NCBI GenBank assembly: GCA_018242005.1
Contig: JAFECU010000268.1
Coordinates: 1-52,152, forward strand
Source: Pseudomonadota bacterium
GTDB taxonomy: Bacteria; Pseudomonadota; Gammaproteobacteria; Burkholderiales; Burkholderiaceae_C
Direction of reading: 5' to 3'
Length of the DNA stretch: 52,152 nt
The translations under genes and the position numbers were made by a program. Positions 1 through 52,152 of the stretch are shown here, piece by piece; the stretch's first letter is position 1; each line of letters begins with the position of its first letter. The notes beneath the pieces are model-generated. The model was not told the origin of the DNA and searched no databases. It saw only the letters and a program-made list of their open reading frames with translations.

Positions 1-111
1 GCCACCGTGCTGCTGCTGGTGCTGCTGTTTCCACAAGGAATTTCGGGTTTTGCGCATAGCTGGCGGGCGCTGGCAGCTATCAAAAACAAAGTACCGGAGG
101 GCGTGTCATGA
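1..111 (+). CDS. livM: Branched-chain amino-acid ABC transporter permease (LivM-type), C-terminal end only
   Basis: Only the last 36 codons are in the window. They encode a hydrophobic end of a membrane helix (ATVLLLVLLFPQGI) followed by a polar tail ending VPEGVS. LivM-type permeases usually end with a helix and a short FxPxGI/L-like turn, which fits. The stop TGA (109-111) overlaps the ATG of the next gene (108), so the two are translationally coupled; the following livG/livF domains make the assignment likely. The last ~20 residues are encoded by a copy of the interspersed repeat (41-86), so the tail is probably not ancestral. Function is known from the family and context, not from the fragment itself. 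Confidence 0.7.
   Translation, partial: ATVLLLVLLFPQGISGFAHSWRALAAIKNKVPEGVS
41..86 (-). repeat. Comamonad interspersed repeat, copy A (in livM 3' end)
   Basis: Read on the minus strand the segment starts TTTTTGATAGCTGCCAGCGC and ends in an A/T-rich tail, matching the left half of the family seen at 853-900, 14388-14434, 20058-20105 and other places. The right half is diverged. It lies inside the coding sequence of the permease and is read through without a stop. Confidence 0.65.
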
Positions 112-1622
112 GCCTGCTGAGCGTGCAGGGCCTCACCAAGTCCTTCGGCGGCGTGCAGGCCGTGCAGGGCGTGTCGTTCCAGCTTGCGGCGGGCGAGCTG
201 TTGGCCCTCATAGGCCCGAACGGCGCGGGCAAGAGCACCACCTTCAACATGCTCGGCGGCCAGCTCGCGCCCGACGCCGGCCGCGTGCTGCTCGATGGCC
301 GGGACATCACGGGCCAGGCGCCGCGCCACATCTGGCGCCTGGGCGTGGGCCGCACCTTCCAGATCGCCCAGACCTTTGCCAGCTTCACGGTGCTGCAGAA
401 CGTGCAGCTGGCCCTGCTGTCGCACGACCGCAAGGCCTGGGCCTGGTGGCGCCGCGCCGACCGGCACCGCGCCCCGGACGCGCTGGCGCTGCTGGAGCAG
501 GTGGGCATGGCCGAGCAGGCGCAGCGCCCCTGTAGCCAGCTGGCCTACGGCGACGTCAAGCGCGTGGAGCTGGCCATGGCCCTGGCCCACGCGCCGCGCC
601 TGCTGCTCATGGACGAGCCCACGGCCGGCATGGCGCCCGCCGAGCGCCTGGCGCTGATGCGGCTGGTGCAGCGCCTGGCGCGCGAGCGGCGCATGGCCGT
701 GCTGTTCACCGAGCACAGCATGGACGTGGTCTTCGGACATGCCGACCGCGTGGCCGTGCTGGTACGCGGCCAGCTGCTGGCCGAGGGAACGCCGCGGCAG
801 ATCCGGGAGGACGAGCGCGTGCAGGCCGCCTACCTGGGCACAGAAAACCAGGAAATTGATAGCTGCAAGCGGTTGATGGACAAGGGCGATAGCCCGATTT
901 CACCGCTGCTTGTCGTGGAGCGCCTCAACGCCTGGTACGGCGCCGCCCATATCCTGCATGACGTGTCGCTCGCCGTGGGCCGCGGCGAGGTCGTGGCCCT
1001 GGTGGGGCGCAACGGCGCGGGCAAGAGCAGCACGCTCAAGAGCATTGCCGGCCTGATGCCGCGCGCGGCGGGCCGCATCGACTTCCTGGGCCGGCGCATC
1101 GACGGCCAGCCGCCGCACCGCATCGCCCGCGCCGGCCTGGGCTACGTGCCCGAGGACCGGCGCATCTTCACCGACCTGACGGTGCGGGAGAACCTCGAAG
1201 TCGGCCGCCAGCGCCCGCGCCACTGGCCGGGCGGCCAGGCCGCGCCGCACTGGACGCCCGAGGCGCTGTTTGCCCTGTTCCCCAACCTTGGCGAGATGCC
1301 GCAGCGCCCCGGCGGGCGCATGAGCGGCGGCGAGCAGCAGATGCTGACCGTGGCGCGCACCCTCATGGGCCAGCCGTATCTGGTGCTGCTCGACGAGCCG
1401 TCCGAGGGCGTGGCCCCGCTCATCGTCGCGCAGATGGCGCGCACCATCGCGACGCTCAAGGCACAGGGCATGGGCATTTTGCTGAGCGAGCAGAACCTGG
1501 GCCTGGCCCAGGCCGTGGCCGACCGCGTCTATGTGCTCGAGCAGGGCCGCATCGTGCACCAGGGGCCCATGGCCGAACTGGCGCACGACGCACGGACGCG
1601 TCAGCAATTCCTGGGTGTCTGA
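108..1622 (+). CDS. Fused LivG-LivF ABC transporter ATPase (two ATP-binding cassettes in one chain)
   Basis: A 504-residue protein with two complete ATPase domains. Domain 1 (about 1-247) has Walker A GPNGAGKS, the LivG-type signature LAYGDVKRVELAMAL, Walker B LLLMDEP and switch His in EHSMD. Domain 2 (about 265-504) has Walker A GRNGAGKS, signature MSGGEQQ, Walker B LVLLDEP and ends as LivF does (VLEQGRIVHQGPMAEL). LivG and LivF are normally separate ~250-residue proteins that energise uptake of branched-chain amino acids or similar substrates at the inner membrane. The linker (about 248-265, NQEIDSCKRLMDKGDSPIS) is encoded by a repeat element at 853-900. An in-frame ATG at 876 could still start a separate LivF. 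Sequencing error at the junction is a less likely alternative, since the element itself is intact. Confidence 0.93.
   Translation: MSLLSVQGLTKSFGGVQAVQGVSFQLAAGELLALIGPNGAGKSTTFNMLGGQLAPDAGRVLLDGRDITGQAPRHIWRLGVGRTFQIAQTFASFTVLQNVQLALLSHDRKAWAWWRRADRHRAPDALALLEQVGMAEQAQRPCSQLAYGDVKRVELAMALAHAPRLLLMDEPTAGMAPAERLALMRLVQRLARERRMAVLFTEHSMDVVFGHADRVAVLVRGQLLAEGTPRQIREDERVQAAYLGTENQEIDSCKRLMDKGDSPISPLLVVERLNAWYGAAHILHDVSLAVGRGEVVALVGRNGAGKSSTLKSIAGLMPRAAGRIDFLGRRIDGQPPHRIARAGLGYVPEDRRIFTDLTVRENLEVGRQRPRHWPGGQAAPHWTPEALFALFPNLGEMPQRPGGRMSGGEQQMLTVARTLMGQPYLVLLDEPSEGVAPLIVAQMARTIATLKAQGMGILLSEQNLGLAQAVADRVYVLEQGRIVHQGPMAELAHDARTRQQFLGV
853..900 (+). repeat. Comamonad interspersed repeat, copy B (livG-livF linker)
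   Basis: This 48-bp copy is close to the family form: AAATTGATAGCTGC, then AAGCGG, TTGATGGACAAGGGCGAT and a tail CCCGATTT. The two inner halves are roughly complementary, giving a weak hairpin. It sits exactly between the two ATPase domains, where livG would normally stop, and is open in the livG frame, so it acts as the peptide linker. Confidence 0.8.
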
Positions 1623-1761
1623 GAGGCTGAGCGCCACATACCGCAACAACTTTTTCGGTAGTGACTGCACACTATGCAGGTTACACAATAGCCTCGTCAT
1701 GCGCCCCGACCATGCCAGTGCCTGCAGCATGGGGCGCGCGCCCAAGCCAGGAGACGATGCC

Positions 1762-4647
1762 ATGCCGACCTATCTGTTGCGTCAGGGGAGTCAGGATCCA
1801 TCGGTTTGCAAGCTGCGCAAGGCGCTGGTGGCCGAACTCGGGGACGCGGCGGCCAACTACCCGCAGCTGGACAAGGGCGGCGCGAGCTTCGACGCCACGT
1901 TGGACGCCGCGCTGCGCTTCTGGCAGAACGGCCGCGGGCTGATTGCCGACGGCATCGTCGGGCCCAGCAACATGCTCGCGTTGGGGCTGGCCGACTGGCC
2001 GCGCCTCGAGTGCGACCTGGACGTGGACAGCGTCCATGCGCTGTTCCCCGCCACCAAGCCCGTCAACATCGCGCGCTACCTGCACTACGTGACGGCCGCG
2101 CTGCGCGCCGTGGGGCTGACGGGCCGTGACATGGTGCTGGCGGCGCTGGGCACCATACGCGCCGAGACCGAGGGCTTTGTGCCCATCTCCGAGTTCCAGT
2201 CCAAGTACAACACCGCGCCCGGCGGCACGCCGTTTGCGCTCTATGACGGCAAGCTCGGCAACCGCCGCGGTGAGGGCGCGATGTTCCGCGGGCGCGGCTT
2301 CGTGCAGCTCACGGGGCGCAGCAACTACGAGGTCTATGGCAAGAAGCTGGGCCTGGACCTGGCCGCCGCGCCGGACCTGGCCAATGCGCCCGAGGTGGCC
2401 GCGCTGCTGCTGGCGCTGTTCCTCGATGCGCACCGCGACGCCATGCAGGCCTGCCTGGCCGCGGGCGACTACAAGGGCGCGCGCCGCCTGGTCAACGGCG
2501 GCTCGCACGGGCTGGTCAACTTTGAGAGCGTGTTCGCGCTGGCCCAGACAGCCTTGCCCCCGGCCCCCGTAGCAGCCGCGGCACCGGCAGCGGCAGGACG
2601 TGCGGGCAAGCGTGCTTCCGGCCCGGCCCCACGCAAGCGTGCGCTGGCCGAGCAGATGGCCGAGCGCCAGCTCAATGCCACGGCCGATGCGCCCGACCTG
2701 CGCGACCGCCCCTACACCCCGCCGCCCATCAGCCTGGAGCCCGAATGGCCATCGGCCGACGTGGTGGGCAAGTGGCTGCCGGCCTATGCCAAGGCCGGCC
2801 TGGTGCTCAACCAGGGGCGCGAGGGTGCCTGCACCGGTTTTGGCCTCGCCGGCGTGGTCAACTACCTGCGCTGGGTGCGCGGCGGCCTGCCCAAGTCCCT
2901 GGTGTCGGTCAGCCCGCGCATGTTCTACAACATGGCGCGCCGCTATGACGAGTACGCGGGCGAGGACTACGAGGGTTCGAGCTGCCGCGGCGCCATCAAG
3001 GGCTGGTTCAACCATGGCGTCTGCTTGGAGGACGACTGGCCCTACCAGGCGACCGCGCAGAAGCCGCCGCAGTTCGGCTTTGCCGAGCGCGCGCGCGGCA
3101 CCACCGTGGGCGTGTACTACCGCATTGACACCAAGAGCATCTCCGACCTGCAGGCGGCCATCATGAACGTGGGCGCCATCTATGTCTCGAGCTACGTGCA
3201 TGACGGCTGGCAGCAGGTGCCCACGAGCAGCCTGCCCAAGAACCACGCGAGCCTGCCGGTGATCTGCTTCGACGGCGTGCCGCGGCGCGATGCGGGTCAT
3301 GCCTATGCGCTCGTGGGCTACAACGAGGGCGGCTTCATTCTGCAGAACTCCTGGGGCCCGGACTGGGGCGCGCATGGCTTTGCCGTGCTGAGCTACGAGG
3401 ACTGGCTGCAGCACGCCATGGACGCCTGGGTGGTCGCGCTGGGCGTGCCGGGCCTGATAGGCGGCGGGCGCAACGTACCGCAGGCCGGTGCCGGGCGCGC
3501 CGCGACGGGCCGGGGCTGGTCCGAGAGCCAGACGTTGGACCATGTGATCTCGGTCGGCAACGACGGCCGCATGAGCCGCTACCTGACCACCGACGAGCGC
3601 ACACGCAACCTCTCCTACCAGGTCAGCGTGCTGCCCGACCAGTGGTTCCGCGCGCAGGTGCCCAAGGGCAAGAAGCGGCTGGTGGTGTACGTGCATGGCG
3701 GGCTCAACAGCGAGGCCGACGGCCTCAAGCGCGCGCGCGCCCTGGGGCGGCTGTGCGAGGCCAATGGCTGCTACCCGCTGTTCGTGGTCTGGCACACGGG
3801 ACTGCTGGAGAGCATCGGCTACTACCTGGAGGACTGGCGCGCCGGCCGCCCGGCCGCCGCTGGCATCAAGGAATGGCTGACCGAGCGCACCGACGCGCTG
3901 ATCGAATCCACCATAGGCCGCACCGTGGTGCGCGCGCTCTGGAGCGAGATGAAGGAAAACGCCGGCTACGCCTGGCAGGCCACGCGCGCGGGCGACCTGC
4001 TGGCGCGCGCCCTGGGCGAGCTCAAGGCGCTGTGGGGCGACGAGCTGGAGATCCACCTCATGGGGCATTCGGCCGGCAGCATCTGGCTGGGCCACATGCT
4101 GAGCTGGATGGCCAAGGTGCAGACTACCCCCGGCGCGCCCAGCCTGCGCGAGTCCGTGGCCGGCATCGATCTCTACGCCCCCGCCTGCACGGTGGACTTT
4201 GCCAACCGCCATTTCGCCGACAAGGCGCTGCTCGCCAAGACCCATATCGCCGTGCTCAGCGACTCGCGCGAGCGTGATGACAACACCGCCTACATCTATC
4301 GCAAGTCGCTGCTGTACCTGGTGTCCAACGCGCTCGAGCAGGACCGGCGCACGCCGCTGCTGGGCCTGGAGCGTGCCCTGACGGGCCAGAACGATCAGAG
4401 CAGCTGGGACGGCGCCTCCACCACGGGCGAGACCCTGTCCATCTGGCGCCGCGCCGCGGCCGAGACCAAACTGGCCTCGCGCCTGACGGTCGTGCGCGAG
4501 GACAAGGTACTCACCGCCGAGCCAGACGTGCGCATCCCAGCAAGCCACGGTGCGTTCGACAACGACCTGGCCATCGTCGGCGCCTCACTCGCACGCATCT
4601 GCGGTGAGCCGCTGCGCGAGCCGCCGCACGACCTGCGCGGCTATTGA
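1762..4647 (+). CDS. Multi-enzyme protein: peptidoglycan-binding + GH19/lysozyme-like + papain-like protease + alpha/beta hydrolase
   Basis: 961 residues; start chosen at ATG 1762 because CAGGAGA lies 9-15 nt upstream (an open frame extends further 5' without support). Residues 1-75 resemble a peptidoglycan-binding domain (repetitive-turn FDATLDAALRFWQ...DGIVGP). Residues ~95-265 look like a GH19 endolysin/chitinase fold: AETEGF (likely catalytic Glu135) and FRGRGFVQLTGRSNY. A Pro/Ala/Lys linker spans 266-325. Residues ~325-560 are C1 papain-like with Gln351 and Cys357 in NQGREGACTGFG, His513 in GHAYALVGY and Asn529 in QNSWGPDWG. Residues ~620-940 are an alpha/beta hydrolase: VYVHGG, GHSAGS (Ser770) and a late SHGAFDND (His929). 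No signal peptide or membrane helix is seen. No adjacent immunity-like or lysis gene is present. Export by a specialised secretion system is inference only. Confidence 0.9.
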   Translation: MPTYLLRQGSQDPSVCKLRKALVAELGDAAANYPQLDKGGASFDATLDAALRFWQNGRGLIADGIVGPSNMLALGLADWPRLECDLDVDSVHALFPATKPVNIARYLHYVTAALRAVGLTGRDMVLAALGTIRAETEGFVPISEFQSKYNTAPGGTPFALYDGKLGNRRGEGAMFRGRGFVQLTGRSNYEVYGKKLGLDLAAAPDLANAPEVAALLLALFLDAHRDAMQACLAAGDYKGARRLVNGGSHGLVNFESVFALAQTALPPAPVAAAAPAAAGRAGKRASGPAPRKRALAEQMAERQLNATADAPDLRDRPYTPPPISLEPEWPSADVVGKWLPAYAKAGLVLNQGREGACTGFGLAGVVNYLRWVRGGLPKSLVSVSPRMFYNMARRYDEYAGEDYEGSSCRGAIKGWFNHGVCLEDDWPYQATAQKPPQFGFAERARGTTVGVYYRIDTKSISDLQAAIMNVGAIYVSSYVHDGWQQVPTSSLPKNHASLPVICFDGVPRRDAGHAYALVGYNEGGFILQNSWGPDWGAHGFAVLSYEDWLQHAMDAWVVALGVPGLIGGGRNVPQAGAGRAATGRGWSESQTLDHVISVGNDGRMSRYLTTDERTRNLSYQVSVLPDQWFRAQVPKGKKRLVVYVHGGLNSEADGLKRARALGRLCEANGCYPLFVVWHTGLLESIGYYLEDWRAGRPAAAGIKEWLTERTDALIESTIGRTVVRALWSEMKENAGYAWQATRAGDLLARALGELKALWGDELEIHLMGHSAGSIWLGHMLSWMAKVQTTPGAPSLRESVAGIDLYAPACTVDFANRHFADKALLAKTHIAVLSDSRERDDNTAYIYRKSLLYLVSNALEQDRRTPLLGLERALTGQNDQSSWDGASTTGETLSIWRRAAAETKLASRLTVVREDKVLTAEPDVRIPASHGAFDNDLAIVGASLARICGEPLREPPHDLRGY

Positions 4648-5022
4648 GGAGCCATCGTCAACGTCGAGGCGCTGAAATACCCGACTAACGCAAGAGGTGT
4701 TTGACTCCTCTTGCGATGCTGGAACGCGGGCGCCCGTTGTCAACAGCCGTCATCTTGCACTAACCTGCACACATCGTCTCTCATGCATCGATGTTGCGCT
4801 TTCGGGCTTGAAGCTGGAAGCAGGTAGTAAGCCGCCGGTTTGCCACAGTTGCAGCATGAACCAGGAAGTGCACACCAAGACGCAATCAAAAGACGTCAAA
4901 TGCACTCAATTTCAAATCAAACCCTATTCAACATCGGTCAAGATGCGCGATTCCTTCCGAGCGCCGATGACCTCCGCGATTTCGCCACAATGCGCGCCAT
5001 TGCGCCCAAGGAGAAATCGCCC
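4648..5022 (+). other. Intergenic region before bioB, no gene seen
   Basis: 375 nt, less GC-rich than the flanking genes. It holds a hairpin at 4689-4715 and presumably the bioB promoter. I see no conserved protein in any frame and in particular no small immunity-type gene next to the multi-enzyme protein. No clear biotin-repressor operator could be read by eye. Confidence 0.6.
4689..4715 (+). terminator. Hairpin after the multi-enzyme gene, possible terminator
   Basis: Perfect 9-bp stem CGCAAGAGG / CCTCTTGCG (4689-4697 with 4707-4715) around a 9-nt loop, about 40 nt past the stop codon. No T-run follows, so Rho-independent termination is uncertain. Confidence 0.45.
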
Positions 5023-6063
5023 ATGACCCATGCCACGCCCACCCCGGATGCCGCCGCACGCCCCATGCAATGGCATGCGCCCGCACGCCCCGCCACCGCA
5101 CCCGCCGACGCGCACTGGACGGTGCAGGCCATCCAGGCCCTGCTGGACAAGCCCTTCATGGACCTGCTGTTCCAGGCCCAGACCGTGCACCGCGCCCACT
5201 GGCCGGCGGGCGAGATCGAGCTGGCCACCCTGCTGTCGGTAAAAACCGGCGGCTGCCCCGAGAACTGCGGTTACTGCCCGCAATCTGCCGAATTCGACAC
5301 GGGCGTCAAGGCCGAGAAGCTCATGAGCGTGGAGGAGGTCACGCAGGCGGCCCAGGCCGCCAAGGACGCCGGCGCCACGCGCTTTTGCATGGGCGCGGCC
5401 TGGCGCGCGCCCAAGGATCGCGACATCGAGAAGCTGAACGTGCTCATCGGCGCCGTGAAGGGCCTCGGCATGCAGACCTGCGCCACGCTGGGCATGTTGC
5501 AGCCGCACCAGGCGCGCGCCCTGCGCGAGGCCGGGCTTGACTACTACAACCACAACCTGGACACCGCACCCGAGTACTACCAGGACGTCGTCAGCACCCG
5601 CCAGTACCAGGACCGCCTCGACACGCTGCAGGCCGTGCGCGACGCGGGCATCAACGTCTGCTGCGGCGGCATCATCGGCATGGGCGAAGAGGTCGTGCAC
5701 CGTGCGGGCCTGATTGCCCAGCTGGCGAACATGGATCCCTACCCCGATTCCGTGCCCATCAACAGCCTGGTGCCCGTGCCCGGCACGCCGCTGGCGGACA
5801 GCGATCCCATCGACCCGCTGGACTTCGTGCGCGTGATCGCCGTGGCCCGCATCACCATGCCCCGGGCGCGCGTGCGTCTGTCGGCGGGACGCCAGCAGCT
5901 CGGCGAGGCGGTGCAGGCGCTGTGCTTCATGGCCGGGGCCAACTCCATCTTTTATGGCGACAAGCTGCTGGTGACGGGAAACCCCGACGTCCAGGCCGAC
6001 ACCGAGCTGATGCGCAAGCTCGGGCTCAAGGGGCTCAAGGGGCTGGAGGTTCCGGGGGGCTGA
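5023..6063 (+). CDS. bioB: Biotin synthase
   Basis: 346 residues, typical family length. BioB is a radical-SAM enzyme that inserts sulfur into dethiobiotin to make biotin in the cytosol. The 4Fe-4S/SAM motif is CPENCGYC (CxxxCxxC) near residue 80; [18 protein letters not shown] and LSAGR (the Arg ligand of the 2Fe-2S cluster in the E. coli enzyme) are all present. ATG 5023 was chosen because AAGGAG lies 9 nt upstream. It stands alone: no bioA, bioD or bioF is adjacent, so the pathway is split in this genome. Confidence 0.97.
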
Positions 6064-6130
6064 GAGGCTGCCTTGTCAGGACAACATGCCTGATTGGCGA
6101 CCGATCTCAGCCAGCACGTGGGCAATACCC

Positions 6131-6158
6131 CGTCATTCCGGTGAAGGCGGGAATGACG
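6131..6158 (+). repeat. REP-like hairpin after bioB
   Basis: CGTCATTCC (6131-6139) and GGAATGACG (6150-6158) form a perfect 9-bp stem with a 10-nt loop. This sequence type (CGTCATTCC...GGAATGACG) is a widespread proteobacterial intergenic repeat. It could also end bioB transcription, though no T-run follows. Confidence 0.6.
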
Positions 6159-6185
6159 CTGATCTACGGTGCATGAATATTCAGA

Positions 6186-6227
6186 AAAATAGGTCTCAAA
6201 GCCAACACCATCAAGCGCGGCTAGCGA
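6186..6227 (-). repeat. Degenerate comamonad repeat, possible copy J
   Basis: On the minus strand CGCTAGCCGCGCTTGATGG is followed by GAGACCTATTTTT, resembling the central GCGCTTGATGG and the AGGCC-TTTT end of the family. The left end is lost. Weak match judged by eye. Confidence 0.35.
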
Positions 6228-6283
6228 TGTTGGGGCGGGCTCAATTCCGAAGTGCAACACCACACAACCGGCAATGTGCGCAG

Positions 6284-6577
6284 ATGGGATCGACATGCAC
6301 GCACTTGCAACCTGAAGAGAGAATGACACTGGCCTCGCTGCGCCTGCAAGGCTGGAGCATCCGGGCCATTGCCACGCTGCAGGGGCGCAGCCCCAGCACC
6401 ACCATCATCATCCGGGAGCTGCGACGAAACTCCTGTGATGGCAGCTACGCCGGTACGCCCGCGCAGCGCAAAAGCGCACAGCGGCGCATCGATACCCGCC
6501 CCTTGCCCAAGCTGCGCAGAGACCGCGTCTATGTGCTCGAGCAGGGCCGCATCGTGCACCAGGCGCCCATGGCCTAG
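6284..6577 (+). pseudogene. IS30-family transposase N-terminal fragment fused to a copied LivF tail
   Basis: Residues 6-79 (from THLQPEERMTLASLRLQGWS through GRSPSTTI and IRELRRN to LPKLRR) match the N-terminal helix-turn-helix of IS30 transposases. At base ~6518 this ends abruptly and continues in frame into DRVYVLEQGRIVHQAPMA, which is the end of LivF, then hits a TAG. No DDE catalytic domain and no terminal inverted repeats are seen, so it is not a mobile element any more. The region 6064-6704 otherwise holds only repeats. Confidence 0.75.
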
Positions 6578-6591
6578 CTGGCGCACGACGC
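6521..6591 (+). repeat. Partial duplication of the livF 3' end
   Basis: 6521-6591 repeats 1521-1591 with only three mismatches (6564 C for G; 6575 T for G; 6577 G for A). Two of these turn a GAA codon into the stop TAG. The reading frame is the same as in livF. The copies are exactly 5000 nt apart, which is probably chance. Confidence 0.9.
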
Positions 6592-6704
6592 GTGGGGGTG
6601 ACGGCACACCTGGGCCGTCGCACAATAGCCTCTCGGCGTGATCAAGCAGACAGGCTTCGCCGCGCTGGACACGTTCATTCGCACTCGCGCAACGGGAGTT
6701 TCCG

Positions 6705-7304
6705 ATGAGTGATGAGAAGCCCGCCACCTCGTGGTGGCAGACCCTGCCGGGCGTGCTCACGGGAATAGCCGCCGTGATCACCGCCGTGGGGGGATTGGTC
6801 GCCGTCGTCCATCAGAGCGGGCTCTTTGGCAGGGAGGCTCCCCGGCCCGCCTCGACCGGACCACGTCCCCAGAATCAGGTCGTGGCGAGCGCCAGTCCGG
6901 CGCCTGCGGAGGCCCCCAAAGGAGATGCACGGCAACCCGGCGAGCCGGGACAGGTGCGCGCGGGGCACTACGTGTTCAAGGTGTTGGCCACCAGCGTCGA
7001 ACCCTACGCAGGAGAGCAGAGCGGCGGCGCTCGCAAGCTCGCTCTTCGGCTGAGCATTCGCGTGACCGATGTCATGGGCACTTCCGATTACGTGGACGGC
7101 AACACCATTCGGCTCTCCGTCGATGGCGCGGAGCAGATGCCGGCGAATTCGATCAACGTCCCCGTCTATGAACGCCAGTCCGCCGAAACACAGGCCCTGT
7201 TCGTCGTGCCGTCTGACGCGTCGGCCATCGCCCTGCTGCTCGGGCGGCGGGAAGATGCCGTTGCCAGGCTCCCCCTGGCCCTGGACTTGAGCGCGTATCG
7301 CTGA
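6705..7304 (+). CDS. Membrane-anchored protein of unknown function
   Basis: 199 residues; ATG 6705 is preceded by ACGGGAG. A tryptophan-containing segment (SWWQTLPGVLTGIAAVITA, about residues 9-27) leads into a membrane helix to ~36; this WW-TLPG-hydrophobic anchor recurs in many unrelated bacterial proteins. A Pro/Ala-rich linker (45-80) precedes a C-terminal domain (85-199) that looks beta-rich with alternating hydrophobics (VFKVLATSVEPYAG, LRLSIRVTDVM). I do not recognise the domain. It probably exposes the C-terminus to the periplasm. It converges on comM. Confidence 0.75.
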   Translation: MSDEKPATSWWQTLPGVLTGIAAVITAVGGLVAVVHQSGLFGREAPRPASTGPRPQNQVVASASPAPAEAPKGDARQPGEPGQVRAGHYVFKVLATSVEPYAGEQSGGARKLALRLSIRVTDVMGTSDYVDGNTIRLSVDGAEQMPANSINVPVYERQSAETQALFVVPSDASAIALLLGRREDAVARLPLALDLSAYR

Positions 7305-7352
7305 TCGGTTCGGCCTGGCAGTCGGACGCGCTTGCCAGTGCCGAGCCTGGTC

Positions 7353-8891
7353 TCAGTGGTCGGCCGAGCGATGCAGCGCGCGCCGGTACTGAATGGCTTC
7401 CGCCACATGGGCCAGCGTCACATGCTCGGACCCCGCCAGATCGGCAATGGTGCGCGCGACCTTGAGCGCGCGGTGCGTGCCGCGCGCCGACCAGGCCAGG
7501 CGCGTGGCGGCGGTCTGCAGAAAGCGCGCCGCCGCCTCGTCCAGCGCCGCCACTTCGTCCAGCTGCCGGCCCTGCAGCGCCTGGTTGGGCACGCCCTGGC
7601 GCTTTTGCGCGCGCTCGTGCGCCAGGGCCACGCGCGCGCGTACGGCGGCGCTGGGTTCGCCCGCGGGCGCGCCCAGCAGCTCGTCGGCGGGCAGCTGCGG
7701 CACCTCCACATGCAGGTCGATGCGGTCGAGCAGCGGGCCGGAGAGTTTGCCCTGGTAGCGCGCCACCTGGTCGGGCGTGCAGCGGCAGGCGCGCTGCCTG
7801 GAGCCAGCAAAGCCGCAGGGGCAGGGGTTCATGGCGGCGACGAGCTGAAAGCGCGCCGGAAACTCGGCGCGCTGCGCCGCGCGCGCGATGGTGATGCGCC
7901 CGCTCTCGAGCGGCTCGCGCAGGGCCTCGAGGGCGCTGCGTGCGAACTCGGGGAATTCGTCGAGGAACAGCACGCCCTCGTGCGCGAGCGAGATCTCGCC
8001 CGGCCGCGGCGGCGAGCCCCCGCCCACCAGCGCCACGGCGCTGCAGCTGTGGTGCGGGCTGGCCGTCTGGCGCCGCATCCACTGCTGCGGCGTGAAGCGC
8101 CCGGCCAGGCTGGCGATGGCCGCGCTCTCCAGCGCCTGCTGCACCTGCATGGGCGGCAGCAGGCCGGCAAAGCGCTGCGCCAGCATGGACTTGCCCGAGC
8201 CCGGCGGGCCGACGAGCAGCAGTCCATGGCCGCCGGCGGCCGCGATTTCGAGTGCGCGCCTCGCGGCGGCCTGGCCCTTGACGTCGGCCAGGTCCGGGCC
8301 GTCGGGCTGCGCCGCGGGCAGGGCCGGCGCCATGCGCTGCCAGCCGTCGTCATCGCCCTCGGGCTCGGGCGCGCTGCCGGCGGGCAGAAACTGGCGCACC
8401 ACGTCGAGCAGGTGGCGCGCGCGCCAGATCTGGGCGCCGGGCACCAGGGCGGCCTCCTCGGCGCTGCCGGGCGGCAGCACCATGCGCAGATCCTGCGCGC
8501 GCAGCGCCAGGCTGGTGGCCAGTGAGCCGCGCACGGGCCGCAGCTGGCCCGACAGCGAGAGCTCGCCCGCAAATTCCCAGCCGCCCAAGCGCGCCGCGTC
8601 GATCTGCCCGCTGGCGGCCAACAGCCCCAAGGCGATGGGCAGGTCAAAACGCCCCGAGTCCTTGGGCAGGTCGGCCGGCGCCAGGTTGACGGTGATCTTC
8701 TTGTTGGAGGGGAAGTCCAGGCCCGCGTTCTGCAGCGCCGAGCGCACACGCTCGCGCGCCTCTTTCACCTCGACATCGGCCAGGCCCACGAGCGCAAAGC
8801 TCGGCAGGCCGTTGGCCAGATGCACCTCGACGGTGACCGCGGGCGCCTGCAGGCCCAGCAGGGCGCGGCTTTGCACCAAAGCAAGACTCAT
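7353..8891 (-). CDS. comM: ComM/YifB-family Mg-chelatase-like AAA+ ATPase
   Basis: 512 residues. The N-terminal ChlI/Lon-like domain (1-~165) is followed by an AAA+ core with Walker A GPPGSGKSMLAQR and Walker B GVLFLDEFPEF, then the MNPCPCGF motif and a C-terminal chelatase-type helical region. ComM is a helicase that drives branch migration during integration of transforming DNA in naturally competent bacteria; that role is known from Vibrio/Haemophilus and inferred here. ATG 8891 opens with the family-typical MSLALVQSRALLGL. The gene diverges from the porin-glnK-amtB operon, and the proposed NtrC site lies in its upstream region. Confidence 0.95.
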   Translation of the reverse strand: MSLALVQSRALLGLQAPAVTVEVHLANGLPSFALVGLADVEVKEARERVRSALQNAGLDFPSNKKITVNLAPADLPKDSGRFDLPIALGLLAASGQIDAARLGGWEFAGELSLSGQLRPVRGSLATSLALRAQDLRMVLPPGSAEEAALVPGAQIWRARHLLDVVRQFLPAGSAPEPEGDDDGWQRMAPALPAAQPDGPDLADVKGQAAARRALEIAAAGGHGLLLVGPPGSGKSMLAQRFAGLLPPMQVQQALESAAIASLAGRFTPQQWMRRQTASPHHSCSAVALVGGGSPPRPGEISLAHEGVLFLDEFPEFARSALEALREPLESGRITIARAAQRAEFPARFQLVAAMNPCPCGFAGSRQRACRCTPDQVARYQGKLSGPLLDRIDLHVEVPQLPADELLGAPAGEPSAAVRARVALAHERAQKRQGVPNQALQGRQLDEVAALDEAAARFLQTAATRLAWSARGTHRALKVARTIADLAGSEHVTLAHVAEAIQYRRALHRSADH

Positions 8892-8901
8892 GGCGTGATC
8901 C

Positions 8902-8918
8902 CTCCCCAATCTGGTGCA
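8902..8918 (+). promoter_or_regulatory. Probable NtrC (NRI) binding site
   Basis: CTCCCCA-ATC-TGGTGCA. The right half is a perfect NtrC half-site and the left half matches 4 of 7 positions of TGCACCA with the expected 3-nt spacing. A second lone half-site TGCACCA lies at 8872-8878. The site is ~52 nt upstream of the -24 element at 8971, a normal enhancer position. Confidence 0.5.
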
Positions 8919-8970
8919 TGGCGCCGCCGCATCCACGCGTATTTGCAGCCAAATGTACCTGCAACGGCGC

Positions 8971-8985
8971 TGGCACGGTTCATGC
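8971..8985 (+). promoter_or_regulatory. Sigma-54 (-24/-12) promoter of porin-glnK-amtB
   Basis: TGGCACGGTTCATGC matches the RpoN consensus TGGCACG-N4-TTGC, with exactly 10 nt between GG and GC. It lies 41 nt before the porin ATG. Together with the NtrC-like site it indicates nitrogen-limitation control. Confidence 0.75.
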
Positions 8986-9026
8986 GTTCAAGCCGGTACC
9001 TGCTTTCAACACCTATCGGAGGAACC

Positions 9027-10117
<1,091 letters not shown>

Positions 10118-10138
10118 CCCCCGCCACGGAGAATTGAC

Positions 10139-11527
10139 ATGAGAAAACTGCTTGCCTCCCTGGCGCTGGGCCTGGGTCTGCTGATGGGCGGCGCCGCGGC
10201 GCTGGCGCAGACGCCGGCCGCGCCCGAACCGATTGCCGAATCCACGGCTGCCGCACCGGCCGCTGCCCCTGCGGCCCAGGCGCCGGCCGCGGCACCCGCT
10301 CCCAAGGTCGATTCCGGCGACACCGCCTGGATGCTGACCTCCACGCTGCTCGTGATCCTCATGACCATCCCGGGCCTGGCGCTGTTCTACGGGGGTCTGG
10401 GCCGCGCCAAGAACATGCTGTCGGTGCTGATGCAGGTGTTCGTGGTCTTCGCCCTGGTGTCGCTGCTGTGGGCCTTGTACGGCTACAGCCTGGCGTTCTC
10501 GGGTGAGGGGAGGTTCGTGGGTGACCTCTCGAAGCTTTTCCTCAAGGGTGTGGGGCCGGAGACCTTCGGCGCCCTCACGACCATCCCGGAGTACGTGTTC
10601 CTCGCGTTCCAGGGCACGTTCGCGGCCATCACGGTGGCGCTGGTTGTGGGTTCGTTCGCCGAGCGCATGCGCTTCTCTGCCGTGCTGATCTTCGCCCTGC
10701 TGTGGTTCACCATCAGCTACGTGCCCATGGCTCACATCGTCTGGGGCGGCGGCCTGCTGGCCCAGGACGGCGCGCTCGATTTCGCGGGCGGCACCGTTGT
10801 GCACATCAACGCGGGCATCGCCGGCCTGGTGGGCGCCTACATGGTGGGCAGGCGCATAGGCTTCGGCCGCGAGGCGTTCACGCCGCACTCTCTCACGCTG
10901 ACCATGGTGGGCGCGTCGCTGCTGTGGGTGGGCTGGTTCGGCTTCAACGCCGGCTCTGCCGGTGCCGCCAACGCCGCCGCCGGCCTGGCCTTCGTCAACA
11001 CCGTGCTGGCCACCGCCGCCGCCACGCTGAGCTGGAGCGCGGGCGAGGCGCTGCACAAGGGCAAGGCCTCCATGCTGGGCGCGGCCTCTGGCGCCGTCGC
11101 CGGCCTGGTGGCCGTGACGCCCGCCGCGGGCTTCGTCGGGCCCATGGGCGCCATCGTGATCGGCCTGATCGCCGGCCTGGTCTGCCTGTGGGGCGTGGGG
11201 GGCTTGAAGCGCATGCTGCGCGTGGACGACGCCTTCGACGTGTTCGGTGTGCATGGCGTGGGCGGCATCGTGGGCGCCATCCTGACCGGCGTGTTCGCGG
11301 CCCAGGGCCTGGGCGGCACGGGTGGCCTCACGCCCGACACCTTCAACATGGCTGCGCAGGTGTGGATACAGGTCAAGAGCGTCCTGTTCACCGTCGTGTG
11401 GTCGGCCGTGGCATCCATTGCTGCCTACAAGATCGCCGACCTGCTGGTGGGCCTGCGCGTGGACGAGGAATCCGAGCGCCAGGGCCTGGACATCAGCGCC
11501 CACGGCGAGACGGCGTACCACCGCTGA
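10139..11527 (+). CDS. amtB: Ammonium transporter
   Basis: 462 residues. A signal peptide (1-~23) and an Ala/Pro-rich periplasmic linker (~24-58) precede an 11-helix Amt core starting DTAWMLTSTLLVILMTIPGL. The conserved pore histidines are seen in VVHINAG and FGVHGVGG, and FYGGLGRAKN and WFGFNAGSA are Amt signatures. The C-terminal tail (GLRVDEESERQGLDISAHGE) is the GlnK-interacting region. It moves ammonium/ammonia through the inner membrane under nitrogen limitation. It is 21 nt after glnK and is followed by a strong terminator. Confidence 0.97.
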   Translation: MRKLLASLALGLGLLMGGAAALAQTPAAPEPIAESTAAAPAAAPAAQAPAAAPAPKVDSGDTAWMLTSTLLVILMTIPGLALFYGGLGRAKNMLSVLMQVFVVFALVSLLWALYGYSLAFSGEGRFVGDLSKLFLKGVGPETFGALTTIPEYVFLAFQGTFAAITVALVVGSFAERMRFSAVLIFALLWFTISYVPMAHIVWGGGLLAQDGALDFAGGTVVHINAGIAGLVGAYMVGRRIGFGREAFTPHSLTLTMVGASLLWVGWFGFNAGSAGAANAAAGLAFVNTVLATAAATLSWSAGEALHKGKASMLGAASGAVAGLVAVTPAAGFVGPMGAIVIGLIAGLVCLWGVGGLKRMLRVDDAFDVFGVHGVGGIVGAILTGVFAAQGLGGTGGLTPDTFNMAAQVWIQVKSVLFTVVWSAVASIAAYKIADLLVGLRVDEESERQGLDISAHGETAYHR

Positions 11528-11553
11528 TCCGGCAGATTGTCTCCAAGGACTTT

Positions 11554-11577
11554 GGCCCGCCTCGTGCGGGCCTTTTT
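11554..11577 (+). terminator. Rho-independent terminator after amtB
   Basis: Stem GGCCCGC (11554-11560) with GCGGGCC (11566-11572), loop CTCGT, followed directly by TTTTT (11573-11577), 26 nt after the amtB stop. Confidence 0.9.
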
Positions 11578-11664
11578 GCGTCTGGACTGACGCGGGTGAT
11601 GTGTCCAGAATGGCGCCGAGGTGCGGGCGACCCCGCTCCCGCCCAGCCGACAAGGAGGTAGCCC

Positions 11665-13299
11665 ATGACCACCGAGCACGCATCCACCCCCGGCGGCCCT
11701 GCCGCGTCGGCCTCCCAGAGCCATGCGCCCTGGCTGGACCAGCCATCCGTCGTGGCCGAGGTCGAGGCGCTGCGCCAGCGCTTTTGCGACCCTGCGCTGT
11801 GCGTGGCCGACGTGCTGTGCGACGACCATCCGCCCACGGACATCGCCTTCACCGTGGTCGATCGCGATCTGCATGCAGCGGCGCTGAGCTATGGCGAGCT
11901 GGCCGAGCAGTCCCGCCGCCTGGCCGGCCTGCTGGCCGATCGCGGCATTGGCCCGGGCACGCGCGTCGGGGTGCTGATGGCCAAGGGGCGGCAGCTGCCC
12001 ATCGTGCTGCTGGCGCTGTGGCGCCTGGGCGCCGTCCATATCCCGCTGTTCACGGCCTTCGCGGGGCCGGCCATCGCCACGCGCGTTCGCGCTGGAAACG
12101 CGCAGCTGCTGATTGCCGACCCTGACCAAGTGGGCAAGCTCGATGGCCTGGCGATTGAGGTGCTGCAGACCGGCGCCACGCTGGATGCACTGATGGCGGC
12201 GCACGCGCCGAGCGCGCACAAGGAGCGCATCGGGCGCGACGGCGTGTTCATTCAGCTCTACACCTCGGGCACCACCGGCGCGCCCAAGGGCGTGGCCGTG
12301 CCGGCGTTTGCCATCGCCTCCTTCATCGCCTACATGCGCTACGGCTTTGGTGTGACGGCGCAGGACGTGTTCTGGAACGGCGCCGACCCCGGCTGGGCCT
12401 ATGGCCTGTATTACGCCATCGTGGGCCCGCTGGCGATCGGCCGGCCCAATGTGCTGCTGGCCTCGGCCTTCTCGCCGGCCGTGGTGCAGCAGGTGGTGGA
12501 CACGCAGGGCGTGACCAACTTTGCCTCCGCACCCACCGCGTACCGGGCGCTGCGCCGCGACGGCGTGCGCTTTGCCCGCCGGCTGCGCGCGGCGTCGTCC
12601 GCGGGCGAACCGCTCACGCCCGACATCACGGCCTGGTCGCCCGAGGCGCTGGGCTGCATGGTGCGCGACCACTGGGGCCAGACCGAGCACGGCATGGCCA
12701 TCGTCAACGCCTGGGACCCGCGCCTGCAGCGCCCGGTGCAGGCGGGCTCCATGGGCCAGGCCATGCCCGGCTTCGTCGCCGGCACGCTGGACACGGCCAT
12801 CGTGCTCTCGACGCGGCACAGCCCGCTGATGTGGTTTGGCGGCTACGTCGACGATCCCGAGAAGACGCGCGAGCGCTTCACGCCCGATGGCCAGTGGTAC
12901 CTGACCGGCGACGCCGGGCGCTGCGATGGCAGCGACTTCTTCTTTGCCTCGCGCGACGACGACGTGATTCTGGCCTCGGGCTACCGCATCTCGCCCTTCG
13001 ACATCGAGAGCATCCTGGCCAAGGACCCCGCCGTCTCCGAGGTGGCCGTCGTCGGGCGCCGGCATGCCGATGCCGTTAGCGGCGAGGTGATCGAGGCCTT
13101 TGTCGTGCTCCGCCCCGGCGCCGGCGCCGAGGATGTCGCTGCGCGCCTGCAGGAGCTGGTGCGCAACCAGTACGGCGCGCACGGCTACCCGCGCAAGGTG
13201 CATGTGGTGACCGCCCTGCCCAAGACGCCCAGCGGCAAGATGCAGCGTGTGGTGTTGCGCGGCCTGGGCGATGATGAAATCGCAGCGATGGCGCCCTGA
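11665..13299 (+). CDS. AMP-binding acyl-CoA synthetase (acetyl/medium-chain type)
   Basis: 544 residues. It belongs to the adenylate-forming family, which activates a carboxylic acid with ATP and transfers it to CoA. The P-loop YTSGTTGAPKG, the A5 motif GQTEHG, A7 WYLTGDAGR, the hinge region FFASRDDDVILASGYRI and the C-terminal catalytic Lys in PKTPSGKMQR are all present. The domain pattern is closest to acetyl-/medium-chain acyl-CoA synthetases; the substrate cannot be decided from sequence. RBS AAGGAGG lies 6 nt before ATG 11665. The next gene starts 106 nt later, so co-transcription with glcE is possible. Confidence 0.9.
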   Translation: MTTEHASTPGGPAASASQSHAPWLDQPSVVAEVEALRQRFCDPALCVADVLCDDHPPTDIAFTVVDRDLHAAALSYGELAEQSRRLAGLLADRGIGPGTRVGVLMAKGRQLPIVLLALWRLGAVHIPLFTAFAGPAIATRVRAGNAQLLIADPDQVGKLDGLAIEVLQTGATLDALMAAHAPSAHKERIGRDGVFIQLYTSGTTGAPKGVAVPAFAIASFIAYMRYGFGVTAQDVFWNGADPGWAYGLYYAIVGPLAIGRPNVLLASAFSPAVVQQVVDTQGVTNFASAPTAYRALRRDGVRFARRLRAASSAGEPLTPDITAWSPEALGCMVRDHWGQTEHGMAIVNAWDPRLQRPVQAGSMGQAMPGFVAGTLDTAIVLSTRHSPLMWFGGYVDDPEKTRERFTPDGQWYLTGDAGRCDGSDFFFASRDDDVILASGYRISPFDIESILAKDPAVSEVAVVGRRHADAVSGEVIEAFVVLRPGAGAEDVAARLQELVRNQYGAHGYPRKVHVVTALPKTPSGKMQRVVLRGLGDDEIAAMAP

Positions 13300-13405
13300 A
13301 AGGCCGGGCCGCACCGCTTCTTGGCGCAATCTCACGCCGCGCGTTCAAAAAAATCACGCCCGCACGGAGACACCTTTGAGGGGTGCGGCAGTACCATCGC
13401 CACCC

Positions 13406-14527
13406 ATGCAAGCCGCCCTCAGCCAGATCATCGACCGCGTGCGCGACAGCGCCGCACGCCAGGCCCCGCTGCGCATCTGCGGCGGCGGCACCAAGGACTT
13501 TCATGGCCCCGGCGCGCCGCACCATGCGGGCGAGCCGCTGGACATGCGGCCGCTGGCCGGCATCGTGAGCTACGAGCCCAGCGAGCTCGTCATCACCGCC
13601 CTGGCCGGCACGCCGCTGGCCGAGCTGGAGGCGCTGCTCGCCCGGCATGGCCAATGCCTGCCCTTCGAGCCGCCGCGCTTTGGCGCGGGCGGCATGTCCG
13701 TGGGCACCGTGGGCGGCATGGTCGCGGCCGGCCTGTCGGGCCCGGCGCGCGCCAGCGTGGGCGCGGTGCGCGACTATGTGCTGGGCGTGGAGATCATCAA
13801 CGGCCGTGGCGAGCTGCTGCGCTTTGGCGGCCAGGTGATGAAGAACGTGGCCGGCTACGACGTCTCGCGCCTCATGGCCGGCAGCTGGGGCCAGCTGGGC
13901 GTGATCACCGAGGTCAGCCTCAAGGTGCTGCCCGTGCCGCCGGCCGAGGCCACGTTGCGCTTTGACTGCGACCAGGCCGAGGCGCTTGCGCGACTGAACG
14001 CCTGGGGCGGCAAGCCGCTGCCGCTCAACGCCAGCTGCTGGGTGGAGGACGGCAGCGCAGGCCGGCTCCATGTGCGCCTGCGCGGCGCGCGCGCGGCCGT
14101 CGAGGCCGCCTGCCGCGGCATGGGCGGGGCGGTGCAGGACGCCCCCAGCGTGCAGGACGACTGGCAGGCCTGCCGCGACCAGCGCCTGCCCTGGTTCACG
14201 GCGCGCGCGCCGGGCCATGCGCTGTGGCGCCTGTCCGTGCCGCAGACGGCGCCCACGCTGGCGCTGCCGGCGGGCGTGGCAGAGCCGCTGGTCGAATGGC
14301 ACGGTGGCCTGCGCTGGGTGCAGGCGCGGCCCGAGCACGGCGCCGCGCTGCGCACGCTGGCCGCGCAGGCAGGCGGTAGTGCCTCTCTTTTTGTAGCTGC
14401 TGACACTGATGGAAAGGGCGCTGGAGCCGCTTTTAATGCAAATTCTGCGGCACTGCTGACGATCCACCAGCGGCTCAAGCAGGCGTTCGACCCGGCCGGC
14501 ATCCTCAACCCCGGCCGGCTGCTGTAA
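13406..14527 (+). CDS. glcE: Glycolate oxidase subunit GlcE
   Basis: 373 residues. It is an FAD-binding (PCMH-type) subunit of membrane-associated glycolate dehydrogenase GlcDEF, which oxidises glycolate to glyoxylate. Evidence: LRICGGGTKDFHG, FGAGGMSVGTVGGMVAAGLSG, GQVMKNVAGYDVSRLMAGSWG and the C-terminal FDPAGILNPGRL. ATG 13406 gives the usual N-terminus; longer forms run into non-conserved sequence. Residues ~328-343 (LFVAADTDGKGAGAAF) are encoded by an inserted repeat (14388-14434) just before the C-terminal helix. glcF follows after a DUF1275 gene; glcD is not in the window. Confidence 0.95.
   Translation: MQAALSQIIDRVRDSAARQAPLRICGGGTKDFHGPGAPHHAGEPLDMRPLAGIVSYEPSELVITALAGTPLAELEALLARHGQCLPFEPPRFGAGGMSVGTVGGMVAAGLSGPARASVGAVRDYVLGVEIINGRGELLRFGGQVMKNVAGYDVSRLMAGSWGQLGVITEVSLKVLPVPPAEATLRFDCDQAEALARLNAWGGKPLPLNASCWVEDGSAGRLHVRLRGARAAVEAACRGMGGAVQDAPSVQDDWQACRDQRLPWFTARAPGHALWRLSVPQTAPTLALPAGVAEPLVEWHGGLRWVQARPEHGAALRTLAAQAGGSASLFVAADTDGKGAGAAFNANSAALLTIHQRLKQAFDPAGILNPGRLL
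14388..14434 (+). repeat. Comamonad interspersed repeat, copy C (inside glcE)
   Basis: Starts TTTTTGTAGCTGCTGAC, continues CTGATGGAAAGGGCGCTGGAG and ends CCGCTTTT, all in family order. It is open in the glcE frame and adds about 16 residues to a surface loop. Confidence 0.75.
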
Positions 14528-14529
14528 GC

Positions 14530-15318
14530 ATGCGCCTGCTGCGCCACCTCACGGGGCGGCATCGCACGCCGGTCACCAATCGCACGCTGGGCCTGCTGCT
14601 GGCCTTCAATGCGGGGGCGGTCAACGCGGGCGGCTTTCTGGTGGTGGGCATGTATACCTCGCACATGACGGGCATCGTCTCCAGCGTGGGCGACAACCTG
14701 GTGCTGGGCCAGCTGGCGCTGGTGCTGGGCGCCTTGGGCACGCTATGGGCCTTCATGTCGGGGGCAGGCAGCACCGCCATCCTGGTCAACTGGGCGCGCC
14801 ACCAGCGCCTGCGCGGCACCTTTGCGCTGCCGCTGCTGCTCGAAGCCGTGCTGATGCTGCTGTTCGGCCTGATGGGCGCCATCACGCTCACCTGGCACAC
14901 GCCGTTTGCCGTGCCGCTCACGGTGCTGCTGCTGGCCTACCTCATGGGGTTGCAGAACGCCGTCATCACCAAGATGTCGTCGGCCGAGATCCGCACCACG
15001 CACATGACCGGCATCTGCACCGACATCGGCATCGAACTCGGCAAGGCCTTGTACTGGAACCGCAGTGGCAAGCCCGCGCGCGAGCAGGTGCGCGCCAACC
15101 AGCGGCGGCTGCGACTGTTTGCCAGCCTGCTGCTCATGTTCATGGCCGGCGGCGTGGTGGGCGCGGCGGGCTTCAAGTATGTGGGCTTCATCTGGGTGGT
15201 GCCATTGGCCACGGTGCTGCTGGTGCTGTCGCTGCCGCCGCTGACGGCCGACTTCGACCGCCTGGCCCTGGCCTGGCGCAGGAGCCATTCCCACGATCAC
15301 GCAGGGCATGACCGCTGA
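14530..15318 (+). CDS. DUF1275 (YoaK-type) membrane protein
   Basis: 262 residues with about six membrane helices. Family hallmarks are AFNAGAVNAGGFLVVGMYTS near the start and LMGLQNAVITKMSSAEIRTTHMTG in the middle. The C-terminus is His-rich (HSHDHAGHDR), which could bind metal. The cellular role of the family is unknown. It starts 2 nt after the glcE stop and is followed 29 nt later by glcF, so it is co-transcribed with the glycolate oxidase genes; a transport or anchoring role there is inference only. Confidence 0.9.
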   Translation: MRLLRHLTGRHRTPVTNRTLGLLLAFNAGAVNAGGFLVVGMYTSHMTGIVSSVGDNLVLGQLALVLGALGTLWAFMSGAGSTAILVNWARHQRLRGTFALPLLLEAVLMLLFGLMGAITLTWHTPFAVPLTVLLLAYLMGLQNAVITKMSSAEIRTTHMTGICTDIGIELGKALYWNRSGKPAREQVRANQRRLRLFASLLLMFMAGGVVGAAGFKYVGFIWVVPLATVLLVLSLPPLTADFDRLALAWRRSHSHDHAGHDR

Positions 15319-15347
15319 GTCGGCCCCATCACGAAAGAAAAGACATC

Positions 15348-16586
15348 ATGCAGACCCAACTTGCCCCCGAATTCCAAGGCACACCCGAAGGTCAGGAGGC
15401 CGAGGCCATCCTGCGCAAGTGCGTGCACTGTGGCTTTTGCACCGCCACCTGCCCCACCTACCAGCTGCTGGGCGACGAGCTCGACGGCCCGCGCGGGCGC
15501 ATCTACCTCATCAAGCAGGTGCTCGAAGGCCAGGAGCCCACGCGCAAGACCCAGCAGCACCTGGACCGGTGTCTTACCTGCCGCAACTGCGAGAGCACCT
15601 GCCCGAGCGGCGTGCAGTACGGCCATCTGGTGGACATAGGCCGCAAGATCGTCGAAGACAAGGTGCCGCGCCCGCTCGCCGAGCGTGCGGTGCGCTGGGT
15701 GCTCAAGGAGGGTCTGCCCTCGCCGCTGTTCGCGCCGGCCATGAAGCTGGGGCGCAGCGTGCGCGGCCTGCTGCACGAGCGCCTGCGCGACAAGGTGCCA
15801 CCGCACCAGGATCCGGGCAGCTGGCCCACACGCACGCATGCGCGCAAGGTGCTGATGCTCGAGGGCTGCGTGCAGCCCTCCATGGCGCCCAACATCAACC
15901 ATGCGACGGCGCGCGTGCTCGACGCCGCAGGCATCGAGACCGTGATCGCGCGTGAGGCCGGCTGCTGCGGCGCCGTCAAGTTCCACCTGAACGACCAGGA
16001 AGGCGGGCTGGCCCAGATGCGCGCCAACATCGACGCCTGGTGGCCCCACATCGAGCGCGGCGAGGTCGAATGCATCGTCATGAACGCCTCGGGCTGCGGC
16101 GTCACGGTCAAGGAATACGGCCACCTGCTGCGCCTGGACCCGCAATACGCCGACAAGGCCGCGCGCGTGAGCGGCCTGACGCGCGACCTGTCGGAGCTGC
16201 TGCCCGACCTGGTGCCGCTGCTGAAAGATCGCGTGCGCCCCGCAGGCCGCGCCTTTGCCTACCACCCGCCCTGCACGCTGCAGCATGGCCAGAAGCTGCG
16301 CGGCGGCGTGGAGCGGCACATGGCCGCCCTGGGCTTCGAGCTGCGCCTGGCGCGCACCGAATCGCACCTGTGCTGCGGCTCGGCCGGCACCTATTCGGTG
16401 CTCAACCCCGAGATCTCCCACCAGCTGCGCGACCGCAAGCTGGGCGTGCTGGGCGAGGCCTTCGCCGACCAGCCGCCCGCGGCCATTCTGTCGGCCAACA
16501 TGGGCTGCATCACGCACCTGCAAAGCGGCACCGATATTCCCGTGCGCCACTGGGTCGAATTGCTGGACGAGGCATTGCTGGCATGA
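15348..16586 (+). CDS. glcF: Glycolate oxidase iron-sulfur subunit GlcF
   Basis: 412 residues, typical length. Two 4Fe-4S motifs near the N-terminus (CVHCGFCTATCP and CLTCRNCESTCP) are followed by two cysteine-rich CCG domains (GCCGAVKFH and LCCGSAGTY, with GCVQPSM and HPPCTLQH). The subunit carries electrons from the flavin subunits to the membrane quinone pool. Preceded by AAAGAAAAG upstream of ATG 15348. Confidence 0.97.
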   Translation: MQTQLAPEFQGTPEGQEAEAILRKCVHCGFCTATCPTYQLLGDELDGPRGRIYLIKQVLEGQEPTRKTQQHLDRCLTCRNCESTCPSGVQYGHLVDIGRKIVEDKVPRPLAERAVRWVLKEGLPSPLFAPAMKLGRSVRGLLHERLRDKVPPHQDPGSWPTRTHARKVLMLEGCVQPSMAPNINHATARVLDAAGIETVIAREAGCCGAVKFHLNDQEGGLAQMRANIDAWWPHIERGEVECIVMNASGCGVTVKEYGHLLRLDPQYADKAARVSGLTRDLSELLPDLVPLLKDRVRPAGRAFAYHPPCTLQHGQKLRGGVERHMAALGFELRLARTESHLCCGSAGTYSVLNPEISHQLRDRKLGVLGEAFADQPPAAILSANMGCITHLQSGTDIPVRHWVELLDEALLA

Positions 16587-16638
16587 TCGCGGGTTTTGAC
16601 CCGCCGCGCCGCATGCTTCATGCCGCGCGTTTTTGAGC

Positions 16639-17460
16639 ATGAACGATACCGACAACGTCACTCCCGACCACGTCGCACAGACGCCCTCTGCAGAAGCCGC
16701 ATCGCCCGCCCTTGCAGCCCCTGTTGCCCAAGCCGAGACGGGTGCCGCAACGCCCGCTCGCCGTGGCGGTCGCGGTGGCCGCCGCCGTGGCGGCGAGCGC
16801 CGTGAACCGGCCGCGCAGGCCGCCCCCGCCGCAGCCGATTCGGCTCACGACGGCACCACCGGCAAGCCCCAGCCGCGGCGCACGCACCCGCTGCTCGAGC
16901 GGCTCGCGGGCTGGTATCCGCAGCTCTTTGGCGCCCAGTTCCTGCCGCTCAAGCGCGGCATCTTCCATGACCTGATGGCCGCGCATGGCTCGGACCTCGA
17001 CAAGGATGCGCTCAAGCTCGCGCTGTCCATCCATACGCGCTCCACGCGCTACCTGAACGCCGTGGCCCAGGGCCTGAAGCGCCACGACCTGCAGGGCCAG
17101 CCCGTGGAGGACATGGCGCCCGAGCATGTGCACCACGCGCTGCTGGAGGTGTTCCGCCGCCGCAAGCCGCGCGACGGCGAGGATCTGCAGGACAAGCTGC
17201 GCCGCCGCATCGCCCAGGCCTATGAGGCATCGGGCCTCTCGCGCGAGGCCTACGACGCGCTGGTGCGCGGCCGCGACGAGCGCGCCAACGCCCTGCTCGA
17301 CGAGGCCTTTGCCGAGGTCGCCGAGCGCGATGCCAAGGCCGAGGCCCTGGCGCGCGCCTTCGAGGCCAGTGGCGCCACGCCCGAGCAGTTTGCCGACATG
17401 TACGGCATGGACCGTCGCACCGTCACGCAGGCCCTGGCGCGTGCACGCCGCCAGCGATAG
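16639..17460 (+). CDS. ProQ/FinO-family RNA chaperone with long disordered N-terminus
   Basis: 273 residues. The FinO/ProQ domain is about 80-195 (HPLLERLAGWYPQLFG, FLPLKRGIFHDLMA, LALSIHTRSTRYLNAV). ProQ proteins bind structured RNAs and sRNAs and affect their stability. The N-terminus (1-80) is Ala-rich with an Arg/Gly cluster RRGGRGGRRRGGERR, which is an additional likely RNA-binding tail. The C-terminal part (195-273) is charged and helical and ends in a small helix-turn-helix-like segment. ATG 16639 has no clear Shine-Dalgarno, so the start is less certain. Confidence 0.85.
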   Translation: MNDTDNVTPDHVAQTPSAEAASPALAAPVAQAETGAATPARRGGRGGRRRGGERREPAAQAAPAAADSAHDGTTGKPQPRRTHPLLERLAGWYPQLFGAQFLPLKRGIFHDLMAAHGSDLDKDALKLALSIHTRSTRYLNAVAQGLKRHDLQGQPVEDMAPEHVHHALLEVFRRRKPRDGEDLQDKLRRRIAQAYEASGLSREAYDALVRGRDERANALLDEAFAEVAERDAKAEALARAFEASGATPEQFADMYGMDRRTVTQALARARRQR

Positions 17461-17576
17461 GGCTGAGAGGCGGCACCATGTCGCTGGGCGTATCGCTGTT
17501 TACGACGGCGTGGCGCTGTGCCTGAATGACCGGTGGATGAGCGGACAGATTGCTGACCGTGAGGGGCGCGCTCGCG

Positions 17577-17910
17577 ATGCGGCTCGCCTTCACCTACCTG
17601 TGGGTGGCGGCCAATCGCTTCAGTGACGCTGACGGGCCGTAGTCTGGGCTGGTTCAGCCTGTTCGTGATCATCACCTCTGTGCCCGTGGCGCTGGCAACC
17701 GTGGCCGAAGCGCGAGCGCCGATGGTTTGGCGGATGGACGTCAACCGGGTTGCCTGGGCCCTGCTGTGGACGCTGTTTTGGCTGCTGCTAGCGTGCGGGC
17801 GCGACACCGGGCGCTTCTCAGGCGCCATGTCAGCTTTGAGCGGACGACGCCTTGAGTGCATCCGGGTGGGTGCAGCGATCGCAGTACAGCCTGCGTGTCA
17901 GCTCCGGTAA
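17577..17910 (+). pseudogene. Possible frameshifted small membrane protein
   Basis: ATG 17577 opens a hydrophobic peptide (MRLAFTYLWVAANRFS) that stops at 17642. In another frame, from GTG 17623, a second stretch continues with two predicted helices (SLGWFSLFVIITSVPVALA and VAWALLWTLFWLLLACG). Together they read like one small membrane protein broken by a frameshift. I do not recognise a family. The rest of 17461-18095 holds the PEP-CTERM promoter region. Confidence 0.3.
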
Positions 17911-17958
17911 TCGCATCAACGCATCAACGGTGATGCGCGCGTAGCAAATTGTCGGGAA

Positions 17959-17999
17959 TTTTTACAACGCGGTCGAGAAATTACGTGTCAATGTAAAAA
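17959..17999 (+). promoter_or_regulatory. Candidate activator site upstream of the PEP-CTERM gene
   Basis: Perfect inverted octamers TTTTTACA (17959-17966) and TGTAAAAA (17992-17999), 25 nt apart, end 28 nt before the -24 box. Position and symmetry suit an enhancer-binding protein; identity unknown (PrsR-type is a guess from family knowledge). Confidence 0.4.
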
Positions 18000-18027
18000 A
18001 GTTCAATGAAATCAACGCTGTTTTTTC

Positions 18028-18043
18028 TGGCGCGAATTTTGCT
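18028..18043 (+). promoter_or_regulatory. Sigma-54 promoter of the PEP-CTERM gene
   Basis: TGGCGCGAATTTTGCT matches TGGCACG-N4-TTGCT with one mismatch and the exact 10-nt GG-GC spacing, 52 nt before ATG 18096. RpoN with PrsK/PrsR is known to control PEP-CTERM genes in Zoogloea, which supports the reading. Confidence 0.7.
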
Positions 18044-18095
18044 GATTTGTCTTCGGGTGTCAATCAATTGTCAACGTCACCTGAAAGGAATCGAT

Positions 18096-18860
18096 ATGAC
18101 CAAGAGACTTGTTTCAATGGCCACGGCGGTTTTGATGACGCTCGGCTCATCAGCCTACGCGGCTAGCTTCGTCAATGGAGGCTTCGAAGACGGCAACCTC
18201 AATGGCTGGACCGGTGGCGGCGGTAAGTGGATGGGGGTTCCCGCAGCACCGGTCAACCCGACTGTCTATAACGGTGGCACGCCCAACAACACCATCATGA
18301 GTGGCGGCACTGACCCCTACACGGGGGCAAACCGGGTCTATACCGGCAACTACTCGGTGCGGGTGAACGACAGCATCAACGATTACTCGGTTTCGACACT
18401 GAGCCAGTCGGTGAGCAACTACACCGACAACAACATCTTCTTTGCCTGGAATGCGGTGCTGGAGGCTTCTCACGGCTTGACAGACTCAGATTATTTCTCG
18501 CTTACCCTGAGGGATGACACGGCGGGTGTTAACTTGGTGAATCGGTCCTATAGCTCGGCAGGGGCCATTGGCTCGGGAACCTCGGGCGTGACCTGGACCA
18601 ACTACGGTAATTGGTTCTCCTCCGGCTGGGTGGTGGAGCAGATCGATCTGGCGGCATTGAATGCGGTTGGGCATGATTTCACGCTTTCGCTGCTGGCTTC
18701 GGACTGCCCATATGGCGGCCACGCCGGTTATGTCTATCTGGATGGCTTCGGCGCCGTCGTTCCGCCCAATGACGTTCCAGAGCCCGGCTCGCTGGCCCTT
18801 CTGGGGCTTGGCTTTACAGGGCTGATCGCCGCACGCCAGCGTCAGAAGAAGACTGCCTGA
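18096..18860 (+). CDS. PEP-CTERM sorting-domain protein
   Basis: 254 residues. A signal peptide (1-~23, cleavage after SSAYA) leads to a beta-rich extracellular domain with FVNGGFEDGNLNGWTGGGG, a start often seen in exosortase substrates with a carbohydrate-binding-like fold. The C-terminus is a textbook PEP-CTERM signal: VPEPGSLALLGLGFTGL followed by the basic AARQRQKK. Exosortase recognises it and anchors or releases the protein at the surface, usually with exopolysaccharide production. AAAGGAA precedes ATG 18096. Base composition is lower in GC than its neighbours. No exosortase gene is in the window. Confidence 0.95.
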   Translation: MTKRLVSMATAVLMTLGSSAYAASFVNGGFEDGNLNGWTGGGGKWMGVPAAPVNPTVYNGGTPNNTIMSGGTDPYTGANRVYTGNYSVRVNDSINDYSVSTLSQSVSNYTDNNIFFAWNAVLEASHGLTDSDYFSLTLRDDTAGVNLVNRSYSSAGAIGSGTSGVTWTNYGNWFSSGWVVEQIDLAALNAVGHDFTLSLLASDCPYGGHAGYVYLDGFGAVVPPNDVPEPGSLALLGLGFTGLIAARQRQKKTA

Positions 18861-18912
18861 TTCGAGGCGCGGGCGTGCCGCCCTGGCATTTCGGGGCGGT
18901 GGCGCGAACCAT

Positions 18913-18936
18913 AGGCCGCAGTCTTGCGGCCTTTCT
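18913..18936 (+). terminator. Rho-independent terminator after the PEP-CTERM gene
   Basis: Perfect 8-bp stem AGGCCGCA (18913-18920) with TGCGGCCT (18925-18932), 4-nt loop GTCT, then TTCT, 52 nt past the stop. Confidence 0.75.
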
Positions 18937-18981
18937 GCCTTGGCGCGCTCCTCGATGTCGGCAAGGTTTTTCCAGGCTTGC

Positions 18982-19085
18982 CCGCTGCACGGCCAGCACG
19001 ATCAGCACACCCCCTGCCAGCGGGCGCTCGTGCAACTCGGTTGCGCCGACCAGCACCGCCACGGCGGCCCAGCGCGGGTCGAAGG
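18982..19085 (-). pseudogene. Remnant of a DMT-transporter C-terminus
   Basis: The minus strand encodes WAAVAVLVGATELHERPLAG followed by GVLIVLAVQRA, without start or upstream domain. It resembles the last helix region of EamA transporters and aligns with the tail of the neighbouring gene (LLGAARLTAGTLAGGALILL). Probably the decayed end of a paralogue. Weak evidence, judged by eye. Confidence 0.35.
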
Positions 19086-19105
19086 AGGGAGATGAAACCA
19101 CTCCC

Positions 19106-19135
19106 ACCGATTGACCGATTGACCGATTGACCGAT
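19106..19135 (+). repeat. Tandem 8-bp repeat (ACCGATTG, 3.75 copies)
   Basis: Three perfect copies of ACCGATTG at 19106-19129 plus ACCGAT. It lies downstream of the EamA gene stop and outside any coding region I can support. A short repeat of this sort may vary in copy number between strains. Confidence 0.9.
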
Positions 19136-19160
19136 GGGGCGGCCATCCCCCAGGGCGTGC

Positions 19161-20054
19161 TCAGGCCGCGTGCCGCACCGCGCGCGGACGCCAGGCCGAC
19201 CAGGCGGCCGCCAGCAGGATGAGTGCGCCGCCGGCCAGGGTGCCGGCCGTGAGCCGGGCCGCACCCAGCAGCACCGAGGAGCCGCTGGCAAACACCACCT
19301 CCGACAGCATGACCACGGCCGTCGTGCCCGCCGCCAGGCGTGCCGCGCCAAACTGCAGCGCCCAGTTGCCCGCCATCAGCAGCAGCGCCAGCAGCGCGGC
19401 CACCGTGATCCAGGTGGCGTTGGGTGGCGGAAACGCCGTCACCAGGCCGAGAGACTGCCCCATGCCCGCGGCCAGCAGCGCCAGCAGCAGGCAGCCGCCG
19501 AACATGGCGAACATGCGCGCCTGCCCGGGCACGGCATGCAGGCGGCGCAGCGTGACGTTGGTGAGCGCAAACATGAAGCCGCCCAGCAGCGCCAGCGCGT
19601 CGGCCAGCGTCAGCGCGGCCAGCAGGCGCCGCATGCCGCCCTCGGCCGGCCACAGCACCAGCAGCACACCGCAGAACGCCAGCAGCAGCCGTGCCAGTGC
19701 CTGCGGCGTGGGCCGCTCGCCCAGGATGCGCCAGGCCAGCAGCACGGCCCAGGCGGGCATCAGGTAGAACAGCAGGATCACGCGCACCACGTCGCCGATG
19801 GTGATGGCCCAGTTGAAGGCCACGTTGTTGAGCCCCGAGCTCAGCGCCAGCAGCCACAGGCCCGGGTGGGCGCGCAGCTGGGCCAGAACGGCGGGGCGCA
19901 GCACCAGCATGGCCAGCAGGATGGCGCAGTACATCACGGCCGTGGCCCACAGCGGATGCAGGCCCGCGCCCTGCATCTGGCGAAACGGCCACCAGGACAG
20001 GCCCCAGACGAAGGCATTGAACAGCAGTGCAAGGGCTGGAAGCGGAGATTGCAT
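19161..20054 (-). CDS. EamA/DMT-family transporter
   Basis: 297 residues with ten predicted membrane helices in two EamA repeats (first starting LPALALLFNAFVWGLSWWPF, second at LTLADALALLGGFMFALTNV). DMT proteins usually export metabolites or amino acids; the substrate cannot be told. It is downstream of lplT on the same strand, and the 57-nt gap between them is almost wholly a repeat element (20058-20105), so the ribosome site must lie in repeat DNA; no strong Shine-Dalgarno is visible. Confidence 0.9.
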   Translation of the reverse strand: MQSPLPALALLFNAFVWGLSWWPFRQMQGAGLHPLWATAVMYCAILLAMLVLRPAVLAQLRAHPGLWLLALSSGLNNVAFNWAITIGDVVRVILLFYLMPAWAVLLAWRILGERPTPQALARLLLAFCGVLLVLWPAEGGMRRLLAALTLADALALLGGFMFALTNVTLRRLHAVPGQARMFAMFGGCLLLALLAAGMGQSLGLVTAFPPPNATWITVAALLALLLMAGNWALQFGAARLAAGTTAVVMLSEVVFASGSSVLLGAARLTAGTLAGGALILLAAAWSAWRPRAVRHAA

Positions 20055-20057
20055 GCG

Positions 20058-20105
20058 AAAAAGGCTTGCAGCGCCCGTCTGTCAAGCGCGAAAAGCTATC
20101 AAAAA
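20058..20105 (-). repeat. Comamonad interspersed repeat, copy D (lplT-EamA spacer)
   Basis: On the minus strand: TTTTTGATAGCTTTTCGCGC, then TTGACAGACGGGCGCTGC, then AAGCCTTTTT. It ends 3 nt before the EamA start codon. Confidence 0.85.
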
Positions 20106-20111
20106 TGAATA

Positions 20112-21389
20112 TCAATGATGGTCGCGGCGCGCCATTCTGCGCAGCTGCACCATTTCCTTGGGGTGGCGGCGCACGTTGTGCACATGCCAGCGCAGTATGG
20201 CCAGCATCACCAGCGCCACCAGAAGGCCGAAGGCCGCGATGGCGCCATAGGCCGACAGCCCCATCTTGGTGAACAGGCTGTAGAGCACGCCCATGCCCAG
20301 GATGGCCGCCTGTTCGTTGAAGTTCTGCACCGCGATGGAGCGGCCCGAGCCCATGAGGTTGTGGCCACGGTGCTGCAGCAGCGCGTTCATGGGCACGACC
20401 AGAAAGCCGCCCAGGCCGCCGAGCACGATCAGAAAAGGCACGGCCAGCCAGATGCTGTGGATGGCGTTCATCATCACCACCAGCACACCCATGGCGATGC
20501 CCAGTGGAATCACGCGCGCGGCATGCTCCAGGCGCATGCGCAGGGACGCCAGCACCGCACCGGCCGCCGTGCCAATGGCCACCACGCCCACCAGCGCAGA
20601 GGCCTGCGTGGTGCCATAGCCCAGGGCCACGGCGCTCCAGGCCAGCACGATGTAGCGCAGATTGCCCGACACACCCCAGAACAGCGTGGTGGTGGACAGC
20701 GAGATCTGCCCCAGCCGGTCGCGCCACAGGCGCCGGTTGCAGGCCCGGAAGTCGGGCAGTAGCGCCATCGGGTTGCGCGGCATGGGGCGCATGTCCACGC
20801 CCGTGAGCGGTATGCGCAGGTTGATGGCCGCCGCCAGCGCATAAACGGGCACCAGGGCCATGATGGCCGCCTCGGCCGGCAGGTCTATGCCCAGGTCCAG
20901 GCCCGGCATGTCAAAACCCAGCAGCACGCCGGCGATATGCGGCGCCACGAGCTGGCCGCCCAGCAGCACGCCCAGGATGATGGAGGTGATGGTCAGCCCC
21001 TCGATCCAGCCATTGGCCTTGACCAGCTGCGAGGCCGGCAGCAGCTCGGTCAGGATGCCGTACTTGGCCGGCGAGTACGCCGCGGCGCCCAGGCCCACCA
21101 CGCCATAGGCCAGCAGCGGGTGCGAGCCGAACAGCATCATCAGGCAGCCCACCACCTTGATGGCGTTGCTGATGAACATCACGCGTCCCTTGGGCATGGA
21201 ATCGGCAAACGCCCCCACCCAGGGCGCCAGCACCACGTAGAACAGCGCGAACATGGGCACCAGGGCCGTGCGCTGCCATTCGGGCGCGCCGTCGGTGCGC
21301 AGCAGTTCCACCGCAGTCACGAACAAGGCGTTGTCGGCCAGCGAGCTGAAAAACTGCGCCGACATGATGGTGTAAAAACCGCGCTTCAT
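20112..21389 (-). CDS. lplT: Lysophospholipid transporter LplT (MFS)
   Basis: 425 residues with about 12 membrane helices. LplT flips lysophospholipids across the inner membrane for reacylation. Family hallmarks are the opening MKRGFYTIMSAQFFSSLADNA and the segments AAYSPAKYGILTELLP, VKANGWIEGLT and GFLVVPMNALLQHRGH. ATG 21389 (MKRGF) is the conserved start. In E. coli lplT is next to aas (the acyltransferase); here it diverges from alr, an arrangement seen in Burkholderiales. Confidence 0.95.
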   Translation of the reverse strand: MKRGFYTIMSAQFFSSLADNALFVTAVELLRTDGAPEWQRTALVPMFALFYVVLAPWVGAFADSMPKGRVMFISNAIKVVGCLMMLFGSHPLLAYGVVGLGAAAYSPAKYGILTELLPASQLVKANGWIEGLTITSIILGVLLGGQLVAPHIAGVLLGFDMPGLDLGIDLPAEAAIMALVPVYALAAAINLRIPLTGVDMRPMPRNPMALLPDFRACNRRLWRDRLGQISLSTTTLFWGVSGNLRYIVLAWSAVALGYGTTQASALVGVVAIGTAAGAVLASLRMRLEHAARVIPLGIAMGVLVVMMNAIHSIWLAVPFLIVLGGLGGFLVVPMNALLQHRGHNLMGSGRSIAVQNFNEQAAILGMGVLYSLFTKMGLSAYGAIAAFGLLVALVMLAILRWHVHNVRRHPKEMVQLRRMARRDHH

Positions 21390-21532
21390 CGGATGGCTGG
21401 TGGCTCCATCGGCTGGGCCGATGAAATGTGAGAATTCGAAACACTCCGCGGAGCGACGGGCGGTTATATCACGCGCTACCGTGGACCCGGTGCCAGAATG
21501 GCCCCCCTGCGCTCCGTAGAAACACCAGCCCC

Positions 21533-22630
21533 ATGCCGCGCCCGATACTCGCCACCGTCCACCCCGCCGCCGTGCAGCACAACCTGGAGCGCGCGCGCCG
21601 CGCCGCACCCGATGCACGCCTGTGGGCCGTGGTCAAGGCCAACGCCTACGGCCATGGCATCGAGCGTGTGCTCGAAGGGCTGCGCTCGGCCGACGGCATT
21701 GCGCTCCTGGATCTGTCCGAAGCCGAGCGCGTGCGCCAGCTCGGCTGGCGCGGCCCCATCCTGCTGCTCGAGGGCGTGTTCGAGCCGCGCGACCTGGAGC
21801 TGTGCTCGCGCCTGTCGCTCTGGCACGCCGTGCATTGCGACGCGCAGATCGACTGGCTGGCAGCGCACAAGACCCAGGCGCCGCACCGCGTGTTCCTGAA
21901 GATGAACAGCGGCATGAACCGCCTGGGCTTCACGCCCGAGCGCTACCGCAGCGCCTGGGCGCGCCTCAATGCCCTGCCGCAGGTGGACGAGATCTCCTTC
22001 ATGACGCATTTTTCCGACGCGGACGGCGCGCGCGGCATCGCCCACCAGGTGCAGGCCTTTCACCGCGCCACCGAGGATCTGCCGGGCGAGCGCTGCATCG
22101 CCAACAGCGCCGCCATCCTGCGCCATGGCGGCGAGGCCGAGGTGCGCCTCGATTGGGTGCGCGCCGGCATCGTGCTCTATGGCAGCGCGCCCGACTATCC
22201 AGAGCGCACGGCGGCCGATTGGGATTTGCAGCCAACCATGACCCTGTCCTCGCGCCTCATCGCCGTGCAGCGGCTGCAGGCGGGCGACAGCGTGGGCTAT
22301 GGATCGCGCTTCACGGCCGATGCGCCCATGACCATAGGCGTGGTGGCCTGCGGCTATGCCGACGGCTACCCTCGTCACTGCGACACCGGCACGCCGGTGC
22401 TGGTGGACGGCGTGCGCACGCGCACCGTGGGCCGCGTGAGCATGGACATGATCACCGTGGACCTGACGCCCGTGCCCGCTGCCGGCCTGGGGTCTGAGGT
22501 CACGCTCTGGGGCCGCGCCGGCAACGGCGCCTTGCTGCCCATCGACGAGGTGGCCCGGGCCGCGGGCACGGTGGGCTACGAACTCATGTGCGCGCTGGCG
22601 CAGCGCGTGCCGGTGGCAGTGCAGGATTGA
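21533..22630 (+). CDS. alr: Alanine racemase
   Basis: 365 residues, usual length. A PLP enzyme making D-alanine for peptidoglycan. The PLP lysine is Lys35 in [10 protein letters not shown]; the second catalytic base Tyr is in [17 protein letters not shown] and [12 protein letters not shown] are family motifs. ATG 21533 gives the normal N-terminus. The gene diverges from lplT and converges on a glutathione transferase gene. Confidence 0.97.
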
Positions 22631-22668
22631 CCGCCGCGGGCTCCCCGCGCGGCTGGCGGCATGGGAGT

Positions 22669-22685
22669 GCCGGCAGCCTGCCGGC
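22669..22685 (+). terminator. Hairpin between convergent alr and GST genes
   Basis: Perfect 7-bp stem GCCGGCA / TGCCGGC with a GCC loop in a 67-nt convergent gap. No T-run on either side, so a terminator role is tentative. Confidence 0.4.
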
Positions 22686-22697
22686 CTAAGAAGGCTA

Positions 22698-23312
22698 TCA
22701 GGCCAGCGCCCGCTGCACGGCCGGACGCTGTGCCATGCGCGCGTGGTGCGCCGCCACCTTCGGGAACTGCGCCATGTCCACGCCATCGCTCTTGAGCCAA
22801 CCGGCCATGGTGAACAGGTAGCCGTCGGCCACGCTGTACTGCTCGCCCAGCACCCAGGGCTGGTCGCCCAGGTAGTGGTGCTCGATCAGCTGGAAGCACT
22901 CGGTCATGTTGGCCGGCACCTTGCGCTGCATCGCGGCCTGGGCCTCGGGCTCGTCGGCCCAGCGCGCGGCGCGTGGGCGGTGCGCGTGGGCGATGTGCAC
23001 GGTGGAGGCCAGGTAGCTGTTGAACTCCTGCATGCGTGCCAGGCCGAAGGCGTCCGTGGGCGCGAGCTGCGCCGCGGGAAAGCACTGCGCCACATAGGTC
23101 AGCAACGCCAGGGTCTCGGTCAGCGTGCCCTGTTCGGTCACCAGGGCCGGCACGCGGCCCTTGGGATTGACGGACAGGTAGTCGGGCGAGCGCTGCTGCC
23201 CGCTGGCAAAGTCCACGCGGACCAGGCGGTAGGGAGCTTGCGCCTCCTCCAGCGCGATGCGCACGGCCTGGGCGCAGGTGCCGGGGGCGAAGTAGAACGT
23301 CAGGGATGACAT
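22698..23312 (-). CDS. Glutathione S-transferase (beta-class-like)
   Basis: 204 residues. The thioredoxin-like N-terminal domain begins LTFYFAPGTCAQAVRIALEE, with the Cys at residue 13 where beta-class GSTs have their catalytic Cys. VNPKGRVPAL holds the cis-Pro and LTETLALLTYVA is the glutathione-binding Glu-Ser/Thr region. The C-terminal helical domain follows. It conjugates glutathione to electrophiles or acts as a thiol reductase. The 5' end is 89 nt from radA, which diverges. Confidence 0.93.
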   Translation of the reverse strand: MSSLTFYFAPGTCAQAVRIALEEAQAPYRLVRVDFASGQQRSPDYLSVNPKGRVPALVTEQGTLTETLALLTYVAQCFPAAQLAPTDAFGLARMQEFNSYLASTVHIAHAHRPRAARWADEPEAQAAMQRKVPANMTECFQLIEHHYLGDQPWVLGEQYSVADGYLFTMAGWLKSDGVDMAQFPKVAAHHARMAQRPAVQRALA

Positions 23313-23401
23313 GGCAGGGGTGTGATGATGGGGTGAAAGGCGCAATGGTAGGCTGCTGCCCGCAAAAGCGGGAGCGGCGCTCCTTCATCACCCCTGTCCA
23401 C

Positions 23402-24784
23402 ATGGCCAAAGAAAAAACCTTCTTCACCTGCACCGAATGCGGCGGCAGCAGCCCGCGCTGGCTCGGCAAATGTCCGTCCTGCGGCGCCTGGAACACGCTC
23501 ATCGAATCCGTGCCCGAGGCCGGCCCCGGCAAGAACCGCCTGAGCGGCGCCGGCCAGTATGCGGGCCTGGCCCAGGCGCAGGCCGTGATGCCGCTGGCCG
23601 CCATCGAGGCCACCGAGGTCGCGCGCACGGCCAGCGGCATCGAGGAGCTCGACCGCGTGCTCGGCGGCGGCGTGGTCGAGGGCGCGGTGGTGCTCATCGG
23701 CGGCGACCCGGGCATAGGCAAGTCCACGCTGCTCTTGCAGGCCATGGACGCGCTGCAGCGCATCGGCCTGCCCACGCTGTACGTGACGGGCGAGGAAAGC
23801 GGCGCCCAGGTGGCGCTGCGCTCGCGCCGCCTGGGGCTGGACGCCAGCCAGGTCAACGTGCTGGCCGAGATCCAGCTCGAGAAAATCCTCGCCACCGTCG
23901 AGAGCACACAGCCCGCCGTGTGCGTGATCGACTCCATACAGACCATCTACTCCGACCAGCTCACGAGCGCACCGGGCAGCGTGGCCCAGGTGCGCGAATG
24001 CGCGGCGCACCTCACGCGCCTGGCCAAGGCCACGGGCATTGCCGTGGTGCTGGTGGGCCATGTGACCAAGGAGGGGGCGCTGGCCGGCCCGCGCGTGCTC
24101 GAGCACATGGTGGACACGGTGCTGTACTTCGAGGGCGACACGCACAGCAGCTTTCGCCTGGTGCGCGCCATCAAGAACCGCTTTGGCGCCGTCAACGAGA
24201 TCGGTGTGTTCGCCATGACCGAGAAGGGCCTCAAGGGCGTGGCCAACCCGAGCGCCATCTTTCTGTCGCAGCACAGCGAGCCCGTGCCCGGCAGCTGTGT
24301 GCTCGTCACCCTCGAGGGCACGCGCCCGCTGCTCGTCGAGATCCAGGCCCTGGTCGACGGCGGCGGCCCCAGCCCGCGGCGCCTGTCCGTGGGACTGGAG
24401 CGCGACCGCCTGGCCATGCTGCTCGCGGTGCTGCATCGCCACGCGGGTGTGGCCTGCGCGGACCAGGACGTGTTCGTCAACGCCGTGGGCGGCGTGCGCA
24501 TCAGCGAGCCCGCGGCCGACCTGGCGGTGATGCTGTCCATCACCAGCAGCCTGCGTGGCCGCGCATTACCGAAGGGCTTCATCGCCTTTGGCGAGGTGGG
24601 CCTGGCCGGCGAGGTGCGCCCCGCGCCGCGCGGCCAGGAGCGCCTGAAGGAGGCCGCCAAGCTCGGCTTCACCATCGCCGTGGTGCCCAAGGCGAATGCG
24701 CCAAAGAAGCCCATTGCCGGCCTCACGATCCACGCCGTGGAGCGCGTTGACGACGCCATGGATGTGGTGCGCGGCCTGGGCTGA
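23402..24784 (+). CDS. radA: DNA repair protein RadA
   Basis: 460 residues. RadA is a RecA-like branch-migration helicase. The N-terminal zinc finger is CTECGG...CPSCGAWN (residues ~9-29), Walker A is GGDPGIGKSTLL, the RadA-specific KNRFG motif is present, and the C-terminal third is Lon-protease-like (GEVGLAGEVRP). ATG 23402 gives the standard MAKEKTFFTCTECG start. Position between alr/GST and ilvE matches other Comamonadaceae as far as I recall. Confidence 0.97.
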   Translation: MAKEKTFFTCTECGGSSPRWLGKCPSCGAWNTLIESVPEAGPGKNRLSGAGQYAGLAQAQAVMPLAAIEATEVARTASGIEELDRVLGGGVVEGAVVLIGGDPGIGKSTLLLQAMDALQRIGLPTLYVTGEESGAQVALRSRRLGLDASQVNVLAEIQLEKILATVESTQPAVCVIDSIQTIYSDQLTSAPGSVAQVRECAAHLTRLAKATGIAVVLVGHVTKEGALAGPRVLEHMVDTVLYFEGDTHSSFRLVRAIKNRFGAVNEIGVFAMTEKGLKGVANPSAIFLSQHSEPVPGSCVLVTLEGTRPLLVEIQALVDGGGPSPRRLSVGLERDRLAMLLAVLHRHAGVACADQDVFVNAVGGVRISEPAADLAVMLSITSSLRGRALPKGFIAFGEVGLAGEVRPAPRGQERLKEAAKLGFTIAVVPKANAPKKPIAGLTIHAVERVDDAMDVVRGLG

Positions 24785-24849
24785 TCACGGGATTGCAACT
24801 ACGCACGATCCACAGCCGTGCCTTGGCTCACGCATAGCACAATGCGCCC

Positions 24850-25287
24850 ATGAATTTGCGCAAGATCCTCATCCCGCTGGGCATCGTCGCCCTCGTGTTT
24901 GCCGCCTACCGCGCCTATGGCCCGCAGGGCATTCTCACGGTGAGCGGTGGCCTGGTCATGTGGGCGCTGCTGCACTACACGCGCCTCATGAACGTGATGC
25001 AAAAGGCGCGGCACAGCCCCATCGGCTATGTGGGCAGCGCCGTGATGCTGAACGCCAAGCTCAAACCCGGCGTGAACCTGATGCATGTGATCGCCATGAC
25101 GCGCGCGCTGGGCGAGCAGCTGTCGGCCGAGGGTCAGGACCCCGAGATCTACCGCTGGACCGACGGCACGCAGTCGCATGTGACCTGCGAATTTGTCAAT
25201 GGCCGTCTGCTGCGCTGGGAGTTGGTGCGTCCAGCGCCGCCTCAGGAGAGTGCCGCCGAGTCCGGCGCGCCGGCTGGCGAATCGTAA
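24850..25287 (+). CDS. Conserved small membrane protein, function unknown
   Basis: 145 residues. One or two N-terminal helices (ILIPLGIVALVFAAYRAYG and ILTVSGGLVMWALLHYT) are followed by a soluble region with GYVGSAVMLNAKLKPGVNLM and YRWTDGTQSHVTCEFVNGRL. The protein is of a type sometimes labelled glycerate kinase by automatic pipelines, but no kinase motif is visible. It lies 65 nt after radA and 43 nt before ilvE, on the same strand. Confidence 0.85.
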   Translation: MNLRKILIPLGIVALVFAAYRAYGPQGILTVSGGLVMWALLHYTRLMNVMQKARHSPIGYVGSAVMLNAKLKPGVNLMHVIAMTRALGEQLSAEGQDPEIYRWTDGTQSHVTCEFVNGRLLRWELVRPAPPQESAAESGAPAGES

Positions 25288-25330
25288 AATGTCCGGCTTT
25301 GCGACCTTCTCAGTTCTCTAAAGGATCACC

Positions 25331-26269
25331 ATGAGCCCCGTTGTTCCCTCCATGGCCGACCGTGACGGCAAGATCTGGATGGATGGCCAGATGGTGGACT
25401 GGCGCGATGCCAAGATCCACGTGCTGACCCACTCGCTGCATTACGGCTGCGGCGCCTTCGAGGGCGTGCGCGCCTACAAGACCGAGCAGGGCACGGCCAT
25501 CTTCCGCCTGCAGGAGCACACCGACCGCCTGTTCAACAGCGCCAAGATCCTGCGCATGAAGCTGCCGTTCACCAAGGACGAGGTGAACGAGGCCCAGCGC
25601 GCCGTGGTGCGCGCCAACCAGCTCGAATCCTGCTACCTGCGCCCGCTCACCTGGATCGGCTCGGAAAAACTCGGCGTCTCGCCCAAGGGCAACAAGATCC
25701 ATCTGATCGTGGCGGCCTGGGCCTGGGGCGCCTATCTGGGCGAGGAGGGCATGCAGCGCGGCATCCGCGTCAAGACCAGCAGCTTCACGCGCCACCACGT
25801 CAACATCACGATGACGCAGGCCAAGGCATCGAGCAACTACACCAACTCCATCCTGGCCAACATGGAGGCCACGGACGACGGCTACGACGAGGCCCTGCTG
25901 CTCGACAGCGCCGGCTTCGTCTCCGAGGGCTCGGGCGAGAACGTGTTCATCATCAAGGACGGCGTGGTCTACACGCCCGACCTCTCGGCCGGCGCCTTGA
26001 ACGGCATCACGCGCAACACCGTGCTGCACATCTGCAAGGACCTGGGCCTGGAGCTGGTGCAAAAGCGCATCACGCGCGACGAGGTCTACATCGCCGACGA
26101 GGCCTTCTTCAGCGGCACGGCCGCCGAGATCACGCCGATCCGCGAGCTCGACCGCGTCACGATCGGCAGCGGCAGCCGCGGTCCGCTGACCGAGAACATC
26201 CAGACGGCCTTCTTCGACATCGTCAACGGCCGCAACCCCAAGTACGCCCACTGGCTCACCAAGGTCTGA
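25331..26269 (+). CDS. ilvE: Branched-chain amino-acid aminotransferase
   Basis: 312 residues. A fold-type IV PLP aminotransferase that does the last step of Leu, Ile and Val synthesis. DGKIWMDGQMVDWRDAKIHV and HYGCGAFEGVRAY open the family pattern; the PLP Lys is in QAKASSNYTNSI; SEGSGENVFI and LNGITRNTVL follow. AAAGGATCACC precedes ATG 25331. The zinc-finger gene follows 7 nt later, indicating co-transcription. Confidence 0.97.
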   Translation: MSPVVPSMADRDGKIWMDGQMVDWRDAKIHVLTHSLHYGCGAFEGVRAYKTEQGTAIFRLQEHTDRLFNSAKILRMKLPFTKDEVNEAQRAVVRANQLESCYLRPLTWIGSEKLGVSPKGNKIHLIVAAWAWGAYLGEEGMQRGIRVKTSSFTRHHVNITMTQAKASSNYTNSILANMEATDDGYDEALLLDSAGFVSEGSGENVFIIKDGVVYTPDLSAGALNGITRNTVLHICKDLGLELVQKRITRDEVYIADEAFFSGTAAEITPIRELDRVTIGSGSRGPLTENIQTAFFDIVNGRNPKYAHWLTKV

Positions 26270-26276
26270 ACACGCC

Positions 26277-26483
26277 ATGCCTCAAGCAATCGTTGAACTG
26301 CTCGCCAAGGACCTGGATGGCAACGGCGGCGTGCACTGCCCCAACCCCAAGGCCGACATGAAGCTGTGGAACGGCCACCCGCGCGTCTTCCTGGAAATCG
26401 CCCACCAGGGCCAGGCACAGTGCCCGTATTGCGGCACGCTGTACCGGCTCAAGGCGGGCGAGGTGCTCAAGGGCGGGCATTGA
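26277..26483 (+). CDS. Zinc-finger (zf-CHCC) domain protein
   Basis: 68 residues. Cys/His ligands in VHCPNPK, a His in the middle (NGHPRV or IAHQG) and the pair CPYCGTLYRL match the zf-CHCC family, related to the mitochondrial NDUFS6 subunit. Role in bacteria unclear; often next to ilvE in betaproteobacteria. It starts 7 nt after ilvE. Confidence 0.92.
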   Translation: MPQAIVELLAKDLDGNGGVHCPNPKADMKLWNGHPRVFLEIAHQGQAQCPYCGTLYRLKAGEVLKGGH

Positions 26484-26538
26484 TCGTTTGCCGGGCGACT
26501 GCCGGGCTGCCGCCCCAGTCTATTTGCACCCCAGAACC

Positions 26539-27663
26539 ATGCAGGCGCAAGCCATGGCGCAGCGCCCCCTGAGGGTGCTGCACTTCGTCACCGGCGGCTT
26601 CTCCGGCGCCACCCAGGTGGCGGTCGATCTGTGTCTGGCGGCGCAGGACGAGCCCGGCATGCAGACCCTGCTGGTGCTCAGGCGCAAGCGCAATACCTCG
26701 GCGGCGCGCGTGCAGGCGCTGCGCGACCAGGGCCTGCAGGTGCAGGTCGTATCCAACTGGCTGCATGCGCTCACCGTTTGGGAGCTGCGCAGGATCATCC
26801 GCACCTGGCGCCCCGACGTGGTCTTTGCCCACGGCTTCAGCGACCATATCTGGGGCCGCAGCGCCGCAGTGGCCGAGGGCGTGGCACGCATCTACCACGT
26901 CGAGCACAACGCACGGGAGCGCTACACGCCGCGGCGCCTGCGCCAGGCGCTGGCGCTGCAGCCCCATACCCAGGCCAGCATAGGCGTGTCAGAGGGCGTG
27001 CGCACGGCGTTGGTGGAGCGTGGCTTTGCGCCCGATCGCTGCGTGGCGATTCCCAATGGCATCGCGTTGGAGCGCTTTCCAGACAACCTGCTGCCGCCGC
27101 GCTGGGAACAGCGCGAGGCGGCCATCCTCATGGCCTCGCGCTTTGCCCGGCAAAAGGACCATGCCACGCTGATTGAGGCCCTGGCCCTGCTGCGTGAGCG
27201 CGGCGCGAGACCAGTGCTGTACCTGGCCGGCGCCGGCAGCGCTCGCCTGCGGCGCAAGGCCGAGGCACTGGTGCGCCAGCTGGGCCTGCAGCAGCAGGTA
27301 CGCTTCCTGGGCAATGTCGCCGACCTGCCGCAGCGCCTGGCCGCCACCCAGGTGTTCGTGCTGTCCACCCATTGGGAGGGCATGCCGCTGGCCTTGGTCG
27401 AGGCGATGGCGGCCGGTTGTGCCTGTGTCGCTTCGCAGGTTCTGGGCGTGCGTGAGGTGATCGAGCATGGCCGCACCGGCCTCTTGGTGCCCCACGCCGA
27501 TGCCGCTGCGCTCGCCGATGCCCTGCAACAGCTCTTGCAAGACCCGGCGCTGGCAAGCCGGCTGGGGCAGGCGGCCCGCAGCCGCGCCCTGGCCGTCCAC
27601 GGGCGTGACCTCATGTGGCAGCGCTATCGTGCGCTGCTAAAAGTGCCTGGAGCACAGGATTGA
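26539..27663 (+). CDS. Glycosyltransferase, GT4 family
   Basis: 374 residues with a GT-B fold: the N-terminal acceptor half starts RVLHFVTGGFSGATQVAVDL, the C-terminal half has ILMASRFARQKDHATLIEAL and the donor-binding EX7E stretch in STHWEGMPLALVEAMAAG. It probably adds a sugar to LPS or another surface polysaccharide. ATG 26539 is chosen; ATG 26554 is also possible and neither has a strong Shine-Dalgarno. Its stop overlaps the next gene by 1 nt. Confidence 0.9.
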   Translation: MQAQAMAQRPLRVLHFVTGGFSGATQVAVDLCLAAQDEPGMQTLLVLRRKRNTSAARVQALRDQGLQVQVVSNWLHALTVWELRRIIRTWRPDVVFAHGFSDHIWGRSAAVAEGVARIYHVEHNARERYTPRRLRQALALQPHTQASIGVSEGVRTALVERGFAPDRCVAIPNGIALERFPDNLLPPRWEQREAAILMASRFARQKDHATLIEALALLRERGARPVLYLAGAGSARLRRKAEALVRQLGLQQQVRFLGNVADLPQRLAATQVFVLSTHWEGMPLALVEAMAAGCACVASQVLGVREVIEHGRTGLLVPHADAAALADALQQLLQDPALASRLGQAARSRALAVHGRDLMWQRYRALLKVPGAQD

Positions 27664-28937
27664 TGACAGAAAACACCCGTATTCCCGCAGCCATTACAAC
27701 GCTGGCCGCCTTTTTGCTGGCGGCGTTGGCCGTGTGGGTGCCCTCTGGCTACTCCTATGGCGCCTTGCTGCTGCTGCTGGGTGCGCTGTGCTTTGCGCCG
27801 CGCTGGCTGCGCCAGCGCCCCGAACCGGCAACCATGTGGCTGGCGCTATTGCTGGCTGGCATGGGCTGCATGTGGTTCTTGCTGTCGCTGGACCTGGGCG
27901 TTGCGCGCTGGGACAAGGGCAGCAAGTGGTTGCTTGGCGTGCCCTGCCTGTTTTTCATCGTCGCCTATCCCCCGCAGCCGCGGGCTTTCGTTGCCGGGCT
28001 GCCCATCGGTTGTATCGGCATGGGAGGGCTGGCCCTTTGGCAGACCTGGGGCCAGGGGCTTGAGCGCGCCACCGGGTTCACCAATGCCATCCAATGGGGC
28101 AACGCGGCCCTGTTGCTGGCCTGCATGGCCATGGTGTGTGCGGCCGTGTTCTGGCGCCGGCGCGCCTGGCCGTGGCGGCTCGTGATGTGTCTGGCCGCGG
28201 TGGCGGGCATGACGGCCTCGCTGCTGTCGCAGTCGCGCGGTGGCTGGTTGGCCTTGGGCCTGGTGTTTCCGGTGTTGCTGTGGCAGGCCCGTCAGATTCG
28301 GCCGCGCATGTTTAGCCGCCTGCTGCTGGCCTCGCTGGGCCTGCTGGCCGTGATCGGCGCGGTGGTACTGCTCACCCCCAGCCTGAACGAAAGAGTCCTG
28401 CTCGCGGAAACCGAGATCCAGGGTTATCTGAATTCGGGGAATGGAACGACGTCGGTGGGCAACCGCCTGGACCAATACCGCCTGGTATGGCAGATGATTC
28501 CGCAGAAACCCTGGTTCGGTTGGGGCGCTCATGGTTTTGTGGAGGAGATGCAGCGGCGCGTCGCCAATGGCGAGTATCCGCAGACGATGCTGCACTACCC
28601 GCAGATTCACAATGACTTTCTCGATGTCTGGGTCAAGGTCGGCATCCTGGGTGTGTTGTTGCAGGCGGCGCTGTTCGCCTATGTGCTGTACCTCTTCTGG
28701 CCCAGCCCCGGGCGCCTGCGGCCGTGGCCCGAGGATTCTGCCGACTGGCACATGGCCCTGGCCCTGCGCGTCATGGGCAGCCTGATGCCGGTGACGTTCC
28801 TGATGTTCGGCATGTCGCAGCCCTTCTTCAACCACAACAGCGGGATCATGGTGTTTGTGTTCTACACCATCGTGCTGTGGGCGGCGCTGCGTGGCCTGGA
28901 GCGTGGCGTCCCATCGTTGAGCCGGACGAAGGGATGA
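27663..28937 (+). CDS. O-antigen ligase / polymerase-type membrane protein
   Basis: 424 residues with about ten or more membrane helices. SQSRGGWLALGLVFP and the periplasmic loop ending YPQIHNDFLDVWVKVGILG are characteristic of the Wzy_C/WaaL family, which transfers O-antigen or polymerises repeat units in the periplasm. Ligase versus polymerase cannot be decided. It overlaps the upstream GT4 gene (1 nt) and the downstream GT2 gene (4 nt, ATGA), so the three are translated as a unit. Confidence 0.9.
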   Translation: MTENTRIPAAITTLAAFLLAALAVWVPSGYSYGALLLLLGALCFAPRWLRQRPEPATMWLALLLAGMGCMWFLLSLDLGVARWDKGSKWLLGVPCLFFIVAYPPQPRAFVAGLPIGCIGMGGLALWQTWGQGLERATGFTNAIQWGNAALLLACMAMVCAAVFWRRRAWPWRLVMCLAAVAGMTASLLSQSRGGWLALGLVFPVLLWQARQIRPRMFSRLLLASLGLLAVIGAVVLLTPSLNERVLLAETEIQGYLNSGNGTTSVGNRLDQYRLVWQMIPQKPWFGWGAHGFVEEMQRRVANGEYPQTMLHYPQIHNDFLDVWVKVGILGVLLQAALFAYVLYLFWPSPGRLRPWPEDSADWHMALALRVMGSLMPVTFLMFGMSQPFFNHNSGIMVFVFYTIVLWAALRGLERGVPSLSRTKG

Positions 28938-29962
28938 CTTGGCTCAGCGTTCTGGTGCCCGTCTACAACGTCCAGGACTATCTGGAGGAATGCCTGTGCT
29001 CCGTGGTGGAACAGCTGCCGGCCGATGGCGGGGTGCAGGTGCTGGTGCTCGACGACTGCTCCACCGACGGCTCCTGGGCGCTGATGCAGCGGCTGGATGC
29101 GCGCTGGCCCGGCCGCCTGCAGCTGCTGCGCCATGAACGCAACGGCGGTTTGAGCGCGGCGCGCAACACCATGATCGATGCCGCCACGGGCGACTACCTG
29201 TGGTTCCTGGACTCCGACGACAAGCTGCTGCCCGGCGCCATCGCCGGCCTGCAGGCCATCGTGAACCGGCATGCGCCCGACGTGGTGCTGTGCGACTTCC
29301 GGGTCTGGCGCGAGCGGCTGCGGCTCAAGCACCGGCTGCGTGGCGAGGGCCATCGGCGCAGCTTCGACGGCCCGGCCGGGCGCCTGGTGCATGAGCCTGG
29401 CCGGCTGCTGGCGGGCATGCTCATGACCGGCGAGCTGCACGCCTGGTCCAAGATCTCGCGCCGCGCGCTCTGGGGCGCTGCCGATGCGGACGGCCTGCGC
29501 TTTCCCGTGGGCCGCTATTTCGAGGACATGGCCACCATGCCCCTCATGGCGCTGCGCGCCGACAGCTTCTTCTATGAACCCCGTCCCTGGGTGGCCTACC
29601 GGCAGCGCGGCAGCAGCATCCTGGCCACCATGACCACGCCCAAGGCGCTGGACCAGTCGGCCGCACTGCTGCCCCTGGCGCGCGCCCTGCAGGGCCGGCC
29701 GGAGCTGCAGCAGCACGCGCTGCGCCTGGCCCTCGCGCACCAGGCCGCGCGGGCCCTTGGGGGGGCCATGCGCCATGTCTGCCAATGCCAGCCGGGCGAT
29801 GGGCAGCAGCAGCCATCCGTCCTGGCCGAGCGCCTGCGGCAGAACTTTCGGGCCACCTCGCCGCTGGCCCCCGAGGCGCTGGCGCTTGCCTATCTGCGTC
29901 GCGGCTGGTGGTTGCGCCGGCGCAGGTTTCTGCGCTGGTTCCATGCCCTGCCTGCTCGATGA
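28934..29962 (+). CDS. Glycosyltransferase, GT2 family
   Basis: 342 residues. The GT-A fold begins LSVLVPVYNVQDYLEECL, with VLVLDDCSTDGS, the nucleotide-binding RNGGLSAARN and the DxD metal site in WFLDSDDKLLPG. It likely adds a sugar to the lipopolysaccharide core or O-antigen on the cytosolic side. Last gene of the three-gene cluster; the C-terminus is very Arg-rich (RRGWWLRRRRFLRWF), which suggests membrane association. Confidence 0.93.
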   Translation: MTWLSVLVPVYNVQDYLEECLCSVVEQLPADGGVQVLVLDDCSTDGSWALMQRLDARWPGRLQLLRHERNGGLSAARNTMIDAATGDYLWFLDSDDKLLPGAIAGLQAIVNRHAPDVVLCDFRVWRERLRLKHRLRGEGHRRSFDGPAGRLVHEPGRLLAGMLMTGELHAWSKISRRALWGAADADGLRFPVGRYFEDMATMPLMALRADSFFYEPRPWVAYRQRGSSILATMTTPKALDQSAALLPLARALQGRPELQQHALRLALAHQAARALGGAMRHVCQCQPGDGQQQPSVLAERLRQNFRATSPLAPEALALAYLRRGWWLRRRRFLRWFHALPAR

Positions 29963-29993
29963 GCGAGGGTGCGCGTCGGCCCGAAGTCACTGC

Positions 29994-30040
29994 AAAACAG
30001 GCCCGTAGCACCCTGCTTTCAAGTGCGTGAAGCTATTTGA
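29994..30040 (-). repeat. Comamonad interspersed repeat, copy E
   Basis: On the minus strand: TCAAATAGCTTCACGCACTT, GAAAGCAGGGTGCTACGGGC, CTGTTTT. Its first bases AAATAG supply the last codon and TAG stop of the nitronate monooxygenase gene; the rest fills the gap to the GT2 gene. Confidence 0.8.
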
Positions 30041-31097
30041 TTGATAGCTTATTGCAGGCGTCCCGCCACTCCCGCGCCAGCAGCGCCACCAACTCGCCGG
30101 CCGGCAATGCCCGCGCCGCCCCCACGCCCTGGCCGGCCCACAGCGCGATGTGGTCGGCGTCGCCGGCCTGTGCGGCGGCGCGGCGTATCGGGCCCATGAG
30201 CGCGTTCTGCACCGGGTAGGCGGGGATGTCGGCCTCGTGCGGCTGCAGCGTGCGCATCGCCTCGTTCAGGATGCCGCGCGCCGGACGGCCCGAGAAGATG
30301 CGCGTCAGGCGCGTGTCCGTGGCCCGGGCGCTGGCCATGGCGGCACGCTGCGCGGGGACGATGGCCGACTCGGGGCACGCCAGGAAGGCTGTTCCCATCT
30401 GCACCGCCTGCGCGCCCAGGGCATGGGCGGCGGCGATGGCGCGCCCGTCCATGATGCCGCCGGCGGCGATCACGGGGATGGTCAGCGCATCCACGCAGGC
30501 CGGCACCAGTGACAGGGTGCCGATCTGGCTGCCGTCCCAGTCGCCCAGAAAGGTGCCGCGGTGGCCGCCGGCCTCCATGCCGCTGGCGACCACGGCGTCT
30601 GCGCCCACCTGCTGCCAGGCCAGCGCCTCGGCCACGGTGGTGGCGGTGCCGATGACGTAGCTGCCGGCCTCGTCCTTCAGGCGCTGCACCTGGGCCGCGT
30701 TCAGGATGCCGAAGGTGAAGCTGGCGACCGCCGGGCGGGCGGCGATCAGCGCCTCGAACTGCGCGCCGAAGTCCTCGCACCAGCGCGCCGGCAGGCTGGG
30801 CGCCAGGCCAAAGCGCGCATAGAGGGGCGCGAGGCGCTCCAGCGCCGCGGCCACCTCGGCGGCGTCGGGGTGGGGCTGCTCCAGCACGAACAGGTTCATG
30901 CCAAAGGGTCTGTCGGTGGCGGCGCGCACGGCGGCAGCGGCCTCCCGCATGGCCTGGGGCGAGCGCATGCCGCAGCCCAGAAGGCCCAGGCCCCCCGCGG
31001 CCGACACGGCGGCCGCGAGCTGCGGCGTGTCCGATCCCGTCATGGGCCCCTGGATGATAGGCAGGGTGATGTCCAGGCGTTGCAGCAGGCGGTTCAT
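30033..31097 (-). CDS. Nitronate monooxygenase family (NPD/2-nitropropane dioxygenase-like)
   Basis: 354 residues, FMN-binding TIM barrel. ITLPIIQGPMTGSDTPQLAA is the family start, GMEAGGHRGTFLG and the late AAGGIMDGRAIAAAHALGAQ are phosphate/flavin-binding loops. The family oxidises alkyl nitronates (such as propionate-3-nitronate), although some members have other substrates. It starts 3 nt after the LysR gene on the same strand, so the regulator and enzyme are co-transcribed. The last residues LSIK and the stop come from a repeat element. Confidence 0.92.
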   Translation of the reverse strand: MNRLLQRLDITLPIIQGPMTGSDTPQLAAAVSAAGGLGLLGCGMRSPQAMREAAAAVRAATDRPFGMNLFVLEQPHPDAAEVAAALERLAPLYARFGLAPSLPARWCEDFGAQFEALIAARPAVASFTFGILNAAQVQRLKDEAGSYVIGTATTVAEALAWQQVGADAVVASGMEAGGHRGTFLGDWDGSQIGTLSLVPACVDALTIPVIAAGGIMDGRAIAAAHALGAQAVQMGTAFLACPESAIVPAQRAAMASARATDTRLTRIFSGRPARGILNEAMRTLQPHEADIPAYPVQNALMGPIRRAAAQAGDADHIALWAGQGVGAARALPAGELVALLAREWRDACNKLSIK

Positions 31098-31100
31098 GGG

Positions 31101-31976
31101 TCAGCTCCGGGATGGGGGTTCAACGATGTTCTGCAGCGCCTCACGCAGCGCGACGAGCGCCGGCGTGGCGTAGCCGGGGCGGTGCACCAGCACGGTATCG
31201 CAGGGGCCCAGCGCCACCCATTGCAGCGCCGGCGGCTCGCGCAGCAGGTCCAGCACCGACTGCGGCACCACGCCGGCGCAGCGGCCGGCGGCCACGCAGG
31301 CCAGGATGGCGGGGTAGGAGGCGAGCTCCAGCACTTCGACCGGGGCGCCGGCCTGGCGCATCCAGTCCTCGCCGATGCGCCGGTAGCTGCAGCCCTGGGC
31401 GAACGCGGCCAGCAGGTGCAGGCGCAGGTCGGCCGGGGTTTGCACGGGCGGGTGGCTCGCGGGCAGGGCCAGCAGCAGCGACTCGGTGCACACCCGCTGG
31501 CGCGCCACGGGCGTGTCCTCTTCCAGCCCCGGCGGCGGCCAGGCGACCAGGGCGCAGTCGAGCTGGTGCGCCAGCACCTGCTCCACCAGCTGGCGTGACG
31601 CTCCCGTGCGCAGCTCCAGCACCAGGGCCGGCCAGCGCGCATGCAGCCGCGCCAGCGGCGCGGGCAGGCGCGTGGCGGCCGTGCTCTCCATCGAGCCCAG
31701 GCGCAGCCGACCCGTGGGTTCCCCAGGCCGCAGCGCCTGGCGCGCCTCTTCGGCCAGGGCCAGCAGGCGCTCGGCATAGGTCAGCAGGGTCTGACCCGCG
31801 GGGGTGAGCACCATGCCCCGGCCCTCGCGCAGGAAGAGCGCGCAGCCCAGCTGCTCCTCGAGCTGCTGCAGGCGCGTGGTCACATTGGACTGGGCGCGGC
31901 CAAGCCGCTCGGCGGCGCGGGTGACGCCGCCCTCCTGGGCTATGGCGCGAAAGATGTCCAGTGCGAGCAGGTCCAT
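31101..31976 (-). CDS. LysR-family transcriptional regulator
   Basis: 291 residues. N-terminal winged helix (LDIFRAIAQEGGVTRAAERL, SNVTTRLQQLEEQLGC) and C-terminal periplasmic-binding-like effector domain. It is transcribed away from the MFS exporter at 32029 across a 52-nt gap that holds a 17-bp palindrome, and upstream of the nitronate monooxygenase. By the usual LysR logic it probably controls both the exporter and its own operon. Confidence 0.95.
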   Translation of the reverse strand: MDLLALDIFRAIAQEGGVTRAAERLGRAQSNVTTRLQQLEEQLGCALFLREGRGMVLTPAGQTLLTYAERLLALAEEARQALRPGEPTGRLRLGSMESTAATRLPAPLARLHARWPALVLELRTGASRQLVEQVLAHQLDCALVAWPPPGLEEDTPVARQRVCTESLLLALPASHPPVQTPADLRLHLLAAFAQGCSYRRIGEDWMRQAGAPVEVLELASYPAILACVAAGRCAGVVPQSVLDLLREPPALQWVALGPCDTVLVHRPGYATPALVALREALQNIVEPPSRS

Positions 31977-31993
31977 GAAATCTGCTTGTGAGA

Positions 31994-32010
31994 TGATTTG
32001 CAAAAAATCA
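31994..32010 (+). promoter_or_regulatory. LysR-type operator between divergent LysR and MFS genes
   Basis: TGATTTGCAAAAAATCA: arms TGATTT and AAATCA are perfectly complementary around 5 nt, with T-N11-A geometry within. It is the only palindrome in the 52-nt divergent gap. Confidence 0.65.
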
Positions 32011-32028
32011 ATATCAAAAACAGATTCT

Positions 32029-33264
32029 ATGACTGCGACTCCTGACGCGCCCAAGCCCTGGTCCGACCGGCCCGCGGCCATCGCCCTGGCCGGCCTGCTG
32101 GCGCTGGCCGTGGCCATGGGCGTGGGGCGTTTTGCCTTCACGCCGCTCCTGCCCATGATGCTGCACGACGGCGTGCTCACGCTGGCCGCGGGCAGCTGGC
32201 TGGCCACGGCCAACTACATCGGCTACCTCGTGGGCGCGCTGGCCTGCATGGCCCTGCCCTGGGTGACGCCCGGCCTGTACGCGCTCTGGCACCCGGCGCG
32301 GCTGGCGCGCGCTGGGCTCGTGGCCACGGTGCTGCTGACCGTGGCCATGGCCCTGCCGCTGCCCGCCACCTGGCCCCTGCTGCGCTTTGCCGCGGGCGTG
32401 GCCAGCGCCTTCGTGCTGCTCAACGTGTCGGCCTGGTGCATGGTGCGCCTGGCGGTGCTGGGGCGGCCGGCCATGGGCGGGCTGATCTTCTGTGGGCCGG
32501 GCGTGGGTATTGCGCTCACCGGCCTGGCCGCCAGTGCCATGGTGGCGGCGCAATGGCGTGCGGCATCGGGCTGGCTCGTGTTTGGCCTGCTGTCGGTGCT
32601 GTTGTGCGCGCTGGTCTGGCCCGTGGTGCGCGGCCGCGCCGCCAGGGCGGGCGCGCCGCACCCGGCGGCTGCGGCCCATGCCCAGGGGGGCGGCACGGCG
32701 CTGGCGCGCGGCGTCCATGCGCTGGCCTATGGGCTGGCGGGGCTGGGCTACATCGTCACCGCCACCTTTCTGCCGGTGATCGCGCGCGGCGCGCTGCCGG
32801 CGGGCTCGCCCTGGCCCGATCTGTTCTGGCCCATGTTCGGCGCCGGCGTGGCCGTGGGCGCGGCGCTGAGCACGCGCGCGCCCATGACCTGGGACCGGCG
32901 CTGGCTGCTCGTGGCCGCCTACGCCATGCAGGCGCTGGGCATCGCCGTGGGGCTGTGGTGGCCCACGCCGGCGGGCTTTGCGGCAAGCAGCGTGCTGCTG
33001 GGCCTGCCGTTCACGGCCATCACCTTCTACGGCCTGCAGGAGGCGCGGCGGCTGTGGCCGGCGTCGGGCGACAGCTTTGCGAGCCTGATCACGGCCGTCT
33101 ACGGCCTGGGCCAGATCATGGGCCCGCCCATGGTGGCCTGGCTGCTCGCGCGCGGCACCCAGGCCCAGGGTTTTGCCCAGGCGCTGGCGCTGGCGGCGGC
33201 GGCGCTGGTGGCGGGGGGCGTGATGTACGCGGCGTCGGCCTGGCGCTGGCCGCCACGGCGCTGA
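32029..33264 (+). CDS. YbfB/YjiJ-type MFS transporter
   Basis: 411 residues with about 12 membrane helices. The start LALAVAMGVGRFAFTPLLPM and ATANYIGYLVGALACMA are hallmarks of the YbfB/YjiJ group, whose substrates are mostly unknown. Start ATG 32029 follows a palindromic LysR operator. It diverges from the LysR regulator and converges on the MOSC operon. Confidence 0.92.
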   Translation: MTATPDAPKPWSDRPAAIALAGLLALAVAMGVGRFAFTPLLPMMLHDGVLTLAAGSWLATANYIGYLVGALACMALPWVTPGLYALWHPARLARAGLVATVLLTVAMALPLPATWPLLRFAAGVASAFVLLNVSAWCMVRLAVLGRPAMGGLIFCGPGVGIALTGLAASAMVAAQWRAASGWLVFGLLSVLLCALVWPVVRGRAARAGAPHPAAAAHAQGGGTALARGVHALAYGLAGLGYIVTATFLPVIARGALPAGSPWPDLFWPMFGAGVAVGAALSTRAPMTWDRRWLLVAAYAMQALGIAVGLWWPTPAGFAASSVLLGLPFTAITFYGLQEARRLWPASGDSFASLITAVYGLGQIMGPPMVAWLLARGTQAQGFAQALALAAAALVAGGVMYAASAWRWPPRR

Positions 33265-33286
33265 ATCCCGGATTGCGAACCTGCTC

Positions 33287-34006
33287 TCAGGACGACTTGC
33301 CAACCAGCCGAGAGCTCCAGTCCTCGGCGCTGGTGTTCTCCAGCCGCCGGCTGAACAGCCTGTGCCATGAGGGCGGCAGCGGCAGCGTGAGGATCTGGCG
33401 CAGGGTATCGGGCGTGCAGTCGCGTTCGGCGATCACCTGCAACAGCCGGGCGATGGTCCAGTCAGGGTGCGGCCGATGCCGCAGCACGACGTCGTCGCCG
33501 GCCCGCACCTGGCCGGGTTGCAGCACGCGCAGATACCAGCCGGCGCGCAGGCTGGTCTGCACGCGCAGCGCCATGTCGGGCACCGCAAAGCGGTCGTTGA
33601 GCTTCCAGCAGGGCTGGCGGCCCTGGCTGACCTCGAAGCGGGCGCTGCCCACCTGCCACTGGTCGCCTATGCAGACCTGGGTTTCGTCGATGCCGTCCAG
33701 GCTGAAGTTTTCACCAAACGCGCCCGGTTTTTCCAGCAAGGCCTGCGCCTGTGCGTGATCTGCAAGCTCCTGACGCCAGGGCAGGTACCGCGGCCAGGCG
33801 TAGCAGTGCACGGCCTTGTCGGGACCGCCATGCACGCGCGGGTCGCCCTGCTCGTCGCCCTCCAGGCCCAGCGGGCCTACGCGGACCGATCCGTTCAGCA
33901 CGTGTTTGTCGATGCCGCTGCGGCTGCCGGGGCGGGTGTAGGCCAGCGCGCGGCCGGTGAGTACGGCGCGCAGCTGGGCGATGGACTGCAGGGGCGTGGT
34001 ATTCAT
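33287..34006 (-). CDS. MOSC-domain protein (YiiM-like)
   Basis: 239 residues. GLEGDEQGDPRVHGGPDKAV is the MOSC signature and SQGRQPCWKLNDRF holds the conserved Cys; YiiM-type members work with the molybdenum cofactor in reducing N-hydroxylated compounds. Its ATG overlaps the stop of the thioredoxin-fold gene by 4 nt (ATGA), so they are translationally coupled. The 5' ATG at 34006 is set by this overlap. Confidence 0.93.
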   Translation of the reverse strand: MNTTPLQSIAQLRAVLTGRALAYTRPGSRSGIDKHVLNGSVRVGPLGLEGDEQGDPRVHGGPDKAVHCYAWPRYLPWRQELADHAQAQALLEKPGAFGENFSLDGIDETQVCIGDQWQVGSARFEVSQGRQPCWKLNDRFAVPDMALRVQTSLRAGWYLRVLQPGQVRAGDDVVLRHRPHPDWTIARLLQVIAERDCTPDTLRQILTLPLPPSWHRLFSRRLENTSAEDWSSRLVGKSS

Positions 34007-34575
34007 GGCGTTGGCATGTCGGGGCGTGGGCAGCCCTGCGCGTCGCAGCCACTGTCGCTGTCGTTGGCGCGGGGCTGCGTCGTGGTGGCTGGCAGCGCGG
34101 GCTCGGTCAGCAGCTGGCCCAGCAGCGCGCCCAGGCGCAGGTCGTCCAGATGGCCGAAATGGTGCAGGCGCATGCGGCCCTCCTTGTCCAGCACCACCAG
34201 GCTGGGCGTGCCCTGCAGCATGAGTGCTTCCATGGAGAGCGGAATACCGCGCGTGGCGTGCGGTTGATCCAGTGCGATGGGAAAGCGCAGCCGGTACTCG
34301 TGGATGAAGGCCTGAAGCGCAGCGGGCGTGCCCTGGACTGCGTGGTGCTCGAACACCGTGTGCAGGCCTATGACCACCACCTGGTCCTGCGAAAACGCCT
34401 CGTGCACGCGCTGCGCCTGTGGAATGCCTTTTTCCACGCACCCGGGGCACAGCATCTGAAAGGCGTGCAGCACGACGACGCGCCCGCGCAGGCCCTCCAG
34501 CGTGATCGGCTCGCGCGTGTTGAACCATTGCGCCACCTGCAGCGGCGGCGCGGCGGGGCGGTAGTCGCTGGCCAT
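34003..34575 (-). CDS. Thioredoxin-fold (TlpA/AhpC-like) protein
   Basis: 190 residues. The active-site motif LCPGCVEKGIP (CPGC) follows the strand VVVLHAFQM, and QGTPSLVVLDKEGRMRLHHF carries the cis-Pro segment. Peroxiredoxin or thiol-disulfide reductase activity is likely; no signal peptide is seen, so it should be cytosolic. A Cys-containing tail (SGCDAQGCPRP) is unusual. It lies 6 nt after the 100-residue gene and is coupled to the MOSC gene. Confidence 0.88.
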   Translation of the reverse strand: MASDYRPAAPPLQVAQWFNTREPITLEGLRGRVVVLHAFQMLCPGCVEKGIPQAQRVHEAFSQDQVVVIGLHTVFEHHAVQGTPAALQAFIHEYRLRFPIALDQPHATRGIPLSMEALMLQGTPSLVVLDKEGRMRLHHFGHLDDLRLGALLGQLLTEPALPATTTQPRANDSDSGCDAQGCPRPDMPTP

Positions 34576-34581
34576 GCCTGC

Positions 34582-34884
34582 CTACCGGGTCAGCTGCGCA
34601 CCATGGGCACTGCGGGCCGTCGGAAAACGCTGGAATGGGCACTCGATGGGCACCCCCTCCCACGCGGTTTCCAGCATGTCAAGATGACCCTCGAGGCCCG
34701 CGCCGGCCTTGGCCGCGTCCTCGCTAGCGGGGATCTGAAGCGTCAGCGTCGGCGTGGCGCCGGCGCCAGCGGGCGCCAGTTCCCAGCGCATCGGGCGCTC
34801 AGCTTCGCGGCCGAACCGGCGCGCCAGCCGCCCTTCAAAACCCGTCGCCGTGCGGTGCAGGGTGCCGATGTCGGCTGTGCTCAT
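34582..34884 (-). CDS. Conserved hypothetical protein, operon with thioredoxin-fold and MOSC genes
   Basis: 100 residues, no signal or membrane segment. It reads as a small alpha/beta protein (GTLHRTATGFEGRLARRFGR, IPASEDAAKAGAGLEGHLDM). I do not recognise the family. Being first in a three-gene operon with two redox proteins, it may take part in sulfur or N-hydroxyl detoxification, but that is context only. Confidence 0.7.
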   Translation of the reverse strand: MSTADIGTLHRTATGFEGRLARRFGREAERPMRWELAPAGAGATPTLTLQIPASEDAAKAGAGLEGHLDMLETAWEGVPIECPFQRFPTARSAHGAQLTR

Positions 34885-35393
34885 GGCTTGTTCCTTGTGG
34901 GCAATGCGAAGCCATGGGTTTTAGCAGATGAATGGGAGCCACCGCCCGAATGCCCTGCCGGGCGGCACGGTCGTGCGCCTAGCGTGCTCACCCATCGGGT
35001 GACCGCAGACGAAGCGGTCAAACTCAGTATCCGTGCGACGCACCAGAAGATGGCAAGCGGCCAACTGCCGTTTTGAGGTTCGATCGTCGGAGCTGCGGCG
35101 CGAACAGCGCAATGTGCGGGTGCCGGACCTGCGCCAGGCCGATTCGCGGAACCCGCGCGTTCACTGCCGCAGGTCGTCGGCTGCCAACGCGCCAAGGGCG
35201 GGCACCGCTTCGTGCGCCGGGTCCATCCGCCGTCGATCGACGGACTCGATCAAGTGCCGGATCCATTCCGGGTCTGCGGGCAGAGAACCAATATCGTCAT
35301 CCAGACCACGCCGGACGCGCCTTGCCACTTTCCTGCAATTGGCAGGCGCCGTGGATGGCGCAGACGTCCATGCGGCCTGTGGTGAGTGGGGCC
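34885..35393 (+). other. Gene-poor stretch, possibly decayed
   Basis: 509 nt with no recognisable protein. A short minus-strand frame (35161-35328, from GTG; DDDIGSLPADPEWIRHLIES, then VDRRRMDPAHEAVPALGALA) reads like natural protein but lacks a convincing ribosome site, and a plus-strand tail (THRVTADEAVKLSIRATHQK, stop 35076) looks like the end of something lost. I treat both as remnants at best. The upstream 34885-34990 presumably holds the promoter of the MOSC operon. Confidence 0.4.
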
Positions 35394-36617
35394 TCAGGAT
35401 TGGCGAGTGATCGGCAGGCGCAGCACGAAACAGGCGCCGGTCTTGCCGTCGGCCCGGTCCTCGCAGTGAACGCTGCCGCCATGGCGTGTGGCGATGGAGC
35501 GCACCAGGGCCAGCCCCAGGCCCACGCCGCCGGAGCGCTCGCTCGCGCCGGGCAGGCGGTAGAAGGGCTCGAAGATGCGCTCGCGCTGCTCCAAGGGCAC
35601 GCCGGGGCCGTGGTCGCACACGCTCAGCACCGCATCATTGGCCTCGCGCCGGATGGTCAGCGTGATCTCGCCATGGCTGTAGCGGCGCGCATTCTCCAGC
35701 AGGTTGCGCACTGCGCGGCGCAGCAGCTTGGCGATGGCCGGCACCTCGATGGCGGCGCCGTCGCCCACCTGCAGCTCCGCATCGACGCGCACGCCTTCCT
35801 CCACCGCCAGGCCCACCAGGTCCACGGGTTCGAAGGTGCCGACCTCGGCCGCGCCCGAGTCGAGCCGGCTGGCCAGCAGAATCTCGTCCACGAGTTGGTC
35901 GAGCTCGGCGATGTTGCGCTCGATCTCGGCGCGGAACGCAGGCGAGGGCGTGCCGTCCTGCATCAGCTCCAGCCCCATGCGTATGCGCGTGAGCGGCGAG
36001 CGCAGCTCGTGCGAGGCGTTGGCCAGCAGTGACTTGTGCGACTGCACCAGGGCCTCGATGCGCGCCGCGGCGGCGTTGAACTGGTGCGCCAGGTCGGCCA
36101 CCTCGTCCTGGCCCTGTTCGGCCGCGCGCACCGACAGATCGCCCTCGCCAAAGCGTTGCACGCTGCGCTGCAACAGCTCCAGTCGCTGCAGCAGGCGGCG
36201 GATGATGGGGAAGACGCCCACGGTGACGGCCATGCCCACCAGGGCCAGAATCCACAGAAAGCCCAAAGGCGGGCGGAACCACGCTGCCGGGCCGCGCTCA
36301 TCGGGGCGCATGCGGTGCGTGCGCGGCGACAGGTACAGCTCGTAGGCCGTGCCGTTGTCGGCCTCGATGCGATAGAGGATGCCCTCGCGCGGATTGCCCC
36401 GCTGGCGCACGGCCACGCCATCGACCAGCGTGCGGCCCAGGCTGTCGGTGATCAGAATGTCGCGCGTGGGCAGCTGGTGCTGGTTCTGGTTTTGGTTCTG
36501 CTCGGCCGCCCAGCGCCAGGCAAAACCGACGGCAAAGGCGAACACCAGCACGCCGCCCACCACGGCCAGCCAGATGCGCAGGTACAGGCGCCGGGAAAAG
36601 GGGCTGAGCAGCGACAT
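35394..36617 (-). CDS. Two-component sensor histidine kinase
   Basis: 407 residues. Two membrane helices (about 11-33 and 121-138) flank a ~85-residue periplasmic sensor with an odd QNQNQNQHQ run near its start. A HAMP linker (~139-192) leads to the H-box SHELRSPLTRIRMGLELM with the phosphorylated His, then N-box NLLENARRYS, G1 CDHGPGVP, F FEPFYRL and G2 GGVGLGLALV. It starts 21 nt after the response regulator stop; together they form one system of the OmpR/EnvZ (RstAB-like) class. The signal is unknown. Confidence 0.95.
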   Translation of the reverse strand: MSLLSPFSRRLYLRIWLAVVGGVLVFAFAVGFAWRWAAEQNQNQNQHQLPTRDILITDSLGRTLVDGVAVRQRGNPREGILYRIEADNGTAYELYLSPRTHRMRPDERGPAAWFRPPLGFLWILALVGMAVTVGVFPIIRRLLQRLELLQRSVQRFGEGDLSVRAAEQGQDEVADLAHQFNAAAARIEALVQSHKSLLANASHELRSPLTRIRMGLELMQDGTPSPAFRAEIERNIAELDQLVDEILLASRLDSGAAEVGTFEPVDLVGLAVEEGVRVDAELQVGDGAAIEVPAIAKLLRRAVRNLLENARRYSHGEITLTIRREANDAVLSVCDHGPGVPLEQRERIFEPFYRLPGASERSGGVGLGLALVRSIATRHGGSVHCEDRADGKTGACFVLRLPITRQS

Positions 36618-36638
36618 GCGAGGGCGCCTCTTGCGCGG

Positions 36639-37349
36639 TCAGTCTTGCTGCTTCGCAAACACATAGCCCACGCCGCGCACGGTGAGGATGCGCCGCGGGC
36701 TCTTGGGGTCCTGCTCGATGGCGGCACGGATGCGGCCCATGTGCACGTCGATGCTGCGGTCGAAGGCCTCGAGCTCGCGGCCGCGCACGGCCTCCATGAT
36801 CTGGTCGCGCGTGAGCACACGGCCCGCGCGTTCGGCCATGGCGACCAGCAGGTCGAACTGGTAGGACGTCAACTCCGCCGGCTCACCCGCCACGCTGATG
36901 GTGCGCGCGTCGCGGTCTATCTCCAGGCTGCCAAAGCGCAGCAGCGTGGCCGCGGCGGGTTGGACCCCGGCCTCGCGCCGGCGCAATATGGCGCGAATGC
37001 GCGCCAGCAGCTCGCGCGGCTCGAAGGGCTTGGGCAGGTAGTCGTCTGCGCCTATCTCCAGGCCGATCACGCGGTCCATGGGGTCGCCCTTGGCGGTCAG
37101 CATCAGCACCGGTACCTGGGCCGCGGGTCCCTGCAGCGCGCGTATGCGCCGGCACACCTCCAGGCCGTCCATGTCGGGCAGCATCGGGTCCAGGATCACC
37201 AGGTGGGGCAGATCGTTGTCCTGCAGCTGCGCCAGGCCGCTCGCGCCATCGGCCATGTGCGTGACGTGCAACCCGGACTGGCCCAGGTACTCGCCCACCA
37301 TCTGCGCGAGGCGGTGGTCGTCTTCGATCATGAGCAGTTGCGAGTTCAT
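36639..37349 (-). CDS. OmpR-family response regulator
   Basis: 236 residues. Receiver domain with acidic pair IEDD, phosphoacceptor Asp in LVILDPMLPDMDG, Thr in MLTAKGD and Lys in LPKPFEP; C-terminal winged helix with ELTSYQFDLLVAMAERAGRV and VDVHMGRIR-like recognition (SIDVHMGRIRAAIE). ATG 37349 (MNSQLLMIEDD) is preferred to an ATG three codons upstream. Partner kinase follows 21 nt later. Confidence 0.95.
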   Translation of the reverse strand: MNSQLLMIEDDHRLAQMVGEYLGQSGLHVTHMADGASGLAQLQDNDLPHLVILDPMLPDMDGLEVCRRIRALQGPAAQVPVLMLTAKGDPMDRVIGLEIGADDYLPKPFEPRELLARIRAILRRREAGVQPAAATLLRFGSLEIDRDARTISVAGEPAELTSYQFDLLVAMAERAGRVLTRDQIMEAVRGRELEAFDRSIDVHMGRIRAAIEQDPKSPRRILTVRGVGYVFAKQQD

Positions 37350-37413
37350 GGCGGGCATCTTGGCTTGGGGCTGTCGGGTTGTGTTGAACTACAGGTAAAG
37401 CTTGTGTAAATGC

Positions 37414-37463
37414 AAATTCGATAGCTATTTACGCTTGTGTATCAACTGCTTGAGGCGGTTCTT
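37414..37463 (+). repeat. Comamonad interspersed repeat, copy F (ampG 3' end)
   Basis: AAATTCGATAGCTATTTACG, CTTGTGTATCAACTGCTTGA, GGCGGTTCTT in family order. It overlaps the ampG stop (37442-37444): the last seven residues of AmpG (about RTASSS) and its stop are repeat-derived. Confidence 0.8.
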
Positions 37464-38803
37464 GCCCTCGAAGCCAGCCACACCAGCAGCAGCACCGGCA
37501 GCCCCAGCAGCGCCGTGCCGGTGAAGAACGCGCCGTAGCCGTGCGCGTCCACGAACTGGCCCGAGAAGCCCGCCAGCCACTTGGGCGCGAGCAGCATCAT
37601 GGAGCTGAACAGCGCGTACTGCGTGGCCGAGTACTGCACATTGGTCAGGCCCGACAGATAGGCGATGAAGGCCGCCGAGGCAATGCCGCCGGCCAGGTTG
37701 TCGGCGCTGACCACCAGCACCAGTGCACGCACGTCATGGCCATGCTGGCCCAGCCAGGCAAACAGCAGGTTGGACAGGGCGGAGAGCACGGCGCCCAGCA
37801 TCAGCACGCGCATCACGCCCAGGCGCATGGACAGCACGCCGCCGACGAAGGCGCCGGCCAGCGTCATGACCACGCCGAAGACCTTGGTGACGGCGGCCAC
37901 CTCGTCCTTGCTGTAGCCCATGTCCACGTAGAAGGGGTTGGCCATGATGCCCATGACCACATCGCTGATGCGGTAGACGGCGATGAGCGCCAGGATCAGC
38001 GCCGCCTGCCAGCGGTAGCGGGCGATGAAGTCGGCAAACGGATCGACCACCGCGCCCCTGAGCCATTCGCCCAGGCCGCGCGCGGGCGCCAGCGGCCGGG
38101 GCTGGGGCTCGGGCGAGAGCAGCACGGTGGCCGTGCCCACCAGCATGGACGCCGCCATGACCAGATAGGCCGTGGCCCAGGCGCCGGCCTGGTAGCCGGA
38201 CGCGCCATCGACCTCGGCGCGCGCGGCGATCCACAGCACGCCCGCGCCGGCCCAGATCATGGCCAGGCGGTAGCCCGTCTGGTAGGTGGCGGCCAGCGCC
38301 GCCTGGCGCACGGCGCTGGCCGACTCGATGCGAAAGGCGTCGAGCGCAATGTCCTGCGTGGCCGAGCCAAAGGCCACCAGCAGCGCGTACCAGACCATCG
38401 TGTCGAGCCCCTGGCGCGGGTCGGTCAGCGCCATGCCGACGAGGCCGGCGATCACCAGCGCCTGCGCCAGCAGCAGCCAGCTGCGCCGCCGCCCGAGCCA
38501 GCGCGTGATGAGCGGCAGCGGCAGGCGATCGACGAGGGGCGACCAGACCCACTTGAACGCATAGGCCAGGCCCACCCAGGAGAGATAGCCGATGGTCGTG
38601 CGGTCGATGCCCGCCTCGCGCAGGCGAAAGCTCAGCGTGCCCAGCACCAGCAAGAGCGGCAGGCCGGCGGAGAAGCCCAGCGCCAGCATGCGCAGGCTGG
38701 CGGGCTCCAGGTACACGCGCCAGGCCGCGAGCCAGGAGCGGCGGGCGGCGGGTGCGGCAGGGGCAGGGGTGGATGAGGCGGGGGTGACGGTCTTGTCGGG
38801 CAT
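37442..38803 (-). CDS. ampG: AmpG muropeptide permease (MFS)
   Basis: 453 residues, 12-14 membrane helices. AmpG imports GlcNAc-anhydroMurNAc peptides for cell-wall recycling and beta-lactamase signalling. Family pattern: LALGFSAGLPLLLVLGTLSF, LVAFGSATQDIALDAFRIE, ATYQTGYRLAMIWAGAG, PFYVDMGYSKDEVA. The C-terminus ends within a repeat element. It diverges from the AraC gene with a 75-nt gap; no ampD or ampC is adjacent. Confidence 0.95.
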   Translation of the reverse strand: MPDKTVTPASSTPAPAAPAARRSWLAAWRVYLEPASLRMLALGFSAGLPLLLVLGTLSFRLREAGIDRTTIGYLSWVGLAYAFKWVWSPLVDRLPLPLITRWLGRRRSWLLLAQALVIAGLVGMALTDPRQGLDTMVWYALLVAFGSATQDIALDAFRIESASAVRQAALAATYQTGYRLAMIWAGAGVLWIAARAEVDGASGYQAGAWATAYLVMAASMLVGTATVLLSPEPQPRPLAPARGLGEWLRGAVVDPFADFIARYRWQAALILALIAVYRISDVVMGIMANPFYVDMGYSKDEVAAVTKVFGVVMTLAGAFVGGVLSMRLGVMRVLMLGAVLSALSNLLFAWLGQHGHDVRALVLVVSADNLAGGIASAAFIAYLSGLTNVQYSATQYALFSSMMLLAPKWLAGFSGQFVDAHGYGAFFTGTALLGLPVLLLVWLASRARTASSS

Positions 38804-38878
38804 GGGAAGGGGCGCTTGCGGGCGCTGGGATTATCCGGCCCCCGCGCCCTGGCGACGCTGCGGCCCTACCATTGCGCC

Positions 38879-39574
38879 ATGGCCCGCGTCGCCCCCTCCC
38901 TCGTCGAACCCAGCTGCTCCGTGCGCCGCTACAACGGCGAGCGCGGCGCGCACGAGCATGGCTTTGCGCAAATCCTCTATGCGCTCGACGGCAGCATGGA
39001 GCTGGACATCGCCGGGCGCGCGGCCCTGGTGGACGGCGCCAGCGGCATCGTCATCCCCGCAGGGGTGGACCACGGCTACTGCGCCGAGCGCAGCGCGCGC
39101 ATTCTGGTCATCGACGCGCCCGAGCAACCGGGCCTGTCGCGCATGCGCCGCTTTGCCGTGCCCCCGCACTGGCGCGGGCAGGCGCCGGCGCCGCAGGCCG
39201 TGGCGGCGTGCGTGGCCGCCGTGCTGCAGGCGCCGGGCCTGCTGGCGCGCCGGCGCATCGACCTGCCGCGCCTTGCCGAGCAGGTGCAGCCGGCCCTGCA
39301 CCAGGACTGGCCCACGGCCCGCCTGGCCGCGCTGTGCCACCTGAGCGCGCAGCGCTTTCACGCGCGCCTGGTGGAGCTGACCGGCCGCACGCCCCAGGCC
39401 TGGCTGCGCGACCTGCGCCTTACCCGCGCGGCGCAGCTGCTCGCGCGCGGCCAGCCGCTGGAGACCACGGCCCTGGCCTGCGGCTACGCCAGCGCCAGCG
39501 CCCTGGCCTACGCCCTGCGGCGCGAGCGCGGCGTGGGCGCACGCGATCTGCGGCGCTTGAATGCTATTGAATAG
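38879..39574 (+). CDS. AraC-family transcriptional regulator
   Basis: 231 residues. The N-terminal cupin sensor (~1-100) has AHEHGFAQILYALDGSMELD and IPAGVDHGYCAE; the C-terminal part carries two helix-turn-helix segments (LAALCHLSAQRFHARLVELT and TTALACGYASASALAYALRR), a little shorter and more diverged than usual. ATG 38879 has no strong Shine-Dalgarno. The DMT exporter 210 nt downstream is a plausible target. Confidence 0.9.
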   Translation: MARVAPSLVEPSCSVRRYNGERGAHEHGFAQILYALDGSMELDIAGRAALVDGASGIVIPAGVDHGYCAERSARILVIDAPEQPGLSRMRRFAVPPHWRGQAPAPQAVAACVAAVLQAPGLLARRRIDLPRLAEQVQPALHQDWPTARLAALCHLSAQRFHARLVELTGRTPQAWLRDLRLTRAAQLLARGQPLETTALACGYASASALAYALRRERGVGARDLRRLNAIE

Positions 39575-39606
39575 ATAGTCGAAGGTGCTTGCGGGGCGAG
39601 CGTTTT
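39561..39606 (+). repeat. Degenerate comamonad repeat, possible copy K
   Basis: AATGCTATTGAATAGATAGT is followed by CGAAGGTGCTTGCGGGG and GCGTTTT, loosely in family order. The AraC stop TAG lies in it. Lower certainty than copies A-I. Confidence 0.35.
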
Positions 39607-39618
39607 GGACTGTTTCTC

Positions 39619-39722
39619 CCTCTCCCGCATGCGGGAGAGGGCAGGGGTGAGGGTGGGCCGTGGTGGGCACCACGCCCGTGTGCCCCTACACCCCCACCCT
39701 CTCCCCCAAGGGGGCGAGGGCG
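39619..39722 (+). repeat. Dyad-symmetric intergenic repeat (REP-pair-like)
   Basis: 39619-39640 is a perfect 22-bp palindrome (11-bp arms CCTCTCCCGCA and its complement), followed by GGGGTGAGGGTGGG. Near 39688-39722 an opposing half follows: CACCCCCACCCTCTCCCCC with AAGGGGGCGAGGG. The two halves face each other, as in paired REP elements. The sequence type CTCTCCC...GGGAGAGG...GGGGTGAGGG is widespread in proteobacteria. It separates the AraC and EamA genes and may stop transcription both ways. Confidence 0.8.
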
Positions 39723-39784
39723 CACAGCCCGCACTACGCGCGTTGCTCGATAGTTGGCCGCCCCGCAGCCCGCACCATTGCCGC

Positions 39785-40675
39785 ATGAACACTGCACGAC
39801 ATTCCGCCCGCGGCATCGCGCTGGTGCTGCTGGCCGCCATGCTCTGGGGCACGACGGGGACGGCGCAAAGCATGGCGCCGGCCCAGCTCTCGCCCTACTG
39901 GGTGGGGGCGCTGCGCCTGGTCATCGCCAGCGGCTTTTTTGCGCTGCTGGCCTGGGGCGCGCCGGCGCGCACCGGCCACTGGCCCTGGGCGCGCGTGCTG
40001 CTCGCGGGGGGCTGCATCGCGGCCTACAACCTGAGCTTCTTTGCCGGCGTCAGGCAAAGCGGCGTCGCCCTGGGCACGGCGATCGCCATCGGCAGCGGCC
40101 CGATCTGGGCCGGGCTGCTGCAGACCTGGCAGCAGCGGCGCCTGCCGCCCCTGCTGTGGTGGCTGGGCACGCTGGTGAGCGTGGCCGGCGGCGCGGCCAT
40201 GGCGCTGGGCCAGGGCGGCGGCCTGCACCTGAGCGGCTTGGGTGTGGGGCTGTGCCTGCTGGCGGGGCTGTCGTATGCCGTCTATACGCTGGCCAACAAG
40301 CATCTGGTGCTGGCGCTGGGCCCGGCGCGTGCCAACCTGGCGGTGTTTGCCGGCGCGGCGCTGCTGTCCGTTCCCTGGGCCTGGGCGCTGGGCGGGGCGC
40401 TGCAGGCGGGTGCCGGCGCCTGGGGCGTGGTGCTGTTCCTGGGGCTGGTGAGCACCGGCGTGTCCTACCTGCTGTTTTCCAGCGGGCTGCGCCATGTCTC
40501 GGGCGCCACGGGGGTCACGCTGGCGCTGGGCGAGCCGGTGACGGCCTTCGTGCTGGCGGTGTGGGTGGTGGGCGAGCCGCAGCTGGCGCTGGCCTGGCTG
40601 GGGCTGGGCGCGGTGCTGGCGGGCCTGCTGCTGGTGGTGTGGGCCGAGCTGCGTGCGCAAACGCCGGTGCATTGA
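39785..40675 (+). CDS. EamA/DMT-family exporter
   Basis: 296 residues, ten predicted helices in two EamA halves (GIALVLLAAMLWGTTGTAQS at the start, LSGLGVGLCLLAGLSYAVYT for the second). Typical RhtA/YdcZ-like metabolite or amino-acid exporter; substrate unknown. It is downstream of the AraC gene across the dyad repeat, and converges on the chagasin-like gene 19 nt away. ATG 39785 lacks a strong Shine-Dalgarno. Confidence 0.9.
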   Translation: MNTARHSARGIALVLLAAMLWGTTGTAQSMAPAQLSPYWVGALRLVIASGFFALLAWGAPARTGHWPWARVLLAGGCIAAYNLSFFAGVRQSGVALGTAIAIGSGPIWAGLLQTWQQRRLPPLLWWLGTLVSVAGGAAMALGQGGGLHLSGLGVGLCLLAGLSYAVYTLANKHLVLALGPARANLAVFAGAALLSVPWAWALGGALQAGAGAWGVVLFLGLVSTGVSYLLFSSGLRHVSGATGVTLALGEPVTAFVLAVWVVGEPQLALAWLGLGAVLAGLLLVVWAELRAQTPVH

Positions 40676-40694
40676 TGGCCGGCATGGCCGGCCC

Positions 40695-41126
40695 CTATGG
40701 CTGTACGTGCAGACGGATGTGAAAGCGGTTGATCACCGAGGCGTCGCCCTCCCAGTGGCGCCAGTACTTCAGTGTGACCTCACCCGAGCCGGCCTTCTTG
40801 CCCTTGAAGACAAAGGCCACGAGCCCGCCCGAGCCCACGCCGCTGGCCTGGTACTGGGGTTCGGCCGCCACTGGCTCCAGGACGCTCTTGTTGAAATGGT
40901 CGATGGCCCAGCGGTAGCCGCTGGTGGCGTTCTCTGGCAGGTTGATGCGTACCGACTCGCCCAGGCGGATGTCCACGGTCCGGCCATTTTCAGTCTCTGT
41001 GATGGATAGCATGCGTGGTGGCTCCTTTGTGGAGTAGGCCTCGTCCCCCGCGCTGGCGGCGGGACTGTTGCATGCCGCCACCAGCACGGCGGCAGCGAGC
41101 AACGGCATGGACGAGATCCCGATCAC
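40695..41126 (-). CDS. Chagasin-family (I42) cysteine-protease inhibitor, lipoprotein
   Basis: 143 residues. The N-terminus MIGISSMPLLAAAVLVAACN has a lipobox LVAAC, so the mature protein should be lipid-anchored in the envelope. The inhibitor domain shows the three chagasin loops: ENATSGYRWAI (usual NPTTGY.W), GVGSGGLVAFVFKG and KYWRHWEG (usual RPW). Chagasins bind and block papain-type C1 proteases. GTG 41126 is taken as start; ATG 41108 is an alternative giving a shorter, less basic signal. The gene follows the papain-like protease by 21 nt on the same strand, so they form a pair. Confidence 0.88.
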   Translation of the reverse strand: MIGISSMPLLAAAVLVAACNSPAASAGDEAYSTKEPPRMLSITETENGRTVDIRLGESVRINLPENATSGYRWAIDHFNKSVLEPVAAEPQYQASGVGSGGLVAFVFKGKKAGSGEVTLKYWRHWEGDASVINRFHIRLHVQP

Positions 41127-41147
41127 GCAGCGTAACCCAAGAGGCGT

Positions 41148-41960
41148 TCAGAGCGTCGCGCCGTAGCTCTCGTTGAAGAAACCGGCATTGATATAGGCCT
41201 CGCTGGCGTAGGCGAAGCCGTGGTCGCCCCAGGTCGTGCCCCAGCTGTTGCGAATGATGAAGCGCTGGTCGGCCGTATAACCCACGATGCACACCGCATG
41301 CCCGCCGCGCACGGTCTTGGGCTGGAAGGTGTCGAGTTTTCCATGGGTTGCCGTGGCATTATCCCAGGTGGCATCCACACTCAGGCCCGCCAGAATGGGG
41401 CCATGCGCGGCAAGCCAGGCGCGCCAGTCGCCGAGATTCTTGGCCAGGTTGAAATACGATGCAATGCGCCGGGTGGCGGCGGTGGCGTAAAACGTGTTTT
41501 CATTGCCCGTGTACATGGCATTGCCAATATGAAATGGCAGCATGGACTCCGGCACGGCGCCATATTTGCGCAGAATATCCATCGCGGCCTTGAGGCTGGT
41601 GCCGGCTTCTTCGATGAAGGTTTCCGGGCGGCTCGTGTATTCGTCGGTTTCCTTGGAGGCCATCCAGGTGCAGCGCGGCGACAGCAGGCCGGGGCTGGCA
41701 ATTCGGCCGGCCTTGACCATGTGGTAGCGCACCACGCCGTCGGTCGATGCCCAGCCGACGCAGGAGCCGGTATTTTCCTGGTTGCCGATCTGCCACCAGC
41801 TGGCACGCAGATCGACGCTGGCGGGTGGGGCCGCCGGCGGCGCGGCGATGGCGGCCGAAGCAATCGCATGTTCCATGCCCCAGTCGGTTTCTGTCTTGTG
41901 AGAACTCACAAGATTGCAGATGCGATGCGCTTCGGGTCTTGTGCTGTGCTTGGTGCTCAT
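41148..41960 (-). CDS. Papain-like (C1) cysteine protease
   Basis: 270 residues; ATG 41960 is backed by GAGGAG 7 nt upstream, so longer frames are rejected. Catalytic elements: Gln and Cys in IGNQENTGSCVGWAS, His in GGHAVCIVGYTAD, Asn in IIRNSWGTTWGDHGFAYA. SPRCTWMASK and the general layout match the protease domain of the protein at 1762-4647, so both belong to one bacterial C1A subgroup. No signal peptide or propeptide of the usual papain type is visible; residues 1-50 are polar to Ala/Pro-rich. It is co-transcribed with a chagasin-like lipoprotein inhibitor. Non-classical export is inference. Confidence 0.92.
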   Translation of the reverse strand: MSTKHSTRPEAHRICNLVSSHKTETDWGMEHAIASAAIAAPPAAPPASVDLRASWWQIGNQENTGSCVGWASTDGVVRYHMVKAGRIASPGLLSPRCTWMASKETDEYTSRPETFIEEAGTSLKAAMDILRKYGAVPESMLPFHIGNAMYTGNENTFYATAATRRIASYFNLAKNLGDWRAWLAAHGPILAGLSVDATWDNATATHGKLDTFQPKTVRGGHAVCIVGYTADQRFIIRNSWGTTWGDHGFAYASEAYINAGFFNESYGATL

Positions 41961-42335
41961 GGCTATTCTCCTCGGGGTGTGAGTCAAATGACCGGTACGG
42001 ATATGGGTTCTTCTGGCGTTGTTCTCAGACAAAACAGTGTGTTGGCTGGTTGGCGGTGTACTCCTTTCGGTTGAATGTCGTCCGGCTTGCAAAACCATGG
42101 CGAATAACTTGATGCTGACCAGAAGTTCCGGTGAATCATGGATGGCATCGTGGTTATTTGTATAGCCAAAAGAATTGGCGCCGTCTGTAAATCTGTGTAA
42201 TGAAAATTCGATTTGCCGAGGACGGGTAGCCATCGATCGGTGAAGCCTTGTTTTGCATTTGTGTGCGTCTGCTTGCAATCAAGCGTCAACCAGAATTCCC
42301 GGGCGGCCGTTGGCTGGCGGAAGTTTGTTTTAAAG
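41961..42335 (+). other. AT-richer divergent promoter region
   Basis: 375 nt between the protease operon (minus) and the envelope protein gene (plus). It is clearly less GC-rich than the surroundings, holds no supportable gene, and must contain both promoters. The compositional drop may mark a transferred segment, but was judged only by eye. Confidence 0.5.
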
Positions 42336-42671
42336 ATGCAGAAGAAATCCATGATGATCAAAAGGCTTGCACTTGCCGTGCTTCTGGGTATGGCTGGTAC
42401 CAGCGCCCTCGCCGAGGTGAACGTAAGCGTGGGCATAGGCCTTCCGGGCCTGGTCTATGCACCGCCGGTGGCCGTGTATGCGCCGCCTCCGGCTTACGTC
42501 GTGCCCGGCGCCGTGTATGCGCCGCGCCCCGTGATGGTGGCGCCGCAGCCCATGTACGCGCCGCGCTGGCGCGGCGACGACGATGACCACGATGAGTGGA
42601 GGAAATGGCGTAGGCACGAGTACAAGGAACACCGGCGCTGGCGCCGCGAGCGGGATGACCACGACGATTGA
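42336..42671 (+). CDS. Small secreted envelope protein with Pro/Tyr-rich middle and charged tail
   Basis: 111 residues. A signal peptide (cleavage near SALA, residue ~26) is followed by a segment rich in Tyr-Ala-Pro-Pro repeats (VYAPPVAVYAPPPAY, VYAPRPVMVAPQPMYAP) and then by an alternately acidic and basic tail (DDDDHDEW, KWRRHEYKEHRRWRRERDDH). Similar small proteins occur in many betaproteobacteria without known function; the His/Asp tail could bind metal. ATG 42336 is used; ATG 42351 or 42354 are possible. No strong Shine-Dalgarno. Confidence 0.75.
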   Translation: MQKKSMMIKRLALAVLLGMAGTSALAEVNVSVGIGLPGLVYAPPVAVYAPPPAYVVPGAVYAPRPVMVAPQPMYAPRWRGDDDDHDEWRKWRRHEYKEHRRWRRERDDHDD

Positions 42672-42850
42672 GGCCGACTCTTTTGCCTATCTATGCCCGC
42701 CCTGCACACCCAAACGCGCCCCGCTTTTCGTTGCAGATGCCCGGCATGGCCCCGGTTCTGGCTGTGCTCGCGCAGCCCAATCGAACGCGTTTTGATTGTT
42801 GATATGCCTGTCGGGTACGACCCAAGAGCTCAGCCTCTGGCTGCACGCTG

Positions 42851-43037
42851 GTCTGGGGCCTGTTAACGCGATGCAACGGGATCCCTTTGCGGCGCAACCC
42901 GAAGGGAAGTTCGGCACAGCCCACCCCTCGGCGTTGCGCTCCTTGTGCGTAGCGACGTACGCACAGCGTCGCGCGCCTTGATGGGCGTGCTGTGCCGAGC
43001 TTCGCGACCTCTTGCATAGCGTTAACAGGCCCTAGAC
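42851..43037. mobile_element. MITE-like palindromic element
   Basis: The ends are 26-bp inverted repeats (42851-42876 and 43012-43037) matching at 24 positions, including GGGCCTGTTAACGC. Inside, TCGGCACAGC (42911-42920) pairs with GCTGTGCCGA (42989-42998), and further pieces near the centre (TGTGCGTAGCGAC and GTACGCACAGCGTC) are also complementary, so the whole 187 bp could fold into a long imperfect hairpin. No open frame of note and no clear target-site duplication. It ends 7 nt before the ATG of the M48 peptidase. The rest of 42672-43044 shows no gene. Confidence 0.75.
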
Positions 43038-43044
43038 TTGGGGC

Positions 43045-43926
43045 ATGAGCCTTCGCACTACCGACCACCCCACGCCTCCACTGCGCCCGGAAGTGGGTTG
43101 CCACTGCTGCGCCGCACGCGGCGGAATCTGGCCGGCGCGCCGAGCCTTCGTGCTGGCTGCTGCCGGCGCGGCCGCGTGGCCGGCCGCGGCGCAGGTGGAC
43201 GTGGGGGGTGCCTCGGGCATGCGCCGGCTGGTGCCGGCCGAGCAACTGGAGACATCGGCCACGCAGCAATATGGCCAGCTGCTGGCCCAGGCCAGGGCGC
43301 AGCGCGCGCTGGCGCCCGACGATCACCCGCAACTCGTGAAGCTGCGCGCCATTGCGCGGCGCCTCATCCCGTTTGCGGCGCAGTGGAACCCGCGCGTCGC
43401 GCAGTGGCGCTGGGAGGTCAATCTGATCGGCAGCAAGGAGATCAACGCCTTCTGCATGCCCGGCGGCAAGATTGCGTTCTATACCGGCATCCTCGATCGC
43501 CTTCAGCTCACCGACGATGAGATCGCCATGGTCATGGGCCATGAGATGGCACACGCCCTGCGCGAGCATGCGCGCTCGCGCATTGCCAAGAGCCAGGCGA
43601 CCAGCATCGGCCTGTCGCTGGGCGCGCAGCTGCTGGGCCTGGGAGAGCTCGGCAATGTGGCGGCCAACCTCGGCACGCAGCTGCTCACGCTCAAGTACAG
43701 CCGTGGCGACGAGACCGAGGCCGACCTGGTTGGCCTGGAGCTGGCCGCGCGCGCCGGCTACAACCCCCAGGCCGCCGTGAGCCTGTGGCGCAAGATGGGC
43801 GAGGCCACGGGCAATGGCGGCATCGGCTTCCTGTCCACCCATCCCACGGGGCCGGACCGCATCCGCGAGCTTGAAGCCAACGTGCCGCGTGTCGAGGGCC
43901 TCTACCAGCAGGCGCGGCAGCGTTGA
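43045..43926 (+). CDS. M48-family zinc metallopeptidase, exported
   Basis: 293 residues. Zinc site HEMAH with the third ligand Glu in DETEADLVGLE, as in the periplasmic LoiP/YcaL/BepA branch of M48. The N-terminus has ARRAFVLAAAGAAAWPAAAQ, a Tat-like twin-arginine signal (RR.F) with cleavage after PAAA, preceded by an unusually long polar stretch with two Cys (HCCAARGG). Its role would be quality control of envelope or outer-membrane proteins. The MITE-like element abuts the start codon (7 nt), so its original promoter may have been displaced or altered; a later start is possible. Confidence 0.9.
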   Translation: MSLRTTDHPTPPLRPEVGCHCCAARGGIWPARRAFVLAAAGAAAWPAAAQVDVGGASGMRRLVPAEQLETSATQQYGQLLAQARAQRALAPDDHPQLVKLRAIARRLIPFAAQWNPRVAQWRWEVNLIGSKEINAFCMPGGKIAFYTGILDRLQLTDDEIAMVMGHEMAHALREHARSRIAKSQATSIGLSLGAQLLGLGELGNVAANLGTQLLTLKYSRGDETEADLVGLELAARAGYNPQAAVSLWRKMGEATGNGGIGFLSTHPTGPDRIRELEANVPRVEGLYQQARQR

Positions 43927-43928
43927 AT

Positions 43929-43980
43929 ATCAAAAAAGTGAGCTGCCAGCGCTTTGTGGCCGTGTGCTTCAGGCGATTTT
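43929..43980 (+). repeat. Comamonad interspersed repeat, copy G
   Basis: ATCAAAAAAGTGAGCTGCCA, GCGCTTTGTGGCCGTGTGCT, TCAGGCGATTTT. It fills nearly the whole 61-nt convergent gap between the M48 gene and the MBL gene, where it could serve as a two-way terminator. Confidence 0.8.
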
Positions 43981-43987
43981 CGAGAAA

Positions 43988-44626
43988 TCAGGTATTGCCC
44001 ACGTAGGGATTGCTGCGCCGCTCGCGCCCAAAGGTGCTCTCCGGCCCGTGGCCGGGAATGAATACCGTCTGGTCGCCCATGGGCCACAGTCGCTCTGTGA
44101 TGCTGTCGATCAGCTGCTGGTGGTTGCCGCCGGGAAAGTCGGTGCGGCCAATGCTGCCCGCAAACAGCACGTCGCCCACGAAGCAGCGGTCGATCTGCGG
44201 CGCGTGGAACACCACATGGCCGGGTGTGTGGCCGGGGCAGTGGCGCACGTTCAATGTCTCCTTGCCGATGGTGACCTGGTCGCCGTCGTGCAGCCAGCGC
44301 GTGGGCGCGAACGCCAGCGCAGGCGGAAAGCCGAACATGGCGCTTTGCTGCGGCAGGCCGTCGATCCAGAACTGGTCGCCCTCGTGCGGGCCGATGATGG
44401 GCAGCGAGAGGCGCTGCGCCAGCTCGCCCGTGCCGCCCGCGTGGTCGATGTGCGCGTGCGTGAGCCAGATGGCCTTGAGCGTCAGCCCCCGCTGCCGGAC
44501 CGCGGCGAGCAGCATGTCCAGGTCGCCGCCCGGGTCGATGACGGCGGCCTCCATGGTCTGGTCGCACCAGACGAGGGAGCAGTTCTGCTGAAAGGCGGTG
44601 ACGGGGATCGTGAGGTAGTGGAGCAT
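43988..44626 (-). CDS. MBL-fold hydrolase (glyoxalase II/YcbL-like)
   Basis: 212 residues. Metal-binding motif THAHIDHAGG, then CPGHTPGHVVF, GDVLFAGSIGRTDFPGG and FIPGHGPEST, the YcbL/type I glyoxalase II-like pattern. It hydrolyses a thioester or similar compound (S-lactoylglutathione-type); the exact substrate is not settled for this subgroup. ATG 44626 gives the standard opening LHYLTIPVTAFQQNCSLVWC. Confidence 0.94.
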   Translation of the reverse strand: MLHYLTIPVTAFQQNCSLVWCDQTMEAAVIDPGGDLDMLLAAVRQRGLTLKAIWLTHAHIDHAGGTGELAQRLSLPIIGPHEGDQFWIDGLPQQSAMFGFPPALAFAPTRWLHDGDQVTIGKETLNVRHCPGHTPGHVVFHAPQIDRCFVGDVLFAGSIGRTDFPGGNHQQLIDSITERLWPMGDQTVFIPGHGPESTFGRERRSNPYVGNT

Positions 44627-44670
44627 GGGGGCGATTGTCTCAGGCCTGCGGGCGCGGGCGCCTGCCGCCT

Positions 44671-45339
44671 TCAGCCCTGCAGCCGGGGGGCTATGGCCGC
44701 GCGCACATTGCGCACATGCGCCATGCCCGCCCGGTCCGCGGCCTCCTCGTCACCGGCCAGGATGGCCTGGCACATGGCCTGGTAGTCGCGCATGCGCACC
44801 TGCTGCAGCGTGGCCGGGCGATGCTGGGCGTAGACGATGGGCATGTGGATGGAGGGCAGCAGGCGGCGCAGCTCGCGGCTGCCGCTGGCGGCCAGCAGGG
44901 CGCGGTACAAAGCGCGGCGCGCGCCCGCGAAGGCGTCCTGGTCCTGGCCGCGGTCGGCCTCATGCAGGCGTGCGAGCGCGTCCCGGATGGGCGCGGATGG
45001 CGCGCCGGCGGCGAGCGCGCGCGCGGCGCTGCGCGCCAGCAGGCCGGTCATGCGCTCGGCCACGTCCAGCACGTCCAGCGTCTCCTGCACCGACAGCGTG
45101 CGTATCGCCGCGCCCTTGTTGCGAAACAGCTCCACCAGGCCCTGGGCCGCCAGGCGCTGCAGCGCCTCGCGCACCGAGGCGCGGCTGACGCCGAATTGCG
45201 CGGCCAGGTCCAGTTCCACCAGGCGCTGGCCCGGCACGAAACGCTGCTCGGCCAGCCCCTGCACGATGCCGTGGAACACCGTGTCGGCGGCGGATTCCGG
45301 GGTGTCGGCGGCAGGCTCGGGCGTCGGTGTGGCAGGCAT
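44671..45339 (-). CDS. GntR-family regulator with FCD domain
   Basis: 222 residues. The N-terminal winged helix (VFHGIVQGLAEQRFVPGQRL, FGVSRASVREALQRLAAQGL) is followed by a helical FCD effector domain, whose metal-site histidines are partly visible (MPIVYAQHR, MAHVRN). It diverges from an acyl-CoA dehydrogenase gene with a perfect FCD-type operator in between, so it probably represses both. The inducer is likely an organic acid or acyl compound. Confidence 0.93.
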   Translation of the reverse strand: MPATPTPEPAADTPESAADTVFHGIVQGLAEQRFVPGQRLVELDLAAQFGVSRASVREALQRLAAQGLVELFRNKGAAIRTLSVQETLDVLDVAERMTGLLARSAARALAAGAPSAPIRDALARLHEADRGQDQDAFAGARRALYRALLAASGSRELRRLLPSIHMPIVYAQHRPATLQQVRMRDYQAMCQAILAGDEEAADRAGMAHVRNVRAAIAPRLQG

Positions 45340-45400
45340 GGGGCGTGGCAGGTCGGCAAGAGAAGCTGAACGTTAGCACAGCACAGCGGGGTTGTTGTCA

Positions 45401-45417
45401 ATATTGTCTGACAATAT
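45401..45417 (+). promoter_or_regulatory. GntR (FCD) operator between divergent GntR and acyl-CoA dehydrogenase genes
   Basis: ATATTGTCTGACAATAT is a perfect 17-bp palindrome and its core TTGTCTGACAA fits the FCD-type consensus TNGTNNNACNA at every position. It is 62 nt from one start codon and 51 nt from the other. Confidence 0.85.
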
Positions 45418-45467
45418 GATCTGCAATGCGCCAGGTGTTCTGGTGAATCCGTTTGACGAGGTGCTGC

Positions 45468-46667
45468 ATGGACTTCTCTCTTTCGCCCGAACTGCGCGCA
45501 TTGCGCGACAAGGTGCGGCAATTCATTGCCGAGCAGGTGATTCCGCTGGAGGGCGACGCGCGCCAGTCGCACCACGGCCCGGACGCGGCGCTGCGCAACG
45601 AGCTGGTGGCGCGCGCCAGGGCGGCCGGCCTGCTCACGCCGCACGCCTCGCGCGAGATGGGCGGCCTGGGTCTCACGCACATCGAGAAGGCCGTGGTGTT
45701 CGAGGAGGCCGGCTACTCGTGGCTCGGCCCGACGGCGCTCAACATCCATGCGCCCGACGAGGGCAACATCCACCTCATGGAGGAGGTCGCCACGCCCGCG
45801 CAGAAGCAACGCTGGCTGCGCGGCCAGGTGGCCGGGCAGTGGCGATCGTGCTTTGCCATGACCGAGCCCGCGCCCGGCGCCGGGGCCGATCCTTCGATGC
45901 TGCAGACCACGGCCGTGCGCGACGGCGACGATTACGTGATCAACGGCCGCAAGTGGTTCATCACCGGCGCCGACGGGGCGCACTACGCCATCGTCATGGC
46001 GCGCATGGAGGACGGCTCGGCGACGATGTTCCTCACCGACATGGACCGGCCCGGGATCGTGCTGGAACGCAACATGGACGCCATGGACGCGTGCTTTGCC
46101 GGCGGCCACGGCGTGCTGCGCTTTGACAAGCTGCGCGTGCCAGCAAGCGACGTGCTCGGCGAGATCGGCAAAGGCTTTCGTTACGCCCAGGTGCGCCTGG
46201 CGCCGGCGCGTCTCACGCACTGCATGCGCTGGCTGGGCCAGGCGCGGCGCGCGCACGACACGGCCCTGGCCTACGCCCGCAAGCGCCAGGCCTTCGGAAG
46301 GCAGCTGGCCGAGCACGAGGGCGTGGGCTTCATGCTGGCCGACAACGACATGGACCTGCACACCGCGCGCCTGCACATCTGGCACACGGCCTGGCTGCTG
46401 GACCGGGGCGAGAAGGGCAACTTCGAGTCGAGCCGCGCCAAGGTCGTGTGCTCCGAGGCCGAATGGCGCGTGGTGGACCGCAGCGTGCAGATCCTGGGTG
46501 GCCAGGGCGTGACGGGCGAGACGCCGGTGATGCGCATCTTCACCGACATGCGCGCCTTTCGCATCTACGACGGCCCGAGCGAGGTGCACCGCTGGAGCAT
46601 GGCGCGCAAGCTCGTGCACATGGCCGAAAAGGCCGAGGCCGAACTGCTGCGCGAAGGGGGGGCGTGA
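45468..46667 (+). CDS. Acyl-CoA dehydrogenase (ACAD10/11-like)
   Basis: 399 residues. FAD enzyme that puts a double bond into acyl-CoA. Substrate/FAD contacts AMTEPAPGAGADPSMLQTTA and KWFITGADGA, then RLAPARLTHCMRWLG, ILGGQGVTGETPV and the late RIYDGPSEVHRWSMA, the pattern of the ACAD10/11 branch, which takes long or branched acyl chains. GAGG lies 6 nt before ATG 45468. It is regulated, most likely, by the divergent GntR protein. Confidence 0.94.
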   Translation: MDFSLSPELRALRDKVRQFIAEQVIPLEGDARQSHHGPDAALRNELVARARAAGLLTPHASREMGGLGLTHIEKAVVFEEAGYSWLGPTALNIHAPDEGNIHLMEEVATPAQKQRWLRGQVAGQWRSCFAMTEPAPGAGADPSMLQTTAVRDGDDYVINGRKWFITGADGAHYAIVMARMEDGSATMFLTDMDRPGIVLERNMDAMDACFAGGHGVLRFDKLRVPASDVLGEIGKGFRYAQVRLAPARLTHCMRWLGQARRAHDTALAYARKRQAFGRQLAEHEGVGFMLADNDMDLHTARLHIWHTAWLLDRGEKGNFESSRAKVVCSEAEWRVVDRSVQILGGQGVTGETPVMRIFTDMRAFRIYDGPSEVHRWSMARKLVHMAEKAEAELLREGGA

Positions 46668-46968
46668 ACTTGGGCAACGATGTAAAGCAGCGCTTTGGCC
46701 TGCGCGGCAAGGCACGCCGGCAGGGGCGAATTGATGGCGCTGGCAGCACTGCGGGCCCGGTCGCTGCAAGCGCCAAGGCAGCCCGGCGGTTTCGCGGCCG
46801 CCCGCAGGCGCCGCGTTTTTTGAGCGGCACAAGAAGATGCCGACGAGGGTGCATGCGGATGCTTGTTCCGGCGTGCTGCATTGCGATGGACGTCATCTTT
46901 ACGGCCCCCATGCCAAGCGTGTAGGTGGGGTGGCCGGACGCCCAGAATCGTTTTGCCGGCGTCGGGCC
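46668..46968 (+). other. Intergenic region, nothing recognised
   Basis: 301 nt between the convergent acyl-CoA dehydrogenase and glutamine amidotransferase genes. An open frame continues from GTG 46664 to 46924 but has low-complexity Arg/Ala content and no similarity I recognise. No hairpin with a T-run is evident. Confidence 0.5.
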
Positions 46969-47736
46969 TCAGATCGACAGGCACTCGCCTTCGACAAATA
47001 CCCGCAGCTCGCCAGATTGAAATGGCGTCCATTGCTCATTGGAAGTCAGCGGCGCCGTAACCACGACGGCCACCTTGTCGGCGGGTGTGGTGTGGGCCGA
47101 GAAATCAATGCGCAGGTCTTCGTCGCACAGCTGGGCCTGCGAGAACGGGTGGCGGCGCTCGATGTAGTGCAGCTGGGTGGAGGCATGGGCCCACAGGGCC
47201 TGGCCGTTGGAGAGCAGGAAGTTGAACGTACCGTGCAGCGCGATGCGCGCCGCCAATTCGCGCAGGGTGAGCGTGAGTTCCTGAATGCTGGGCATGCCGG
47301 CGTGCGACTTGGAAAGCTCCTGCATCAGCCAGCAAAACACGTGCTCGCTGTCCGTGCTGCCCACGGGATGGAAATGGGCGTGCAGGCGTGGTCGAAAATC
47401 CTTCAGATCACCATTGTGCGCAAACACCCAGTAACGTCCCCAGAGTTCGCGCACAAAGGGGTGGCAGTTTTCCAGGCTGACCACGCCCTGCGTGGCCTTG
47501 CGGATATGGGCGATGACGTTGCGGCTCTTGATCGGGTAGCGACGGATCAGCTCGGCCACGGGTGAATCCAAGGCCCGTTCATGGTCCACGAAATGGCGCA
47601 GGCCCCGTCCCTCGAAAAAGGCGATGCCCCAGCCGTCGGTGTGATCCGCTGTGTGACCGGCACGCTGGGCAAAGCCGGTGAAGCTAAAGGTCACATCGGT
47701 CGGGGTATTGGCATTCATGCCGAGCAATTGGCACAT
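46969..47736 (-). CDS. Class II glutamine amidotransferase (YafJ-like)
   Basis: 255 residues. MCQLLGMNANTPTD exposes Cys1 as nucleophile after Met removal; HTDGWGIAFFEG, AHIRKATQGVV and FAHNGDLKDF are Ntn-glutaminase motifs. Members such as YafJ/EgtC hydrolyse glutamine-type amides; the in vivo substrate is unknown and no partner synthase is adjacent. Confidence 0.93.
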   Translation of the reverse strand: MCQLLGMNANTPTDVTFSFTGFAQRAGHTADHTDGWGIAFFEGRGLRHFVDHERALDSPVAELIRRYPIKSRNVIAHIRKATQGVVSLENCHPFVRELWGRYWVFAHNGDLKDFRPRLHAHFHPVGSTDSEHVFCWLMQELSKSHAGMPSIQELTLTLRELAARIALHGTFNFLLSNGQALWAHASTQLHYIERRHPFSQAQLCDEDLRIDFSAHTTPADKVAVVVTAPLTSNEQWTPFQSGELRVFVEGECLSI

Positions 47737-47769
47737 GGCGAGCCTGGGCCGGTCGGCCGTGGAGGGGGC

Positions 47770-47958
47770 CTATTGCCGATCGAGCCAGAGCTTGCCGCCC
47801 GTTGCCCAGTTTTCGCGCTTCACGTCAGTGATCAGGATGTCCACGGACTCGGGCGATCCGCCCAGGATTTCGACCGAGACCCGGGTGATTTCTTCGGCCA
47901 GCTTGCGCTTTTGCTCGACGGTGCGGCCTTCCATCATTTCGATGTGGTAGGTGGGCAT
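47770..47958 (-). CDS. 4-Oxalocrotonate tautomerase family protein
   Basis: 62 residues, the normal size. Pro1 (after Met removal) in PTYHIEMMEGRT is the catalytic base, with KRKLAEEITRVSVEILGG and SVDILITDVKRENWATGG as family core. It catalyses keto-enol tautomerisation; context gives no specific pathway. ATG 47958 puts Pro at the right place; GGATCC lies upstream. Confidence 0.95.
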   Translation of the reverse strand: MPTYHIEMMEGRTVEQKRKLAEEITRVSVEILGGSPESVDILITDVKRENWATGGKLWLDRQ

Positions 47959-47986
47959 GGGGATCCTTAGATAAATTGGAGATTCA

Positions 47987-48202
47987 TCATATCGGCTGCG
48001 CCTCCTGTGCATATGGTATGGGACGGGCGCATTGCGGGCAGATGCAGGCCAGGCCGCGCTGTTCGGCGGGCAGCCGCTGCAACGCGTCCGCTGCCACGGG
48101 CCGGGCCATGCACCAGCATTGCGCGGGTGACCGGCCGGCCGCCATCGCGCATTCGTTGGACTGGCCGCACAAGGGGCATTGGGAGCTGTCGGTCGCGTTC
48201 AT
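47987..48202 (-). CDS. Cysteine-rich CWC-type protein
   Basis: 71 residues. CPLCGQSNECAMAAG and QCWCM form the CWC motif; a second pair CICPQCARP follows, so two zinc or metal sites are likely. Function unknown. ATG 48202 is chosen because the motif begins 8 residues later, as in relatives. It is downstream of malate synthase on the same strand, separated by repeat copy H. Confidence 0.88.
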   Translation of the reverse strand: MNATDSSQCPLCGQSNECAMAAGRSPAQCWCMARPVAADALQRLPAEQRGLACICPQCARPIPYAQEAQPI

Positions 48203-48251
48203 GGCGGCAGTGTAGAAGCAACGACGGCACCCAGGGGTGCCGCCATTGCTC

Positions 48252-48300
48252 AAATAGCGCTGTAGCGCCCGCGTATCAAGCACAGCGCGCTACCATTTTT
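48252..48300 (-). repeat. Comamonad interspersed repeat, copy H
   Basis: On the minus strand: AAAATGGTAGCGCGCTGTGC, TTGATACGCGGGCGCTACAG, CGCTATTT. The halves GTAGCGCGC and GCGCTAC pair well, so the hairpin is better kept here than in other copies. It is 6 nt past the malate synthase stop. Confidence 0.8.
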
Positions 48301-48306
48301 ATGAAA

Positions 48307-50505
48307 TCAGCGGCCGCTGGACTTGACCTTCAGGCGCCAGGCGTGCAGCAGCGGCTCGGTGTAGCCGCTCGGCTGCTCCACGCCCTTGAAGACCAGGTCA
48401 CAGGCGGCCTGATAGGCCATGGACTCGTGGAAACGGCCATGCATGCGCTGGTACAGCGGATCGCCGGCGTTCTGCTGGTCCACCTTGGCGGCCATGCGCT
48501 CGAAGGTGGCGCGGACCTGGCCCTCGCTGACGATGCCGTGCAGCAGCCAGTTGGCGACATGTTGGCTGCTGATACGCAGCGTGGCGCGGTCTTCCATGAG
48601 GCCGATGTCGTTGATGTCGGGCACCTTGGAGCAGCCCACGCCCTGGTCCACCCAGCGCACCACATAGCCCAGGATGCCCTGGATGTTGTTGTCCAGCTCC
48701 TGCTGCTTCTCCAGCTCGCTCCAGTTGGGATTTGCCGAGACCGGCACGGTGAGCAGCCCGGTCAGCAGATTGTCGCGTTCGGCATCGGCGCTGGTCTTTT
48801 CCAGTTCCTGCTGGATGGCGGCGACGTTGACCTGGTGGTAGTGCAGGGCGTGCAGCGTGGCGCCCGTGGGGCTGGGCACCCAGGCGGTGTTGGCGCCGGC
48901 CTTGGGATGGGCGATCTTCTGCTCGAGCATGGCGCGCATGAGGTCGGGCATGGCCCACATGCCCTTGCCGATCTGCGCCTTGCCGCGCAGACCCATGGAC
49001 AGGCCGACGAGCACGTTGTTCTTCTCGTAGGCCTGAATCCAGGCGCTGGTCTTCATGTCGCCCTTGCGGATCATGGGGCCGGCGTGCATGGCGGTGTGCA
49101 TCTCGTCACCCGTGCGGTCCAGAAAGCCGGTGTTGATGAAGGCCACGCGGCTGCTTGCCGCGGCAATGCAGGCCTGGAGGTTGACCGAGGTGCGGCGCTC
49201 CTCGTCCATGATGCCGAGCTTGACGGTGCTGTCCGGAAGGCCCAACAGGCGTTCGACGCGGCCGAACAGTTCGTTGGCAAATGCCACCTCGGCCGGGCCG
49301 TGCATCTTGGGCTTGACAATGTAGACGCTGCCCGTGCGGCTGTTGCGGATGCCGTTGGCGCCCAGGCCCTTGAGGTCGTGCAAAGCGATGGCCGTGGTGA
49401 CCACGGCGTCCAGCATGCCTTCGGGAATTTCCTGGCCCGCGCTGCCCCACAGGATGGCGGGGTTGGTCATCAGGTGGCCAACATTGCGCACGAACATCAG
49501 CGAGCGGCCGTGCAGCCTCACGCTCCTGCCGTCGGCGCCGACATACTCGCGGTCGGGGTTGAGGCCGCGCGTCATGGGCTTGCCGCCCTTGTCGAAGGTC
49601 TCGGTCAGCGTGCCCTTCAGGATGCCCAGCCAATTGCTGTAGCCCAGCACCTTGTCCTCGGCGTCCACGGCGGCCACGGAATCCTCCAGGTCCAGGATGG
49701 TGGACAGGGCGGCCTCGACCACCACGTCGGCCACGCCGGCGGCGTCGCTCTTGCCGATGGGGGTGGCGCGGTCGATGCGGATGTCGATATGCAGGCCATT
49801 GTTCAGCAGCAGCACGGCCGATGGCGCGGCGGCGTCACCCTGGTGGCCGACAAACTGCGCGGCATTCTTCAGGCCGGTGACGCTGCCGTCCTTGAGCGTG
49901 ACGGCCAGCTTGCCGCCGCCGACCGTGTAGGCCGTGGCGTCCTTGTGCGAGCCGGCCGCCAGTGGCGCTGCCTGATCCAGAAAGTCGCGCGCAAAGGCAA
50001 TCACCCTGGCGCCGCGCACCGGGTTGTAGCCCTTGCCCTTCTCGGCGCCGCCGTCCTCGGCGATCACGTCTGTGCCATAAAGCGCGTCGTAGAGCGAGCC
50101 CCAGCGCGCATTGGCCGCGTTGAGCGCGTAGCGCGCGTTCAGGATGGGCACCACCAGCTGGGGGCCCGCCTGTATGGCCAGCTCGGCATCCACATTCGTG
50201 GTGCTGGCCTTGGCTCCCTTGGGCGGCTCCACCAGGTAGCCGATGCGAGTCAGGAAGGCACGAAAGCCCGCCATGTCGCCGATGGGGCCGGGGTTGGCCT
50301 TGTGCCAGGTGTCGAGCTCCTTCTGCAGGCGGTCGCGCTCGGCCAGCAGTGCGGCGTTCTTGGGTGCGAGATCGGCGACGATGGCATCAAAACCCTTCCA
50401 GAATGCGGCTGGATCGACGCCAGTGCCGGGCAGCACCTGCTCGTTGATGAAGGCGTGCAGTTCGTTGGCCACCTGCAGGCCGTGGACTTGGGTACGTGCG
50501 CTCAT
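48307..50505 (-). CDS. glcB: Malate synthase G
   Basis: 732 residues, the size of isoform G. It condenses glyoxylate with acetyl-CoA to malate. Seen: [66 protein letters not shown] (acid residues for Mg), [20 protein letters not shown] and [22 protein letters not shown] 50505 is preceded by AGGGGG. It diverges from a LysR gene across a 236-nt AT-rich region. Together with glcE/glcF (13406-16586) it would complete use of glycolate via glyoxylate. Confidence 0.97.
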
Positions 50506-50613
50506 GAGAAACCCCCTGGCAATGATGTGACGAAGTCGTGCCGCGCAATGCGGATCCTTGTCTGCCACTGTATTACAAATATTTCCGTTAATAAATCGCG
50601 TCAATATCTCAAA

Positions 50614-50640
50614 ACCAATGACTTTTTGGTAAGTATTGGT
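50614..50640 (+). promoter_or_regulatory. Inverted repeat in the glcB-LysR divergent region, candidate operator
   Basis: ACCAAT (50614-50619) and ATTGGT (50635-50640) are perfect complements 15 nt apart, in the AT-rich stretch between the divergent genes. LysR-type operator is possible; weak evidence. Confidence 0.35.
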
Positions 50641-50681
50641 CACACTGGCGTGCGCGCCGTCAAGAGACGGCAGGGCCTCAT

Positions 50682-50729
50682 AAAATTGATAGCTGCTTGC
50701 GCCGATTGGATAGGTGTTTCAGGTCGATT
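50682..50729 (+). repeat. Comamonad interspersed repeat, copy I (5' of LysR)
   Basis: AAAATTGATAGCTGCTTGCG, CCGATTGGATAGGTGTTTCA, GGTCGATT: the left half is the clearest match to the family. It ends 12 nt before the LysR ATG and so forms its leader. Confidence 0.85.
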
Positions 50730-50741
50730 GGACTTGCATTC

Positions 50742-51704
50742 ATGGACAAACTCAAAGCGTTCGACTCCTTTGTCTCCGTGGCCACCCGGGGCAGCCTCAC
50801 GGCGGCCGCCAGGGCCGAGGGGGTGGCGCCCGCCATCATGGGCCGGCGCCTGGACGCGTTGGAGGAGCACCTGGGGGTCAAGCTGCTGGTCCGCACCACG
50901 CGGCGCATCAGCCTCACGCACGAGGGCAGCGCCTTCCTGGACGACTGCCAGCGCCTGCTGGCCGACGTGGCCAACGCCGAGGCCAGCGTGTCAGCCGGCG
51001 GCGTCAAGGCCACGGGGCATTTGCGCGTGACGGCGCCAGCGGGCTTTGGCCGGCGCCATGTCGCGCCCCTGGTGCCGCGGTTTCGCGACCTGCACCCGGA
51101 CGTGACGATCTCGCTGAACCTGAGCGACCGGGTGGTGGACATGGCGGGCGAGGGCTACGACTGTGCCGTGCGCGTGGGCGACCTGCCGGACTCCTCCCTG
51201 GTCAGCGTGCGCATGGCCGACAACCGGCGCCTGTGCGTGGCCACGCGCGAGTACCTTCAGCGGCGCGGCACGCCCAGGCACCCGGCCGAGCTCGCGCAGC
51301 ACGACTGCCTGACCCTGTCCAGCGACGCCTCGCAGACGCGCGGCTGGGCGTTTCGCGTGCCACTGGCCGATGGCGGCGGCGCTACCGAGGTCGTGCATTT
51401 CAAGCCCGGTGGCCCGCTCGACTGCTCCGACGGTCAGGTGCTGCACGATTGGTGCCTGGGCGGCTGGGGCATCGCCTGGCGCAGCACCTGGGAGGTGGAG
51501 TCCGAAATCGCCGCCGGCCACCTGGTCGCGGTGCTGGAGGAGTTTGCCGCGCCGCCCAACGGCATCTACGTGGTGTTTCCGCAGCGCAAGCACCTGCCGC
51601 TGCGCGTGCGGCTGTGGATCGAATATCTCAAGTACCACTATGCGCAGCCCGAGTTCTGGGGGCGCAGCAACCTGCATGCCGTCGTTTCCGATGCAAAGGA
51701 ATGA
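50742..51704 (+). CDS. LysR-family transcriptional regulator
   Basis: 320 residues. N-terminal winged helix (LKAFDSFVSVATRGSLTAAA, MGRRLDALEEHLGVKLLVRT) and C-terminal effector domain (LRVTAPAGFGRRHVAPLVPR, DCAVRVGDLPDSSLVSVRMA), the CrgA/DmlR-like subgroup. It diverges from glcB, which it may control. The 12 nt before ATG 50742 show no strong Shine-Dalgarno, and the leader is a repeat element. Confidence 0.95.
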   Translation: MDKLKAFDSFVSVATRGSLTAAARAEGVAPAIMGRRLDALEEHLGVKLLVRTTRRISLTHEGSAFLDDCQRLLADVANAEASVSAGGVKATGHLRVTAPAGFGRRHVAPLVPRFRDLHPDVTISLNLSDRVVDMAGEGYDCAVRVGDLPDSSLVSVRMADNRRLCVATREYLQRRGTPRHPAELAQHDCLTLSSDASQTRGWAFRVPLADGGGATEVVHFKPGGPLDCSDGQVLHDWCLGGWGIAWRSTWEVESEIAAGHLVAVLEEFAAPPNGIYVVFPQRKHLPLRVRLWIEYLKYHYAQPEFWGRSNLHAVVSDAKE

Positions 51705-51707
51705 ATC

Positions 51708-52152
51708 GTGATCCTTGAAGCCCTGTTGGCCTACGCCCACATCATGGCCTTCCTGATGCTGGCCACCTTCATGACCAGCGAGACGGCGCTGTGCCGCAAG
51801 GACTGGATCAACTCCGCCGTGGTGCACCGCCTCGTGTGGGTGAACCTGCTGACCCTGGTGTCGGGTCTGCTGGTGCTGCTCACGGGACTGGCGCGCACCT
51901 GGTGGGGCGTCAAGGGTCCCGGCTGGTATTGGTCGCAGCCGCTGCTGCATGCCAAGCTTGCGCTGCTGCTCATGATGCTGGCGCTGGCCCTGGCGGCCGG
52001 GCGGCGCTACCGCCGGTGGCGCGACGCGCTGGACGCGGGCGCCGGCATGCCCGCCGAGCACGAGCTGCGCGCCACCCGGCGCCTGGTGATGTGGGCGGCG
52101 CACCTGATGGTCGTCGTGCCTCTGCTGGCCGTGCTGCTGGCGCGTGGCGTGG
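51708..52152 (+). CDS. DUF2214-family membrane protein, 5' part
   Basis: 148 codons in the window, then cut by its edge. GTG 51708 is supported by AAGGAAT 6 nt upstream; it follows the LysR stop by 3 nt, so co-transcription is likely. Four hydrophobic segments are visible (AYAHIMAFLMLATFMTSE, VNLLTLVSGLLVLLTGLA, HAKLALLLMMLALALAA, AAHLMVVVPLLAVLLARG). The conserved opening LLAYAHIMAF.ML and WYWSQPLLHAKLAL match DUF2214. Function unknown. Confidence 0.88.
   Translation, partial: MILEALLAYAHIMAFLMLATFMTSETALCRKDWINSAVVHRLVWVNLLTLVSGLLVLLTGLARTWWGVKGPGWYWSQPLLHAKLALLLMMLALALAAGRRYRRWRDALDAGAGMPAEHELRATRRLVMWAAHLMVVVPLLAVLLARGV

Follow-up and report, generated by a model that had tools for sequence, protein, structure and literature searches.

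A single 961-residue protein, encoded in a 52,152-nt stretch of Pseudomonadota DNA (the window), consists of a wall-binding N-terminus, a GH19 fold, a xylellain-like C1 protease and a lipase-like alpha/beta hydrolase (ABH). Tentatively, with a probability of about 0.4, we favor a role as a latent cytosolic enzyme that would lyse and digest its own cell upon activation, a reading for which we count the conserved catalytic residues, purifying selection, the lack of a signal peptide, trios of the same activities built from other domains, and the neighbors of relatives. The protein would be held latent in the cytosol until stress, infection or programmed lysis activated it; the ABH would attack membrane lipids and open a path to the wall, the peptidoglycan-binding-like (PGB) and GH19 part would then cut peptidoglycan, and the C1 protease would degrade proteins and might cleave the linker, releasing the GH19 part, leaving the cell lysed and digested from inside. 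This order of action is a guess; the single chain would keep the three activities together and mobile as one gene. If the three do act jointly, they would define a class of one-gene executioners or digestive effectors, connect enzymes of the endolysin type with the caspase and conflict systems of bacteria, and offer a single-gene handle on bacterial programmed lysis, where the final cell-opening step is often obscure.

Domain layout and conservation

An earlier sequence-only reading had proposed one polypeptide with three enzyme folds behind a wall-binding N-terminus and no signal peptide. Domain, structure and catalytic-residue comparisons agree with this layout (Table 1), and hydropathy, the sole method used for signal peptides, indicates neither a signal peptide nor a membrane segment. 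The translated frame has no internal stops and continues open upstream of the ATG at 1762; across 83 full-length alignment rows the start falls at query residue 1–5 in 73 and at 8, 15, 40 or 43 in the other ten.

Table 1. Features of the gene and its encoded modules in the window
Feature	Coordinates	Strand	Remarks
AGGAGA, likely ribosome-binding site	1749..1754	+	7 nt 5′ of the ATG; read from the sequence
Complete coding sequence, 961 aa plus stop	1762..4647	+	
PGB domain, residues 1–80	1762..2001	+	PF01471 0.041; model pLDDT mostly 81–93
GH19 module, residues 85–265	2014..2556	+	E135, E144
Linker, residues 266–308, Ala/Arg/Pro/Lys-rich	2557..2685	+	unconserved; most at pLDDT <50
Papain-like C1 protease, residues 309–564	2686..3453	+	Q351/C357/H513/N529
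Lipase-like ABH, residues 600–961	3559..4644	+	HGG 645–647/S770/D840/H929

In a Pfam scan of the 961-aa protein, Peptidase_C1 passes the cut-off (E 4e-10), with Glyco_hydro_19 (2.5e-4), PG_binding_1 (0.041) and DUF900, the ABH match (0.08), falling under theirs; a standalone PGB-GH19 relative carries the PG-binding domain PF01471 at 2.1e-14. Residues 85–277 match a PHROG endolysin family at 4.6e-27, and sequence comparison to solved structures returns xylellain (3ois, 5.8e-12) for the C1 module and a GH19 endolysin (4ok7, 2.2e-10). Among the 50 matches listed for the full chain, Foldseek gave papain-family structures only, so the ABH was folded alone; lipases and phospholipases then topped its list, with esterases within about 2 Z units. 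With the fold and both Glu residues present, the second module can be assigned to GH19 as a predicted glycosidase/endolysin; the fold together with Gln, Cys, His and Asn points to a papain family C1 protease, and the fold, GxSxG motif, acid and His, shared with ABH-fold lipases and phospholipases (2zyh, 4x97, 4qnn), to an alpha/beta hydrolase predicted to act on lipid or ester bonds. Xylellain, a short bacterial C1 protease and the best match of the C1 module in both structure and sequence, itself has neither a wall module nor an ABH module. GH19 endolysins (4ok7, 9eoi, 9ms7) resemble the GH19 module in fold and sequence, whereas the bacterial gene described here joins GH19 to a protease and a hydrolase. 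No published description of one protein with all three enzymes was found in the open-access literature, as the sequence-only reading had supposed.

We found 83 full-length single-frame copies (79 distinct) in Pseudomonadota and Thermodesulfobacteriota, with single-contig genomes among the carriers. That reading had named an assembly join, or homologs with the modules as separate genes, as grounds for abandoning it, and neither applies to this main family; among more distant relatives the modules also exist as separate genes. The flexible linker varies in length from 22 to 53 aa, and the catalytic residues listed by that reading (E135, Q351, C357, H513, N529, G768-H-S770-A-G772 and H929) are identical in all 83 rows (79 distinct). 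E144 and D840, which it had not named, are likewise invariant in 83/83, and we take them to be catalytic by analogy with their enzyme families. S770, D840 and H929 also stay unchanged across 48 ABH rows, among which are unfused and caspase-fused forms. Each of the four modules is under purifying selection, at dN/dS of 0.12–0.41 in four pairs of close relatives. The gene is broken in two cases, L012/L117 and L101; the latter, from Desulfobulbus (5842–8838), consists of two abutting frames split into a GH19/linker part and a C1-ABH part. Public labels of unfused relatives read merely ‘C1 family peptidase’ or ‘peptidoglycan-binding protein’.

Gene neighborhoods of fused loci and relatives

With neighbors clustered rather than individually named as immunity, VgrG or PAAR genes, at most 7 of 81 loci have any one neighbor family in common, and a conserved partner or immunity gene was therefore rejected; the earlier reading, too, saw no immunity gene adjacent. 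A suicide enzyme would not need an immunity gene, and this lack of a widely shared neighbor fits. To set the fused gene beside its relatives, we used 46 fused loci out of 80 and 40 relatives lacking PGB-GH19, the latter being 52 C1/ABH loci minus 12: six of PGB-GH19 architecture, one of them broken (L113–L117, L171), four further fused forms (L122, L175, L179 and L180), then L143, and L181 as a near-copy of L177. In some of the 40 the C1 domain alone is clearly similar (e.g. L131–L133, L138–L142, L178, L182, L184, L186, L189, L190). Neighbor genes came from a custom ORF picker that may call shadow frames in GC-rich DNA, and L125, which it mis-picked, was kept among the 40.

A separate wall hydrolase is directly adjacent in 9/40 relatives vs 1/46 fused loci, counted over interrelated loci, which makes Fisher p-values rough, and excluding DUF2272 (L136) and a lone PG_binding protein (L121); the 31 of 40 loci with no wall hydrolase directly adjacent count against self-lysis. 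A caspase is adjacent in 7/40 relatives and, on the same strand, in 1/46 fused loci; this one (L105, 5017–5871, + strand, C14 7e-32) lies directly upstream of a full-length gene on a Desulfobulbaceae contig. The phmmer queries for neighbors came partly from the 40, so the comparison favors them. Among the 92 direct neighbors of the 46 full-length loci, phmmer matched four, an M15 peptidase (L077), the L105 caspase and two PG_binding proteins, of which one is an L,D-transpeptidase (L110); none was a trypsin-NucA-like gene, and two of the 92 had a Trypsin_2 match. Among relatives, a C1-ABH gene is followed by a trypsin and Endonuclease_NS gene at L187, and L143 has caspase and trypsin-like genes next to an ABH relative.

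Such neighbors recall described conflict systems and count toward self-lysis; according to Kaur et al. (2020; PMC7159879), these systems include NucA-trypsin cores, caspase-ABH pairs, and lysozyme and papain-like domains linked to EAD1 and proposed to attack peptidoglycan, EAD1 being limited to a subset. L187 resembles System 3 (NucA plus trypsin) in having its trypsin and Endonuclease_NS gene beside C1-ABH, and the caspase genes beside C1-ABH relatives resemble, by gene kind, the caspase-ABH pairs of VMAP systems. The full-length family differs: it is solitary, carries three predicted activities per chain, and lacks the System 3 core pair among those 92 direct neighbors. No sensor or NTPase is fused to the 961-aa protein and none was seen that is common to its neighbors, no PADLOC family model matched the protein, and no EAD family of Pfam did so at E up to 1, all of which weigh against self-lysis.

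Six loci (L130, L132, L177, L182, L183, L188) have an animal-type heme peroxidase near the C1 or C1-ABH gene, directly adjacent in all but L130, where it lies two genes off and an annotated cytochrome P450 follows; peroxidases are not among the kinds that Kaur et al. assign to conflict systems. This pairing could possibly couple lipid release to lipid oxidation. At L118 (13650–17758), an M15 peptidase, an unknown protein of 313 aa, C1-ABH and a matrixin/astacin-like protease stand in a row on one strand, some 10 kb downstream of a PGB-GH19 gene that is separate from them.

Recurring trios and candidate roles

Further single chains likewise combine a wall hydrolase, a cysteine protease and a serine hydrolase but draw on different domains: a second GH19+C1+ABH, Muramidase+C1+ABH, Amidase_2+ABH+caspase and GDSL+caspase+M15. 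The wall part can thus be GH19, Muramidase, Amidase_2 or M15, the protease papain or caspase, and the lipid/ester part ABH or GDSL, and a tree test rejects one clade for C1-ABH fusions (p-AU 7e-5). Because the same three activities appear in chains of different domains, we regard the recurrence as comparative evidence for joint use, and it suggests that they serve together to dismantle a cell. It is possible, though on balance doubtful, that such chains form a repeatedly assembled one-polypeptide ‘demolition triad’, a one-gene cell-death executioner achieving internal lysis and digestion without a holin or pore. The GDSL-caspase proteins (L131, L138, L139, L140, L178, L182, L190) have a similar N-terminus before GDSL, starting roughly ‘I(S/T)xEEL..K.AD....L..YF’ and without a Pfam match in the four scanned, which may be an adaptor domain.

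The main rival, which we consider doubtful yet worth serious attention, is the attack or scavenging enzyme proposed by the sequence-only reading: exported by a non-Sec route or freed by lysis of part of the population, it would digest the wall, protein and lipids of others for killing or food. The wall-binding domain, the endolysin-like GH19 and the broad predicted digestive set suit it, and an enzyme acting beyond the producer's outer membrane would need no immunity gene; many full-length carriers are, judged from record titles, free-living environmental bacteria. Wall binding and GH19 are also compatible with action outside the cell, a point against self-lysis. The signal absent by hydropathy speaks against export, and of the secretion genes sought elsewhere in carriers, the T6SS sheath (PF05591) is present in 1/9 full-length carriers vs 23/91 other genomes and a VirB4-type gene in 5/10 carriers tested, so that neither system is common to all; T6SS cargo is unlikely as a general route, and a VirB4-type T4SS, though not required, is possible, as are other routes. 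Relatives, moreover, group with caspases and a trypsin-nuclease gene. Given the caspase, trypsin-nuclease and peroxidase genes beside the C1-ABH core and the recurring trios, self-destruction is at least as likely as attack.

We judge it improbable that the protein is an endolysin with added activities that releases particles or DNA for gene-transfer agents, prophages or tailocins whose genes lie at other sites. The GH19 module is endolysin-like, and LypABC, required for lysis of Caulobacter crescentus, includes LypC, with trypsin-like and endonuclease homologs (PMC13236601), a domain description that likens it to the trypsin-nuclease gene at L187 and that we count toward self-lysis as well; the main text of that paper does not contain the words hydrolase, papain or peptidoglycan. 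No full-length copy was found among 50,697 phage records, which gave three partial matches, readable neighbors in the window include no phage genes, and neighbors are not common between loci. IMG/VR yielded eight loci with partial matches only, the best without the GH19 module, and the earlier proposal of a prophage lysin remade by the host is therefore set aside; phage ancestry of the GH19 module alone is possible, since that module is endolysin-like. At least as improbable is an internal housekeeping enzyme recycling wall fragments, proteins and esters without a role in lysis or attack: the solitary gene with no signal and no toxin-type partner seen would suit it, but its distribution is patchy (full-length in 9/100 related genomes, a C1-ABH match in 11/299 genomes across the phylum), the intact wall that GH19 would cut lies outside the cytosol, and relatives neighbor caspases and wall hydrolases.

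Upstream regions and surroundings in the window

For the self-lysis reading, the 79 upstream regions are an unfavorable point, as no promoter-type motif is prominent in them: LexA, strict sigma-54 and sigma-70 patterns gave 0 matches and a loose sigma-54 pattern one. The commonest dyads there are GC-rich (15 of 79 regions vs 8 in one shuffle). Elsewhere in the window, the minus-strand frames 40695–41126 and 41148–42278 comprise a second papain-like C1 frame (PF00112 5e-14) and then a chagasin-family inhibitor (PF09394 2e-18), which is likely the inhibitor of that second protease. The chagasin-type family occurs in 11/100 related genomes, and as a guard of our C1 module this I42 inhibitor was rejected, being present in one of nine carriers, G000 itself. 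An 86-nt direct repeat (88%; 1521–1606 and 6521–6606) flanks the gene and the next frame; it is the 3′ end of an ABC-ATPase frame, recurring 5,000 nt downstream beside an HTH_38 frame that we take to be an IS30-type transposase remnant.
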